64,000 nt of DNA from Pectobacterium sp. A5351 (GTDB lineage Bacteria; Pseudomonadota; Gammaproteobacteria; Enterobacterales; Enterobacteriaceae): positions 1,116,001-1,180,000 of the forward strand of contig NZ_CP116477.1 in NCBI RefSeq assembly GCF_028335745.1. Reading direction: 5' to 3'. Below, piece after piece: positions 1 to 64,000 of the stretch (position 1 is its first letter; the number at the start of each line of letters is the position of its first letter). Made by a program: the position numbers and the translations under genes. The notes beneath the pieces were generated by a model. That model did not search any database. It had not been told where the DNA came from and was given only the letters and a program-made list of their open reading frames with translations.

Positions 1-107
1 GGCGGCTAACGGTAGATGAGCGTTCAACACCCATCTATCGCTGATGTTTGAGAAGGTGCCTAATGGCAGCGCAGAACATCACGCTGCCGTATCGGCTACT
101 TTGCGTT

Positions 108-2363
108 TCAATAGTCAATCGAATACGTCAGAGCGAACGTGCGGCCTTGCGCTGGCAGACTGGAGAGTTTGCCATAGGTGGCTTCGGCCTGTTGGCTGTA
201 GACGGTTTTATAGTCACGATTGGCCAGATTGTAGATGCCAAAGCCGACTTGGCCGCCCAACAACGGAGCATGCGCGATGAGGTCGAACACGGTATAACCC
301 TGAATCTTGGCTGCTGGCGTGGAGCGAATGCTTGAGCTGACAGTAGCGTATTTAGCATCATTATAAGCGCGGTCGGTTCCGCCGACGGTCAGGGATTGCA
401 GACGTAATCCGTATCCATCAGCGAATGTCCAGTCGCTGTATAATGTGGCTTTCAGCGGCGCGACTCGGAACGCATTCAGTTCGCGCCATTCGCCAGCGGC
501 GTCTTTATATTCGCCCCGGGTATAGGCAAGCGTGCCGCCAACATTCCAGCTTTCAGACAGCGGATATTGCAGGTTGCCTTCCATGCCCCAAATACGTTCG
601 TTGGTATCGGCGACTGATACACTGTAGTCACGGTTGAACTGCACCACTTTATCGGACGTGTTGTAGAACGCAGTAACGCCAGCATTCAGGCCACGGTTAT
701 CCCTCATACGCCAACCGAGCTCATAGTTGTTGACTTTGATGGAGTCGATACTGTCGCCGTTAATGGTGAATGTCGCCGGTACGTCGCGCAACATGCGCTG
801 TGTGTCGGGCAGGCTGAAGCCTTGAGAAAAATTGGTGAACAGTTGATGGGTATCGGTCAACTGGTACACTAACCCCAGGTTATACAACGTTTCGCCGTGC
901 TTCACTTGACCGCCTTCTAGCTGCCTGGCCTGATAGCCTGCTACCCGATCTGCCGTGATGGCTTCGCTGTAAGGCGTTGAGGTGGAAACCTTGTTGCGGA
1001 TGATTTCGTGGCGCAGACCTGCCTGTAGGTTAAGACGTTGAGTCAGCGCATAGTCCGATTGCAAGAATAGGCCGGTTTTGTCCACTTGAACATCCGGCCC
1101 CATGGCGTAACGGTTTTCGGCTTGATAACGCAAGCCGTTACTGGCGATGAAGGTGTTGATACCGTAGGACTGCCCATTCTGGCTGTCTTTTTCCTGTTCG
1201 TAGTCAAGACCATAGGTTAACTGTAGGTCGCGTCCTGCCAGATTCAGGTTTTTTTGCAATGCGGTATGCACGCCCCAGACATCAATATCCGTATTGGATT
1301 GCATGGCTACATACGTGCTGCCGCCTGGCAGCGCTGAGTGTGTGACCGCAGAGACGGAAGGGAACCAGCGTGATTGCTCTTTGCGATAATAAGCTTCAGC
1401 CGTCAACTGCTGGCCGCCCAGTATGTCTCGATTCTGGTATTGGGTATTGAAGCCGTAGTGCCGGGTACGGGGCTGGTCGTCAAGTTGCAGCCCTTTGATG
1501 CCCTTGAGGCTGGGCTGAAACGTTGCGGGACTGAACAGCGCGGCCAATCCAGGGCCATAATCCGGGCCGTAGTCGCTGTCTTGCTCATCATTGTAATACC
1601 TGAACGCGCCGCTCAACTGCTGGTTGTCATCCAGATTCCAGGTCAGCCGACTGTTGAAATCGAGACTGGTCGTGTTCTGACGATCGGTTTGGGCGATTTC
1701 CGGCCCGATTCGATCGCCGTGGGCATTGCGCATGTCCCCTTGTGAGGTATAGCTCAGCCCGGCAAAACCGCTGACGTCATCGTTATGGAAAGAGGCGGTT
1801 TGCGTACCGCTGTAGGCCAGATCGGATGTCGACGGCTTATCTACGCTTTTCAATCCAAACTGGCTGCTGAAAGCATAAGGTTCATCATCGGCATTACGGG
1901 TGATGATATTGATTATGCCGCCTGTAGCACCCGCGCCATAGAGGCTTGTGGCACCCGATACGACTTCGACACGTTCGATCATTGTCGGTGAGATGCTGTT
2001 GAGCTGCCGCGAGCCATCGCGCGAACCGGTCAGGGGTACGCCGTCGATCATGACCTGAACGGTGCGTCCGCGCATGGTCATACCGTAGTTACTGGTGGTA
2101 CCGGAGGCGGTAGCCAGACCTGGTACCAACTGACCGAGGATATCGGCGGTAGACCTGCCTGCGGAGGATTGTTTGGCGATATCTTCGCGTTCAATGCTGT
2201 AAACCGTCCCGGCGATGTCGGCAATGTTTTTCACCGAGCGGGCCGCCGTTACCGTCATGACATCGGTGTCCTGTACGGGAGGCGTATCGGTCTGTGCATA
2301 CGCCTGCGCACTGATGGCCAGACTCAAGAAGGTTACCCGCGCGGGGGGCGCAAGATATCGCAT
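108..2363 (-). CDS. TonB-dependent siderophore receptor (IutA/RhtA-like)
   Basis: This is an outer-membrane gated beta-barrel that would import a ferric siderophore using TonB energy. The 751-residue product starts with a signal peptide (cut likely after AYA, residue 23), then a TonB-box-like stretch (DVMTVTA, residues 34-40). A plug domain follows, with the typical RGRTVQVMIDGVPL and IERVEVVSGATSLYGAGATGGIINI segments, and then the barrel. From memory, the plug and barrel resemble the aerobactin/rhizobactin receptors IutA and RhtA. It is the last gene of a leftward unit behind a RhtX/FptX-type transporter. No siderophore biosynthesis gene is nearby, so it may take up a siderophore made elsewhere in the genome or by other microbes. 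The receptor class is secure; the ligand is inferred. Confidence 0.9.
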   Translation of the reverse strand: MRYLAPPARVTFLSLAISAQAYAQTDTPPVQDTDVMTVTAARSVKNIADIAGTVYSIEREDIAKQSSAGRSTADILGQLVPGLATASGTTSNYGMTMRGRTVQVMIDGVPLTGSRDGSRQLNSISPTMIERVEVVSGATSLYGAGATGGIINIITRNADDEPYAFSSQFGLKSVDKPSTSDLAYSGTQTASFHNDDVSGFAGLSYTSQGDMRNAHGDRIGPEIAQTDRQNTTSLDFNSRLTWNLDDNQQLSGAFRYYNDEQDSDYGPDYGPGLAALFSPATFQPSLKGIKGLQLDDQPRTRHYGFNTQYQNRDILGGQQLTAEAYYRKEQSRWFPSVSAVTHSALPGGSTYVAMQSNTDIDVWGVHTALQKNLNLAGRDLQLTYGLDYEQEKDSQNGQSYGINTFIASNGLRYQAENRYAMGPDVQVDKTGLFLQSDYALTQRLNLQAGLRHEIIRNKVSTSTPYSEAITADRVAGYQARQLEGGQVKHGETLYNLGLVYQLTDTHQLFTNFSQGFSLPDTQRMLRDVPATFTINGDSIDSIKVNNYELGWRMRDNRGLNAGVTAFYNTSDKVVQFNRDYSVSVADTNERIWGMEGNLQYPLSESWNVGGTLAYTRGEYKDAAGEWRELNAFRVAPLKATLYSDWTFADGYGLRLQSLTVGGTDRAYNDAKYATVSSSIRSTPAAKIQGYTVFDLIAHAPLLGGQVGFGIYNLANRDYKTVYSQQAEATYGKLSSLPAQGRTFALTYSIDY

Positions 2364-2393
2364 AATGTCTCCTGAATAACTGAATGATAAGGG

Positions 2394-3620
2394 TTAAATG
2401 GTTTTGGTCAGATGTTGTCTGATGAGCGGTCGGCACAGCAGAACGCTAAGTAGCGACAGCACGCCGAGCAGCAGATAATAAGCGCCATAGCCCAGCCCTG
2501 CGGCGAGAAAGCCGGAAAGCGAACCGCCAAGGAAAAATACCAGAAGTTCAAAGCACACCAGCACGGTGAAGTCGGTGCCAGCCTGTCGGCGGGAGCACAG
2601 GCGCATGAACAGCGCATAAAGGCTGGTCATGGCCATGTAGCGGATCGCCAACATCACGATGACCAGTGTGCCGAGCCAAAATCCTGACATCATGGCTGAG
2701 CCGCTGTAGAGCAGCGCGGCGAGCAACAGATAGACGCCGCTGCGCAGCCAGCCAGCGCGAACCAGCAGTACGTCGGACGAGTAACGTTTGAGCGCCCATG
2801 CGGTGATGACAGCACTCAGCAACCCGACTCCCGCTCCCGCCACCGACATCAAAAGGCCGATTTCCACCAGCGTCCATTGCTGATCGACCAGCAGCGGAGT
2901 CAGCATTGCCATGGCGGGGGCTTCCACCAGTCGGTAAAGCAGAATGAGCAGTAAAGCCCAGCGTATTTCACGACGCCTGAACGTATTGGCGAAATTTGGG
3001 CGTTCGGATGCCGGGGATAGCTGCGGACGTTCATTAATCCAGGTGACGGCGATCATGGTCAGCGCAGTTAATACCGCCAGAGACAGCAAGGCGCTGCGCC
3101 AGCCGGACAATTGATACAACAGCAGGATGCCAGCTCCGCCGATCATGCTGCCCAGCGCCACGCCGATGCTTTGCGCCATGCTGCCAAGGCGATGCTCGGA
3201 TTCTGCCAGTGATTCCACCGTATAGCCGTCGATGGCGATATCCTGCGTGGCAGCCCAGGTCGAGATCCATAATCCAATCAGTACGAATGGAAGCAAACCG
3301 TAATCCAATCCGGTGAACGCCAGAACCAATACACCGCCTGCCAGTGCGATTTGCGTCAGCCATAACCAGGTGCGACGACGCCCCAGCACAGGCAGATAAT
3401 AACGATCAATTACCGGTGCCCAGATAAATTTGCAGGCCCAGGGCAGATAAAGCAGTGAAAGCATGCCTATCCAGCGCAGATCCACCCCCTGGCTGCGCAG
3501 AATACTTGGTAGAGCGACGTTGTAGAAATACAGCGGCAGGGCATGCGCTAAATAGAGAACCACGATCGCCGTCAGTCCTAATCGGCCGATCGGCGCGAAC
3601 TCATTCGTTTGTTTCATCAT
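2394..3620 (-). CDS. MFS siderophore transporter, RhtX/FptX type
   Basis: The 408-residue protein has about twelve hydrophobic segments and looks like a major facilitator. Early motifs (YNVALPSILRSQGVDLRWIG and WACKFIWAPVIDRYYLP) and the conserved ATQDIAIDGY segment are typical of the AmpG/RhtX/FptX branch. RhtX and FptX carry ferric rhizobactin 1021 or pyochelin across the inner membrane without an ABC transporter. Its start overlaps the stop of the upstream ORF by four bases, and the receptor gene lies 30 bp downstream, so the three are almost certainly one transcript. A second Met one codon downstream (3617) could also be the start. The receptor next door makes siderophore uptake much more likely than muropeptide (AmpG) transport. 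Confidence 0.82.
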   Translation of the reverse strand: MMKQTNEFAPIGRLGLTAIVVLYLAHALPLYFYNVALPSILRSQGVDLRWIGMLSLLYLPWACKFIWAPVIDRYYLPVLGRRRTWLWLTQIALAGGVLVLAFTGLDYGLLPFVLIGLWISTWAATQDIAIDGYTVESLAESEHRLGSMAQSIGVALGSMIGGAGILLLYQLSGWRSALLSLAVLTALTMIAVTWINERPQLSPASERPNFANTFRRREIRWALLLILLYRLVEAPAMAMLTPLLVDQQWTLVEIGLLMSVAGAGVGLLSAVITAWALKRYSSDVLLVRAGWLRSGVYLLLAALLYSGSAMMSGFWLGTLVIVMLAIRYMAMTSLYALFMRLCSRRQAGTDFTVLVCFELLVFFLGGSLSGFLAAGLGYGAYYLLLGVLSLLSVLLCRPLIRQHLTKTI

Positions 3621-4000
3621 TCACCCATGCCCATCATGCGTTCAGCAATCCAGTGATAGCCACTGGACTTCTCCAGTGTGACGAAGTACGGCACGCCCCA
3701 GGTTCGGTGTAGGGCGGGGGCATCCAGACGAGCCTGTTCGGTTGCGTCACGGGCAATGCGCACCAGACCACGGCAGTAGCGCTGAAACGCGGGTTTGTGC
3801 TGTCGATACCAGAATGCCTGAATGGATCGGTAATCGGGGGCAAACGCGGTGTGCGCTAGCGTGCTGGCGATGAAGAAAAAGGGTTGTTTTGATTCGAGAA
3901 GGTGCTCGATGCACGCCAGCCATTCGCGTATTTCCTCTGCGCTGACGCTTTCCTGAAACACCGCGTCGACCAGCGCGGTTTGTGTGACACGTAAAACCAT
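3617..4000 (-). CDS. small unknown protein leading the siderophore uptake operon
   Basis: This 127-residue soluble-looking protein has no signal peptide and no membrane segment. I do not recognise the family. It is rich in aromatic and basic residues (FAPDYRSIQAFWYRQHKPAFQRYCRG), and its C-terminal half contains GVPYFVTLEKSSGYHWIAERMMG. It is the first gene of the leftward unit, and its TGA overlaps the ATG of the transporter, so the two are probably translationally coupled. That placement suggests a cytoplasmic role linked to iron or siderophore use, such as siderophore handling or regulation, but this is inference from context only. Coding status is supported by the overlap and by codon use like its neighbours. 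Confidence 0.7.
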   Translation of the reverse strand: MVLRVTQTALVDAVFQESVSAEEIREWLACIEHLLESKQPFFFIASTLAHTAFAPDYRSIQAFWYRQHKPAFQRYCRGLVRIARDATEQARLDAPALHRTWGVPYFVTLEKSSGYHWIAERMMGMGE

Positions 4001-4063
4001 GCGTTGTTACCCTTAAAATGAAAAATGTCACAGACCTTAGACAGTCGATTGCCGTCATGTTAC

Positions 4064-4084
4064 AAATGAGAATACTTCTAATTC
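4064..4084. promoter_or_regulatory. candidate Fur-binding site between the divergent uptake operon and AraC gene
   Basis: The stretch TGAGAATACTTCTAATTC resembles the 7-1-7 Fur consensus (TGATAATCATTATCA) best in its left half; the right half is poor. It lies in the 149-bp divergent region between the uptake operon and the AraC regulator, where an iron-responsive operator would be expected. The match is imperfect, so this is only a suggestion. Confidence 0.3.
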
Positions 4085-4149
4085 AAATCGTTCGCTTAGG
4101 CTAAAAAAAGAAAAAGTTAGGCGCGACGATATTTATTCAGGTACGTTTC

Positions 4150-5103
4150 ATGCGTGTATTCACCTGCGACCAATTAAGTCAGGCAGCCAGTGAACAGGGA
4201 GGAAAGCTGCATTTCGGCCAGGAGTTGCCAAGCGACCAGCCCGTGTTGGCCGGTTGGCAGCGGATTCAGTCCTTGGGTAATGGTCTGGTGTTGTATCTGA
4301 GCCAGAGTGAAGATTTGATCGATGCGTTTAGTCAGAATTTGCTGTCACCGGGGATTACTGCCGCGTTTCTGCTCCAGGGGCAAGCGGATGTGAGTCTGGC
4401 TGGTCAGCGTCTGCGTTTCGATGCTCATTCCGCCCGCCAGCGCGCAATGCTGGTTAATCTGACGGATAGCGATCAGTTTCAGCGTCATTGGCAAGCAGGC
4501 CGACGGGAAACCAAGATCTGCCTGAGTTTCAGCCCAATTTGGTTCGAACGGTTCGCCAACGAGAGCGGCCTGTGCAGCAGCAGTTTGTTGCAATTCAGAC
4601 GTGCGCACTGGCAAAGCCTGTCCTGGCAACCCGCTTCGGATGTCCTGCAACGTGCCTGCCGGCTGGCTTTCGACGATCGGTCTCCGGTTTCGCTTATCCA
4701 ACGTTTGCAATGCGAGAGTTTCGCGCTGGATCTGGCAACGGACATTTTACGAAGTATTGATGCGTCGCCTCGGCAAAAGCGTTTTGGTGCTCATCTTGAA
4801 TGCTGTCTGATACGCTTGAAGGACTGGCTGGATAGCGGCGAAGCCGATCGCCTGAGTATCGGCCAGATGGCTAAGGCGTTGGGGACTAACCCGGTTGATT
4901 TGCAGAATGGTTTTCGTACCCGCAACGGTATCACTATTGCTGCCTACCTACGTAAGCATCGGCTGGAACGAGCCTATCAGGCGCTCCACCGACATGCCGT
5001 GTCTGTCGATGAAGCTGCCGCGCTGGCGTGCTATGAACATGTCAGTAGTTTCAGCGCCGCGTTTAAGAAGCAGTATGGATTCCCGCCTTCACAGGTCAAA
5101 TAG
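4150..5103 (+). CDS. AraC-family transcriptional regulator, PchR/YbtA-like context
   Basis: The 317-residue protein has an N-terminal sensing domain and a C-terminal AraC DNA-binding domain (about residues 220-317). The latter is seen in LSIGQMAKALGTNPVDLQNGFRTRNGITIAAYLRKHRLERAYQAL and the second helix-turn-helix ending in SFSAAFKKQYGFPPSQVK. It is divergent from the receptor/transporter operon, the arrangement of siderophore-responsive activators such as PchR and YbtA, which bind the ferric siderophore and switch on its receptor. The ATG at 4150 is preceded by only a weak ribosome binding site. A strong terminator begins at its stop codon. The family is secure; the siderophore effector is inferred from the neighbours. 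Confidence 0.85.
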   Translation: MRVFTCDQLSQAASEQGGKLHFGQELPSDQPVLAGWQRIQSLGNGLVLYLSQSEDLIDAFSQNLLSPGITAAFLLQGQADVSLAGQRLRFDAHSARQRAMLVNLTDSDQFQRHWQAGRRETKICLSFSPIWFERFANESGLCSSSLLQFRRAHWQSLSWQPASDVLQRACRLAFDDRSPVSLIQRLQCESFALDLATDILRSIDASPRQKRFGAHLECCLIRLKDWLDSGEADRLSIGQMAKALGTNPVDLQNGFRTRNGITIAAYLRKHRLERAYQALHRHAVSVDEAAALACYEHVSSFSAAFKKQYGFPPSQVK

Positions 5104-5157
5104 GATAGGGGGCACTATCATGAGGTTGGGTAGCCCTCTATCCGCAATTATTTTTTC
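5103..5157 (+). terminator. intrinsic terminator after the AraC regulator
   Basis: GGATAGGGGGC (5103-5113) pairs with GCCCTCTATCC (5133-5143), an 11-bp stem with one G-T wobble, followed by a T-rich run at 5148-5156. The stem starts inside the stop codon of the AraC gene. Confidence 0.7.
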
Positions 5158-5286
5158 ATTTTGATCTTGGTAATACATCGAAATAAGTGAGACGTGCAGG
5201 CTGATGTTACCGCTCGACTTGCCCATCGCGTTAATGCGAACGAGGTAGTCTGGTTTGAAAAACAGATGAAATAGACAAATAGAATA

Positions 5287-5518
5287 TTTGGTGGATTTAT
5301 TTCAGAGGGGAATCACTTTGCGGAAGTGGTGGGTCGTGCAGGATGACTCGGCCTTTGGCCTCGCCCCTTCGGGGTCAACGCTGGCGCGTTGCTGTCTCGC
5401 TTCGCTCGGCTCGAACCTGAACGCAGGTTCTCATCTACACGACACGTGCAATGTATAAGGTTTGGTGGATTTACTTCAGAGAGGAATCACTTTGCGGAAG
5501 TGGTGGGTCGTGCAGGAT
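5287..5518. repeat. 58-bp direct duplication that includes the 3' end of tRNA-Lys
   Basis: The block at 5287-5344 recurs at 5461-5518 with two mismatches. The right copy runs into the intact tRNA-Lys gene. The left copy contains only the last 18 bases of the tRNA (CCA end, acceptor strand and start of the T arm, 5327-5344) and then diverges. Between the copies (5345-5460) are short GC-rich palindromes, including the hairpin GAACCTG-AACG-CAGGTTC at 5413-5430, which itself echoes the tRNA T-arm sequence. No integrase or other ORF is present. This could be a decayed attachment site or a lost tandem tRNA. Apart from this, 5158-5500 holds no gene I can support. Confidence 0.7.
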
Positions 5519-5576
5519 TCGAACCTGCGACCAATTGATTAAAAGTCAACTGCTCTACCGACTGAGCTAACGACCC
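5501..5576 (-). tRNA. lysV: tRNA-Lys (TTT)
   Basis: The 76-nt gene folds as a standard cloverleaf with anticodon TTT (loop CTTTTAA) and an encoded CCA end. It is the last of four tRNAs in a leftward cluster after three tRNA-Val genes, matching the valU-valX-valY-lysV order beside gltX in E. coli. Confidence 0.96.
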
Positions 5577-5583
5577 GCAGAAG

Positions 5584-5659
5584 TGGTGGGTGATGACGGG
5601 ATCGAACCGCCGACCCCCTCCTTGTAAGGGAGGTGCTCTCCCAGCTGAGCTAATCACCC
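5584..5659 (-). tRNA. valY: tRNA-Val (TAC), third of three
   Basis: The 76-nt gene has anticodon TAC (loop CTTACAA) and an encoded CCA. It is identical in sequence to the two upstream tRNA-Val copies and is only 7 bp from tRNA-Lys. Confidence 0.96.
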
Positions 5660-5714
5660 ACTTCTGAACTACCTTTACTTCAACTTCTAATAAGAAGACC
5701 AGCTGGTATGAGAT

Positions 5715-5790
5715 TGGTGGGTGATGACGGGATCGAACCGCCGACCCCCTCCTTGTAAGGGAGGTGCTCTCCCAGCTGAGCTAATCACCC
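5715..5790 (-). tRNA. valX: tRNA-Val (TAC), second of three
   Basis: This is an identical 76-nt copy of the other tRNA-Val genes in the cluster, with anticodon TAC and an encoded CCA. It is separated by 53-55 bp spacers from its neighbours. Confidence 0.96.
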
Positions 5791-5843
5791 AATCTCAAAT
5801 CTTCTTACTCTACACAGCGAGACACTTTTACTTTCGTAAAGAG

Positions 5844-5919
5844 TGGTGGGTGATGACGGGATCGAACCGCCGACCCCCTCCTTGTAAGGGAGGTGCTCTC
5901 CCAGCTGAGCTAATCACCC
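5844..5919 (-). tRNA. valU: tRNA-Val (TAC), first of three
   Basis: The promoter-proximal 76-nt tRNA-Val gene has anticodon TAC and an encoded CCA. It starts 17 bp downstream of a strong -10 box. Confidence 0.96.
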
Positions 5920-5936
5920 CCGCTGTGTGGAGTCGC

Positions 5937-5964
5937 ATTATAGGGATCCTTGAATGTGAGTCAA
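5937..5964 (-). promoter_or_regulatory. promoter of the valUXY-lysV tRNA operon
   Basis: Read leftward, TTGACT (5964-5959) and TATAAT (5942-5937) are separated by 16 bp and followed by a GC-rich discriminator (GCGACTCC). This is the form expected for a stringently controlled stable-RNA promoter. It lies just upstream of the first tRNA-Val. Confidence 0.8.
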
Positions 5965-6108
5965 CGCTTTTTAAAACTAAAATGATTGTTCGTTGCAAAA
6001 TTAGTCAAGACGTCGTATTTATCGCCGTTGGTGCTGCATCCTTGCGCAATTCAGCCTGTTATCTTGCTATCGCTAGCAGAATAAAAGCACGTGCGGCATG
6101 TTACGGCG

Positions 6109-6136
6109 TTGAGGAATCGAAGCAGAGTGATAGAAT
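6109..6136 (+). promoter_or_regulatory. candidate gltX promoter
   Basis: TTGAGG (6109-6114) and TAGAAT (6131-6136) are 16 bp apart, about 75 bp upstream of the gltX start and divergent from the tRNA operon promoter. Confidence 0.55.
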
Positions 6137-6210
6137 GTTGCCCACTTTTGTTCTCTGAGCTTATGTCGGTCTATGCCGACAGCCGTTGCGTAATAAGGCT
6201 GTAATCCCAA

Positions 6211-7626
6211 ATGAAAATCAAAACCCGTTTCGCCCCTAGTCCTACTGGCTATCTTCACGTCGGCGGCGCTCGCACCGCACTGTACTCCTGGTTGTTTGCC
6301 CGTCATCATGACGGCGAGTTTGTGCTGCGTATTGAAGATACCGATCTGGAGCGTTCAACTCAGGACGCGATTGATGCCATTATGGATGGTATGAACTGGC
6401 TGAGCCTGAACTGGGATGAAGGCCCGTACTACCAGACTAAACGTTTTGACCGTTACAACGCAGTAATCGATCAGATGCTGGAAAACGGTACGGCATATAA
6501 GTGCTACTGTTCTAAAGAGCGTCTGGAAGCACTGCGTGAGCAGCAGATGGAAAAGGGTGATAAGCCACGTTACGACGGCTGTTGCCGTGGTTCTCACGAA
6601 CATCATGCTGATAATGAGCCGCACGTCGTGCGTTTCCTCAACCCTCAGGAAGGCTCGGTCATCTTCAATGACCGCATCCGCGGGCCGATCGAATTCAGCA
6701 ATCAGGAACTCGATGATCTGATTATTCGCCGTACTGACGGTTCACCGACCTACAATTTCTGTGTCGTTATCGATGACTGGGATATGGAAATCACGCACGT
6801 TATCCGTGGTGAAGACCATATCAACAACACGCCGCGCCAGATCAACATCCTGAAAGCGCTGGGCGCACCCGTGCCAGAATATGCGCATGTGTCGATGATC
6901 CTGGGCGACGATGGTAAGAAATTGTCCAAACGTCACGGCGCTGTCGGTGTGATGCAATACCGTGATGACGGCTACCTGCCGGAAGCACTGCTGAACTATC
7001 TGGTGCGTTTAGGCTGGTCTTCTGGCGATCAGGAAATCTTCTCTATTGATGAAATGAAATCGCTGTTCTCGCTGGACGCTGTGAACAAATCGGCGAGTGC
7101 TTTCAATACCGAGAAGCTGCAATGGTTGAACCATCACTATATTAACCATTTACCCGCAGAATACGTGGCCACGCATCTGTCATGGCATATCGAGCAGGCA
7201 AGGATTGATACCCGTACCGGGCCGCAGTTGAGCGAGCTGGTTGGTTTACTGGGCGAGCGTTGCAAGACGCTGAAAGAAATGGCGGATTCTTGCCGTTATT
7301 TCTATGAAGATTTTGCTGAGTTTGACGCCGATGCTGCGAAGAAACACCTGCGCCCGGTTGCGCGTCAGCCGCTTGAGCTGGTTCGCGAGAAACTGGCTGC
7401 GATCACGGGCTGGACGCCAGAGAACATCCATCACGCCATTCAGGGCACGGCGGATGAGCTGGGTCAGGGCATGGGTAAAGTCGGTATGCCGCTGCGCGTT
7501 GCGGTAACAGGCGCGGGCCAGTCTCCAGGCGTTGACGTTACGGTGCATGCAATTGGTCAACAGCGTTCGCTGACGCGCATTGATAAAGCACTGGCGTTCA
7601 TCGCCGAGCGCGAAGCGCAGCAGTAA
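6211..7626 (+). CDS. gltX: glutamyl-tRNA synthetase
   Basis: GltX charges tRNA-Glu with glutamate in the cytoplasm. It is a class I synthetase of 471 residues, the usual length. The HIGH-type motif is seen as [14 protein letters not shown] (HVGG at residues 16-19) and the KMSKS-type loop as KLSKRHG near residue 237. A cysteine-rich zinc region (CYCSKERL and CCRGSHEHH) lies near residues 98-130. The gene is monocistronic, with its own promoter-like sequence upstream and a clear intrinsic terminator downstream. It is divergent from the valine/lysine tRNA operon, as in E. coli. Confidence 0.98.
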
Positions 7627-7654
7627 TCGTTATTGCGTGAATAGCGTTATATAA

Positions 7655-7690
7655 AATGAACCCCGGCCAGAAGCTGGGGTTCATTTTTTT
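7655..7690 (+). terminator. intrinsic terminator of gltX
   Basis: TGAACCCC pairs with GGGGTTCA around a short loop and is followed by seven T residues (7684-7690). Read leftward, the A-rich left flank also gives a T run, so it may serve the convergent esterase gene as well. Confidence 0.85.
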
Positions 7691-7707
7691 ATGGTGTGGT
7701 ATGGAGA

Positions 7708-8592
7708 TTATTGACCGGCAATAGCAACTGCTTTACCGATGGCATCAGGGATCACGTCGCCATGTCCTTTACCGGGGAACAGAATAAAGTCGGCTTTTGT
7801 GCCTTGTTCATTGAGCTGTGCGACCAGTGCCGTTGCTCTTTCCACCATTTTTCTTTGGCTGAGCCGTTCTGCCCGCTTTTCATCAACAGGCTTACCCGCC
7901 TGCGTTTTGGCTGGCTCATCTTCATTTGCTCCTGCCGTGACGGTGATTGACAGCGGTGGTGTAGCGAGCAGCGGCGTTCTTACCGGAATCACGACGCCAT
8001 TTCCCCACCAGATAGACGGGCTTGCGGCAACATAACGCTGGAAAGATTCGGTATGGTTAAAAAGCGTATAGAGCGTAAACAGACCGCCGAAAGAGTGCCC
8101 GGCCAGCGTTTGTTTTTGCTTATTTACTGCGTAGTTCGCTTCAACCCAGGGCTTTACCGTGGATTGCAGGAATTGATAAAATGCTTCGGCTTCGCCGCCT
8201 GCGGCAAAATCTGGATCGGTGAGCGTTGTCGGCGGCGTGTAGTCACGCGTTCTGGCGGGAACATCGTAAGGCTTATCGATTGGATAACCGATGGCGATAA
8301 TCAGCGGTGCTGCGCCATTTTTTGCATTGTAGCTGTTTACGGCAACAGGAAACTGGGCATTGCCATCCAGCATATACAGAACCGGATAGCCACCTTCTGG
8401 TGCGGGGGGGCGGGGAAGTGCGATAAAAAGTCGATAAGCATGTTGCGCGTTGCTTTTTATTTCGACTTGCCTGATCTCAAATTGGGCTTTTGCATGTTCG
8501 GTAATATCAGGAATGGTTGGCTGTGCCCGAACGGGCAAAATACCAGACGCAGATACCATCAGAGAGAATACAATCATAGGAAAATAGCGCAT
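7708..8592 (-). CDS. secreted/periplasmic esterase of the Fes/IroE-like putative esterase family
   Basis: This is an alpha/beta hydrolase of about 294 residues from the chosen start (MRYFPMIVFSLMVSASGILPVRAQ), which gives a good signal peptide; an in-frame Met at 8694 would add 34 residues before it. The nucleophile elbow GHSFGG and the late GHGDV histidine supply catalytic Ser and His. LYMLDGNAQFP and the ASPSIWWGN block are typical of the esterase family that includes IroE, which cleaves enterobactin-type siderophores. The substrate cannot be read from sequence, and a siderophore esterase is only one possibility. No clear ribosome binding site precedes either start. It is convergent with gltX. 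Confidence 0.8.
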   Translation of the reverse strand: MRYFPMIVFSLMVSASGILPVRAQPTIPDITEHAKAQFEIRQVEIKSNAQHAYRLFIALPRPPAPEGGYPVLYMLDGNAQFPVAVNSYNAKNGAAPLIIAIGYPIDKPYDVPARTRDYTPPTTLTDPDFAAGGEAEAFYQFLQSTVKPWVEANYAVNKQKQTLAGHSFGGLFTLYTLFNHTESFQRYVAASPSIWWGNGVVIPVRTPLLATPPLSITVTAGANEDEPAKTQAGKPVDEKRAERLSQRKMVERATALVAQLNEQGTKADFILFPGKGHGDVIPDAIGKAVAIAGQ

Positions 8593-8766
8593 GTGATAGG
8601 GCTTATAGTCGAAGGCAGAAGCGTAACGTAGAGTGATGATAATAAATCGCGTTATCGTTAGCAGCTTTTTATTGTGCTTGTGATGGGATAACATCGAAAT
8701 TGTCGTCTGTTTTTTCTCACCTTTGGCGTCTTTTTCAGCGGTTAATCGGATTACCGGATTTAGCCG

Positions 8767-8795
8767 TTGACACTGTTAATCGGGTTTCATATTAT
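8767..8795 (+). promoter_or_regulatory. promoter of the tRNA-Ala pair
   Basis: TTGACA (8767-8772) and TATTAT (8790-8795) are separated by 17 bp and followed by a GC-rich stretch (GCGACGCG), about 48 bp before the first tRNA-Ala. The perfect -35 box and the discriminator fit a stable-RNA promoter. Confidence 0.75.
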
Positions 8796-8843
8796 GCGAC
8801 GCGTTCGTACAGTACTTGCTTTCACGGTGATGCTGTAAGATAC

Positions 8844-8919
<76 letters not shown>

Positions 8920-8966
8920 AACACTCCCTCTGTTTGGTTGAGTATCACGAACATTCCACACATTGT

Positions 8967-9042
<76 letters not shown>

Positions 9043-9218
9043 AATTCTCTTATCCTTTCTTATTATCCTGTTCTCTCGATTTATTTTGATTCAATCAACA
9101 TCCTTAATCTGCTCAATACGTTTGTCATCGGTTGTTTGTGGACGGTTCTTTGTCAATGTTTCCTTATAAAAGATCGTTGGCCGCCCTCGTGCTTTGAAGA
9201 CAACCAAACCGTCATCGT

Positions 9219-9908
9219 TTAAGCCTCTTCCGGGAGCCTTGGCGTCCAGTCTATTGGCGATAGCCCTTGCTGTTCGAGAAGCTGATTAGCCTGCGAAAAA
9301 TGCTTACAGCCCAAGAAACCGCGGTGTGCAGATAGGGGGGAAGGATGCGGCGATTTCAGAATATGGTGGCGGTGTTGGTCAATAATGTTGCCTTTTTTCT
9401 GTGCATGCGAGCCCCATAGCAGAAAGACCAGACCTTCCCGTTGCTCATTGAGTGCCGCAATGACGCGATCGGTAAACGTTTCCCAGCCCAGGTTAGCATG
9501 CGAATGTGCCTGCCCGGCTTCAACGGTTAATACCGTGTTGAGCAGTAAAACGCCTTGCTCTGCCCAACTTTGCAGAAAACCGTGTCGTGGAATTTCAAAT
9601 CCAGGGATGTCGCTCGCCAATTCTTTATAAATATTGGCCAGAGAAGGCGGAGCAGGTACACCCGGGCGGACAGAAAATGACAGCCCGTGTGCCTGATTCG
9701 GGCCGTGATAGGGGTCTTGTCCCAGAATGACGACTTTGACCTGATGCAGTTCGGTAAAGCGGAACGCGTTGAAAACATCCTTCTGCGGGGGATAGATTGT
9801 TTTACCCGCTGAGCGTTCTTTCCCTATAAATTCAAGGGTATTGATGAAATAAGGCTGCTGCTTTTCTTGTGCCAGCACGTCATGCCAAGTGAGAGAGGTC
9901 GCCATCAT
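9219..9908 (-). CDS. ung: uracil-DNA glycosylase
   Basis: Ung removes uracil from DNA as the first step of base-excision repair. The 229-residue family-1 enzyme has the water-activating loop [14 protein letters not shown] (Asp65, Tyr67) and the minor-groove loop [13 protein letters not shown] with the catalytic His near residue 188. Length matches E. coli Ung. Two Met codons stand at the start (9908 and 9905), and either could be used. It is divergent from grcA, as in E. coli. Confidence 0.97.
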
Positions 9909-10064
9909 GCACTCTTTTTTTACAGGTTGAATGGTGTTGCGGGTAGCTTACCGATCTATCGTGCCGAGGTAAAACTGTAACCGCCGTTCTCTGAACGAAA
10001 AGGGCTTCTTTTGAAAAAAATTGAAAATTTACAAAAATATTTGCAATTTGGTGTCTTGGTAAAA

Positions 10065-10078
10065 TTGATATAAAACAA
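10065..10078 (+). promoter_or_regulatory. upstream FNR-like site of grcA
   Basis: TTGAT-ATAA-AACAA matches the FNR consensus (TTGAT-N4-ATCAA) in the left half and partly in the right. Its centre is exactly 53 bp upstream of the second site. That is the spacing known for the two FNR sites of E. coli yfiD/grcA (-93.5 and -40.5). Confidence 0.55.
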
Positions 10079-10117
10079 TAAATTGCCTTCATGCAGTTAA
10101 GTGGTGGGGTTTTAAAA

Positions 10118-10159
10118 TTGATTTAAGTCAAGGATGCCCAGTTATCAGGCTGGTATATA
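10118..10159 (+). promoter_or_regulatory. FNR site and -10 box of the grcA promoter
   Basis: TTGAT-TTAA-GTCAA (10118-10131) matches the FNR consensus with one mismatch. A -10-like TATATA at 10154-10159 would put the transcription start near 10166, about 41.5 bp from the centre of the site, the class II activation geometry. Together with the upstream site this indicates anaerobic induction. Confidence 0.75.
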
Positions 10160-10279
10160 AGAAGGCAGATACAAACGGTTTTATACGATCGTTACGAAAT
10201 TCGTCAATTTTTACCGATAACGATGTTAACTAAATCAGTTTTAACTAAGACAATAACACGCCGTTTTACGGAGGCAATT

Positions 10280-10663
10280 ATGGTTACGGGTATTCAAATC
10301 ACCAAGGCTAACGACAGCGCGCTGATCAATTCTTTCTGGTTGCTGGACGAAGAAAAATCACAGGCGCGTTGCGTGTGTGCTAAATCAGGCTATAGCGAAG
10401 ATCAAATCGTTCCTGTGAGCGATCTGGGTCAGATCGAGTATCGTGAAATTCCGCTGGAAATCAAACCTGAAGTGCGTGTGGAAGGCGGTCAGCACCTGAA
10501 CGTGAACGTTCTGCGCCGTGAGACGCTGGAAGATGCCGTTAAGCATCCAGAAAAATACCCACAGCTGACCATCCGTGTATCTGGTTACGCTGTGCGTTTC
10601 AACTCACTGACGCCAGAACAGCAGCGCGATGTTATCGCCCGTACGTTTACCGAAAGTCTGTAA
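10280..10663 (+). CDS. grcA: autonomous glycyl radical cofactor GrcA (YfiD)
   Basis: GrcA is a 127-residue spare part for pyruvate formate-lyase. It carries a glycyl radical domain that can replace the C-terminal end of an oxygen-damaged PflB. The radical site is the Gly in RVSGYAVRF (Gly102). The ATG at 10280 has an excellent ribosome binding site (GGAGG) and matches the family start; an upstream in-frame ATG at 10223 is unlikely. The two FNR-like sites upstream fit its known anaerobic expression. Its terminator downstream has been split by a 114-bp mobile element. Confidence 0.97.
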
Positions 10664-10703
10664 GCTGTTGCCCAAGCCTTAACAAAAAGGGAGCCGAGGC
10701 TCC

Positions 10704-10817
10704 TAATGCCGATCGGTTAAGGATCGAGATACCGGGGGCTACCACGATGCGAGGCATCCCTGCGGGAGCCTCATCACCGTGTTTCCCCCTAAACCCATGC
10801 TTAAGTGACTAGCATTA
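10704..10817 (+). mobile_element. 114-bp IS4-like miniature element in the grcA terminator (copy 1)
   Basis: The element begins TAATGCCGATCGGTTAAG and ends with the inverse of TAATGCTAGTCACTTAAG, an 18-bp terminal inverted repeat with 13 matches. It is flanked by an exact 11-bp duplication, GCCGAGGCTCC (10693-10703 and 10818-10828). Removing the element and one copy of the duplication restores a perfect terminator, GGGAGCC-GA-GGCTCCC followed by six T residues (10829-10836 region). The left end agrees with my recollection of the IS4 termini, and 11 bp is within the IS4 duplication range. It has no ORF and folds into one long imperfect hairpin. A copy differing at one base lies at 46596-46709. 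Confidence 0.85.
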
Positions 10818-10857
10818 GCCGAGGCTCCCTTTTTTACATCTCTGTTTTATATCACTA

Positions 10858-12183
10858 TTATTCGCCTGACGGCTCATCGGCTTTCTGCGTTGGCTGACGA
10901 CGCTTACCGATATTTTTGCTATCGCGATGGCGAACTTTCACCTTAACTTTTTCTTTTTCCTTCGCTTTCTTCTCTTTTCTCTGAGCCAGCACTTTTTTCG
11001 ACGGTTTGCCCGTGGTTTTAGGGCTTGGTGCCTTGGTCGTTGGGCGGAGTTCATCAATGACGCGCGGCTTTAGCGGTTCATTCAGGTAGCGGCTGATTTT
11101 TCCCAGCAGCAGATGATCGTGCGCTTCGACGAAAGAGATAGCACAGCCTTTACGACCTGCGCGGCCAGTGCGGCCAATACGGTGAAGATAAGTGTCCGAT
11201 GTGCGTGGTAAATCGAAGTTGAAGACGTGGCTGACATCGTTAATATCGATGCCGCGTGCCGCCACGTCCGTAGCAACCAGAACGTTGACGCGCCCGTCAC
11301 TCAGGCGTTTGATCGCTTCGTTACGTTTGGCCTGCACCATTTCACCTTCGAGATAGCAGGCGGTAATGCCCGCTTCACGCAGCCAGGCAACCAGCTCATG
11401 CACACGTTCACGTTTGCGCACGAAGACGATAGAACGCGTCACATCCGGCTGTTTTAACTGATGGCAGAGCAGGGCGGTTTTGTGTTTGATGTCGTCTGCG
11501 CGGTAATACCATTGCAGAATTTTTTTGCGTTCCCGACGAGATGGATCGGATTCGATTTCAACCGGATCGTTGAGCAAACGCTCGGCGAAATCTTTGATCG
11601 CGTCCCCTTCTAGCGTCGCAGAAAACAGCAGCGTTTGCTTACGCCAGCGGGTTTCCCCGGCGATGTGTTCAATATCCTGAGCGAAGCCCATGTCCAGCAT
11701 TCTGTCCGCTTCATCCAGAATCAGCGTTTCTACTGCGCGGCAATCGAAGTTTTCTTCTTTGATGTATTGCAGCAGGCGGCCCGTCGTCGCGACGACGATA
11801 TCCTGATTTTCACTGAAGACTTCAGCGTGGTTCATGTAGGCTACGCCGCCGGTGATCGTGGCGACATCCAGGTGCGTATGTGCCGAAAACGCACGCGCCT
11901 GATCGGCTACCTGCATGGCGAGTTCACGGGTTGGCGTGAGGATCAGAATACGAGGCGGACCTGATTTTTTACGAGGGAAATCGATAAGATGCTGCAAAAC
12001 CGGCAGCAGATAGGCGGCGGTTTTACCGGTTCCTGTCGGCGCGGAACCCAGTACGTCGCGGCCTTCCATCGCGGGTGGGATTGCCGCAGCCTGAATCGCG
12101 GTCGGGCGTTCGTAGCCCATGTCACGCAGGGCGTCTAACAGGCTTTCATCAAGATCGAGCTCGGAAAAATTGGTTACAGTCAT
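10858..12183 (-). CDS. srmB: DEAD-box ATP-dependent RNA helicase SrmB
   Basis: SrmB acts early in 50S ribosomal subunit assembly. The 441-residue protein shows the helicase motifs in order: the Q motif region (ALRDMGYERPTAIQ), Walker A APTGTGKT, PTRELA, the DEAD box in LDEADRMLDMGF, SAT, and the C-terminal ARGIDINDVSHVFNFDLP and HRIGRTGRAGR. The tail (about residue 385 onward) is lysine-rich and disordered-looking, as in E. coli SrmB. It is divergent from trmN6, the E. coli arrangement. Confidence 0.95.
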   Translation of the reverse strand: MTVTNFSELDLDESLLDALRDMGYERPTAIQAAAIPPAMEGRDVLGSAPTGTGKTAAYLLPVLQHLIDFPRKKSGPPRILILTPTRELAMQVADQARAFSAHTHLDVATITGGVAYMNHAEVFSENQDIVVATTGRLLQYIKEENFDCRAVETLILDEADRMLDMGFAQDIEHIAGETRWRKQTLLFSATLEGDAIKDFAERLLNDPVEIESDPSRRERKKILQWYYRADDIKHKTALLCHQLKQPDVTRSIVFVRKRERVHELVAWLREAGITACYLEGEMVQAKRNEAIKRLSDGRVNVLVATDVAARGIDINDVSHVFNFDLPRTSDTYLHRIGRTGRAGRKGCAISFVEAHDHLLLGKISRYLNEPLKPRVIDELRPTTKAPSPKTTGKPSKKVLAQRKEKKAKEKEKVKVKVRHRDSKNIGKRRQPTQKADEPSGE

Positions 12184-12317
12184 GGTCTACCTCTGTTTGG
12201 GGCGCCGATTATAGACGCATTGGCCGGGTTCTTCACCTGTTTAAGCAGACAACGGCGCTTTTCCTGTACTGACGTTTCACCTATGCTACTGCGGTTTGCG
12301 TTTGGAATCTTATTTTC

Positions 12318-13072
12318 ATGAGTCATCAGGCTGATAATAAACTGACATTGCGTCGGGATGGATTTACCTTCAAGCAATTCTTTGTGGCGCACGATCGCTG
12401 TGCTATGAAGGTGGGAACCGACGGCATTTTGCTGGGTGCCTGGGTGCCTGGGCGCCGGTGTCCTCAGCTACGCGGATTCTGGATATCGGCAGTGGTTCCG
12501 GCCTGCTCGCGCTGATGCTGGCGCAACGTTCTGAACCGCATGTTCGGATTGATGCCGTCGAACTGGATAGCGCAGCGAGTCAGCAGGCGAAGGAAAACGT
12601 TGCAGCTTCGCCATGGGGCGACAGAATTACGGTCTATGCTGAGGACATCGTGGGGTTTGCTGAGACACGAATCGCCGACTATTCGTTGATTATCAGTAAT
12701 CCGCCTTATTTCCCGCCGGGGATCGCGTGCGGATCGGCTGAGCGTGATCAGGCGCGTTACACCACCTTGTTAACCCATGACGCACTGTTGCTCTGTGCGC
12801 ATCAACTGCTGATGCCCGAAGGGCTTTTTTGCGTGGTGCTGCCCGTTCAGGTTGCGGAGAAATTTATTCCGCTGGCACAGCAGCATAACTGGTACGTTCA
12901 CCAGCAGCTTCGCGTATCGGAACAGGAAGATAAACCCGCTCACCGCGTTTTGCTGGCGCTGTCTCGGCAGGAAAGAGAATGTGTGAATGCCTCGCTGGCA
13001 ATTCGTGATGGAGAAAGACGTTACTCGACGGCTTTCCAACAGCTGACAAAAGATTTTTATCTCTTTATGTAA
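12318..13072 (+). pseudogene. trmN6: tRNA1(Val) adenine-37 N6-methyltransferase TrmN6 (YfiC), frameshifted
   Basis: TrmN6 methylates A37 of tRNA-Val. The first 45 residues (through [10 protein letters not shown]) read in one frame, and the rest ([20 protein letters not shown] to the C-terminal FYLFM) in another. The break is an 8-bp tandem duplication, GGGTGCCT twice (12434-12441 and 12442-12449). Deleting one unit gives [20 protein letters not shown], aligning without gaps to the E. coli protein around [20 protein letters not shown]. The SAM-binding DIGSGSG and the catalytic NPPY motif ([10 protein letters not shown]) are intact downstream. A GTG at 12458 could start the C-terminal fragment, but it would lack the N-terminal part. 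A real mutation, a reversible slip or a sequencing error would all look like this. Confidence 0.9.
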
Positions 13073-13144
13073 GTGGCAGATGCCTTGTTGCTGCGTCTGC
13101 CTTTGCTGAGCGAATTATTTTTATGAACTACTTATTTTTATAAA

Positions 13145-14746
13145 CTACGGCACCAGAATGGTTGGCGTCGGCGCGTCGAACTGTTCTGGGTAGTCCAGGG
13201 TATAGTGCAGCCCGCGGCTTTCTTTTCTTTCCAGTGCGCAGCGGACGATGAGTTCGGCGACCTGCACCAGATTGCGTAGCTCCAGCAGATTGTTGGAAAT
13301 ACGGAAGTGGGCGTAGTACTCATTGATTTCCTGCTGAAGCAGATGGATACGGCGCTGTGCTCGCTCCAACCGCTTCGTGGTTCGCACGATCCCAACGTAA
13401 TCCCACATAAACAGACGCAGTTCGTGCCAGTTATGCTGAATCACCACCTGTTCGTCGGAGTTGTCGACCTGGCTTTCATCCCAATCCGGTAATTTTTTCA
13501 CTGCTTTGATTTGCGGTAAGCGCTGCAAGATATCCTCCGCGGCGGACCAGCCGTAAACCAGACACTCCAGTAATGAGTTGGACGCCATGCGGTTCGCACC
13601 GTGCAATCCGGTGTAGCTGACTTCGCCAATGGCATACAGGCCGTCAAGATCGGTACGGCCATTTTGATCGACCATCACACCACCGCAGGTGTAGTGTGCC
13701 GCAGGGACGATGGGGATCGGTTCACGCGTCAGATCGATGCCGAGAGACTGTAGCTTTTCATCAATGGTCGGGAAGTGTTGTTTGATGAACGCTTCGGGCT
13801 TGTGGCTAATATCGAGATACATGCAGTCTGCGCCAAGTCGTTTCATCTCATGGTCAATCGCGCGGGCGACCACATCGCGCGGGGCGAGCTCGCCTCTGGC
13901 ATCGAAATCGGGCATAAAACGTGTGCCGTCAGGACGTTTAAGGTATGCCCCTTCGCCGCGTAGTGCTTCCGTTAGCAGAAAATTTCGTGCCTGCGGATGG
14001 AATAGACAGGTTGGATGAAACTGATTGAATTCCAGATTCGCCACACGGCAGCCTGCGCGCCAAGCCATGGCAATACCATCGCCAGAAGAAATATCGGGGT
14101 TCGTAGTGTATTGATAAACTTTGGACGCCCCGCCAGTCGCCAGAACTACGGTTTTCGCTCGACAGGATTCCACATGTTCTCGTTCACGGTTCCAGATATA
14201 AGCGCCAACAATGCGGCGTGTTCCGGGCAAACCCAGCTTATTCGAGGTAATGAGATCGACGGCGTTACAGCGTTCCATAATCCGAATATTCGGATGGGCT
14301 AGCGCTTTCTGCACCAGCGTGTTTTCCACTTCTTTTCCGGTTGCATCCGCCGCATGCAGAATTCGACGATGGCTATGTCCACCTTCGCGCGTTAGGTGAT
14401 AGCGTTCTTCGCCGCTGGTGCTGGTTTCGGTATCGAATAGTACGCCTTGTTCGATAAGCCATTGCACGCAGTGTTTGGCATTGCTAGCGATAAACTCAAC
14501 GGCTTCCCGTTCACACAGGCCATCGCCAGCGATCAAGGTATCTTCGATATGGGAGTCAATCGTGTCGGTTTCATCAAAAACGGCTGCGATACCGCCCTGA
14601 GCATAAAACGTCGCGCCTTCGTTGAGTGGGCCTTTGCTTAATACCGTCACGTTGGCCTGAGAAGCTAGACGCAGCGCCAGTGAAAGCCCGGCAGCACCGC
14701 TGCCAATGATTAAAACATCACAGACGTATTCAGTGGTCGTTTGCAT
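13145..14746 (-). CDS. nadB: L-aspartate oxidase
   Basis: NadB oxidises aspartate to iminoaspartate, the first step of de novo NAD synthesis (with NadA). The 533-residue flavoprotein starts with the FAD-binding [19 protein letters not shown]. It carries the family segments [61 protein letters not shown] and [18 protein letters not shown]. Length matches E. coli. It is convergent with the broken trmN6 and divergent from rpoE, as in E. coli. A 17-bp tandem repeat (13115-13131 and 13132-13148) covers its stop codon. Confidence 0.97.
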
Positions 14747-14925
14747 GGTCGTGTCGTGGATGCAAAAAGAAGAGGAAATCCGATGTTAGCACCCAATGGT
14801 TGATTGCTGTATTGGTTTTTAGCTCCCTCTCTACGCTATAAATAAGCGAATGGTGGAGCATGGTGAATCGTGCGAATACCCCAGATTTATCGTATCATCC
14901 TCGGAAGAAGAGCGTAGAGCCTCAA

Positions 14926-15005
14926 ATGAAGACCATTTTTGATGAAGACCATTTTTGATGAAGACAATGTTTGATAAAGGCAATGTGTGATGAAGAGAAT
15001 GCGTC
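14926..15005. repeat. five 16-bp tandem repeats in the nadB-rpoE intergenic region
   Basis: The units are ATGAAGACCATTTTTG (14926-14941 and 14942-14957, identical), ATGAAGACAATGTTTG, ATAAAGGCAATGTGTG and ATGAAGAGAATGCGTC, all exactly 16 bp, with increasing divergence toward rpoE. The array ends about 57 bp before the sigma-E promoter. The rest of 14747-15054 shows no gene I can support. Confidence 0.85.
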
Positions 15006-15061
15006 ATGATACGCATTGCAAAGACAAGTAACGGCGCGAAGCAAAAGAAAAACGATGGCTC

Positions 15062-15089
15062 GGAACTTTATTGGATGCCTTGGTTCTAA
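15062..15089 (+). promoter_or_regulatory. sigma-E autoregulatory promoter of rpoE
   Basis: GGAACTT (15062-15068) and TCTAA (15085-15089) are separated by 16 bp, matching the sigma-E consensus (GGAACTT-N15/16-TCAAA) at the -35 almost perfectly. Transcription would start near 15096, 80 bp before rpoE. E. coli rpoE is known to have such a promoter. Confidence 0.8.
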
Positions 15090-15108
15090 TGAGGAGCTTG
15101 CTCTAAAT

Positions 15109-15180
15109 ATGACTTATATAGCTGGCAGTACGATTTTTTTACGCGTGGAGAACGGTTTGAGTAGAGATTACCTCGGATGA
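15109..15180 (+). CDS. candidate leader peptide coupled to rpoE (RseD-like)
   Basis: The 23-codon ORF MTYIAGSTIFLRVENGLSRD-YLG starts just after the predicted sigma-E transcription start. Its TGA overlaps the rpoE ATG (ATGA), so the two are probably translationally coupled. The same frame is open back to an ATG at 15055, which would give 41 codons from an upstream promoter. In E. coli a short ORF named rseD overlaps the rpoE start and couples their translation; I have not aligned the two. Coding status rests on position and overlap. Confidence 0.45.
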   Translation: MTYIAGSTIFLRVENGLSRDYLG

Positions 15181-15752
15181 GCGAGCAACTGGCAGATCAG
15201 GTTCTGGTCGAGCGAGTCCAAAAAGGCGATCAAAAATCGTTTAACTTGTTGGTCGTTCGTTATCAGCATAAGGTAGCGAGCCTGGTATCGCGGTACGTTC
15301 CTCAGGGAGACGTGCCGGACGTGGTACAGGAGTCGTTTATTAAAGCCTATCGCGCGTTAGAGTCATTTCGCGGCGATAGTGCGTTTTATACATGGCTGTA
15401 TCGTATTGCAGTGAATACGGCCAAGAATTATCTGGTCGCTCAGGGGCGGCGTCCGCCTTCCAGCGACATTGATGCGAATGACGCGGAAAACTATGAAAAT
15501 GCGGGTGCACTGAAAGAAATATCGAACCCTGAGAACTTAATGTTGTCTGAAGAATTACGAAGCATTGTTTTCCGCACTATCGAGTCTTTGCCGGAAGATT
15601 TACGTTTAGCGATTACGCTGCGTGAATTGGACGGTTTAAGCTACGAAGAGATTGCCGTAATTATGGATTGTCCCGTCGGCACGGTTCGTTCTCGTATTTT
15701 CCGGGCGCGGGAAGCGATTGATAATAAAGTACAACCGCTTATTCAGCGCTAG
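15177..15752 (+). CDS. rpoE: RNA polymerase sigma factor RpoE (sigma-E)
   Basis: This 191-residue ECF sigma factor directs the envelope-stress response. Region 2 is seen in FNLLVVRYQHKVASLVSRYV, DVVQESFIKAYRALESFRGDSAFYTWLYRIAVNTAKNYL, and region 4 in LRELDGLSYEEIAVIMDCPVGTVRSRIFRAREAI. It heads the rpoE-rseA-rseB-rseC operon, is preceded by its own sigma-E promoter, and its start codon overlaps an upstream mini-ORF. Confidence 0.98.
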   Translation: MSEQLADQVLVERVQKGDQKSFNLLVVRYQHKVASLVSRYVPQGDVPDVVQESFIKAYRALESFRGDSAFYTWLYRIAVNTAKNYLVAQGRRPPSSDIDANDAENYENAGALKEISNPENLMLSEELRSIVFRTIESLPEDLRLAITLRELDGLSYEEIAVIMDCPVGTVRSRIFRAREAIDNKVQPLIQR

Positions 15753-15811
15753 CGAGCGTTTTCAGCTATCCGCATGACTAATGATGGATTTGACAAGGTA
15801 AGGGTATCGGT

Positions 15812-16459
15812 ATGCAGAAAGAGAAACTTTCCGCTTTAATGGATGGCGAAGCAGTAGATTCCGAACTGCTAAGCGCATTGTCACGGGATGATGCGTTGCA
15901 GCAAAGTTGGCAAAGTTATCATCTAATTCGTGATACGTTGCGTGGTGATGTCAGTGAAAACGTGATTCATCTGGACATCGCTTCTCGTGTTGCTGCTGCA
16001 ATCGAGAAAGAACCTGTTCGTCTGGTTCCACAAGCGCAGCCTGAATCTCAGCCACAACCTGTCGAATGGACGAAGATGCCGTTCTGGCACAAAATCCGTC
16101 CGTGGGGCAGCCAACTGACGCAAGTCGGTGTTGCTGCCTGCGTATCTTTAGCGGTGATTGTCGGCGTACAAAATTACCAGCAGGGTAATGCATCCGAACA
16201 TGTGGTTGAATCCGGCGTATTCAGCACCTTACCTGCTATGGGCACCGCCTCTCCTGTGAGTCTAGGCGTGCCGTCAGAAAATGTTGCCCCTCACAGCGGT
16301 CAGCAGAAATCCGATATGCAGCGCAACCGCCTTAACGCCATTTTGCAGGACTACGAATTACAGCGTCGGCTGCATGCCGAACACGCTCTGCCGCAGGATG
16401 ATCAGCAAGCGGCCATTCAGGTTCCCGGCACTCAATCATTAGGAACACAGCCCCGGTAA
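15812..16459 (+). CDS. rseA: anti-sigma-E factor RseA
   Basis: RseA is a single-pass inner-membrane protein (215 residues) that holds sigma-E inactive until cleaved by DegS and RseP. The N-terminal cytoplasmic sigma-binding part (MQKEKLSALMDGEAVDSELL) is conserved. A membrane segment lies at about residues 105-121 (VGVAACVSLAVIVGV), followed by a glutamine-rich periplasmic part. Its stop overlaps the rseB start (TAATG). Confidence 0.96.
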   Translation: MQKEKLSALMDGEAVDSELLSALSRDDALQQSWQSYHLIRDTLRGDVSENVIHLDIASRVAAAIEKEPVRLVPQAQPESQPQPVEWTKMPFWHKIRPWGSQLTQVGVAACVSLAVIVGVQNYQQGNASEHVVESGVFSTLPAMGTASPVSLGVPSENVAPHSGQQKSDMQRNRLNAILQDYELQRRLHAEHALPQDDQQAAIQVPGTQSLGTQPR

Positions 16460-17421
16460 TGAAGCGTGTTTGGTCCGCCGTCTGTTTTCTGATTGGCAGC
16501 CTGTTTTATTCTACTTTCGCCCCGGCTCAGAATGTTGAGCCGGTCGCATTGCTGCAACAGATGAATAGCGCCGTTCGTTCTCTGAATTACGAAATATCCT
16601 TTATCAACATTACCCTGCAAGGATTCGAGTCGGTACGGTATCGTCATGCCGTAGTCAACAATCGTTCCTTAGCGCAGTTGCTGTTTATGGACGGACCGCG
16701 ACGCGAGATCGTGCTGCGTAATAATGAAGTCAGCTACTTCGATCCCGGTTTTGAGCCATTTACGCTCACCAGCGATCATATCGTTGACTCTTTCCCCGCT
16801 CTGGTCTTTGCCGATTTCCAAAAACTATCGCCTTATTATGATTTTATTCCCGCCGACGGACGGGTGCGTATTGCCGATCGTCTGGCATCAGGCATTCGGG
16901 TCATTTCACGCGATGGTACACGCTACAGCTATATGGTGTGGATTGATGCGGAATCGAAACTTCCATTGCGTATCGATTTACAAGATCGCAACGGTGACAA
17001 GCGGTTGGAACAATTCTTAACAACATCGCTGATTGTTGATGATGATGTCGTTAGCGTGATGCGTCCGCTGGAAGGGATCAAACTTCCTCCCGTGTTACCT
17101 ACGCCTGCTGCGGACAAAAGTGATTTTACCTGGGAGCCTGAATGGCTGCCTGCCGGGATGAAAGCTCTTTCACACAGCAAAAAAGTATTGCCAGGCTCGT
17201 CCATTCCGATCGAAACTCGTCTCTATAGCGATGGTTTATTCAGTTTCTCCATTAACATGAGTCCGTCTTCTGATGTGAGTGAAGAACAATCGCTGCTTAC
17301 GGGGCGACGCTCCATTCACACTGTCATGAAAGGTAACCGCGAGATTACCGTCGTCGGTGATATTCCACCTTCTACGGCTAAACGGGTGGCTGACAGCATT
17401 ATTTTGAAGAGGCAACCGTGA
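16459..17421 (+). CDS. rseB: sigma-E regulatory protein RseB
   Basis: RseB is a periplasmic protein (320 residues) that binds RseA and protects it from DegS, and responds to mislocalised LPS. It has a signal peptide (AVCFLIGSLFYSTFAPAQ) and a LolA-like N-terminal domain (NYEISFINITLQGFESVRYRH, with DGPRREIVLRNNEVSYF). The C-terminal domain contains WEPEWLPAGMKAL. Its start overlaps the rseA stop, and its stop overlaps the rseC GTG start, showing tight coupling. Confidence 0.96.
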   Translation: MKRVWSAVCFLIGSLFYSTFAPAQNVEPVALLQQMNSAVRSLNYEISFINITLQGFESVRYRHAVVNNRSLAQLLFMDGPRREIVLRNNEVSYFDPGFEPFTLTSDHIVDSFPALVFADFQKLSPYYDFIPADGRVRIADRLASGIRVISRDGTRYSYMVWIDAESKLPLRIDLQDRNGDKRLEQFLTTSLIVDDDVVSVMRPLEGIKLPPVLPTPAADKSDFTWEPEWLPAGMKALSHSKKVLPGSSIPIETRLYSDGLFSFSINMSPSSDVSEEQSLLTGRRSIHTVMKGNREITVVGDIPPSTAKRVADSIILKRQP

Positions 17422-17870
17422 TCAAAGAGTGGGCGACAGTCGTTTCATGGCAGAATGGCATTGCGGAGCTGCGGTGTGAACCGAGTTCTGGGTGTGGTAG
17501 CTGTAAATCCCGCTCGTCGTGTGGAACCGGCTTATTAAGCCAGCTTGGGCTTTCTGCCGACAATACGCTGTATGTTCCTTATGAGCGGCCCTTAGAAGTC
17601 GGGCAAAAAGTCGAATTGGGGATTTCTGAGGGGCGGCTACTGTTTTCTGCCGCTCTGGTTTACTTCGTTCCGCTGGTCGGGTTGCTAATTGGTGCGGCGC
17701 TCTGTCAAACGTTATTCGGCACCGATCTGGCCGCGGTCATTGGCGCGCTGCTGGGCGGGGGGGGGGCGTTTATCGGCGTGAAGCGTTGGGCGAAGCGGCT
17801 GGGTAAGAATAAACGTTATGAGCCTGTTATTCTGCAAATTGCGTTGCCCGGCACGCTCTTACAAAATTGA
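17418..17870 (+). CDS. rseC: SoxR-reducing system / sigma-E positive regulator RseC
   Basis: This 150-residue inner-membrane protein starts at GTG, overlapping the rseB stop (GTGA). The N-terminal part has a cysteine cluster (CGSCKSRSSCG, residues about 26-36), typical of RseC/RsxC-associated proteins. Two membrane segments follow (FSAALVYFVPLVGLLIGAALC and AAVIGALLGGGGAFIGV). In E. coli RseC is a minor modulator of sigma-E and takes part in reducing SoxR. The run of eight G residues at 17757-17764 is intact and in frame here. Confidence 0.93.
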   Translation: MIKEWATVVSWQNGIAELRCEPSSGCGSCKSRSSCGTGLLSQLGLSADNTLYVPYERPLEVGQKVELGISEGRLLFSAALVYFVPLVGLLIGAALCQTLFGTDLAAVIGALLGGGGAFIGVKRWAKRLGKNKRYEPVILQIALPGTLLQN

Positions 17871-18181
17871 CCTGCTTAACCGAGCGTAAATGGCGCGCGG
17901 TGCGGAAACGTTGTCCACACGTAGATTGTCCACACGTTTGTGATTTTTCGACACGATGTTTACCACGTAATGACACTTTACTTCCTGCTTTCCTCTTGTT
18001 GTTCTGCTATTCCAAATAAAACCGTCATAATCAAGGGGAATGCACCGGACATGACTAGGTTTTCACGCCTCTCGCATGTAGAATGCTGCGATTCAGGTGG
18101 AATAACATCGCTGCTGTTTTCACCTATGCGCATGCCCATCGGCAAGAATTTCAGGAATATCAAGGTAGAAAAATTTTTATA
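17871..18181 (+). other. rseC-lepA intergenic region
   Basis: In these 311 bp I see no gene. A 12-bp direct repeat TTGTCCACACGT occurs at 17911-17922 and 17926-17937. A -10-like TAGAAT at 18079-18084 could belong to a lepA promoter, but no -35 box stands at a good distance. Confidence 0.5.
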
Positions 18182-19981
18182 ATGAAGCATATACGAAATT
18201 TCTCCATTATTGCCCATATCGACCACGGTAAATCAACGTTATCTGACCGCATTATCCAGATTTGCGGCGGTTTGACCGAGCGTGAAATGGCTGCGCAGGT
18301 TCTGGATTCCATGGATCTGGAACGTGAACGTGGAATAACGATTAAAGCGCAAAGCGTCACGCTGGATTATAAAGCGCAGGATGGCCAAACCTACCAGTTA
18401 AACTTCATTGATACCCCAGGGCACGTTGACTTCTCTTATGAAGTTTCCCGCTCGCTGGCTGCTTGCGAAGGCGCACTGCTTGTGGTTGATGCCGGGCAGG
18501 GAGTTGAAGCACAAACGCTGGCTAACTGCTATACCGCCTTGGATATGAATCTGGAAGTGGTGCCGGTTTTGAACAAAATCGACCTGCCTGCTGCTGATCC
18601 GGATCGTGTTGCTCAGGAAATTGAAGACATTGTCGGCATTGATGCTACTGACGCCGTGCGCTGTTCCGCGAAAACGGGGATTGGCGTGCCGGATGTTCTG
18701 GATCGTCTGGTGCGTGATATTCCTCCGCCGGAAGGTAGTCCGGATGAGCCGCTACAGGCGCTGATCATCGACTCCTGGTTTGATAACTACCTTGGCGTTG
18801 TGTCGCTGGTTCGTATCAAAAACGGCACGATGCGCAAAGGCGACAAAATTAAGGTGATGAGTACCGGTCAGGTTTATAACGCTGACCGTCTTGGTATTTT
18901 TACACCGAAGCAGATTGATCGCGATGTCTTGAACTGTGGCGAAGTAGGCTGGCTGGTGTGCGCTATCAAAGATATTTTGGGCGCTCCGGTAGGGGATACC
19001 CTGACGCTGGCTCGCCAACCGGCTGAAAAAGCGTTGCCGGGCTTCAAGAAAGTCAAACCGCAGGTCTATGCTGGCCTGTTCCCGATTAGCTCCGATGACT
19101 ATGAGTCGTTCCGCGATGCGCTGGGTAAACTAAGCCTCAATGATGCCTCTCTGTTCTATGAGCCAGAAAGTTCTACCGCGCTGGGCTTCGGCTTCCGCTG
19201 TGGCTTCCTGGGTCTGCTGCACATGGAAATCATTCAGGAACGTCTGGAACGTGAATACGATCTGGATCTGATCACCACGGCACCGACGGTAGTGTATGAA
19301 GTTGAGACGACGGCCAAAGAAACCGTTTATGTCGATAGTCCGTCCAAGCTGCCGCCGCTGAATAATATTCAGGAACTGCGCGAACCGATTGCCGAATGTC
19401 ACATGCTGCTGCCTCAGGAGTACTTGGGCAACGTGATTACGCTTTGTATCGAGAAGCGCGGCGTGCAGACGAACATGGTGTACCACGGCAATCAGGTTGC
19501 GTTGACCTATGAAATTCCGATGGCTGAAGTGGTGCTTGATTTCTTTGACCGCCTGAAATCAACGTCTCGTGGCTATGCATCGCTGGATTACAGCTTCAAA
19601 CGCTTCCAAACATCAGACATGGTGCGTGTTGATGTGTTGATCAACAACGAACGTGTGGATGCATTGGCGCTGATCACGCACCGCGATAATTCACAATATC
19701 GTGGCCGTGAACTGGTCGAAAAAATGAAAGATCTGATTCCGCGTCAGCAGTTTGATATCGCGATTCAGGCTGCGATTGGTAACCACATTATTGCGCGTTC
19801 TACGGTTAAGCAATTGCGTAAAAACGTACTGGCCAAGTGTTATGGTGGTGACGTCAGCCGTAAGAAGAAACTGTTGCAGAAACAGAAAGATGGTAAGAAA
19901 CGTATGAAGCAGGTCGGTAACGTCGAGCTGCCACAAGAAGCGTTTCTGGCAATTCTGCACGTCGGCAAAGACAGTAAATAA
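18182..19981 (+). CDS. lepA: elongation factor 4 (LepA)
   Basis: LepA is a ribosome-associated GTPase (599 residues, same as E. coli). The start was set at [20 protein letters not shown]; the frame is open further upstream, but the family begins here. GTPase motifs are AHIDHGKST (G1), DTPGH (G3) and NKIDLP (G4). The LepA-specific C-terminal domain ends in the basic segment [26 protein letters not shown]. It is followed after 16 bp by lepB in the same operon. Confidence 0.97.
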
Positions 19982-19997
19982 ATTCTGAGGAGTTGGC

Positions 19998-20963
19998 ATG
20001 GCCAATATGTTTGCCGTAATTCTGGCATTGGTGACGCTGGTCACGGGGATTGTCTGGTGTTTAGAGCGCTTTGTCTGGGCACCCGCTCGCCGGAAAAAGT
20101 TTGCCGCCATGAGTGGTGCCGATCTTCCTGATGGCGCAGTTTCAGCGAAAGTCATTCAACAACCTGGCTGGATTGAAACGATCGCGTCCGTATTCCCGGT
20201 CGTGGCGTTGGTATTGGTTGTGCGCTCCTTTATTTATGAGCCGTTTCAAATTCCATCTGGTTCGATGATGCCGACGCTGTTGATCGGTGATTTTATTCTG
20301 GTGGAAAAATTTGCCTATGGCATTAAAGAACCCTTCACGCAAAAAACGCTGATCGAAACGGGGCACCCGAAGCGTGGCGACGTGGTGGTGTTTAAATACC
20401 CGTCCGATCCTAAAGTGGACTTCATCAAACGTGTGGTGGGCGTACCGGGCGATCGCGTCAGTTATAACCCGATGACCAAGCAGGTGACAATTCGTCCATC
20501 CTGTCAGGGACAACAGGCGTGCGATACGGCGTTGGCGGTCACATACAGTAACGTACAGCCTAGCGATTTTGTTCAGACCTTTAACCAACCTGGATTGGAA
20601 TCGCGCAGCGGTTTTTATCAGGTTCCGGCTAATGACAATAGCGTGGATGGTGTCCGTATGGGCACGCGCAGAGAGTCACTGGGCAATGTAACGCATAATA
20701 TTCTTCTGGTGCCAGGCCAGCAGGATCAGCTCGGTGGTTATTACCAGCAATCGCAACAGCAGCTTGCAACATGGGAGGTTCCCGAAGGGTACTACTTCAT
20801 GATGGGTGATAACCGCGACAACAGTCTGGATAGCCGCTATTGGGGCTTTGTGCCGGAGAGAAATCTAGTCGGTAAAGCCACCGCGATCTGGATGAGCTTT
20901 GAGAAACAGGAAGGTGAATGGCCTACCGGTGTTCGTTTGAGTCGCATCGGTGCTATCCATTAA
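19998..20963 (+). CDS. lepB: signal peptidase I (leader peptidase)
   Basis: LepB cleaves signal peptides of exported proteins. The 321-residue protein has two N-terminal membrane segments (ANMFAVILALVTLVTGIVWCL and SVFPVVALVLVVRSFIY). The catalytic Ser stands in PSGSMMPTLLIGDFILVEKF (about residue 91), the catalytic Lys in KVDFIKRVVGVPGDRV (about 146), and the late box GDNRDNSLDSRYWGFVPE is intact. A good ribosome binding site (GAGG) precedes the ATG. Confidence 0.97.
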   Translation: MANMFAVILALVTLVTGIVWCLERFVWAPARRKKFAAMSGADLPDGAVSAKVIQQPGWIETIASVFPVVALVLVVRSFIYEPFQIPSGSMMPTLLIGDFILVEKFAYGIKEPFTQKTLIETGHPKRGDVVVFKYPSDPKVDFIKRVVGVPGDRVSYNPMTKQVTIRPSCQGQQACDTALAVTYSNVQPSDFVQTFNQPGLESRSGFYQVPANDNSVDGVRMGTRRESLGNVTHNILLVPGQQDQLGGYYQQSQQQLATWEVPEGYYFMMGDNRDNSLDSRYWGFVPERNLVGKATAIWMSFEKQEGEWPTGVRLSRIGAIH

Positions 20964-21088
20964 CCAAAGTAAGCATTCAGCAAAATAAGATACAGGCAGC
21001 ATTCTGCTGCTGTCCGTTGTAGAATATTTTTTGAAACGCTCTTTTTAAAAGAACATGCCCTAAATAATGCGAGTTGCAGAACAAAATG

Positions 21089-21164
21089 TGTCCGCTTTCA
21101 CAACGCTAACGGACAGGCAACGCGAAGTATGGTGGGCAGAAAGGCAGGCTCCCTTGCGGGAGCC
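21089..21164 (+). promoter_or_regulatory. hairpins in the rnc leader
   Basis: Two stems lie between lepB and rnc: TGTCCG with CGGACA (21089-21094 and 21110-21115), and the perfect 7-bp stem GGCTCCC-TTGC-GGGAGCC (21147-21164). In E. coli RNase III cleaves structures in the rnc leader to limit its own expression. Whether these are the equivalent sites is inference. No gene is seen in 20964-21254. Confidence 0.4.
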
Positions 21165-21251
21165 AATGCAAACGAAACAGTTTTGACCGCATTAGTAAGC
21201 AGGGCTGTTCCGTATGCTGCTGTTTTTGACGCATCGTTGATCTATTGGTAA

Positions 21252-22837
<1,586 letters not shown>

Positions 22838-22848
22838 GGTTCGCGCCG

Positions 22849-23586
22849 ATGGAAGGCTGGCAGCGCGCATTTGTCTTACATGGGCGACCTTATAGTGAAA
22901 CCAGCCTATTGCTGGATCTGTTTAGCGAAAGCGATGGCCGCGTTCGCGTGCTTGCCAAAGGCGCGCGAGCCCGTCGCTCTAGCCTAAAAGGCTGTTTACA
23001 GCCTTTCACTCCGCTGTTGGTGCGCTGGAGCGGCCGGGGAGACGTGAAAACGTTACGCAGCGCCGAGCCTGTTTCGCTTGCGCTACCACTGACTGGCACG
23101 ATGCTTTATAGCGGTTTATACGTTAACGAACTGCTGGCTCGCGTGCTGGAGCATGAAACCAACTACTCCGCTCTTTTCTTCGATTATCTCCACTGTTTAC
23201 AACATCTTGCTGCGCAGGATGCATCCCCCGAACCGGCATTAAGACGCTTTGAGTTAGCATTGTTGGGCTATCTGGGATACGGCGTTGATTTCCTACATTG
23301 TGCTGGTAGCGGTGAACCTGTGGCAGATACCATGACCTATCAATATCGAGAGGAACGGGGATTTATTGCCAGCCTGGTGGTCGATAATAAAAGCTTTACC
23401 GGGCACGAGTTACGTTCGCTGGCATCGCGTGAATTTCCTGACAGCGGTACACTGAAGGCGGCAAAGCGTTTCACTCGTATCGCGTTAAAGCCCTATCTGG
23501 GGGGAAAACCGCTGAAAAGTCGTGAACTGTTCCGCCAGTTTGTTCCTGCTGTTAATTTGTCCAAACCCACACCTTCTGATAAATAA
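22849..23586 (+). CDS. recO: DNA repair protein RecO
   Basis: RecO helps RecR load RecA on SSB-coated DNA. The 245-residue protein has the N-terminal OB fold ([42 protein letters not shown]) and the helical C-terminal part. The zinc-finger cysteines found in some RecO proteins are not present as a cluster, as in E. coli. It sits between era and pdxJ, the usual order. Confidence 0.96.
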
Positions 23587-23666
23587 TCCCGTCTCCTCTG
23601 TACCCTGACGCTGTGACATCGGTGTAAACTGCCACGTAACGTGCATGACTTTACCGAGGATTTATC

Positions 23667-24398
23667 ATGGCTGAATTGCTGCTTGGCGTTAACATCGATC
23701 ACATTGCAACACTGCGTAATGCGCGTGGAACGGCGTATCCCGATCCTGTTCAGGCAGCTTTTGTCGCTGAACAGGCGGGAGCGGACGGCATCACGGTGCA
23801 CTTACGTGAAGATCGTCGCCATATTACGGATCGTGATGTGCGGATCCTGAGAGAAACGCTCCAAACTCGCATGAACCTTGAAATGGCTGTCACGGAAGAA
23901 ATGCTGAACATTGCCTGTGAGGTAAAGCCGCATTTTTGCTGTCTGGTGCCGGAAAAACGCCAGGAAGTGACAACAGAAGGCGGGCTGGATGTGGCGGGGC
24001 AGCAGGACAAAATCAATAATGCGGTTGCCAGCCTTAGCCAGGCTAACATATTGGTTTCGCTCTTTATTGATGCGGATAAACGGCAAATTGATGCTGCCGT
24101 TGCCAGCGGTGCGCCTTATATTGAAATTCATACCGGGGCGTATGCCGATGCGCCAGATGATGAAGCGCGTCAACATGAATTCGAGCGCATTCGTGATGCG
24201 GCGACTTACGCTGCGGCGAAGGGGCTGAAAGTCAATGCCGGCCATGGTTTGACGTACCATAACGTTTTGCCGATTGCTGCGCTGCCGGAAATGCACGAAT
24301 TAAATATCGGACATGCCATTATCGGACGTGCGGTGATGAGCGGGTTGAAGGATGCCGTTGCTGAAATGAAGACGCTGATGCGGGAAGCGCGCCGCTGA
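23667..24398 (+). CDS. pdxJ: pyridoxine 5'-phosphate synthase PdxJ
   Basis: PdxJ condenses 1-deoxyxylulose 5-phosphate with aminoacetone phosphate in vitamin B6 synthesis. The 243-residue TIM barrel starts [27 protein letters not shown] and has [19 protein letters not shown], with the catalytic Glu in EMAVTEEM and His in NAGHGLTY. Its stop overlaps the acpS start (TGATG). Confidence 0.98.
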
Positions 24399-24778
24399 TG
24401 GCGATTCTTGGGATCGGAACGGATATTGTCGAAATCGCCCGTATTGAAGCGGTGATTGAACGTTCAGGCGAGCGATTAGCTCGCCGCGTTCTGACGGATG
24501 CTGAATGGGAACATTATCAACAGCATCAGCAACCTGTCCGTTTCCTTGCCAAGCGTTTTGCCGTGAAAGAGGCGGCGGCAAAAGCTTTCGGGACTGGAAT
24601 TCGCAACGGGCTCGCGTTTAACCAGTTTGAAGTTTTTAATGACGAACTGGGCAAACCCTGTTTGCGATTTTTTGCTAAAGCGGCAGAACTGGCTGAACAG
24701 ATGGGCGTCAGACACGTCCATGTGACGTTGGCTGACGAAAGACGCTATGCCTGTGCGACGGTGATTGTCGAAAGCTGA
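24398..24778 (+). CDS. acpS: holo-[acyl-carrier-protein] synthase AcpS
   Basis: AcpS transfers phosphopantetheine from CoA to apo-ACP. The 126-residue protein has the magnesium-binding motif [15 protein letters not shown] (Asp near residue 9) and [15 protein letters not shown] with the conserved Glu. It overlaps pdxJ by one base and is convergent with yfhL 18 bp away. Confidence 0.97.
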
Positions 24779-24796
24779 CTGTCTGTAACCGGATGC

Positions 24797-25525
<729 letters not shown>

Positions 25526-26317
25526 ATGGCGGAACTCATAGTGCAGCAGGAAGGTCATTTTAATCAGGTTGGGGCAGAGTTTTTCCAACAGGGAAACGAG
25601 GAGGCATTAGGTGCTGATTACTGGCATCAATGTCAACGGCGGTATACTTTTCAACCCATTTACCGAACATCAGGTAAATTAATGGCTATTGAATTACTGA
25701 CTTCCGTTTTTTCTCCCACCCTGCCGCAAAAATTCATCTCTCCTGAAAAATACTTCGCAAATATTGATGTTGAAACCCGCCTGTTAATTATTGTAGAACA
25801 ACTGCAACTTTTATCTCAGTGGAGTTTTCGATTTACTCGCGACGATCTTTTTGCCTCCGTTAATATTGATGGTATGACGCTACTGGCGCTGCAAAATAAT
25901 CTTGAAGCCAAACGCCTGATCGCAGCAATGCCCTGGATTCGTTTTGAAATGGTCGAAAATCAGGGAGGGTTGCCAAAAGAAATATTAACCAGGCTCCCTG
26001 AAGCACAAACACTGTGGCTGGATGATTTTGGCTGCGGTATGGCTAATTTTTCATCACTGATGTTGGCTCAGTATGATTGCATTAAAGTGGCGCGTGAACT
26101 CTTTATACTCTTGCAACAAAGTGGTGAAGGGCGAATTGTGTTTCCTGCGCTGATCGCTTTGCTGTCGCGTTTTTGCAATTATGTCGTGATTGAGGGGATC
26201 GAAACCAAGGAGGAGTGGGCAATTGTTCAGGCATCGCATGCTTATGCAGCCCAAGGGTACTACCTCTCGCGTCCCCAGCCATTTGAGAATTTTGAGGCGC
26301 TGAAACTCGATTTATAG
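25526..26317 (+). CDS. pdeH: c-di-GMP phosphodiesterase PdeH-like (YhjH), EAL domain
   Basis: This is a single-domain EAL protein of 263 residues, closely resembling E. coli PdeH: the QCQRRYTFQPIYRTSGKLMAIELLT region, LFASVNIDG, LWLDDFGCGMANFSSL and IEGIETKEEW all have direct counterparts there. The EAL triplet reads ELL (Glu56), as in PdeH, which is active. PdeH hydrolyses c-di-GMP and promotes motility. Here it stands before a diguanylate cyclase and a type I secreted adhesin, so it should reduce adhesin display. An EAL gene in this position at the P. atrosepticum adhesin locus was reported to lower c-di-GMP and adhesin levels. No good ribosome binding site precedes the ATG. Confidence 0.88.
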   Translation: MAELIVQQEGHFNQVGAEFFQQGNEEALGADYWHQCQRRYTFQPIYRTSGKLMAIELLTSVFSPTLPQKFISPEKYFANIDVETRLLIIVEQLQLLSQWSFRFTRDDLFASVNIDGMTLLALQNNLEAKRLIAAMPWIRFEMVENQGGLPKEILTRLPEAQTLWLDDFGCGMANFSSLMLAQYDCIKVARELFILLQQSGEGRIVFPALIALLSRFCNYVVIEGIETKEEWAIVQASHAYAAQGYYLSRPQPFENFEALKLDL

Positions 26318-27100
26318 GTGTAACCTTTTGTTTAAGCTATCACTTTTTGTATTAACGTACTGCTATGTGTTCTTCCATTCTTCTCCGCGATATTCATCCA
26401 TTATATTTCCTAATACTTCATTCCCGTACAAAATATCGCCTATTTAGGCGATCAGCATTCTGATCTGGTTATCAACGTTTAATGCTGTATTATTATTTTT
26501 TTTGTTATTTAATTCTTATTTGATTTGTTATTTAGGTTTTTAATTCTAAATAAATGATAAGAAGAGGGACTGATAATTTTGCATCAAATTATGACATGTA
26601 TAATCAAGCGTTTATGTTAATGATTTTATTTTTTCTTTTAATTATTTGATTTTTAACGGTAAAAAAATATAATGTTTACTGTTAACGATCAAAAATCATT
26701 TTGTGATAGATTTTGCTGATTAAAACAATGATACTTATTGGTATAATTGATTTGCTTACAAAAAATTGATGTTCAGAATATATCGTCATGTACCTTTAGG
26801 GATATTTTTTTATTCCATTAGAGAAACTTATAACCCGAAAAATTATTGCTATTAATTTAAGATATTTTTTTGAATTTATTGTTTTTATCTGCGCACAGCC
26901 AATGCGAGGGCTTTATGCTGACGTTGCTATGTTTCTAAATACTCCGGCTTCATGGAGCGTTTTTTCTTTCATCCTTTCTGCTCTCCGGAAATGCAGCAGC
27001 CCCGAAAATCGGCGGGGTAGGGGGTCGTTACCGGGATTTTTCGTCATCAGCGTTGTGATTTGTACGATCAGGACCACTCGGGCCTGAGGAGAGTGTTATT
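26318..27100. other. AT-rich intergenic region before the diguanylate cyclase
   Basis: These 783 bp are strongly AT-rich with no ORF I can support; a 61-codon frame at 26902-27087 has no recognisable features. The size suggests a long regulatory region or untranslated leader for the downstream cyclase. The last bases (GAGGAGAG near 27087-27094) are its ribosome binding site. Confidence 0.5.
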
Positions 27101-28615
27101 GTGTATGAAATTATAATAACCATGCTATTGCTACTGTTATTTTTTTCTTCTGTAAAAAATAGAAAAATTAAACAAAAGTTTAAAGCTGAGCAGAAAAAAA
27201 AAGATTTTCTCAACATGACTTTCTTTGCGATGGAATATAGTCCTGCTTCAATTATGATCGCAGATGAAAATTGTGAAATTATTTACGTTAATCGTCAATT
27301 TATTACTATGTCAGGTTATATGCCGGATGAGGTTATTGGCAAAAAAACGAATATATTAAAATCCGGTATGACTAACGCTAGTGTCTATGAAGATCTGTGG
27401 TCTACCATAAATAAAGGTAATGTTTGGACTGGTGAGTTCGTCAACCGACGTAAAGATGGACAACTGTATTGGGAAAAAGCCAATATCGTTAAAATATATA
27501 ATAAAGCGAGTAACACAACTCAGTATGTCGGCATTAAGTTAGATATCACGGAACGAAAATCGCAGGAACATCATGATAATTCATACAATCGTGCATTAGA
27601 GTTGTTATCAAGCGGTGCACCGCTGAAAGATATTCTGGATGCGATTATTTTCAGCGTTGAGGAAAAAAACCCAGGTCGTATCGTTTGCTCTGTTCTGCTG
27701 GTTGATAAAGACAAGAAATGTCTGACGCTGGGCTCGGCACCGAGCCTGCCTGGCTTTTATAAAAATGCTATTCACAATGTGAAAATTGCCGATGGCGTGG
27801 CTTCTTTTGGTACCGCTGCCTATACCGGAAAGCGCGTCATTGCTGACGACATTTCTGTCCATCCGCATTGGTCGTTATATAAAGGGCTAGCATTATATGC
27901 CGGGCTACGTTCCTGCTGGTCTGAACCTATCATCGGTCAGAACAAAGAAATATTAGGTGTTTTAAGCGTTTACCATCGTAAAGTATATGTGCCAACCGAA
28001 GAGGAAATATTTTCTATTGAGAAATCGGCACAGCTTATTGCGATCGCTATAGAGCGGTATCATGCCATTGATATGCTGCGGCGTAGTGAGGAACACTATC
28101 GTCAACTGGCGCATTATGACTCATTAACGTCATTGGCTAATGGCCTGACGTTTGCCGAACAAATGGAACAGGCGATTTTGTTATCCAAACAAACGGGCAG
28201 GAAAATCGCGCTGATGTTCCTGGATCTCGATAAATTTAAACAGATAAATGATTCGTTCGGACACGCTGTTGGCGATTTGTTACTGAAAGAAGCGGCGGCA
28301 CGTATGCGTGGTGCGGTTCGTGATTCGGATACGGTATATCGCCGTAGCGGTGATGAATTTATTATTCTGCTTCAAGGAATTAAGGAAATTGACAACACAC
28401 TTTATGTTGCAGATAAAATCCATAACGCGTTGAATAAGCCTTTCGAGATCGATGAGAAAACCCTGGATATATCATGCAGTATCGGTATTGCGTTGTATCC
28501 GGAACACGGTACTGACTCTCTGACATTGGCAATTAATGCTGATTCTGCCATGTATCAGGCTAAAGCCATGGGGCGAAGTCAAACTCAGGTTTATCACAAT
28601 ATGAACGATCATTGA
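27101..28615 (+). CDS. PAS-GAF-GGDEF diguanylate cyclase with SGDEF active site
   Basis: This 504-residue protein starts at GTG behind a strong ribosome binding site. It has one N-terminal membrane segment (residues 3-17), a PAS domain (about 40-155, ending in the PAC motif YVGIKLDITERK), a GAF domain (about 165-315) and a GGDEF domain (about 335-500: LMFLDLDKFKQINDSFGHAVGD). The active-site loop reads SGDEF (416-420) instead of GGDEF. An allosteric I-site RDSD (407-410) stands five residues before it. The orthologous gene at the P. atrosepticum adhesin locus was reported (Perez-Mendoza and colleagues, 2011) as an active cyclase with this SGDEF motif. It should raise c-di-GMP and favour adhesin retention. 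Confidence 0.9.
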   Translation: MYEIIITMLLLLLFFSSVKNRKIKQKFKAEQKKKDFLNMTFFAMEYSPASIMIADENCEIIYVNRQFITMSGYMPDEVIGKKTNILKSGMTNASVYEDLWSTINKGNVWTGEFVNRRKDGQLYWEKANIVKIYNKASNTTQYVGIKLDITERKSQEHHDNSYNRALELLSSGAPLKDILDAIIFSVEEKNPGRIVCSVLLVDKDKKCLTLGSAPSLPGFYKNAIHNVKIADGVASFGTAAYTGKRVIADDISVHPHWSLYKGLALYAGLRSCWSEPIIGQNKEILGVLSVYHRKVYVPTEEEIFSIEKSAQLIAIAIERYHAIDMLRRSEEHYRQLAHYDSLTSLANGLTFAEQMEQAILLSKQTGRKIALMFLDLDKFKQINDSFGHAVGDLLLKEAAARMRGAVRDSDTVYRRSGDEFIILLQGIKEIDNTLYVADKIHNALNKPFEIDEKTLDISCSIGIALYPEHGTDSLTLAINADSAMYQAKAMGRSQTQVYHNMNDH

Positions 28616-28627
28616 TGGAATGAGTAT

Positions 28628-28656
28628 AAAAAAGGCGCCCTGTTGAGCACCTTTTT
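28628..28656. terminator. bidirectional terminator between the cyclase and the T1SS operon
   Basis: AAAAAGG-C-GC and GC-A-CCTTTTT form a stem with one mismatch around an 8-nt loop; the A and T runs give a T tract on either strand. It separates the convergent cyclase and lapC-like genes. Confidence 0.65.
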
Positions 28657-28658
28657 CA

Positions 28659-30020
28659 TTATCTTTCCCGTAGTGCTTCTGCTTTTGCTCGAATAATTGG
28701 TTTTAACAAATAGCTGAGGATCGTTTTCTTTCCCGTTATTATATCAACGGAAGCCACCATACCTGGAATGATAAGAAGTGGTTTATCGGCTGAACCTAAA
28801 TAGTTCTTATCAGTCCGTAATCGAATAATATAAAAGCTGTTCCCTTCTTTATCAGTTACAGTGTCCGGGCTGATTTGTTCCAACTGGCCTTTCAAACCAC
28901 CATAGATGGTGTAGTCGTAGGCCGTTAATTTTATTACAGCATCCTGACCTGGGTGTAAAAACGCAATATCCTGTGGACGAATCCTGGCTTCGACCAACAG
29001 GTTGTCGTCCAGTGGAACAATTTCCACCAGGTCGCTACCCGGTTGAATCACTCCGCCGATAGTATTCACCAAAACCTGCTGCACGATACCGCGAACGGGG
29101 GAGGCGACCAACGTTCGGTTTACCCGGTCTTCGAGTGCTTTGCCCGTGGCTTCAATTTTATTCAGGTTGGTTTGTGCTTCACTAAGCTGAGATAACGCCT
29201 CGCTTTTATAACGACTGCGCGTTTCCTCTATTTTATTCTCGCTCTCTTTAATCGCAGACTCTGCACGAGGAATCGAGAGTTTGATCGAATCAAGCTGGCC
29301 CCGGATTTCGACCTCTGCGCGTCGCAGACGTAACACTTCTACTTTAGAAATGGCACCTTCCGCAATCAGCGGTTCTGACATGTTAATTTCTTGCTGGAGC
29401 AGGCTCAAACTATTGCGGAACTGAATTTCCTTGGCAGAGAAATCTCTCAATTCTTGGCGACGCTGGATCAATTGCTCTTCCAGACCGGACACCTCATTGT
29501 GGAGCTGCTGGCGGCGGCTGTTATAAAGCTCTTTTTCTCCTGCCGCGATTTTGGGCGCTTGCGTCGTAATTTCTTCCGAAAGCACGAGCTCCCTATCGTT
29601 GATTTCGGCGTTCAGACGTTCAATGCGCGAGAGCAGTGCAAACCGGTCGGCCTCGGTTTCTCCGACGTTAGAAGCAAATCGTGTATCATCAAGGCGCAGC
29701 AAAGGATCGCCCGCATTGACGACCTGGCCTTCATGAATGAACACTTTTGTGACGATACCACCTTCCAGGTTTTGGACTTTTTGCAATCGGGAAGAGGGGA
29801 TGGCTTTACCGTCACCCCGGGTGACTTCATCAATATCTGCCAGCCCGGCCCACAGGATGAAAAACAAGAAAAAAGCGCCGATAGCCCATAACGTAAAGCG
29901 AATAGAACGTGGCGAATCCTCAGCCATTGCCCGGCTCACTTCAGGCATCGTTTGCAGACTTTCTTCATCTCCGCCAACAAAATAGCATTTGATTTGTTTG
30001 AGATATTTACCGAGACGCAT
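28659..30020 (-). CDS. type I secretion membrane-fusion protein (HlyD/LapC-like)
   Basis: This 453-residue periplasmic adaptor links the inner-membrane ABC transporter to the outer-membrane channel. It has a single N-terminal membrane segment (about residues 40-60, RFTLWAIGAFFLFFILWAGL). A lipoyl/barrel half-motif (LQKVQNLEGGIVTKVFIHEGQVV), a long coiled coil and the second half (VASPVRGIVQQVLVNTIGGVIQPG) follow, typical of HlyD/LapC. Its start overlaps the end of the ABC transporter gene by 14 bp. Third gene of the leftward TolC-ABC-HlyD operon. Confidence 0.93.
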   Translation of the reverse strand: MRLGKYLKQIKCYFVGGDEESLQTMPEVSRAMAEDSPRSIRFTLWAIGAFFLFFILWAGLADIDEVTRGDGKAIPSSRLQKVQNLEGGIVTKVFIHEGQVVNAGDPLLRLDDTRFASNVGETEADRFALLSRIERLNAEINDRELVLSEEITTQAPKIAAGEKELYNSRRQQLHNEVSGLEEQLIQRRQELRDFSAKEIQFRNSLSLLQQEINMSEPLIAEGAISKVEVLRLRRAEVEIRGQLDSIKLSIPRAESAIKESENKIEETRSRYKSEALSQLSEAQTNLNKIEATGKALEDRVNRTLVASPVRGIVQQVLVNTIGGVIQPGSDLVEIVPLDDNLLVEARIRPQDIAFLHPGQDAVIKLTAYDYTIYGGLKGQLEQISPDTVTDKEGNSFYIIRLRTDKNYLGSADKPLLIIPGMVASVDIITGKKTILSYLLKPIIRAKAEALRER

Positions 30021-32283
30021 TGATTTGCCCCTTCTTCAACGCATCCATCACGATCGTTTTCGGTCCATCCGCGATAATTTTTCCTTTATCGACAATCACT
30101 AAGCGATCGACGAGCGCCAGCATGGAAACCCGATGGGTAACCAGTAAGAGCGTTTTCTCCGCAATGACGGGTGCCAGAGCCTGTTTTAACCGATCTTCAC
30201 TGGTGTTATCCATCGAACTGGTGGGTTCATCCAGCACCAGAATCGGTGGATCGAGCAGCAACGCTCTGGCTATCGCGACAGCCTGACGTTGCCCGCCGGA
30301 GAGCTGTTGACCGCGTTCGCCAACCTGAAGGTTATAGCCATCCGGGTGCAGACGAGCAAACTCGTTCACCCCTGAAATCTCTGCGGCTCGCAGCATCGCT
30401 TCGTCTTCGACATAGCGTGCGCCGCTAATCAGGTTATTGCGCAATGAACCACTAAATAGCTGAATATCTTGAGGAACATAGCCGATATTGTGGCGTAAAT
30501 CGCTGACATCCAACTGACGGGCATCGACGCCGTCGATCAGAATATTACCGGTGTTAGGCTGATAGAGGTTCACTATCAGTTTTTGCAGCGAGCTTTTTCC
30601 TGAACCACTACGGCCAATAACGCCGACTTTCTCGCCGGGAGCGATGGTCAGGCTGATGCCTTGCAGAGAACTGGTTTTTTGTTCTGGGTAGTTGAACGTC
30701 ACATCGCGAAATTCGATACCGCCCCGGATGCTCTCACGCTTTAGCGGGCGTTCGTTATCGCTACGCTCTTGCGGCAACTGCATCATTTGTTCGGTGGTTT
30801 GCATCGTCAAACGCGCTTGCTGGTAACGGCTGACCAGACCAGACAGTTGGCCCAACGGCATAAGCGCTCTGCCGTTCAGCATGTAGCAGGCAATCAGCCC
30901 GCCCATACTGAGCTTACCGTTAATCAGCATGTAGACGCCGACGACGATCATGGCAACGCCAGCAAATTGCTGGAACCACTGCGTCAGGTTTACTGCCAGT
31001 GAAGACAGCGCCTTGGCCCGCATCTCCAGCTTGCTCAGGCTGCCAATCGTCTGTTCCCATTGGTGCTGACGTTCACTTTCCGCATTATTGACCTTGATCG
31101 CATCCAGACAGCTCAAGGTTTCGATCAGCGTAGCCTGTCGCTCGCTGGCAAGGTGCATCGTTTTTTCAATGGTGGCTGACAGCGGCTTTTGCATCGCCCA
31201 ACTCGCCAACAGGGCGATAGGGTAGACGAGGATGGAAACCCAGACCAGCGGGCCGCCGATAATGCCGATAACCAACAAAAGAAGCAGCGTAAAAGGAAAA
31301 TCGATCAGCGTCGTCAGCGTCAGTGAGGAAAGGAAATCTCTGAGTGATTGAAATTCATGAATATTCTGTGCAAAGCTACCGACCCGCGCTGGCCGGGCTT
31401 TCATCGACATACCGGTAATACGTTCAAATAGCGTGGCGGAAATAATCAGATCGGTTTTTTTGCCCGCCATATCGAGGCAAATGCCGCGCAGCGTTTTGAG
31501 TATCAAATCGAAAACAAAAGCGCCGGTAATGCCGATAGCCAGCACCCACAATGTCGCCGTGGCCTGATTGGGCACAACCCGATCGTAGACATTCATCACG
31601 AACAGTGGCGTAGCCAGCACAATAATGTTCACCAGCAGCGTCGCGAGGATGGCATCGAGATAGAGCGAGCGTGAAAGCTTAAGCGTATCCCTGAACCAGG
31701 ATTTGGTTCGGGGGATCAGCGACGGATTTTGCAGCTCGAACTGGTGACGAGGCTGAGCGAACATCACCAGGCCCAGATAATTCTGTTGCAGCGTATTGTG
31801 CTCGACGGAAATTTCCCCGCCTTCTGTTTCGCTGGGCATCAGGCGTGCGCTGCCGTCAGCGTTCCAGCCTAGCAGAATCGCCGCGCGTCCTTCCCGTAAC
31901 AGCAACATCGCAGGGAGTGACATGTCGGAAATTTTATTTAACGAACGTTTGAGAACGCGCCCTTGCAGCCCGGCTCGCGCCGCGGCTCTCGGAAGCAGTT
32001 TTACCGATAATCGCTGGTTGGCTAAGGGTAGCCCGGCGGTGAGGGTGGTGCGGCTGACTGATTTCCCCTGCAAGGCACAGAGGATCAGTAAACTATCCAA
32101 TAACGGGTCGTCATGACGGCTGCGAGGGTCACTATTATTTTCATGCGCGGCAGTCGCTTCATGAACGACCGTTGATTCATGAACAACCGCTGATTCATGA
32201 ACAACAGCAGACTCATGGGCGATAGGCTCCTGGGCAACTGATTTATCAGAACCATGAGTCTCTTGTACTGAATGCAACTTCAT
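30007..32283 (-). CDS. type I secretion ABC transporter (LapB-like) with peptidase-like domain
   Basis: This 758-residue inner-membrane exporter has four parts. An unusual 50-residue N-terminal extension contains five six-residue VVHESA-type repeats (residues 21-50). A C39-peptidase-like domain (about 56-190) lacks the catalytic Cys motif, as in adhesin exporters that do not cleave a leader. A six-segment membrane domain follows, then the ATPase with Walker A GRSGSGKSS (about 552-560), LSGGQRQAVAIARALL, Walker B ILVLDEPTSSMD and the switch His in VTHRVS. It should export the giant adhesin encoded divergently, using the C-terminal RTX signal. Neighbours: TolC-like gene 79 bp upstream, HlyD-like gene overlapping downstream. 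Confidence 0.93.
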   Translation of the reverse strand: MKLHSVQETHGSDKSVAQEPIAHESAVVHESAVVHESTVVHEATAAHENNSDPRSRHDDPLLDSLLILCALQGKSVSRTTLTAGLPLANQRLSVKLLPRAAARAGLQGRVLKRSLNKISDMSLPAMLLLREGRAAILLGWNADGSARLMPSETEGGEISVEHNTLQQNYLGLVMFAQPRHQFELQNPSLIPRTKSWFRDTLKLSRSLYLDAILATLLVNIIVLATPLFVMNVYDRVVPNQATATLWVLAIGITGAFVFDLILKTLRGICLDMAGKKTDLIISATLFERITGMSMKARPARVGSFAQNIHEFQSLRDFLSSLTLTTLIDFPFTLLLLLVIGIIGGPLVWVSILVYPIALLASWAMQKPLSATIEKTMHLASERQATLIETLSCLDAIKVNNAESERQHQWEQTIGSLSKLEMRAKALSSLAVNLTQWFQQFAGVAMIVVGVYMLINGKLSMGGLIACYMLNGRALMPLGQLSGLVSRYQQARLTMQTTEQMMQLPQERSDNERPLKRESIRGGIEFRDVTFNYPEQKTSSLQGISLTIAPGEKVGVIGRSGSGKSSLQKLIVNLYQPNTGNILIDGVDARQLDVSDLRHNIGYVPQDIQLFSGSLRNNLISGARYVEDEAMLRAAEISGVNEFARLHPDGYNLQVGERGQQLSGGQRQAVAIARALLLDPPILVLDEPTSSMDNTSEDRLKQALAPVIAEKTLLLVTHRVSMLALVDRLVIVDKGKIIADGPKTIVMDALKKGQINASR
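32134..32223 (-). repeat. five 18-bp repeats in the ABC transporter N-terminal extension
   Basis: In-frame 18-bp units encode IAHESA, VVHESA, VVHEST, VVHEAT and AAHENN (residues 21-50). Each unit keeps the His-Glu core. Unit number could change without breaking the frame. Confidence 0.8.
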
Positions 32284-32362
32284 TTAACGGAACGTTCCCT
32301 TACGCAACGTAATTCCCTCGCATATAAACCATAATTTATCGCCGTCTGACCAATGAAATATA

Positions 32363-33715
32363 TTAATTAAGGCTCGGCAACTCTGCGTTGGTGGTCACGT
32401 TTGTCAAGCTGGTACCGGCATCAGGCGCTGGGATAGCTAAACGATTTAATAGCTCCCCCATACGTGATGCGATCCGGTATTCGGTATAGAGTGAGGTGAA
32501 GCGGACCTCGACCAGACGGCGTTGTGCGGTGAACAGCTCGTTTTCACTGTCCAACAGGTCCAACAGCGTCCTTTCCCCCAGGCCAAATTGCTTCTGATAG
32601 GCAGTACGCACTTTCATACTGCGGTCGGCATATTCGGCGGCGATCGGCAACTGTTGGCGCGAGTTATTTAACGCTGACCAAGCTAGTTTTAGCTCTTCGC
32701 TCAGCAGGCGCAGGGCATTATTTCGTACATCCTGCGCTTCTTTTACCTGGTAGGCTTTTGCTTCCATATTGGCTTTGCTGCTACCGCCTTCATACAGGTT
32801 GTAGCGCATCCGCAACATCGCCTGCCACTCATTGTTTTGGCCGCGCGTCCCGTCAACGTTGTTATCCATCGTACGAGAGAGTTCAACGTTGAGGCGTGGA
32901 TAAAACTTTGATTTTGAAGCCTCATATTGCTGCTGTGTGGCTTCAATATCTGACTCTGCGGATTTCAGCGCCGGGCTGTTAGCCAGCATGATGCGCTGCG
33001 CTTCTTCCAACGAGGCAGGGAGCTTTATCACAGAAGCATCGGGCATCACCAAATTATCGGGTACTTTGCCCACAATGCTCATGTAGTTGATTTTGGCGTC
33101 GTCCAGATTGGTTTGCTCTGTCAGCACGTTGTTACGAGCCTGCGCAAGACGTGCTTCGGCCTGATCCAAATCGGCCAATCGGCCAACGCCCTGTTCGCTG
33201 CGCAGCCTGATTTGATCGTAAATGCGCTCATGGCTTGCCAGATTGGCTTGTGCCAGACGGACGAATTCCTGACGTTGCAACACATTGAGATAAACCTGAA
33301 CTGTATCTAACGCTGTCGACTCACTGGTATTTAATACTTTATAGGCGCGTGAATTGACGGTGGCGTGTTGTCTGCCGACCTCACTTGAGGTGGCGAAACC
33401 ATCGAATACCGTTTGGCTTAGATTAATACTCGATTCCTGACGGCTGAGTTCAACGCGTTTATTGGCGCTGGCACGCGTTGAGGGGCTATCGGTTTCTTCA
33501 CGGCCCACGCCTGCGCTTAGGGTTATGGAGGGAAGATATCCCCCTTTTGCTGCGCGTAAATCATGTTCGGCAGAAAAACGACTATTAATGGATGCACTCA
33601 CTTCGGGGTGGGTATAGAGCGTGCTTCTAATGGCTTCCTGAATCGTCTCGGCATGCGTCGCTGTGGAAAGAACGGTAATAAAAGGCAATAAAGCAAATTG
33701 GTATCTACGAATCAT
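32363..33715 (-). CDS. type I secretion outer-membrane channel (TolC family, LapE-like)
   Basis: This 450-residue protein has a signal peptide (RRYQFALLPFITVLSTATHA) and two TolC-type helical halves: ETIQEAIRSTLYTHPEVSASINSRFSAEHDLRAAKGGYLPSITL and the second half with QQYEASKSKFYPRLNVELS. The late GLGERTLLDLLDSENELFTAQRRLVEVRFT motif is typical of type I channels such as AggA/LapE. It is the first gene of the leftward export operon and is divergent from the adhesin gene across a 380-bp region. Confidence 0.93.
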   Translation of the reverse strand: MIRRYQFALLPFITVLSTATHAETIQEAIRSTLYTHPEVSASINSRFSAEHDLRAAKGGYLPSITLSAGVGREETDSPSTRASANKRVELSRQESSINLSQTVFDGFATSSEVGRQHATVNSRAYKVLNTSESTALDTVQVYLNVLQRQEFVRLAQANLASHERIYDQIRLRSEQGVGRLADLDQAEARLAQARNNVLTEQTNLDDAKINYMSIVGKVPDNLVMPDASVIKLPASLEEAQRIMLANSPALKSAESDIEATQQQYEASKSKFYPRLNVELSRTMDNNVDGTRGQNNEWQAMLRMRYNLYEGGSSKANMEAKAYQVKEAQDVRNNALRLLSEELKLAWSALNNSRQQLPIAAEYADRSMKVRTAYQKQFGLGERTLLDLLDSENELFTAQRRLVEVRFTSLYTEYRIASRMGELLNRLAIPAPDAGTSLTNVTTNAELPSLN

Positions 33716-34095
33716 CAGCAGTCTTCCTTCACAAAAACTTTATTTGTGATTATTCCTATTAAAATTCTTGAGTGTTATATAAGCGTTTAATGAGTTTTTT
33801 TATTTTATTCTTTTTTTATCAATATCTTGGTTTGTTTTTTTTGGCGCACTTAAGGCGAAAAAATAGAAATTACTCTCAATGAGTAAAGTTCTGGAAAGAA
33901 TATTCTGAATTTTTTATTATATTGTGCATTGAGTCAAGTATTTGACGCATCACAACAACCCTATCGTAACGCTTTTTTTAATAAAATGTCAGGACGAGAC
34001 ACAGCAAATCAACCCTATCAGGACGATAGTTAAAATCGGTATCCACAATATCGCTAAATGATGAAAATAATTATAAATATCAAGGAGAAAGAATT
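33716..34095. other. divergent regulatory region between the export operon and the adhesin gene
   Basis: These 380 AT-rich bp should carry promoters for both directions. I cannot name a confident promoter. The adhesin ribosome binding site AAGGAG lies at 34082-34087, eight bases before a TTG start. Confidence 0.5.
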
Positions 34096-37000
34096 TTGAA
34101 TGGTGTGATTGGCGTCATTAAATTCGTTATTGGACAGGTTTTTATCGTCGCGCTTGATGGAAGTCAAAGATTGCTGGTTGCTGGCGATCGGGTCTACAGC
34201 GGTGAAGAGGTCGTTACCGGTGCTAATGGCGCGGTTTCAATCACATTACCAGATGGCAAAACATTGGATCTGGGGCGGGATAGCCGCTGGAGCGATGTCA
34301 GCAATGCGTCTTCTCAAGGAAGTGCCGATGTCGCCAATGATGTTGCCGAGATACAAGATGCGATTGCTCAGGGCGCTGATCCGACACAGGTGCTTGAAGC
34401 AACTGCAGCAGGTAATGACAGCACAGGAGATGCGGGGGACGGTGGCGGTGGACATTTCAATCCCGCGGTCATTTTGAACCTGACAGCCGAGGTCGTGACG
34501 ACGCCGATTGGGTATGATACCGCGGGCTTATCGTTTACTGACCGCGCCTCATCCGTTCTGGATGGTGTCGCTTCATCCACGCTGCTTACTGCCGCCGCGG
34601 ATACCACTGATACCACACCTCCCTCTGTCACCCTTGTCATAAACAGTGACGGCACAATAAGTTTCGTTTTTACAAAACCGCCCGTTGGTTTTGACCTCAC
34701 TGATATCACCGTAACAAACGGCTCAGTAACGAACTTGGTGCAGGATCCTAACGATCCCACTCGCTGGACGGCGACATTAACGCCTGCCAACAATTTTGAG
34801 GGTGAGGTTCGTGTCAGCATCCCTGATGGCAGCTATACCGATGATGCTGGCATTCCTGGAACAGGGGGAAGTGAAGCGGTAACCGTCGATACCCTACCTC
34901 CTGTTGCCTCAATTTCAATTGATGATGTGACGTCCGATAACGTCATCAATGCCGCCGAGTCTGGGCAGACCATTGCCGTTACTGGCAAGGTGGGCGATGA
35001 AGTCAAAGTGGGCGATGCAATCACCGTCAAAGTCGGCACCGAGACCTACCAGACCACGGTCAATGCCGATGGCAAAACCTGGAGCGTCAACGTTCCCGGT
35101 TCTGTGTTAGCCGCCAACAGTGATGTGAGTGCTACCGTCACCACACGTGATACCGCAGGCAATGTCACCACGGCGAATACTTCTCATGCTTACGGCGTCG
35201 ATACGGTGGCACCAACGGCGTCGATTACTATCGACGATGTCACGTCGGATAACGTCATCAATGCCAGCGAATCCGGGCAGACCATTGCGGTGACCGGGAA
35301 AGTCGATAACGACGTGAAAGCCGGGGATGCGGTTACCGTTAAAGTTGGTACTGAAACCTACCAGACCACCGTCAATGCGGACGGCAAAACCTGGAGCGTG
35401 AATGTTCCCGGCTCCGTATTAGCCGCCAACGGCGATGTGAGCGCGACGGTCACCACCCGCGATGCGGCAGGCAATGTTACTACCGCCAATACCAGCCATG
35501 CTTATGATGTCGATACGGTGGCCCCAACGGCGTCGATTACTATCGACGATGTCACCAGCGATAACGTGATTAATGCCAGTGAGTCCGGCCAGACCATTGC
35601 GGTGACGGGTAAAGTCGATAACGACGTCAAAGCCGGCGATGCGGTTACAGTAAAAGTCGGTAGCGAGACCTACCAGACCACGGTCAATGCCGATGGCAAA
35701 ACCTGGAGCGTGAATGTGCCCGGATCGGTATTGGCCGCCAATAGCGATGTGAGTGCCACGGTCACCACGCGTGATCCGGCGGGCAATGTTACTACCGCCA
35801 ATACGACCCATGCCTACGGTGTCGATACGGTTGCACCAACCGCGTCGATTACTATCGACGATGTGACGTCGGATAACGTGATTAACGCGACCGAATCCGG
35901 CCAGACCATTGCGGTGACCGGTAAGGTTGATAACGACGTCAAAGCGGGCGACGCGGTTACCGTTAAGGTCGGCACGGAAACGTACCAGACCACCGTCAAT
36001 ACTGATGGTAAAACCTGGAGTGTGAATGTTCCCGGTTCGGTGTTAGCAGCCAATAGTGATGTGAGTGCTACCGTCATCACGCGCGATGCGGCAGGCAATG
36101 TCACCACGGCGAATACTTCTCACGCTTACGGCGTCGATACGGTTGCGCCAGTTGCCTCAATTTCCATTGACGATGTGACGTCGGATAATGTGATTAATGC
36201 CGCCGAATCCGGCCAGACCATTGCAGTCACCGGTAAAGTCGATAATGACGTGAAGGCGGGCGATGCGGTTACCGTTAAAGTCGGTACCGAGACCTACCAG
36301 ACCACCGTGAATGCCGATGGCAAAACCTGGAGCGTGAATGTTCCCGGCTCGGTGCTGGCAACGAATAGCGATGTGAGCGCCACGGTCACCACACGCGACA
36401 CGGCAGGCAACGTCACTACCGCGAATACGACCCATGCCTACGGTGTCGATACCGTTGCACCCGTTGCCTCGATATCTATCGATGACGTCACGTCTGATAA
36501 CGTGATTAATGCGACTGAGTCCGGCCAGACCATTGCGGTGACCGGTAACGTCGATAACGACGTCAAAGCCGGGGATGCCATTACCGTTAAGGTCGGCACC
36601 GAGACTTATCAGACCACCGTCAATGCCGATGGCAAGACCTGGAGCGTGAATGTTCCCGGATCGGTATTAGCCGCCAACGGCGATGTGAGTGCTAGCGTCA
36701 CCACGCGCGATCCGGCAGGCAACGTTACGACTGTAAATACCAGCCATGCCTACGGTGTCGATACGGTTGCACCAACCGCGTCGATTACTATCGATGACGT
36801 CACGTCTGATAACGTGATTAATGCGACTGAGTCCGGCCAGACCATTGCGGTGACGGGGAAGGTCGATAACGACGTGAAAGTTGGTGATACGGTTACCGTT
36901 AAAGTCGGTACCGAGACCTACCAGACCACCGTCAATGCGGACGGCAAAACCTGGAGCGTGAATGTTCCCGGTTCGGTGTTAGCCGCCAACGGTGATGTGA

Positions 37001-40000
37001 GTGCCACGGTCACCACGCGTGACACCGCAGGCAATGTCACTACCGCCAACACGAATCATGCTTACGGCGTGGATACGGTGGCACCAACGGCGTCGATTAC
37101 TATCGACGATGTCACGTCGGATAACGTCATCAATGCCAGCGAATCCGGGCAGACCATTGCGGTGACCGGGAAAGTCGATAACGACGTCAAAGTCGGCGAT
37201 GCGGTTACCGTTAAAGTGGGTACCGAGACCTACCAGACCACCGTGAATGCCGATGGCAAAACCTGGAGCGTGAATGTTCCTGGTTCGGTGTTAGCAGCCA
37301 ATGGCGATGTGAGCGCCAGCGTGACCACACGCGATCCAGCAGGCAACGTCACTACCGCCAACACGAATCATGCCTACGGCGTGGACATCGTTGCACCAAC
37401 GGCATCGATTACTATCGATAACGTCACGTCCGATAACGTGATTAATGCTGCCGAATCCGGCCAGACCATTGCGGTGACGGGGAAGGTCGATAACGACGTG
37501 AAAGTTGGTGATACGGTTACCGTTAAAGTCGGTACCGAGACCTACCAGACCACGGTGAATGCCGATGGCAAGACCTGGAGCGTGAATGTTCCCGGCTCCG
37601 TACTAGCCGCCAACGGCAATGTCTCTGCGACGGTGACGACGCGCGATACCGCTGGCAACGTCACCACCGTCAATACGACTCACGCTTACGGTGTGGATAC
37701 GGTGGCACCAACGGCGTCGATTACTATCGACGATGTCACGTCGGATAACGTCATCAATGCCAGCGAATCCGGGCAGACCATTGCAGTCACCGGTAAAGTC
37801 GATAATGACGTGAAGGCGGGCGATGCGGTTACCGTTAAAGTCGGTACCGAGACTTACCAGACCACCGTCAATGCTGATGGCAAAACCTGGAGCGTGAATG
37901 TTCCCGGTTCGGTGTTAGCCGCGAATGGTGATGTGAGCGCGACAGTCACCACGCGCGATGCAGCAGGTAACGTCACCACCGCGAATGCCACTCATGCCTA
38001 CGGCGTGGACACCGTTGCACCAACGGCTTCTATTACCATTGACGATGTGACGTCGGATAACGTGATCAATGCGGCCGAATCCGGCCAGACCATTGCAGTC
38101 ACCGGTAAAGTCGATAATGACGTGAAGGCGGGCGATGCGGTTACCGTTAAAGTGGGTACCGAGACCTACCAGACCACCGTGAATGCCGATGGCAAAACCT
38201 GGAGCGTGAATGTTCCCGGCTCGGTGTTAGCCGCTAATGGTGATGTGAGTGCGACAGTCACCACACGTGATCCGGCGGGCAATGTTACTACCGCCAATAC
38301 GACCCATGCTTACGGTGTCGATACCGTTGCACCAACGGCGTCGATTACTATCGATAACGTCACGTCTGATAACGTGATTAATGCCAGCGAATCCGGCCAG
38401 ACGATAGCCGTGACCGGTAAAGTGGATAACGACGTCAAAGCGGGCGATGCGGTTACCGTTAAAGTGGGTACCGAGACCTACCAGACCACCGTCAATACTG
38501 ATGGTAAAACCTGGAGTGTGAATGTTCCCGGCTCGGTGTTAGCCGCTAATGGTGATGTGAGCGCGACGGTGACGACACGCGATACCGCGGGCAACGTTAC
38601 GACGGCAAACACGAATCATACTTATGGTGTCGATACCGTTGCACCAACTGCCTCGATTACTATCGACGATGTCACGTCGGATAACGTCATCAATGCCAGC
38701 GAATCCGGGCAGACCATTGCGGTGACCGGGAAAGTCGATAACGACGTCAAAGTCGGCGATGCGGTTACTGTTAAAGTGGGTACCGAGACCTACCAGACCA
38801 CCGTCAATACTGATGGTAAAACCTGGAGTGTGAATGTTCCCGGTTCGGTGTTAGCAGCCAATAGTGATGTGAGTGCTACCGTCATCACGCGCGATGCGGC
38901 AGGCAATGTCACCACGGCGAATACTTCTCACGCTTACGGCGTCGATACGGTTGCGCCAGTTGCCTCAATTTCCATTGACGATGTGACGTCGGATAATGTG
39001 ATTAATGCCGCCGAATCCGGCCAGACCATTGCGGTGACCGGTAACGTCGATAACGACGTGAAAGCGGGCGATGCGGTTACGGTTAAAGTTGGTACTGAAA
39101 CCTACCAGACCACCGTCAATGCGGACGGCAAAACCTGGAGCGTGAATGTTCCCGGCTCCGTATTAGCCGCCAACGGCGATGTGAGTGCCACGGTCACCAC
39201 CCGCGATGCGGCAGGCAATGTTACTACCGCCAATACCAGCCATGCTTATGATGTCGATACGGTGGCCCCAACGGCGTCGATTACTATCGACGATGTCACC
39301 AGCGATAACGTGATTAATGCCAGTGAGTCCGGCCAGACCATTGCCGTGACCGGTAAAGTGGATAACGACGTCAAAGCGGGCGATGCGGTTACCGTTAAAG
39401 TGGGTACCGAGACCTACCAGACCACCGTGAATGCTGATGGCAAAACCTGGAGCGTGAATGTTCCCGGTTCGGTACTAGCCGCCAATGACGATGTGAGTGC
39501 TACCGTCACCACGCGCGATGCAGCAGGTAACATCACCACTGCCAATACCAGCCACGCTTACGGTGTCGATACCGTTGCACCAACGGCGTCGATTACTATC
39601 GATAACGTCACGTCTGATAACGTGATTAACGCGGCCGAGTCCGGTCAGACCATTGCGGTGACCGGTAAAGTCGATAACGACGTGAAAGCCGGGGATGCGG
39701 TTACCGTTAAAGTCGGCACGGAAACGTACCAGACCACCGTCAATGCCGACGGTAAAACCTGGAGCGTGAATGTTCCCGGTTCGGTACTAGCCGCCAATGA
39801 CGATGTGAGTGCGACAGTCACCACGCGTGATCCGGCGGGCAATGTCACTACCGCCAACACGAATCATGCTTACGGCGTGGATACGGTTGCACCAACCGCC
39901 TCGATTACTATCGATAACGTCACGTCCGATAACGTGATTAATGCGACTGAGTCCGGCCAGACCATTGCGGTGACGGGGAAGGTCGATAACGACGTGAAGG

Positions 40001-43000
40001 CGGGCGATGCGGTTACCGTTAAAGTGGGTACCGAGACCTACCAGACCACCGTCAATACTGATGGTAAAACCTGGAGTGTGAATGTTCCCGGCTCGGTGTT
40101 AGCCGCTAATGGTGATGTGAGTGCGACAGTCACCACACGTGATCCGGCGGGCAATGTTACTACCGCCAATACGACCCATGCCTACGGTGTCGATACCGTT
40201 GCACCAACGGCATCGATATCTATCGATAACGTCACGTCTGATAACGTGATTAACGCGGCCGAGTCCGGGCAGACCATTGCGGTCACCGGTAAAGTCGATA
40301 ACGATGTGAAAGTCGGCGATGCCATTACCGTTAAAGTGGGCAGCGAAACCTACCAGACGACGGTGAATGCCGACGGCAAGACCTGGAGCGTGAACGTGCC
40401 GGGCTCTGTATTAGCCGCCAATAGTGATGTGAGCGCGACCGTCACCACCCGTGACACCGCAGGCAACGTCACTACGGCAAACACAAATCACACTTACGGT
40501 GTCGATACCGTCGCACCAACCGCCTCGATTACCATCGACAATGTCACGTCCGACAATGTCATCAATGCCAGCGAATCCGGTCAGACCATTGCGGTGAAGG
40601 GTAAAGTCGATAACGACGTCAAAGCGGGTGATGCGGTTACCGTTAAAGTCGGCACCGAGACCTACCAGACGACGGTGAATGCGGACGGCAAAACCTGGAG
40701 TGTCAATGTTCCCGGTTCCGTGCTGGCCGCCAATGGTGATGTGGGCGCGACGGTGACGACACGTGACACCGCGGGCAATGTCACTACCGCCAATACTACT
40801 CATGCCTACGGTGTAGACACCGTTGCACCAACCGCCTCGATTACTATCGACGATGTGACGTCCGATAACGTGATCAATGCCAGCGAGTCTGGCCAGACCA
40901 TTGCGGTAACCGGTAACGTCGATAACGACGTGAAGGCGGGTGATGCGGTTACCGTTAAAGTGGGCAGCGAGACCTACCAGACGACGGTGAATGCGGATGG
41001 CAAAACCTGGAGCGTGAACGTGCCTGGGGCTGTGCTGGCCGCGAATGGTGATGTGAGCGCGACAGTCACCACGCGCGATGCGGCAGGCAACGTCACGACT
41101 GCGAATGCCAGCCACGCTTACGGTGTCGATACGGTTGCACCAACGGCGTCGATTACTATCGATAACGTCACGTCTGATAACGTGATTAATGCCAGCGAAT
41201 CCGGCCAGACGATAGCCGTGACCGGTAAAGTGGATAACGACGTGAAAGCGGGCGATGCGGTTACCGTTAAAGTGGGCACCGAGACCTACCAGACCACCGT
41301 CAATGCGGACGGCAAAACCTGGAGCGTGAACGTTCCGGGCTCTGTACTGGCTGCTAACGGTGATGTGAGTGCTACCGTCACTACGCGCGATGCGGCAGGT
41401 AACGTTACGACTGCCAATACCAGCCATGCTTACGGTGTCGATACGGTTGCACCAACCGCCTCTATTACTATTGATAACGTGACGTCGGATAACGTCATCA
41501 ATGCGGCCGAGTCCGGCCAGACCATATCCGTCACCGGTAAAGTCGATAACGATGTGAAAGTCGGCGATGCCATTACCGTTAAAGTGGACAGCGAAACCTA
41601 CCAGACGACGGTGAATGCCGACGGCAAGACCTGGAGCGTGAACGTGCCGGGCTCTGTATTAGCCGCCAATAGTGATGTGAGCGCGACGGTCACCACCCGC
41701 GACACCGCAGGCAACGTCACTACCGCGAATACGACCCATGCCTACGGTGTCGATACCGTTGCACCAGTTGCCTCGATATCTATCGACAATGTCACCAGCG
41801 ATAACGTGATTAACGCCAGTGAATCCGGCCAGACGATAGCCGTCACCGGTAAGGTGGATAATGACGTCAAAGCGGGTGATGCGGTTACGGTGAAAGTCGG
41901 GACCGAGACCTACCAGACCACCGTCAATGCGGACGGCAAAACCTGGAGTGTTAACGTACCGGGCTCTGTATTAGCTTCGAATGGTGACATAAGCGCGACG
42001 GTCACCACGCGTGACACCGCAGGTAACGTCACCACTGCCAACACCTCTCATGCTTACGGTGTCGATACCGTTGCACCAACGGCATCGATATCTATCGATA
42101 ACGTCACGTCCGATAACGTGATTAACGCGGCCGAGTCCGGGCAGACCATCGCCGTCACCGGTAACGTCGATAACGACGTGAAAGCCGGGGATGCCATTAC
42201 GGTGAAAGTCGGTAGCGAGACCTACCAGACCACCGTCAATGCGGACGGCAAAACCTGGAGCGTGAATGTGCCGGGCTCTGTATTAGCCGCCAATGGCGAT
42301 GTGAGTGCTACCGTCACCACGCGCGATCCGGCGGGTAACGTTACCACGGCCAACACCAGCCACGCTTACGGTGTCGATACGGTTGCACCAACCGCGTCGA
42401 TTACTATCGATAACGTCACGTCCGACAATGTCATCAATGCCAGCGAATCCGGCCAGACCATTACGGTGACCGGTAAAGTCGATAACGATGTGAAAGTCGG
42501 CGATGCCATTACCGTTAAAGTGGGCAGCGAAACCTACCAGACCACCGTCAATGCGGACGGCAAAACCTGGAGCGTGAATGTTCCCGGTTCGGTGTTAGCC
42601 GCCAACGGTGATGTGAGTGCCACGGTCACCACGCGTGACACCGCAGGCAATGTCACTACCGCCAACACGAATCATGCTTACGGCGTGGATACGGTCGCAC
42701 CAATCGCCTCTATTACTATTGATAACGTGACGTCGGATAACGTCATCAATGCGGCCGAGTCCGGGCAGACCATTGCGGTCACCGGTAAAGTCGATAATGA
42801 CGTGAAGGCGGGCGATGCGGTTACCGTTAAAGTCGGTACCGAGACTTACCAGACCACCGTGAATGCTGATGGCAAAACCTGGAGTGTCAATGTGCCGGGG
42901 TCGGTATTAGCCGCCAACGGCGATGTGAGTGCTAGCGTCACCACACGCGATCCGGCGGGTAACGTTACCACGGCAAACACCAGCCACGCTTACGGCGTGG

Positions 43001-46000
43001 ATACCGTTGCACCAACCGCGTCGATTACTATCGATAACGTCACGTCGGATAACGTCATCAATGCGGCCGAATCCGGTCAGACCATAGCCGTCACCGGTAA
43101 GGTGGATAATGACGTCAAAGCGGGTGATGCGGTTACGGTGAAAGTCGGGACCGAGACCTATCAGACGACCGTCAATGCGGATGGCAAAACCTGGAGTGTG
43201 AATGTTCCCGGCTCCGTGCTGGCGGCGAATAGTGATGTGAGCGCGACGGTCACCACCCGCGATACGGCGGGTAACGCCACCACGGCGAACACCCATCATG
43301 CCTATGCTGTAGATACGACGGCTCCTGAAATTGATATTACGAATTTTGCCGGTAACGATGGGTATGTTAGCCAGAGTGAATCGAAAAATACGGTAATTAG
43401 CGGTACCAGTAACGAGAAAACGGTCGATCTGGTCTTTACCGATGTGAATGGTAAGTCGGTTACGCTGCATGACGTGCCTGTGACGAATGGTAAATGGCAG
43501 GCGAATGTCGATCTGAGTACGTTAGCGGAAGGCAAGATTACCGCTGGCGCGACGGCGACCGATGCGGCAGGCAATCAGGCGCATGATAACAGCCAGGCGA
43601 TCATGGATATTACGCCGCCAGCTGCACACGACAATACGGTTTCTGGCATGGAAGACACGCCGCTCCATATTGGCTGGAGCGATCTGGGCGTATCGAGCGA
43701 TACCACAAGCATCGTGATTTCGTCTTTACCGCCAGCCAGCGCGGGTACGCTCTATTTTAACGATAGCGGGAGTTGGAAAGCGGTCACGGTTGGGCAAACC
43801 TTTACCGCTGGCAACACCGATCTGCGCTTTACGCCAGTGGGTAATCTCTCTGGCGCATCGCTGGGTGATATTGGTTATCGGCCCGTTGATGTTGCGGGTA
43901 ACACCGGCGATAAAGCCGCGCTGCACATTGGCATAACACCTGTAGCCGATGCGCCGGTAGTGAGCCTGAGCATCACCAGTGGTGCGACAACGCCGACCTC
44001 TTCGGAAATTATTAAGGTCAATGGCGGTAGTGCCAACGGCGGCTTCGATGTACAAAATGGGAAAATTGTTGCCGTAGGCAACGGTGTCCGCGTTTGGCTG
44101 ACCGAGGGGGATCCGGTACCTACGGTGGTCGGCAATGGCAAGGTAGCGTACTACAGTCAGGGTAATACCAGCGGCGATGGCAGCTACAGCGATATCTTCG
44201 TTGTGCATTCCAACAGTGGGTATTTCTATCGACAGAGTGACTGGCCGGCCGATCGTAAGGATCATCGCGATCTGGATTCGTTTAACGGTAACCGGACGAA
44301 TAACGGCAGCAGCGCGCATTCTGACTACGTGTTCGTTATGAAAGAGACGGGTTACACCTATAACGCAACCTATAGTACGAACAACAATCAGGATACGTCG
44401 GTTAACACGCTGGACGGACTGAAAGTTAACTATACCGATGGCAGCGGCAAGTCAGGCTCGTTTACCTCGCAGGTTAGCAACAATATTGAAGGCGTGATCT
44501 ATAGCGACGGTACGACATACACCCCGGGCACCAATAGTGCGACGGTGGAAAAAGTGCCCGGTCAGGCAGGTACACAGACGCATACGCTTGATGTCTCGGC
44601 AGCCCTGACCGATCGCGACGGCAGTGAAACCCTGTCAGGGATTACGCTCACGGGGATCCCGAAAGGAACGGTGCTGACCGACCACATTAACAACGTGAAG
44701 TATACCGTTGGTGACGATGGATCGTATCTCATCAAGAACGCCAGCAATGCCCAGACGCTGGCTGGCAAGATTACGCTCGACGTGCCAGTCGATGCGGGCA
44801 AATTCAACGTAGTGGCGCAGGCGACATCGACAGAAATTGCCAACCATGATACGGCGACCGGCTACTCTGCCGGAGGCGTTGAGCAGTATGGGATGAGCGT
44901 CGGTACGATAGGCGATGACAACATGTCCGGCACGCATAGCCACGATGTGATGGTCGCGGATGTCTCCGGCTTGCAGATCATTGAAGGCAAGAATTACAAC
45001 ATTGCCTTTATGGTTGATTCATCCGGCAGTATGTCGTCAACGGATATCGAGAATACGCGTACATCGTTGAGCAACGTGTTCAAAAGCCTGATCAATAGTG
45101 CTAGCGGTGTGAATTCCGGTACGGTAAACGTTTTTCTGGCTGATTTTGATACGCAGGTGGGGAACACCATTTCTGTGAATCTGAACGACGCCAGCGCCTT
45201 GAATAAGCTGACCGCCGTATTGAATTCAATGGTGGGCGGATCGGAGAAAGGCGGTGGAACCAACTATGAAGATGTGTTCAAGACGACGGCTAACTGGTTC
45301 CAAAGCGATGTGGTGAAAAAGAATGTGGGTAATAACCTGACGTATTTCATTACCGACGGTGAGCCAACGTTCTATCAGAAGAATGAAGGCGATGTCGTGA
45401 AAGTGAGTGACTGGAACCAAACGCTGAATATCGATAGCTTCGCCTACAAGCCAGGTCAGTCCTACTCGATGGATGTTCGCGGTGCTGTGCGTGAAGTGAT
45501 TGATAGCAAAGGGAACGTCTATCAATATGCGTGGAGTGATAAGAGCAATCAAGTCACGGGTACGGTGATTGGTCAGGTACACGCGCAGGGGGATGGAACG
45601 TATGAAATCTCCTCTCTGGGCGGCGTGGGTAATAACAGCAGCTACTGGGCGCAGGACTACCGCGGCAACTGGTACTGGGTTGATAATTCAGGCAACCGCG
45701 ATGTCAGCAACACCAATGCGGCTCAGGCTTTCAGTTTACTGAAGAAGCAGTCGACCATTGAAGCGATCGGTATTGGTGCGGATTTACATGGCGATACGCT
45801 GAAGCGCTATGACACCGACGGTGTGGTTCAGGATCATATTGATCCAGCTAACCTTAATAAAGCGATTCTGGGCAGCAGTGAGTCAATACATGCAGGTAAT
45901 GACCAACTGAATGGTGGGTTGGGGAATGACATTCTGTTCGGCGATGTGGTGTCGTTTCCTAATATCGACGGCAACGGTATCACCGCCTTGCAGAACTACA

Positions 46001-46572
46001 TCGGCAAGCAGTTAGGTATGCAAACCGGCGTTCCGACGGCGAAAGAGATGCATAGCTATATTGCCACGCACAGCGCGGAGTTTGATCTGTCGTCGGCGAA
46101 AGATGGCAACGACACACTCAACGGTGGAGCGGGGAATGACATTCTTTTCGGTCAGGGTGGAAATGACACACTGATTGGCGGGGAAGGTAATGATCTACTC
46201 TACGGCGGTGCGGGAGATGACATCCTGATCGGTGGGCCGGGGGGCGATACGCTTATCGGCGGCGCGGGCGCGGATATCTTTAAGTGGCAGGCTGGCGATA
46301 TCGGTAACGATGTGATCAAAGACTTTAACGCCAAAGAGGGCGACCGGATTGATCTCAGCGATCTAGTGGGCGAACTGGAGGAAGGAACCGATATTAGCCG
46401 CTATATTCGTATCACCGACAATCATGGTTCACCGACGATTGAGGTTAGCACGGAGGGGAACTTTACGGCGGATAAAGGCGGAACGGTTGCAGTGTCGATT
46501 ACGTTGGAACACTATAACGGTGCATTGCCGTCGCTTGAAAGCCTGGTCAGCAAACCAGAACAGTCGAGCTGA
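34096..46572 (+). CDS. giant LapA/BapA-like RTX adhesin (multi-repeat protein), type I secreted
   Basis: This 4158-residue surface adhesin starts at TTG behind a strong AAGGAG; the nearby ATG is out of frame. It begins with a LapA-type retention module (about residues 1-130) carrying the LapG cleavage motif TAAG at 103-106. A linker leads to 27 Ig-like repeats of exactly 104 residues (264-3071), one divergent repeat and a non-repeat region. A von Willebrand A domain has its metal site DSSGS near 3639, GGGTNYED and ITDGEP. RTX calcium-binding nonapeptides (GGAGNDILFG, GGEGNDLLYG; about 3933-4057) and a type I secretion signal end the protein. In P. atrosepticum the orthologous protein is exported by the neighbouring T1SS and binds plant tissue. 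No stop or frameshift interrupts it. Confidence 0.95.
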   Translation: MNGVIGVIKFVIGQVFIVALDGSQRLLVAGDRVYSGEEVVTGANGAVSITLPDGKTLDLGRDSRWSDVSNASSQGSADVANDVAEIQDAIAQGADPTQVLEATAAGNDSTGDAGDGGGGHFNPAVILNLTAEVVTTPIGYDTAGLSFTDRASSVLDGVASSTLLTAAADTTDTTPPSVTLVINSDGTISFVFTKPPVGFDLTDITVTNGSVTNLVQDPNDPTRWTATLTPANNFEGEVRVSIPDGSYTDDAGIPGTGGSEAVTVDTLPPVASISIDDVTSDNVINAAESGQTIAVTGKVGDEVKVGDAITVKVGTETYQTTVNADGKTWSVNVPGSVLAANSDVSATVTTRDTAGNVTTANTSHAYGVDTVAPTASITIDDVTSDNVINASESGQTIAVTGKVDNDVKAGDAVTVKVGTETYQTTVNADGKTWSVNVPGSVLAANGDVSATVTTRDAAGNVTTANTSHAYDVDTVAPTASITIDDVTSDNVINASESGQTIAVTGKVDNDVKAGDAVTVKVGSETYQTTVNADGKTWSVNVPGSVLAANSDVSATVTTRDPAGNVTTANTTHAYGVDTVAPTASITIDDVTSDNVINATESGQTIAVTGKVDNDVKAGDAVTVKVGTETYQTTVNTDGKTWSVNVPGSVLAANSDVSATVITRDAAGNVTTANTSHAYGVDTVAPVASISIDDVTSDNVINAAESGQTIAVTGKVDNDVKAGDAVTVKVGTETYQTTVNADGKTWSVNVPGSVLATNSDVSATVTTRDTAGNVTTANTTHAYGVDTVAPVASISIDDVTSDNVINATESGQTIAVTGNVDNDVKAGDAITVKVGTETYQTTVNADGKTWSVNVPGSVLAANGDVSASVTTRDPAGNVTTVNTSHAYGVDTVAPTASITIDDVTSDNVINATESGQTIAVTGKVDNDVKVGDTVTVKVGTETYQTTVNADGKTWSVNVPGSVLAANGDVSATVTTRDTAGNVTTANTNHAYGVDTVAPTASITIDDVTSDNVINASESGQTIAVTGKVDNDVKVGDAVTVKVGTETYQTTVNADGKTWSVNVPGSVLAANGDVSASVTTRDPAGNVTTANTNHAYGVDIVAPTASITIDNVTSDNVINAAESGQTIAVTGKVDNDVKVGDTVTVKVGTETYQTTVNADGKTWSVNVPGSVLAANGNVSATVTTRDTAGNVTTVNTTHAYGVDTVAPTASITIDDVTSDNVINASESGQTIAVTGKVDNDVKAGDAVTVKVGTETYQTTVNADGKTWSVNVPGSVLAANGDVSATVTTRDAAGNVTTANATHAYGVDTVAPTASITIDDVTSDNVINAAESGQTIAVTGKVDNDVKAGDAVTVKVGTETYQTTVNADGKTWSVNVPGSVLAANGDVSATVTTRDPAGNVTTANTTHAYGVDTVAPTASITIDNVTSDNVINASESGQTIAVTGKVDNDVKAGDAVTVKVGTETYQTTVNTDGKTWSVNVPGSVLAANGDVSATVTTRDTAGNVTTANTNHTYGVDTVAPTASITIDDVTSDNVINASESGQTIAVTGKVDNDVKVGDAVTVKVGTETYQTTVNTDGKTWSVNVPGSVLAANSDVSATVITRDAAGNVTTANTSHAYGVDTVAPVASISIDDVTSDNVINAAESGQTIAVTGNVDNDVKAGDAVTVKVGTETYQTTVNADGKTWSVNVPGSVLAANGDVSATVTTRDAAGNVTTANTSHAYDVDTVAPTASITIDDVTSDNVINASESGQTIAVTGKVDNDVKAGDAVTVKVGTETYQTTVNADGKTWSVNVPGSVLAANDDVSATVTTRDAAGNITTANTSHAYGVDTVAPTASITIDNVTSDNVINAAESGQTIAVTGKVDNDVKAGDAVTVKVGTETYQTTVNADGKTWSVNVPGSVLAANDDVSATVTTRDPAGNVTTANTNHAYGVDTVAPTASITIDNVTSDNVINATESGQTIAVTGKVDNDVKAGDAVTVKVGTETYQTTVNTDGKTWSVNVPGSVLAANGDVSATVTTRDPAGNVTTANTTHAYGVDTVAPTASISIDNVTSDNVINAAESGQTIAVTGKVDNDVKVGDAITVKVGSETYQTTVNADGKTWSVNVPGSVLAANSDVSATVTTRDTAGNVTTANTNHTYGVDTVAPTASITIDNVTSDNVINASESGQTIAVKGKVDNDVKAGDAVTVKVGTETYQTTVNADGKTWSVNVPGSVLAANGDVGATVTTRDTAGNVTTANTTHAYGVDTVAPTASITIDDVTSDNVINASESGQTIAVTGNVDNDVKAGDAVTVKVGSETYQTTVNADGKTWSVNVPGAVLAANGDVSATVTTRDAAGNVTTANASHAYGVDTVAPTASITIDNVTSDNVINASESGQTIAVTGKVDNDVKAGDAVTVKVGTETYQTTVNADGKTWSVNVPGSVLAANGDVSATVTTRDAAGNVTTANTSHAYGVDTVAPTASITIDNVTSDNVINAAESGQTISVTGKVDNDVKVGDAITVKVDSETYQTTVNADGKTWSVNVPGSVLAANSDVSATVTTRDTAGNVTTANTTHAYGVDTVAPVASISIDNVTSDNVINASESGQTIAVTGKVDNDVKAGDAVTVKVGTETYQTTVNADGKTWSVNVPGSVLASNGDISATVTTRDTAGNVTTANTSHAYGVDTVAPTASISIDNVTSDNVINAAESGQTIAVTGNVDNDVKAGDAITVKVGSETYQTTVNADGKTWSVNVPGSVLAANGDVSATVTTRDPAGNVTTANTSHAYGVDTVAPTASITIDNVTSDNVINASESGQTITVTGKVDNDVKVGDAITVKVGSETYQTTVNADGKTWSVNVPGSVLAANGDVSATVTTRDTAGNVTTANTNHAYGVDTVAPIASITIDNVTSDNVINAAESGQTIAVTGKVDNDVKAGDAVTVKVGTETYQTTVNADGKTWSVNVPGSVLAANGDVSASVTTRDPAGNVTTANTSHAYGVDTVAPTASITIDNVTSDNVINAAESGQTIAVTGKVDNDVKAGDAVTVKVGTETYQTTVNADGKTWSVNVPGSVLAANSDVSATVTTRDTAGNATTANTHHAYAVDTTAPEIDITNFAGNDGYVSQSESKNTVISGTSNEKTVDLVFTDVNGKSVTLHDVPVTNGKWQANVDLSTLAEGKITAGATATDAAGNQAHDNSQAIMDITPPAAHDNTVSGMEDTPLHIGWSDLGVSSDTTSIVISSLPPASAGTLYFNDSGSWKAVTVGQTFTAGNTDLRFTPVGNLSGASLGDIGYRPVDVAGNTGDKAALHIGITPVADAPVVSLSITSGATTPTSSEIIKVNGGSANGGFDVQNGKIVAVGNGVRVWLTEGDPVPTVVGNGKVAYYSQGNTSGDGSYSDIFVVHSNSGYFYRQSDWPADRKDHRDLDSFNGNRTNNGSSAHSDYVFVMKETGYTYNATYSTNNNQDTSVNTLDGLKVNYTDGSGKSGSFTSQVSNNIEGVIYSDGTTYTPGTNSATVEKVPGQAGTQTHTLDVSAALTDRDGSETLSGITLTGIPKGTVLTDHINNVKYTVGDDGSYLIKNASNAQTLAGKITLDVPVDAGKFNVVAQATSTEIANHDTATGYSAGGVEQYGMSVGTIGDDNMSGTHSHDVMVADVSGLQIIEGKNYNIAFMVDSSGSMSSTDIENTRTSLSNVFKSLINSASGVNSGTVNVFLADFDTQVGNTISVNLNDASALNKLTAVLNSMVGGSEKGGGTNYEDVFKTTANWFQSDVVKKNVGNNLTYFITDGEPTFYQKNEGDVVKVSDWNQTLNIDSFAYKPGQSYSMDVRGAVREVIDSKGNVYQYAWSDKSNQVTGTVIGQVHAQGDGTYEISSLGGVGNNSSYWAQDYRGNWYWVDNSGNRDVSNTNAAQAFSLLKKQSTIEAIGIGADLHGDTLKRYDTDGVVQDHIDPANLNKAILGSSESIHAGNDQLNGGLGNDILFGDVVSFPNIDGNGITALQNYIGKQLGMQTGVPTAKEMHSYIATHSAEFDLSSAKDGNDTLNGGAGNDILFGQGGNDTLIGGEGNDLLYGGAGDDILIGGPGGDTLIGGAGADIFKWQAGDIGNDVIKDFNAKEGDRIDLSDLVGELEEGTDISRYIRITDNHGSPTIEVSTEGNFTADKGGTVAVSITLEHYNGALPSLESLVSKPEQSS
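34885..43308 (+). repeat. 27 tandem 312-bp units encoding Ig-like repeats of the giant adhesin
   Basis: Unit boundaries at each (G/D)VDT-(V/L)(A/P)P junction are exactly 312 bp apart; 8424 bp divides into 27 units with no remainder. Units begin VAPTASITIDDVTSDNVINA and end VTTANTSHAY-GVDT. Variation is confined to a few positions (ASITI/ASISI, DDV/DNV, NAS/NAA/NAT, KAG/KVG, GTE/GSE, DAA/DTA/DPA). Rare markers show block copying inside the array: VITRD occurs only in units 4 and 13, and AYDVDT only at the ends of units 2 and 14. Confidence 0.95.
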
Positions 46573-46595
46573 CGAAAAGGGGGAGCCTGCCCGGC

Positions 46596-46709
46596 TAATG
46601 CTAGTCACTTAAGCATGGGTTTAGGGGGAAACACGGTGATGAGGCTCCCGCAGGGATGCCTCGCATCGTGGTAGCCCTCGGTATCTCGATCCTTAACCGA
46701 TCGGCATTA
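46596..46709 (-). mobile_element. 114-bp IS4-like miniature element in the adhesin terminator (copy 2)
   Basis: This is the reverse complement of the copy at 10704-10817 with a single base difference (113/114). It is flanked by an exact 11-bp duplication, GCCTGCCCGGC (46585-46595 and 46710-46720). Removing it and one duplication restores a terminator hairpin GGAGCC-TGCCC-GGCTCC followed by TTTCTTT, ten bases after the adhesin stop codon. In both copies the duplicated target starts right after GGA in the left arm of the stem. Confidence 0.85.
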
Positions 46710-46756
46710 GCCTGCCCGGCTCCTTTCTTTATCAAAAACTTAAAAGGTCTCCGAGA

Positions 46757-47101
46757 ATGTTTTATATCCAGCGCGACAGTGATGGCCACCTGATGAAGGT
46801 CGAAAAGAGTCCTTTTCCTGAAATGAACGGCGAGTTGCCGGATGATTCGCGCGAGGCACAGGCCTGGTTCCGCAGCCATCAGGCGGCGATGTCCAGCTTG
46901 CAGCAGTTGCGGCAAAGCGATCTGGAAATGGTGCGCGTGCTGGAAGATTTAATTCAGGTGTTGATTCAGAAAGGTGTGGTGAGCATTACCGATTTCCCTC
47001 AGGCGGCACAGCTGAAGTTAATCAACCGTGCGCAGGCGCGTGAAGCGCTGAATGGGGGATTGAACAAGCTGATTGGCGACGACGAAGAGGCCATGTTTTA
47101 A
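46757..47101 (+). CDS. small conserved-context protein of lap-type loci, unknown function
   Basis: This 114-residue acidic cytoplasmic protein starts MFYIQRDSDGHLMKVEKSPF and continues with a helical part (AMSSLQQLRQSDLEMVRVLEDLIQVLIQKGVVSITDFPQAAQLKLINRAQAREAL). It has no signal peptide or membrane segment. I recall similar small proteins beside Pseudomonas adhesin genes, where they carry a misleading tryptophan-synthase-beta-like label. It lies 184 bp after the adhesin and could have been co-transcribed with it before the mobile element entered the terminator. Function is unknown. Confidence 0.78.
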   Translation: MFYIQRDSDGHLMKVEKSPFPEMNGELPDDSREAQAWFRSHQAAMSSLQQLRQSDLEMVRVLEDLIQVLIQKGVVSITDFPQAAQLKLINRAQAREALNGGLNKLIGDDEEAMF

Positions 47102-47167
47102 GGGCCGGATGTTTTAACGAAATAATGTTTTGAAGAAATAATGTCTTAGCGTTCTGTTCAGCCATTT

Positions 47168-47198
47168 CCGGCTTCTCCATATCGTAGCGAGAAGCCGG
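47168..47198. terminator. strong hairpin between the small ORF and lapD
   Basis: CCGGCTTCTC (47168-47177) pairs perfectly with GAGAAGCCGG (47189-47198) over 10 bp with an 11-nt loop, between two convergent genes. Neither side has a good T run, so termination is likely but not classical. Confidence 0.45.
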
Positions 47199-47234
47199 GG
47201 TCGTTAATGCACCGTTAACCCAAACGATGTGGCA

Positions 47235-49187
47235 TCATACTCTGACCGCAGGTGCCGGTTCACCCAGTAGCCGTCCCATCGCGCCCTGTAATCCCATCTC
47301 CTGAAGCACCTTCAGTTCACCCGCCGTTTCAACACGTTCGGCGATAAGCGGCAGGGCAATACTGTTGGTGGCACGATACAGCGCTTCGATAAACATTTGC
47401 TTATCGTCTTCCTGATCGATATTACGGATGTAGCTGCCATCGACTTTCAGATAAGCCAGCCCCCATTGGGACAAGTTGCCGATCATATTAAAGCGCCCAC
47501 CAAAATGCTGTAGCCCCAGCGCACAGCCATGTTCATTCAGCAGCTTGATTAAGGCTTCCAGTTGGGCGCTGTCTGGCAATTGGTTCTCATCCAGCTCCAG
47601 AATCAGTCGTCTGGCGATGTCAGGCTGATGCTTCAGCGGGGCAAGCAGATCGGCGATCAGGTGAAGGTTCTGGACGGTGTTGCCGGACAGGCTTAACGCC
47701 AGATTACCATCGTGCTGGCGGAGATAATCCAGTACTTCGCGCAGCATGGTCTGATCCAGCCGGGCATCCCAGCCAAAGCGTTGGATCCACGGTAGGAAGC
47801 GACCGGCGGCGATGCTGTTCCCTTGCTCGTCCTGAATGCGAGCCAGTACCTTATGGTGCAGAACCTGACTGGGATCGTCACAGGCTACGACGGGTTGCAG
47901 GAAAAGCTGCAAACGTTCCTGTTCAAGGATAGGGTCGAGCAGGTTAAACCATCTATGGCGATCGGTTTCGACCTGTTCGGCACTGACGGACGGAATCTCG
48001 TGAGGGGCGCTGGTATCGGTATTGCTTTCTGCCCGGGTGAGCGCCTGATCGCCCTGGATAAACAGCGATTGTGCGGTGTCGCCGGGGCGGAAAGGCACCA
48101 TGCCGAATTGGGCGACAGGAGAGACGTCGGTTTCGCCTGTCAGATGCAAGGTTTCGATGTTGCGTGTCAATTCGCCAATCAGCGCATAGGCTTCTTTATC
48201 GACCAAACCGGGACAGAACAGCGCAAATTCTCCGCCGCGGATGCGCGCCAGAAGGCTTTCTGCATTGGTATGCTGTTTCTGCGTTTTGCGCAGGATATGC
48301 CCGACAGAGGCTAACAGTGCATCGGTACGCTGGCCGCCCAGACGCTGGTTCATACCTGCCAGATCCTGCACGCGAATCATAATCAGAAAACCAGGGGCCG
48401 TTTCTTCATCAGCCAGCTTATCGCTGAACTGCATGTCAAACGCGCGGCGGTTATTCAATCCGGTTTGAGGATCCTGATAGGCTTCCTGACGTAAGCGCTC
48501 GCTGCGTTCCGCTTCCTCTTCGAACAGCGTTTTGAGCTTGCTGACCATCAGATTCATCGCCTGTGCGACGCGGCGAAATTCCGGCGTATTGGGTAAATCT
48601 GGCTGGCTAAGGAATTCGCGGCGGGTAATCGCCAGCGACTGATCGACGATATAATCGAGCGGACGCAACTGACGGCGCAAGAACAGCGCGCCGATAAACA
48701 CGCCCAGCGTGCCACAGCCGAGCAGCCACAGGAAGGTGGCTGTGCTGCTGCGCCACAGGCGGGTGACTGCGAACATCGGGTGGCTGATGACTTCAACTTT
48801 TGCAGCCTGTTCCCAGCCACGCATCACGATGGCTTCGCCTGCGCCGGGTTGCAGATTCACTAACCGGACAAACCAGGCCGGTACGTCAGGGATATCCGGC
48901 GAAGCGGTACGCTCCAGCGTGACGTTGCCGGTTTTTAAATCTCGCACGCGAATACTGGAAAAATAGCCGCTGTCGAAAATCGAGCTGACCATCAGTTCCA
49001 CCATTGCCGGGTCATCGATATTCGGCGTCAGGGAAAGCCCAAGCGCGGTGGCGGCATCCTGCGCGTGAGAGTGAAGCTGGTTATTGTACTGTTCACGCGA
49101 ATTTTCCAGGCTGACGAAAAAACTCCCGCTGAAAATAATTAGCACAAACAGGCAGATGGCTATCAGTAATTGTTTGTATAGAGACAT
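47235..49187 (-). CDS. lapD: c-di-GMP receptor LapD (degenerate GGDEF-EAL, HAMP)
   Basis: This 650-residue inner-membrane protein has a membrane segment at residues 6-24, a periplasmic sensor domain and a second membrane segment (about 148-170, FLWLLGCGTLGVFIGALFL). A HAMP linker (to about 225) leads to GGDEF and EAL domains that are both degenerate: RGGEF near 315-320 and KVLARI in place of EALAR. Degenerate domains are the hallmark of LapD, which binds c-di-GMP without making or degrading it. When bound, it captures LapG in the periplasm and so keeps the adhesin on the surface. The lapG gene is 9 bp upstream in the same leftward operon. Confidence 0.93.
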   Translation of the reverse strand: MSLYKQLLIAICLFVLIIFSGSFFVSLENSREQYNNQLHSHAQDAATALGLSLTPNIDDPAMVELMVSSIFDSGYFSSIRVRDLKTGNVTLERTASPDIPDVPAWFVRLVNLQPGAGEAIVMRGWEQAAKVEVISHPMFAVTRLWRSSTATFLWLLGCGTLGVFIGALFLRRQLRPLDYIVDQSLAITRREFLSQPDLPNTPEFRRVAQAMNLMVSKLKTLFEEEAERSERLRQEAYQDPQTGLNNRRAFDMQFSDKLADEETAPGFLIMIRVQDLAGMNQRLGGQRTDALLASVGHILRKTQKQHTNAESLLARIRGGEFALFCPGLVDKEAYALIGELTRNIETLHLTGETDVSPVAQFGMVPFRPGDTAQSLFIQGDQALTRAESNTDTSAPHEIPSVSAEQVETDRHRWFNLLDPILEQERLQLFLQPVVACDDPSQVLHHKVLARIQDEQGNSIAAGRFLPWIQRFGWDARLDQTMLREVLDYLRQHDGNLALSLSGNTVQNLHLIADLLAPLKHQPDIARRLILELDENQLPDSAQLEALIKLLNEHGCALGLQHFGGRFNMIGNLSQWGLAYLKVDGSYIRNIDQEDDKQMFIEALYRATNSIALPLIAERVETAGELKVLQEMGLQGAMGRLLGEPAPAVRV

Positions 49188-49196
49188 AGCCTACCC

Positions 49197-49886
49197 TTAC
49201 TCCTCAATTGAAAACCCTTCGGCACGCATTTTGGTTAATACATCCTGCCAGCGTGAAAGTCGTTTACTGTCACCGACGCGTTTGTTGCTGCCGCTAGCGC
49301 CCGGTAGCCAGAGGCCACCGCCATTAAAGGCGTACACCGGCACTAAATCATTGCGTTCTGTCGCCGGTTGGATCTTGTCGGTCAGATTATCCAGCACCAG
49401 TGGAATCGAGGTGGGCGTGGGATAATAAGTCACCACCATATGCGCCTTATTCAGACGCAGGGCTTTAACATAGGTAATACGCAATTTATCCGCCGGGATT
49501 CCTAAATGGCGCAGCGTAAAATACTTGGCGAGCGCATAATCTTCACAGTCCCCGGCACCTTTACGCAGTGCCTCAATTGGGGTTGCCCAATAATCTTCCT
49601 GATTCCAGACGACGATATCATCGCGAAACAGCATACGGTCATTGAAAAATTGGTTCACGCTGCTCAGCAGCGCCTTTTCCTCTTTATTGCGGGAATTGGC
49701 CAACAGCGTCTGCCATTCATCTATTCGGCGGCGAGCATCGGGCGTTGCCGGGCCATAAAGCTGTTCGGTTCGCTGATTAATGGTAATAAAATCCCAGTCA
49801 GCGCGTAGGGAACCCGCCAGCAGAAACAGCAGACAGCTAATAAAGAAGAGCTTGTAACTGGAGAGTCTGAACCCGGGGAGCCGCAC
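49197..49886 (-). CDS. lapG: periplasmic adhesin-cleaving cysteine protease LapG
   Basis: This 229-residue transglutaminase-like cysteine protease (DUF920 family) has an N-terminal signal sequence (YKLFFISCLLFLLAGSLRA). The catalytic triad is readable: Cys114 in KGAGDCEDYALAKYF, His149 in LNKAHMVVTYY and Asp166 in PLVLDNLTD. In Pseudomonas LapG needs calcium and cuts LapA after the retention module at TAAG. The same motif is present at residues 103-106 of the adhesin encoded here. It is the first gene of the lapG-lapD operon, divergent from murQ. Confidence 0.94.
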   Translation of the reverse strand: MRLPGFRLSSYKLFFISCLLFLLAGSLRADWDFITINQRTEQLYGPATPDARRRIDEWQTLLANSRNKEEKALLSSVNQFFNDRMLFRDDIVVWNQEDYWATPIEALRKGAGDCEDYALAKYFTLRHLGIPADKLRITYVKALRLNKAHMVVTYYPTPTSIPLVLDNLTDKIQPATERNDLVPVYAFNGGGLWLPGASGSNKRVGDSKRLSRWQDVLTKMRAEGFSIEE

Positions 49887-50038
49887 TGAGGTTTCTCTGT
49901 TTACCTTGCGAGATAAATGTGGAGAGTGAATTCGATGCAGAATAGCGTACTTTCATACTCCCCAAAAGCAGTATAGTGGTGAAAAGGGTTGTTTGTCATA
50001 GGTGTGTAAAACGCCGATACAAAGCATGAGGTAGTGGA

Positions 50039-50965
50039 ATGCGTTCAGATGTGATGGATGGAGAGAGTCTTAATTTAGGGAAGCTGGTTTCCGAAACGAG
50101 AAATCCGGCAACGATGGCGTTGGATCAGCTCTCTACGCTGGAGATGATGCATGCGTTTAATCAGGAAGATCGGAAAGTGCCTGAAGCCATTGCGCAGGTT
50201 TTACCCGCCATTGCCGAGGCTGTCGATCTGGCGACGGTGTCACTGCAAGAGGGCGGGCGATTGATCTATCTGGGCGCGGGGACCAGCGGCCGTTTGGGTG
50301 TGCTGGATGCCTCTGAATGCCCGCCGACGTTTGGCGTACCGCACGGGCTGGTTATCGGCCTGATCGCGGGTGGGCCGGGCGCGCTGCTGAAGGCGGTGGA
50401 AGGTGCGGAAGACGATCCCGCACTCGGTGAAGCGGATTTGCAAGCGCTGGATTTAACCGCTGCGGATATGGTGATTGGCCTTGCGGCATCAGGCCGGACG
50501 CCGTATGTGATTGGCGCGCTGCGCTATGCGCGTGGTGTAGGCTGTCGGACGGCGGCGATTTCCTGCAATCCACACTCGCCTATCGCACAGGAGGCGCAGG
50601 TGGCGATTTCTCCGGTGGTTGGCCCGGAAGCGTTAACGGGCTCGACGCGGCTGAAATCAGGAACGGCGCAAAAACTCGTCCTGAATATGATTTCTACCGG
50701 CGTAATGGTTAAGCTGGGGAAGGTGTACCAGAATTTGATGGTGGATGTGAAGGCAACCAACGTGAAACTGTTGGACCGGGCTTGCCGCATCGTTGTTGAA
50801 GCGACGGGGGCCGAGCGGGAAAGGGCGCGGCAGGCGCTGGTGCTGGCGGGTAACGAAGTGAAGCCTGCGATTCTGATGCTTCTGGCTAATATTGACGTGG
50901 CAGCGGCGCGTGAGCGTCTGAAACAGCACAATGGTTATCTGCGTGAGGCGCTAATTGGCGGATAA
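50039..50965 (+). CDS. murQ: N-acetylmuramic acid 6-phosphate etherase
   Basis: MurQ cleaves the lactyl ether of MurNAc-6-phosphate to give GlcNAc-6-phosphate and lactate in peptidoglycan recycling. The 308-residue sugar-isomerase-fold protein has [46 protein letters not shown] and [36 protein letters not shown], all close to E. coli MurQ. A Met at 50054 is an alternative start. No murP or murR gene adjoins it. Confidence 0.96.
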
Positions 50966-50996
50966 GATTATCTTGATGTAAGTCGGGAGAAACGTT

Positions 50997-51635
50997 TTGA
51001 GTGATAAGCGAGAGCAACGCATTGTTTTTTTTGATCTAGATGGCACGTTGCATCAGCAGGACATGTTTGGCAGCTTTCTGCGCTTTTTACTTCGTCGACT
51101 GCCGCTAAATCTGGTTTTGGTTATCCCGCTATTACCGATTATTGGACTGGGATTATTGATCCGTGGTCGTGCGGCGCGGTGGCCGATGAGCTGGCTGCTG
51201 TGGGCGATTACGTTTGGGCGCGATGAAGATGAGCTGGTTCAACTGGAAAAGCAGTTTGTTGGCGCGTTTCGCCATGATGTCATCCCGTTTCCGCAGGTTC
51301 AGCAGCGGCTGAAAACCTATCTTGAAGACAGCGATGCGCAGGTCTGGCTGGTGACCGGATCGCCGCAGCGGCTGGTGGAACAGGTCTATTATGATTCACC
51401 TTTCCTACCCGGCGTGCGACTGATGGGGAGCCAGATTACACGTCGCTACGGTGGCTGGGTGTTGACGTTGCGCTGTCTGGGGCATGAAAAAGTCGTTCAG
51501 ATGGAACAGCGTCTGGGCGCGCCGCTCAAACTCTACAGCGGCTACAGCGACAGTAAACAAGACAATCCACTGCTTTATTTCTGCGAATACCGCTGGCGCG
51601 TCACCCCCGAAGGCAGCCTGCAACAGTTGGAGTAA
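50997..51635 (+). CDS. pgpC: phosphatidylglycerophosphatase C (YfhB)
   Basis: PgpC dephosphorylates phosphatidylglycerophosphate to phosphatidylglycerol at the inner membrane. This 212-residue HAD-family protein has the nucleophile motif VFFDLDGTLHQQDMF, a membrane segment (LRFLLRRLPLNLVLVIPLLPIIGLGLLI) and the motif II region VWLVTGSP. The start is TTG with GGGAGA upstream; no ATG fits. In E. coli the same gene also precedes tadA. Confidence 0.93.
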   Translation: MSDKREQRIVFFDLDGTLHQQDMFGSFLRFLLRRLPLNLVLVIPLLPIIGLGLLIRGRAARWPMSWLLWAITFGRDEDELVQLEKQFVGAFRHDVIPFPQVQQRLKTYLEDSDAQVWLVTGSPQRLVEQVYYDSPFLPGVRLMGSQITRRYGGWVLTLRCLGHEKVVQMEQRLGAPLKLYSGYSDSKQDNPLLYFCEYRWRVTPEGSLQQLE

Positions 51636-51639
51636 CGCC

Positions 51640-51667
51640 TTCAATACGCCATCCATATAGGTATAAT
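51640..51667 (+). promoter_or_regulatory. candidate tadA promoter
   Basis: A perfect -10 box TATAAT (51662-51667) has a weak -35-like TTCAAT (51640-51645) 16 bp upstream, 58 bp before tadA. Confidence 0.45.
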
Positions 51668-51719
51668 GCGCCGCCAAAATGGCAAGTAAAATAGCCTTAA
51701 TAGGATAGGTTCTAAGTGA

Positions 51720-52241
<522 letters not shown>

Positions 52242-52243
52242 TG

Positions 52244-52355
52244 TAACGCCGATCTTTTAGAACCGATATACACGGAGCTACCACGGGGCGAGGTGTTCCT
52301 GCGGGAATCTCATCCCCGTGTTTCTCCTAAAATGAAGCTGACGTGACCAGCACGA
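52244..52355 (+). mobile_element. diverged relative of the 114-bp element in the tadA terminator (copy 3)
   Basis: It starts TAACGCCGATC two bases after the tadA stop and keeps the core seen in the other copies (GCTACCACG, GCGAGG, CCTGCGGGA, CTCATC, CCGTGTTTC), but with many substitutions. At least two stem positions change together relative to copy 1 (a T-A pair to G-C and a C-G pair to T-A), so the fold is kept. The flanks GCAGGAATAGT and GCAGGAGTTGC may be a decayed 11-bp duplication; exact ends are uncertain. Confidence 0.65.
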
Positions 52356-52407
52356 GTGCAGGAGTTGCGGCGTTTTTTCTTTATGTAGTCTTACTCTGGA
52401 TGTAGTC

Positions 52408-53853
52408 TTACTCTGGCACCTTGTTGAGAGGCACGGCTGGATAGCCTTGTGCGATCTGGGTCTGCTGCTGCGCTTTCACTTCTTTTTCTATCAGGTAACC
52501 TTCCAGACTCACCATATAACGCCGAATGTTTTCCACGTAGTTATAGGCTTCATGTCCGCGCGCGTAGCCGTAGGTGGTTTGCGTGTAATAGCGCTTTTGG
52601 CTCAGCATTGGCAGGCGCATTTTCACATCGACCCAACTGTCGGGGTTACCTTTCTGTTTTTCAGTCAATTTACGCGCGTCAAGCAGATGGGCGTACCCCA
52701 TATTGTAAGACGCCAGCGCAAACCAGATTTTTTCATCTTCCGGGATGGTGTCCGGCATTTTCTGCATCATATGCGACATATACTGTGCGCCGCCGCGAAT
52801 ACTTTGCTCAGGGTCGACCCGATCGGTGACGTTCAGGCTTTCTGCGGTGTTGCGCGTGAGCATCATCAGCCCGCGTACGCCGGTCGGTGATGTCGCCTGC
52901 GGGTTCCAGTGTGATTCCTGATAGGAGATGGCGGCCAGCAGCTTCCAGTCGATATCGGTGGCGTATTTTTCAAATAGCGGGCGCAGGTCCGGCAGCGTGT
53001 CATCAATTGCACTCAGGAACGTAGTGGTATCGACATAGTCAAACTCGCCAACGTGACCGAGATATTTCTCTTCCAGACGTGCGAGCGTGCCGTCTTCGAC
53101 AATTTGGCTGAAGAAGTCCAGCAGCGCGGCAGACAGGCTGTCATCGTGCGAACGACGCATATACCAGGTGACGGGTTCTTCGTCGCTGAGATCGAAGGCG
53201 ACGGCGAGCTGCGGGTGAATTCGCTGCATCAAGCCAATGGTGACTGAATCACCCAGCGTGTAGTCCAGCTTGCCGTCGGCAACCTGCTTCAGTAATTCCT
53301 GCGTGCTTTGGTCAGAGGCGGATTCCCAACTGAGCTGCGGGTATTTCTCTGCTTTTAGATCGCGCAGCGTGGCCGCGTGCGCGGAGCCGGATGTAACGAT
53401 GAGCCGACCTTGCAGCTTGTCCAGGGTTTTCGGACGGGGCGATCCAAGACGGTAGACCATCTGTTGTGAAATGGAATAGTAGGTTGGGCCGGTCCGGAAG
53501 CGTTCCAGACGTTCATGATTATAAATCAGCCCGGCAGCCAATAGATCGGCGTCGTCACCGTCCAGATCGTCAAACAGTTCGTCAAGATTCTTACGTGACG
53601 ACACCACCAGCTTGACGCCGAGGTAGTCGGCGAAACGTTTTGCCAGTTCATAATCCAGACCAGTCGGGGATCCGTTGCTCAAGGCATAAGTCAGCGGTGA
53701 ATTAACCGTGCTGATACGCAACTCACCGCGTGAGAGGATCTGCCTGAGCTGAACATCCTGGCTGCTGCGCCAGGGAATGCTAGGCCATAGCGCTAACGCC
53801 AGCAGTAACGTGATAATCCCGATGAAAAAATAATTTAATTTTAAAGGCTTCAA
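52408..53853 (-). CDS. mltF: membrane-bound lytic murein transglycosylase F
   Basis: MltF cuts glycan strands of peptidoglycan. The protein has an N-terminal signal/membrane segment ([21 protein letters not shown]), a substrate-binding-protein-like domain ([14 protein letters not shown] to [11 protein letters not shown]) and a C-terminal lytic transglycosylase domain with the catalytic Glu in [25 protein letters not shown] and [13 protein letters not shown] place the start at a TTG (53853) preceded by GAGAGA, because the family begins (M)KxLKxNYxFIG; the frame is open to an ATG at 53961. The result is 481 residues, shorter than E. coli only at the C-terminus. Divergent from purL. Confidence 0.92.
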
Positions 53854-54019
53854 ATAGTTATCTCTCGGCGGCCGTGTGGCCAGTCTGTCTGTAACGGCAG
53901 TTTTTTTATACGTCATTTCCCAGAGTGGGGGCATTTTGCTTAACAAACCGCCAGTGTGCAACTTTTATTGATTTGGTCACCGATTAATCATTCTCCTGAT
54001 GCGATGTGAAATTATCGCC

Positions 54020-54058
54020 ACGCAAACGGTTTCGTCCGGGAGAAGGATTCTCTATAAT
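54020..54058 (+). promoter_or_regulatory. PurR operator and -10 box of purL
   Basis: ACGCAAACGGTTTCGT (54020-54035) fits the PurR consensus ANGCAANCGNTTNCNT at every defined position. A perfect -10 TATAAT follows at 54053-54058, so the operator covers the -35 region and purine repression is expected. Confidence 0.88.
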
Positions 54059-54132
54059 GTGCGCGTTTCCCCCCTGTTGTGCCCAATGGCTGCATCGCAG
54101 CCAGTGCATCGAAGACGAGAGAACTTTAGATT

Positions 54133-57100
54133 ATGGAAATACTGCGTGGTTCACCTGCTTTATCGGCTTTTCGTATTAATAAATTGCTGGTCCGCTGCAA
54201 AGAGCACGTTTTGCCGGTTAGCGATATCTATGCTGAATACGTACATTTCGCCGATGTCAGCGCCCCGCTGAACACCGATGAACAGGCCAAACTGACACGT
54301 TTGCTGAAGTATGGTCCTTCTCTCGCGGAGCACGAGCCGCAAGGCCATCTGTTACTGGTCACGCCGCGTCCCGGCACAATTTCACCGTGGTCTTCCAAAG
54401 CCACAGATATCGCCCATAACTGTGGATTAAGCAAAGTGCTGCGTCTGGAACGCGGTCTGGCTTTCTATATTCATGCGCCTACGCTGAGCGATGAGCAGTG
54501 GCAGCAACTGGGGGCATTGCTGCATGACCGGATGATGGAAAGCGTATTTAGCGACCTGAAACAGGCCGAAGCGCTGTTCTCCCATCATCAGCCTGCACCT
54601 TTCAAACGCATCGAAATTCTGCTGCAAGGGCGTCAGGCGCTGGAAGAAGCGAACGTCCGTCTGGGACTGGCATTAGCGGAAGATGAAATTGATTATCTGC
54701 TGGAAGCCTTCACCAAACTGGGCCGCAATCCTAACGATATCGAACTGTATATGTTCGCGCAGGCGAACTCTGAACACTGTCGCCACAAGATTTTTAACGC
54801 TGATTGGGTGATCGACGGCGTCGCTCAGCCAAAGTCACTGTTCAAAATGATTAAAAACACCTTTGAACACACGCCCGATCACGTTCTCTCTGCCTATAAA
54901 GATAACGCCGCCGTCATGGAAGGTTCTGCTGTCGGCCGTTTCTACACCGATGCCAACGGGCAATATGCTTACCATCAGGAAGATGCACATATCCTGATGA
55001 AGGTTGAAACGCATAACCACCCAACCGCGATTTCGCCGTGGCCGGGCGCAGCAACAGGATCCGGTGGTGAAATTCGTGATGAAGGCGCAACAGGCCGTGG
55101 CTCCAAGCCGAAAGCGGGTCTGGTGGGCTTCTCCGTATCGAACCTGCGTATTCCTGGCTTTATTCAGCCCTGGGAAGAAGAAGAGTTCGGCAAGCCAGAG
55201 CGTATTGTCAGCGCGCTGGATATCATGACTGAAGGCCCTCTGGGCGGCTCGGCATTCAACAACGAATTCGGTCGTCCTGCACTGACGGGCTATTTCCGTA
55301 CTTATGAAGAGCGCGTCGATAGCCACAATGGCACAGAACTGCGCGGCTACCACAAACCGATCATGCTGGCGGGCGGTATTGGCAACATCCGCGCCGATCA
55401 CGTCAAGAAAGGTGAAATTAGCGTCGGTGCCAAGCTGATTGTACTGGGCGGGCCGTCCATGAATATCGGTCTGGGCGGCGGGGCAGCCTCTTCTATGGCA
55501 TCGGGTCAGTCCGATGCGGATCTGGATTTTGCTTCTGTACAGCGTGATAACCCGGAAATGGAACGTCGCTGTCAGGAAGTGATCGACCGCTGCTGGCAAT
55601 TGGGTGAAGCCAACCCGATCTTATTTATCCATGATGTTGGCGCAGGTGGTCTGTCCAACGCAATGCCAGAGCTGGTGAGCGACGGTGGCCGCGGTGGTCG
55701 CTTTGAACTGCGCGATATTCTGAACGATGAACCGGGCATGAGCCCGCTGGAAGTCTGGTGTAATGAATCGCAGGAGCGCTATGTTCTGGCCGTTGCGCCA
55801 GAGCAACTGGCACAGTTTGATGAGATTTGCCGTCGTGAACGCGCACCTTATGCGGTGATTGGCGAGGCGACGGAAGAACTGCATCTGACGATGAACGATC
55901 GTCACTTTAACAACAAACCTATCGATTTGCCGCTGGATGTGCTGCTGGGTAAAACGCCGAAGATGCTGCGTGACGTTGAGCGTAAGCGGGTTGAAGGTGC
56001 CCTGCTACAACGTGACGAAATCTATCTGGCCGAAGCGGTTGAGCGCGTGCTGCACTTGCCTGTCGTGGCAGAAAAAACCTTCCTGATCACGATCGGCGAC
56101 CGCTCAGTTACCGGCATGGTAGCACGCGATCAGATGGTCGGTCCGTGGCAGGTGCCGGTGGCTGACTGTGCCGTGACTACCGCCAGCCTGGATAGCTATT
56201 ACGGCGAGGCAATGTCTATCGGCGAACGTGCCCCAGTGGCGCTGCGTAACTTCGCTGCCTCCGCGCGTTTGGCCGTCGGTGAAGCGTTAACGAACATTGC
56301 GGCTACGCACATTGGCCCGCTTACTCGTGTGAAGCTGTCTGCGAACTGGATGGCGGCCGCAGGGCACCCAGGCGAAGATGCCGGACTGTACGAAGCGGTG
56401 AAAGCCGTGGGCGAGGAGCTGTGCCCGGCGCTGGGTCTGACGATTCCGGTGGGTAAAGACTCCATGTCGATGAAAACTCGCTGGCAGGAAGAGGGCGAAG
56501 ATCGCGCGGTAACCTCGCCGATGTCGCTGGTGATCTCTGCGTTTGCCCGCGTTGAAGACGTGCGTAACACGGTAACGCCACAGCTGCGTACCGGACAGGA
56601 TAATGCGCTGCTGCTCATCGATCTGGGTGCAGGCAATAAAGCATTGGGCGCGACGGCGCTGGCGCAGGTTTATCGTCAGTTGGGCCGTAAGACGGCAGAT
56701 GTGCATAGCCCAGAACAGTTGGCGGGCTTCTTTAATGCCATACAACAGTTGGTCGCGGACAACGCGCTTCTGGCCTACCACGACCGTTCAGACGGCGGCC
56801 TGCTGGTTACGCTGGCAGAGATGGCGTTTGCTGGCCACTGTGGCATTACCGTCGATATCGCCTCTCAGGGTGAAGATACGCTGGCGACGTTGTTTAACGA
56901 AGAGTTGGGTGCCGTAATCCAGATCCCTGCTGCACGCCGTGCTGAAGTGAATGCCGTTCTGGCGCTGCATGGGTTAGCCGACTGTGTGCATTATCTCGGT
57001 CACGCTGAGGAAGGGACGCGTTTTACCATCAATAAAGGGGCGGAAGCGGTCTATCAGGAAAGCCGTTCAACGTTGCGCCGCTGGTGGGCAGAAACCAGCT

Positions 57101-58020
57101 GGCAGATGCAGCGCCTGCGTGATAATCCACAGTGTGCCGATCAGGAACATATCGCCAGACAGGATGATAACGATCCCGGTCTTAACGTGTCGCTGACCTT
57201 CGATCCGCAGGAAGATATTGCGGCACCTTATATTGCTAAGCATGTCCGCCCTAAAGTGGCTGTCCTGCGTGAACAGGGCGTGAACTCGCATGTAGAAATG
57301 GCGGCGGCATTCCACCGCGCTGGCTTTGATGCCATTGATATCCACATGAGCGACCTGCTGGCGAATCGCCGTAATTTGCAGGATTTCCAGGCGCTGGTTG
57401 CCTGCGGTGGTTTCTCTTACGGTGATGTGCTAGGCGCGGGTGAAGGCTGGGCTAAATCTATTCTGTTCAACTCTCGCGTGCGTGATGAATTCGCGGAATT
57501 CTTCCTGCGCCCGCAGACGCTGGCGCTGGGCGTATGTAACGGTTGCCAGATGATGTCCAATCTGCGTGAACTGATTCCAGGTGCCGACCTCTGGCCGCGT
57601 TTTGTTCGCAATAAATCCGATCGCTTTGAAGCACGCTTCAGTCTGGTCGAAGTGGAGAAAAGCCCGTCGCTGTTCATGAATGACATGGCTGGTTCGCGCA
57701 TGCCAATTGCCGTTTCACACGGTGAAGGTCAGGTTGAAGTCCGTGACGGCGCGCACTTGGCGGCGATTGAAGAACATGGTCTGGTAGCGCTGCGTTATAT
57801 CAACCACTACGGTCAGGTAACCGAGAACTATCCGGCTAACCCGAATGGTTCGCCAAACGGTATTACGGCGGTCACCAGTACCAGCGGTCGGGCAACCGTC
57901 ATGATGCCGCACCCTGAACGTGTGTTCCGTACTGTTAGTAACTCCTGGCATCCGGAAGAATGGGGCGAGGATGGTCCGTGGATGCGTATGTTCCGTAATG
58001 CACGCAGACAGCTTGGCTGA
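54133..58020 (+). CDS. purL: phosphoribosylformylglycinamidine synthase
   Basis: PurL makes FGAM from FGAR, glutamine and ATP in de novo purine synthesis. This is the large single-chain enterobacterial form of 1295 residues. Landmarks are the synthase segments [59 protein letters not shown] and [23 protein letters not shown]. The C-terminal glutaminase domain has Cys1135 in [15 protein letters not shown] and [10 protein letters not shown]. It is monocistronic, with a PurR-controlled promoter and its own terminator. Confidence 0.98.
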
Positions 58021-58039
58021 GTGAATGCCTGATAGTGAA

Positions 58040-58059
58040 GGGGCTTCGGCCCCTTTTTT
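58040..58059 (+). terminator. intrinsic terminator of purL
   Basis: GGGGC-TTCG-GCCCC, a stable tetraloop hairpin (58040-58053), is followed by six T residues, 20 bp after the stop codon. Confidence 0.92.
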
Positions 58060-58077
58060 ACGCCCGTTTTCTCAGTT

Positions 58078-58190
58078 TGTCGTTTTTTTGCGACGGACTG
58101 GTTTTTTGTTGTCTCTAATGGGTGACACTTAACTGATTGATTTATATTGGAAACATGGTGTTTTTATAAAGCTGTCTGTTTTTAGCGACA
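58078..58190 (+). promoter_or_regulatory. three GlrR-type activator sites (TGTC-N10-GACA) upstream of glmY
   Basis: TGTC-N10-GACG at 58078-58095, TGTC-N10-GACA at 58110-58127 and TGTC-N10-GACA at 58173-58190. The motif and the number of sites match what is known for GlrR binding upstream of E. coli glmY. The sites lie about 120-235 bp before the sigma-54 promoter, a normal enhancer distance. GlrR itself is encoded 3 kb downstream. Confidence 0.85.
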
Positions 58191-58306
58191 TAAATGGCTG
58201 CTTTCGCGCGTATTTCCGTTATTGCTATTCCTGGATAATGGTTTTTTTGGCGAAAATTAAGTTAAATATCATTTATAATCAGTGTATTAAATTTATCCAT
58301 CAATGA

Positions 58307-58323
58307 TTGGCATGATAAGTGCT
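58307..58323 (+). promoter_or_regulatory. sigma-54 promoter of glmY
   Basis: TTGGCAT-GATAA-GTGCT has the GG (58309-58310) and GC (58321-58322) dinucleotides separated by exactly 10 bp, as required at -24/-12. Transcription would start near 58334. It lies downstream of three GlrR-type sites. Confidence 0.78.
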
Positions 58324-58333
58324 ATATAACTCA

Positions 58334-58555
58334 TGTTGCTCATTCAACTGGTTATGATTGCGTTGCTGACTGGCAAATATTTTCGCTCATAACATCTAGA
58401 ATGATGCCAAAAGAAAGGGTGCCTATCGTCCACCAGACCGATAACAGGGCGTGAAAACGAACGTTATCAAGCATCGGGCGACACGTTGAGTGAGGCACCG
58501 CCTATTCAGTTATGCGGCCAGAGGGAGCGATTCTTCTGGCCGCGTGACGTTTTAC
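58334..58555 (+). ncRNA. glmY: small RNA GlmY
   Basis: GlmY is a decoy small RNA that protects GlmZ from RapZ-directed RNase E cleavage and so raises GlmS synthesis. The location between purL and glrK is that of E. coli glmY. The predicted start (ATGTTGCTCATTCAACTGG) resembles the GCTCATTC...TTATG beginning of GlmY/GlmZ. An internal ACACGTTGAGTGAGGCACC resembles a segment I recall from the GlmZ family. The 3' end is set at the hairpin GCGGCCAGA...TCTGGCCGC (58514-58543) with a short T stretch after it. The 5' end follows from the sigma-54 promoter; both ends are approximate. Confidence 0.75.
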
Positions 58556-58617
58556 TCCCCGTCACCTCTCCTCCAGAGAATCCAATCCCCCTTGATGGCC
58601 TTTTACGGCGTTACTTT

Positions 58618-58668
58618 CTACGTCGTGACATTGGCTACGTCGTGAAATTGGCTACGACGTTACATTGG
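58618..58668. repeat. three 17-bp tandem repeats between glmY and glrK
   Basis: CTACGTCGTGACATTGG, CTACGTCGTGAAATTGG and CTACGACGTTACATTGG follow one another without gaps. No function is apparent. The rest of 58556-58768 shows no gene. Confidence 0.8.
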
Positions 58669-58768
58669 CATACATGCCGTATTGCGAAGTGTTGCGCATG
58701 TCGCAAGGGAAAACGTTGAACTTTTATAATACTCGGTTAGCATCAATGCGGATTCGATAGGTAACGAG

Positions 58769-60205
58769 ATGATTTCTTTGAAACGATGGCGTTTATTCCC
58801 GCGTTCCCTGCGGCAATTAGTAATTATGGCGTTCTTGTTGGTGTTGCTGCCGCTGTTGGTGCTGGCCTATCAGGCTTACCAAAGCCTGAACATGCTGAGC
58901 GAACAGGCTGCCGATATCAACCGGACAACGCTGGCGGATGCCCGCCGCAGTGAATCGATGACCAGCGTGGCGCTGGCAATGGAGCGTAGCTACCGGCAGT
59001 ACTGCGTATTGGACGATCAGACACTGGCAACGCTCTACCAGAACCAGCGTAAACAGTATTCGCAAATGCTGGACTCTCACGCGCAGGTGCTGCCCGATCC
59101 CCGTTATTACCAGACGCTGCGTCAGCTTCTTACTCAGCTCGGTGAAATTCGCTGCCATAACAGCGGCCCGGAACAAACCGCATCGAGTCTGTTGGAAGGG
59201 TTTTCTCGTGCTAACGGACAGATGGTGCAGGTAACGCGTGATGTCGTGTTCTCCCGCGGGCAACAGCTCCAGCAGGCTATTTCCGAACGCGGCCAGTTCT
59301 TTGGCTGGCAGGCGCTGCTCTTGTTTCTGGTCAGCGTGCTGCTGGTGGTTCTCTTTACACGGATGATTATCGGTCCGGTTAATGGCGTAGAGCGGATGAT
59401 CAACCGCCTTGGCGAAGGTCGATCGCTGGGTAACACCAGCACCTTCAAAGGCCCGCGTGAGATCCGGACGCTGGCGCAGCGCATTATCTGGCTAAGCGAG
59501 CGTCTGTCGTGGCTGGAGTCGCAGCGACATGAATTCTTACGCCATATTTCCCATGAACTCAAGACGCCGCTGGCGAGCCTGCGGGAAGGCACTGAACTGC
59601 TGGCCGATGAGGTGGTTGGCCCGCTGACTGCCGATCAGAAAGAGGTCGTCGCTATCCTTGATAGCAGCAGTCGCCACCTGCTACAGCTGATCGATCAACT
59701 GCTGGACTACAATCGCAAACTGGCGGATACGCCGACCGAGTTGGAGCGTGTTGAAATCGAAGAGATCGTCGATATTGTCGTGTCGTCCCACAGCCTACCC
59801 GCCCGTGCCAAAATGATTCATACCGATGTGACGCTGGCCGTTGGGCACTGCTGGGCGGAGACGACGCTGTTGATGCGAGTGATTGATAATCTCTATTCCA
59901 ATGCGGTGCACTACGGTAAGGAATCCGGTAACATTTGGATTTATAGCCGTCAGATTGGCAATCGCGTTCAGATTGATGTCGCCAACAATGGTACGCCTAT
60001 TCCCGAGGCAGAACGGAGCATGATTTTTGAGCCTTTTTATCAGGGAAGCCATCAGCGCCGTGGCGCGGTTAAAGGAAGCGGCTTGGGGCTAAGCATTGCG
60101 CGTGATTGCATTCGTCGTATGCGTGGTGAGCTTAGCCTGATTACCGTGGACTATGCTGATGTATGTTTCCGCATCGAGTTGCCCTTATTGTCCGATAACG
60201 AATAG
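58769..60205 (+). CDS. glrK: sensor histidine kinase GlrK (QseE)
   Basis: GlrK is the kinase of the GlrK-GlrR two-component system that controls glmY. The 478-residue protein has membrane segments near residues 16-36 and 180-202, a HAMP linker, the phosphorylation site His262 in LRHISHELKTPLASLREGTELL, and the ATPase region (VIDNLYSNAVHYG and KGSGLGLSIARDCIRRMRG). It heads the glrK-qseG-glrR run behind glmY, as in E. coli. Confidence 0.95.
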   Translation: MISLKRWRLFPRSLRQLVIMAFLLVLLPLLVLAYQAYQSLNMLSEQAADINRTTLADARRSESMTSVALAMERSYRQYCVLDDQTLATLYQNQRKQYSQMLDSHAQVLPDPRYYQTLRQLLTQLGEIRCHNSGPEQTASSLLEGFSRANGQMVQVTRDVVFSRGQQLQQAISERGQFFGWQALLLFLVSVLLVVLFTRMIIGPVNGVERMINRLGEGRSLGNTSTFKGPREIRTLAQRIIWLSERLSWLESQRHEFLRHISHELKTPLASLREGTELLADEVVGPLTADQKEVVAILDSSSRHLLQLIDQLLDYNRKLADTPTELERVEIEEIVDIVVSSHSLPARAKMIHTDVTLAVGHCWAETTLLMRVIDNLYSNAVHYGKESGNIWIYSRQIGNRVQIDVANNGTPIPEAERSMIFEPFYQGSHQRRGAVKGSGLGLSIARDCIRRMRGELSLITVDYADVCFRIELPLLSDNE

Positions 60206-60240
60206 TCCGATAATGAATAACGCCTGAGAATGAATAGATA

Positions 60241-61077
60241 ATGAATGCATGGTTTATAAAGGGATGGCTTGAGAATAGCGTCTTTTCCCGTCTTTTGAAG
60301 GCGGCGCTTATGTCATCGCCACTCGTTTTAGCGGCGTGTAATAGCCATGTGAACCAGGGTTCAGCGCTGCTGGAAGCAGAAGCGGTGCCGCCGAAAGAGC
60401 AGGTTGCGGATTTCCGTATCGCGCAATGCCAACACCTGTGGCAGATAGACGATCGTGAATCCATGAATAACGCCCTTTATTGGTTACGGGCGATGGACTG
60501 TGCCGGGCGTTTGACGCAATCCCAGGCCCGTGAGGAAGCGGGGCAGGTTGCGGGGGAGCGTTGGGATAGCGTATTTAAGCAGGGCATCCTGCTGGATAAC
60601 GCTGGTATTACTCAGGCCGAACGGCGTCAGGTGCTGGAACAGATCAATTTATACCGTCTGGCTTTCCCTGCGGCGCTGCGTCCACTGATGCAAACCTGGC
60701 GTGACAGACAAACGTTGTTTCTGGCACTGTCGGATGAGCGCTTGCGCTATAAGCGTTTACAGGAATCCAACGACAAGCAGTTAGATGCCCTGCGCGTTCA
60801 GCAAAATCACCTGCAATACCAGTTAGAAACGACCACGCAGAAACTGGAAAACCTGACGGATATTGAACGTCAACTGTCGTCGCGTAAGCAACTGTCGGGG
60901 GAAATGCCGGATAACGATACCGAGCGCCGTGGCGGCGCGGGTGTGAATCGAGACGGTTCGCGCAATTCAGCAACAAAATCCAGAAAGGAACCAGTGGATG
61001 CGGATGACACCTATACGCCACCGATGGAATCGCATACGGACAAACCGACGACGAAGAAGGAGTCAACAAGACAATGA
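60241..61077 (+). CDS. qseG: lipoprotein QseG (YfhG)
   Basis: This 278-residue lipoprotein has a lipobox LAAC at about residues 31-34 (SSPLVLAACNS), putting a lipid on Cys34, and a helical region rich in Gln and Leu (DKQLDALRVQQNHLQYQLETTTQKLENL). In E. coli QseG is an outer-membrane lipoprotein that interacts with GlrK and stimulates the system. The C-terminal 60 residues look disordered. Its stop overlaps the glrR start by four bases. Confidence 0.92.
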   Translation: MNAWFIKGWLENSVFSRLLKAALMSSPLVLAACNSHVNQGSALLEAEAVPPKEQVADFRIAQCQHLWQIDDRESMNNALYWLRAMDCAGRLTQSQAREEAGQVAGERWDSVFKQGILLDNAGITQAERRQVLEQINLYRLAFPAALRPLMQTWRDRQTLFLALSDERLRYKRLQESNDKQLDALRVQQNHLQYQLETTTQKLENLTDIERQLSSRKQLSGEMPDNDTERRGGAGVNRDGSRNSATKSRKEPVDADDTYTPPMESHTDKPTTKKESTRQ

Positions 61078-62411
61078 CAGCCCGCAAAACGGCAAGTTTA
61101 TTGCTCGTGGATGATGACCCCAGCCTGCTGAAGTTATTGGGTATGCGCCTGACCAGCGAAGGATTTAGCGTGATGACGGCAGAGAGCGGCCAAGAAGCGT
61201 TGCGACGGTTAACGCGCGAGACGTTCGATTTGGTGATTAGCGATCTGCGTATGGACGAGATGGATGGCATGGCGCTGTTTTCCGAAATTCAGCGCTATCA
61301 GCCTGGGATGCCGGTGATCATTTTAACCGCTCACGGTTCGATTCCCGATGCCGTCGCCGCCACGCAGCAGGGGGTATTCAGCTTCCTGACGAAGCCCGTT
61401 GACCGTGATGCGCTCTACAAAGCGATAGATGAAGCACTGGCTCTGTCCGCGCCGGCGGGCGATGAAAGCTGGCGTGAAACTATCGTAACGCGCAGCCCGA
61501 TAATGTTGCGCCTGCTGGAACAGGCCAGAATGGTCGCACAGTCGGACGTCAGCGTGCTGATTAATGGCCAGAGCGGAACCGGGAAAGAGGTACTGGCTCA
61601 GGCCATTCATGCGGCTAGCCCGCGTGCGAAGAAAGCGTTTATTGCCATTAACTGCGGCGCGCTGCCGGAACCACTCCTGGAATCTGAGTTATTCGGTCAT
61701 GCAAAAGGCGCTTTTACCGGTGCGGTGAGCAGCCGTGAGGGGCTTTTTCAGGCGGCGGAAGGCGGTACGCTGTTTTTAGACGAAATCGGCGATATGCCGC
61801 TGTCTTTGCAGGTTAAACTGCTACGCGTGCTTCAGGAGCGGAAAGTTCGCCCGCTGGGTAGCAACCGCGATCTGGATATCGACGTGAGGATTATTTCCGC
61901 CACGCACCGGGACTTGCCGAAGGCGATGGCGAAAAATGAATTCCGCGAAGATCTGTATTATCGGCTCAACGTGGTGAATATGAAGCTGCCTGCGTTGCAT
62001 GAACGTGCCGAAGATATCCCGCTGCTGGCAAATCATCTGCTGCGTGAATCCGCCAATCGTCACAAGCCTTTTGTGCGCACCTTCTCAACCGATGCGATGA
62101 AGCGCTTGATGACGGCGAGCTGGCCGGGTAACGTGCGCCAACTGGTGAATGTCATTGAACAGTGTGTGGCGCTGACCAGCGCACCGGTTATCAGCGACGC
62201 GCTGGTTGAACAGGCGTTGGAAGGTGAGAACACGGCGCTGCCAACGTTTGTTGAAGCGCGCCATCAGTTTGAACTTAACTATCTGCGAAAATTATTACAG
62301 ATGTCAAAAGGCAACGTGACGCAGGCTGCGCGAATGGCTGGGCGTAACCGAACGGAATTTTATAAACTGTTGGGCCGCCATGAGCTGGATGCCAACGATT
62401 TTAAAGACTAG
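61074..62411 (+). CDS. glrR: sigma-54-dependent response regulator GlrR (QseF)
   Basis: GlrR activates sigma-54 promoters such as glmY. The 445-residue protein has a receiver domain (LLVDDDPSLLKLL; phosphorylated Asp about residue 56 in LVISDLRMDEMDG), an AAA+ domain with Walker A GQSGTGKE and the sigma-54 loop ELFGHAKGAFTGA, and a C-terminal Fis-type helix-turn-helix (GNVTQAARMAGRNRTEFYKLL). Three matching binding sites stand upstream of glmY in this window. Confidence 0.96.
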   Translation: MTARKTASLLLVDDDPSLLKLLGMRLTSEGFSVMTAESGQEALRRLTRETFDLVISDLRMDEMDGMALFSEIQRYQPGMPVIILTAHGSIPDAVAATQQGVFSFLTKPVDRDALYKAIDEALALSAPAGDESWRETIVTRSPIMLRLLEQARMVAQSDVSVLINGQSGTGKEVLAQAIHAASPRAKKAFIAINCGALPEPLLESELFGHAKGAFTGAVSSREGLFQAAEGGTLFLDEIGDMPLSLQVKLLRVLQERKVRPLGSNRDLDIDVRIISATHRDLPKAMAKNEFREDLYYRLNVVNMKLPALHERAEDIPLLANHLLRESANRHKPFVRTFSTDAMKRLMTASWPGNVRQLVNVIEQCVALTSAPVISDALVEQALEGENTALPTFVEARHQFELNYLRKLLQMSKGNVTQAARMAGRNRTEFYKLLGRHELDANDFKD

Positions 62412-62607
62412 CGCTGAAAGCGCTGGCAGTGCGCCCGCAGCGTAATGCGGGTGGGTTATTAATCTACATTATTTGCGTTGCGCGACAAAACGTTAGTGTT
62501 TTGAACAACGCACAAGCAGTCTGAGGTGTGATGGATATAGATTGTCCGTCTGAGTTCTGACATGCTGTTCATTTGCTGATGCACGGCTTTGGCCGCAACA
62601 TAGATAA

Positions 62608-62961
<354 letters not shown>

Positions 62962-62990
62962 TCGTCTCGCCTTGCATTGTTCCGTTTTAG

Positions 62991-63015
62991 AAGCCAGCCT
63001 GATGAGGGCTGGCTT
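62991..63015. terminator. hairpin between glnB and the pectin methylesterase gene
   Basis: AAGCCAGCC pairs perfectly with GGCTGGCTT around a 7-nt loop, between convergent genes. The T run is missing, so termination strength is uncertain. Confidence 0.5.
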
Positions 63016-63041
63016 CGTCACATTGACTTCTACTCTAACTT

Positions 63042-64000
63042 CTACTTCCCTTTAGGCGCGGTAGGCACCCAGCCTGCCAACACCTTATCTGCGGTGTATT
63101 CCGCTGCTTCCGCGTCGCTTAACTGACGGCGCTGATCGTTTTTCTCTGCTCCTTTTCCGCTGGATTTATACTCGAAAAAGCGTGAGTCTTGCGGATGGAA
63201 CCAGATTTTCTCGCCTTGTTTATCTTTACCGGACATTTTATCCCAGCCATAGATGTGGTCGTCCATGCTGGTGTTCAGGAAGACAGTCTGGCCGATGGCG
63301 TTAGGATCGGCATAGCGGCCATCCTCAAAGGTGGTCGTTGGGTGCCAGGGGCGACCCAAACCATAGCTTTTCGCCGGGACGTCTTTCTCTTTAATCACCC
63401 GGCTATTGATAATGACCAGCCCATATTTTTGCTTAATGTCAGTGCTTGGAGCGGTGAGATAGCCAAGCGGCTGATCTTTCACGTCGGTACGGTTACGCGA
63501 GACGATGTCGCAATTGTCAAATAATGCAGTGCCGTCGCCAAAGATGAAGTCAACGGTGCCGCTTATCCGGCATTGTGAGAAGAAGCTGCGTCCCCCTTTC
63601 ACATAGAGCGTGTCTTGATACCCAACCAGACTGACATCATGGAACCACGCACGATCGCTATTTTCGGCGACCAGTAGCGCAACGGCCTGCGAGTCTTTTA
63701 ATTTTGTAGGATCGTCGTTGGCTTTGGCCTGATTGGCGGGGTAATCGAAATCATTGCGAATGGTCAAGGAACGGGCGCTGAAATCGGGCGCATCGACTTT
63801 CACCGTGTTGCTGCCGTAAGTTCCCCATTTGCTGCCATCGGGTTTGAGTGTCCCGGCTGCGGTGGTTGCGGTGATCACGGTGCCGTCACGGCTTTCGCCC
63901 TGGAGATGGATGTTAGGGCGCGTAATGGTCAGGCGTTCGTGGTACACACCATTTTTCACATAGATAATAAATGGTGAGCTATCTGCCGGTGCACTGGCAA
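63042..64000 (-). CDS. pemA: pectin methylesterase (PemA-like), 5' end beyond the window
   Basis: This secreted enzyme demethylates plant cell-wall pectin, making it accessible to pectate lyases. The frame stays open to the window edge (about 319 codons seen) through ASAPADSSPFIIYVKNGVYHERLTITR, so the GTG at 63959 is internal, and the signal peptide lies outside. Conserved residues are present: DSQAVALLV (Gln), SLVGYQDTLY (Asp), ISGTVDFIFGDGTALF (Asp) and SYGLGRPW (Arg). The sequence is close to Dickeya PemA along its length, including the C-terminal FFEYKSSGKGA. It is a host-range marker for a plant pathogen. Confidence 0.94.
   Translation of the reverse strand, partial: ASAPADSSPFIIYVKNGVYHERLTITRPNIHLQGESRDGTVITATTAAGTLKPDGSKWGTYGSNTVKVDAPDFSARSLTIRNDFDYPANQAKANDDPTKLKDSQAVALLVAENSDRAWFHDVSLVGYQDTLYVKGGRSFFSQCRISGTVDFIFGDGTALFDNCDIVSRNRTDVKDQPLGYLTAPSTDIKQKYGLVIINSRVIKEKDVPAKSYGLGRPWHPTTTFEDGRYADPNAIGQTVFLNTSMDDHIYGWDKMSGKDKQGEKIWFHPQDSRFFEYKSSGKGAEKNDQRRQLSDAEAAEYTADKVLAGWVPTAPKGK

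Follow-up and report, generated by a model that had tools for sequence, protein, structure and literature searches.

A hairpin-forming miniature element of the IS4 subgroup within intrinsic terminators of Pectobacterium

In the 64,000-nt stretch of DNA analysed here (the window; C2:1116001-1180000 of a 4.41-Mb Pectobacterium genome), a 114-bp sequence occurs twice in opposite orientation, which raises the question of what kind of element it is, whether it has moved recently and what directs it to its sites. All 114 bases of the two copies align with one mismatch (BLAST, 99%, E = 7.8e-53), and with their flanks the copies span an inverted pair in the window (I1; 138 nt, 94% complementary). The ends are imperfect 18-bp terminal inverted repeats, and each copy is flanked by an exact 11-bp duplication that differs in sequence between the two places (GCCGAGGCTCC and GCCTGCCCGGC). 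In these respects, and in the lack of an ORF, the original prediction proved accurate: no ORF of at least 60 aa lies within either copy, 114 bp holding at most 37 aa, and copy 2 is overlapped at its edges by two ORFs, one of 62 and one of 104 aa. Three strong places in the window, namely copies 1 and 2 and a decayed copy 3, were identified with a covariance model built on the inner 69 nt. The features are as follows, with gene names (grcA and srmB at copy 1, tadA and mltF at copy 3) assigned from NCBIfam.

10704..10817, plus strand: MITE copy 1, 114 bp, ends TAATGCCGATCGGTTAAG / TAATGCTAGTCACTTAAG
10693..10703, unstranded: left target duplication of copy 1, GCCGAGGCTCC (sequence)
10818..10828, unstranded: right target duplication of copy 1, GCCGAGGCTCC (sequence)
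10684..10695, unstranded: host terminator of copy 1 between grcA and srmB, A-tract and 5' arm GGGAGCC (bare terminator of the same kind in 23 of 24 other genus genomes)
10823..10835, unstranded: host terminator of copy 1, 3' arm GGCTCCC and T-tract (sequence, folding, bare-site comparison)
10723..10791, plus strand: conserved inner hairpin (core) of copy 1 (covariance model 94.5 bits, E = 2.3e-25, the model being built from members of the same family)
46596..46709, minus strand: MITE copy 2, 114 bp, one mismatch to copy 1 (sequence)
46585..46595, unstranded: left target duplication of copy 2, GCCTGCCCGGC (sequence)
46710..46720, unstranded: right target duplication of copy 2, GCCTGCCCGGC (sequence)
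46582..46587, plus strand: host terminator of copy 2, 5' arm GGAGCC, 3' of a large adhesin-like ORF (sequence, folding, bare-site comparison)
46718..46730, plus strand: host terminator of copy 2, 3' arm GGCTCC and T-rich tract (sequence, folding, bare-site comparison)
46622..46690, minus strand: conserved inner hairpin of copy 2 (covariance model 90.8 bits)
52244..52355, plus strand: copy 3, decayed, between tadA and mltF, boundaries approximate and duplication decayed (core at 52262-52330, 81.7 bits)
52221..52231, unstranded: host terminator of copy 3, 5' arm AAAAACGCCGC (sequence)
52367..52378, unstranded: host terminator of copy 3, 3' arm GCGGCGTTTTTT (sequence)

The ORF upstream of copy 2 (window 34096-46572) encodes 4,158 aa and contains 27 tandem 312-bp repeats at 34885-43317. 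A type I secretion C-terminal domain was found in the last 600 aa, the part searched, and the 3' terminator of this ORF is the copy 2 site.

The element is not restricted to the window. The 114-bp query gave 40 scored BLAST matches in the genome, from 51 candidates, and the covariance model gave 55 matches, which correspond to 53 places because two matches are the opposite strand of places already counted. A chance repeat is ruled out by these 53 places. MITE DNA was matched in 25 of 59 genomes, comprising all 25 of the genus (own genome included) and 0 of 34 outside it, and the same query had no match in the plasmid collection. At five loci (L012, L013, L016, L017 and L022) we observed an extended version of about 184 bp, in which some 70 additional bases precede the right end. 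Another full copy, at C2:1204891-1205004, is 100% identical to copy 1 and has a duplication with 2 mismatches of 12. It is common to the own genome and G004, with 400-base flanks that align over their full length on both sides. This copy, or a similar one, is plausibly the donor of the window copies.

We located the regions beside copies 1 and 2 in all 25 genus genomes, own included. At the grcA-srmB site, the terminator hairpin is bare in 23 of the 24 other genomes and G004 carries a full-length IS of the type IS-B (see below); at the adhesin 3' site a bare terminator hairpin is again present in 23 of 24, and G019 carries an 84-bp relative. Both window copies are thus private to the own genome among the 25 genomes examined, and the same two hairpins have been struck independently by two other elements, in G004 and G019. 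The claim of real, recent transposition is thereby supported. The original prediction had set transposition against conserved structure, which is a false choice: the mobile element also has a hairpin with compensatory base changes. Conserved structure without mobility is ruled out by the private insertions together with the exact duplications.

The IS4 subgroup is characterized by ends of the form -AATR--------WTW---- and duplications of 10-13 bp (Table 1 of PMC2266710). Both 18-bp ends of the MITE and its 11-bp duplication fit, and six full-length relatives are present in the own genome, which further supports the assignment to IS4. These relatives, IS-A, are intact copies of 1,424-1,425 bp. 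Their 442-aa protein matches the NCBIfam IS4 transposase NF033592 with 302.6 bits and contains the Pfam domains Nterm_IS4 and DDE_Tnp_1 (PF13006, PF01609), and the DNA is about 80% identical to full-length E. coli IS4, with some match in 2,690 of 5,426 E. coli genomes. At the left end of IS-A (L089-L091, L093 and L094) we observed an inward hairpin followed by a T-run (AATGCCAGTCAGTTAAGCAACTGACTGGCATTTTTT), which perhaps blocks read-in transcription. A second type, IS-B, is 1,413-1,415 bp long, with a protein 51-53% identical to that of IS-A. Complete copies occur in G004 (seven of them), G014 and G003; the own genome retains only a 1,163-bp remnant, with some 80 residues missing from its transposase ORF. 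At E = 1e-30, 11 of the 25 genus genomes gave transposase matches.

A full-length IS4-type transposase elsewhere in the genome, said by the original prediction to be what must have moved the element, does exist in IS-A. The necessity does not follow: the window MITE ends differ from those of IS-A at 2 and 2 positions per 18, and IS-B, whose ends match better, is deleted here. Against the IS-B ends of relatives there are 1 (left) and 1-2 (right) mismatches per 18, and against those of the own remnant 2 and 1; IS-B also has the closest end match to the MITE consensus. In G004, the MITE duplications (L055, L153-L165) are at least 12 bp in 12 of 14 copies, in comparison to 10-11 bp at five IS-B copies (L113, L122, L129, L133 and L136), and therefore IS-B may not be the mover of the MITEs there. 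At the sequence level, the matching ends, duplications, bare sites, many copies and full-length relatives show that the element is a MITE.

Copies 1 and 2 both lie inside the hairpin of an intrinsic terminator, a point absent from the original prediction. We examined insertion sites across the subgroup with a test that required both ends and a duplication of 9-15 bp, the flanks being joined without the insert. A site was scored as terminator-like if it formed a stem of 5 bp or more that contained no fewer than 3 GC pairs and no more than 1 mismatch, a loop of 3-9, a centre at most 4 nt from the duplication, and at least 4 T in the 6 positions after it (or A before). The set comprised 173 loci (40 own MITE, 88 relatives' MITE, 31 Pectobacterium IS and 14 E. 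coli IS4). A usable duplication was present in 114, and the other 59 (24, 26, 9 and 0, respectively) were left out. Removal of 16 duplicates left 98 sites, which were grouped by similarity into 80 clusters, some of which merge different elements at one terminator, each counted once. Target duplications in the subgroup loci were mostly 10-14 bp.

Across MITEs, full-length IS and E. coli IS4, 47 of the 80 clusters were terminator-like (own MITE 8/13, relatives' MITE 17/40, Pectobacterium IS 14/16, E. coli IS4 8/11). Exact duplications only gave 4/4, 10/20, 11/13 and 8/11, respectively. The duplication was centred within 1 nt of the hairpin at 42 of the 47 terminator-like sites; the offset is 1.5 nt at copy 1 and 0 at copy 2. 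Controls scored far lower: in the window, 3.8% of 3,000 positions between genes and 4.5% of 3,000 within coding sequence were terminator-like, as were 3.4-3.8% of shuffled sites and, when the position was displaced within the same loci, 24 of 578 (4/100, 8/262, 6/128 and 6/88). The 33 clusters that fail include 10 of the 20 exact-duplication MITE sites of relatives; of these 10, L153, L182 and L191 resemble, by eye, shorter or bulged hairpins, forms that the criterion disallows.

In E. coli, 12 further loci scored in the same way added four site classes, three of them terminator-like. The resulting 15 classes represent about 13 places because L466 is the raiA-bamD terminator again, in the other orientation relative to L141, and L149 and L151 are both tdk-adhE. 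Terminator-like E. coli IS4 sites lie at raiA-bamD, mug-rpoD, galP-metK, tdk-adhE and aroA-ycaL, and next to eno and glgP. Insertions within genes also occur in E. coli, one of which still scores as terminator-like, and two intergenic sites fail. Statistically, these data show that the IS4 subgroup favours sites resembling intrinsic terminators, with an A-tract, a GC-rich palindrome and a T-tract at fixed spacing.

Which part of such a site the transposase reads can be approached from the aligned sites. In an alignment anchored at the centre of the duplication, both IS and MITE sites have A in 70-81% at -12/-11 and T in 74-78% at +11/+12. The arms also pair more often than when they are shuffled between sites, in 8.15 of 10 positions at IS sites (shuffled 6.27, sd 0.21) and in 6.98 of 10 at MITE sites (shuffled 5.69, sd 0.16). 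Both the A/T tracts and the palindrome thus seem, on these alignments, to matter for site choice. The strongest alternative, although we consider it somewhat unlikely, is that the transposase reads only a bipartite A-tract/T-tract motif with about 22 bp between the tracts, which terminators match by happenstance. It would account for 23 non-terminator sites with 0-1 duplication mismatches, which keep the tracts (A 78 and 74%, T 91 and 78%) and have no clear extra arm pairing (5.70 versus 5.44, sd 0.25). However, with a tract score trained on the same sites and a single 64-kb window as control, a score at or above the site median was accompanied by a hairpin at 13.7% of 73 window positions versus 70% of 40 sites, and a top-quartile score at 33% of 9 window positions versus 85% of 20 sites.

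The filled sites of copies 1 and 2 are each predicted to fold as one long hairpin on the host arms (z = -5.80 and -5.63 versus shuffles), and a filled site still folds in this way, with the U-tract, because the element itself is a long hairpin. We extended the folding to 22 MITE-in-terminator sites, that is, 25 terminator-like sites minus three with fewer than 2 outer pairs. For the host outer arms, the probability of pairing averaged 0.739 at bare, 0.746 at filled and 0.739 at inverted sites, and 0.621 with a shuffled insert (filled versus shuffled insert, Wilcoxon P = 4.5e-6); at 3 of the 22 sites the host arms were unpaired even when bare. The sparing effect is modest in silico because shuffled inserts also often leave the arms paired. 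At the decayed copy 3, the host arms AAAAACGCCGC and GCGGCGTTTTTT are still complementary. Termination is accordingly predicted by these models to survive MITE insertion.

The inner 69-nt hairpin has a distribution of its own. A GTDB pattern scan with 25 inner bases found at least 120 stretches. Among the 120 examined for IS4-type ends, 63 have both, 9 only the left, 8 only the right and 40 neither, and of the 80 stretches listed, 9 are not from Pectobacterium (five Brenneria, three Samsonia and one Ewingella). The core without IS4-type ends is present in Brenneria, Samsonia and Ewingella among the matches listed. One Samsonia copy, L335, has both IS4-type ends with 3 mismatches each, and therefore the form with IS4-type ends is not wholly restricted to the genus. 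BLAST with a Brenneria copy across the family found the core in 8 of 99 genomes, own included, with the matches in G064 and G145 not extending over the whole core, and the covariance model with strict filters found it in 3 of 197 genomes of the order, including the own genome and one congener. Either the core is patchy or the strict filters lose weak copies. At G096:C23:242066-242392, four core-like matches lie in a row, about 84-113 bp apart.

Could the inner hairpin be an RNA element useful to the host, such as a 3'-end stabiliser or part of a terminator, whose mobility is secondary? We regard this as unlikely, despite several observations in its favour. In the core stem of 88 copies (87 distinct), 92.2% of cells are paired and 11 of 20 pairs show two-sided change. 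In part of this set the inner pairs could hardly vary, because the pattern scan fixed most of the innermost 25 bases. Compensatory cells number 70, versus 27.5 (sd 3.4) in shuffled and 2-6 in slid alignments, figures uncorrected for shared ancestry. The occurrence in Brenneria, Samsonia and Ewingella of cores without IS4-type ends also agrees with a host function, as does the position of own-genome copies that lack an IS4 left end, 13 of 14 of the classed ones adjoining a gene 3' end. However, pairing could persist for DNA reasons or through copying, and the shuffles ignore shared ancestry. Rfam has no match at the element places in the window at gathering score and none in three core loci with E up to 1, and the patchy recovery in the order likewise argues against a host RNA. 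Across a set of 40 MITE copies, RNAalifold found two-sided change in only 3 of 31 pairs.

On a handful of core copies (L297, L309, L378 and L354) we found a second type of end, near TGAGATTGCTGACAAA, and in three of them (L297, L309 and L378) a terminator hairpin of about 16-21 bp is repeated in the flanks. Tentatively, and with still less confidence than the host-RNA reading receives, the 69-nt hairpin could be a conserved module common to two or more kinds of mobile element, with IS4-type and TGAGATTGCTGACAAA-type ends, both at terminators. In that case it would represent a mobile 3'-end RNA cassette that bacteria exchange and retain, with the entire IS4 subgroup being a terminator-targeting lineage.

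The genomic context of the copies was classed by simple ORF calling. Of the 53 own-genome places, 49 could be classed as 17 convergent, 24 tandem and 8 divergent, and the remaining 4 fall inside a called ORF. The intergenic regions of the window comprise 8 convergent, 15 tandem and 8 divergent regions (1,086, 3,311 and 2,372 bases by length), so that the 3'-end bias of the own-genome copies is clear when regions are weighed by length but weak when they are simply counted. That an ordinary IS4-type MITE inserts widely and acquires its terminator association through purging of gene and promoter insertions would fit the largely intergenic position of the copies, their preference for 3' ends, and the 33 clusters that are not terminator-like, but it is very improbable, since centring of the duplication on the loop within 1 nt is beyond what purging can produce, displaced positions in the same loci are rarely terminator-like, and different elements in G004 and G019 struck the same two terminators.

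We therefore consider it likely, taking these parts jointly, that the element is an IS4-subgroup MITE that is moved in trans, favours terminators and, as a hairpin, spares termination when it inserts. As a non-autonomous MITE of the IS4 family, IS4 subgroup, it would be acted on in trans by an IS4-type DDE transposase, which probably reads the flanking A/T-tracts and the central inverted repeat in DNA, the repeat in either duplex or extruded-hairpin form. Statistically, the staggered cut is centred on the terminator loop, and the duplicated bases are therefore the hairpin centre. Insertion into the loop is predicted by folding to lengthen the terminator hairpin. Because the element is one long hairpin, the base-proximal host arms and the U-tract would stay paired in either orientation, termination should survive and the cost to the host should be small. 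Such a low cost would account for the long persistence of copies at the 3' ends of genes. This suggests a way for a transposon to occupy a working regulatory signal, namely to be a hairpin and to enter a hairpin. It also has implications for the origin of long structured RNAs in 3' untranslated regions and for the tolerance of such insertions beside important genes.

Among known systems, E. coli IS4 (insG), which names both the family and the subgroup, shares with the element TAATGC..TTAAG-type ends, target duplications (11-14 bp in IS4) and terminator-centred sites. It is 1,426 bp long with a transposase, whereas the element is 114 bp, lacks a transposase and forms a single hairpin. In the IS4, MITE and terminator literature surveyed, which included few subscription journals, no title or abstract opening states terminator targeting by IS4. 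An older report is said to place IS4 in the pheS,T attenuator, at an AAA-N20-TTT site, and terminator targeting by IS4 may therefore not be wholly new. Group IIC introns target intrinsic terminators as well; these are retroelements and not DDE transposons. The word "terminator" occurs 0 times in the main text of PMC2266710. Several IS elements enter REP palindromes, namely ISPsy8, ISRm22, IS1397 and IS621, of which ISRm22 belongs to the IS4 family (PMC1525189, in part). The insertion point of ISPsy8 and ISRm22 is, as for the element here, the centre of symmetry of an extragenic palindrome (same part of PMC1525189); the targets of the REP-targeting IS are repeated REP sequences, whereas here they are unrelated terminators that have only a layout in common. 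The ERIC, Correia, QMITE and SPRITE repeats, covered by PMC10969869 in its review of bacterial MITEs, differ in their ends, and insertion into existing terminator loops is not described in the available part of PMC10969869; like the element, they are short, multi-copy and hairpin-forming, and some lie in 3' untranslated regions (same source and part). The element is thus a MITE of the IS4 subgroup, of a known kind, and its nesting in terminators is what is unusual about it.
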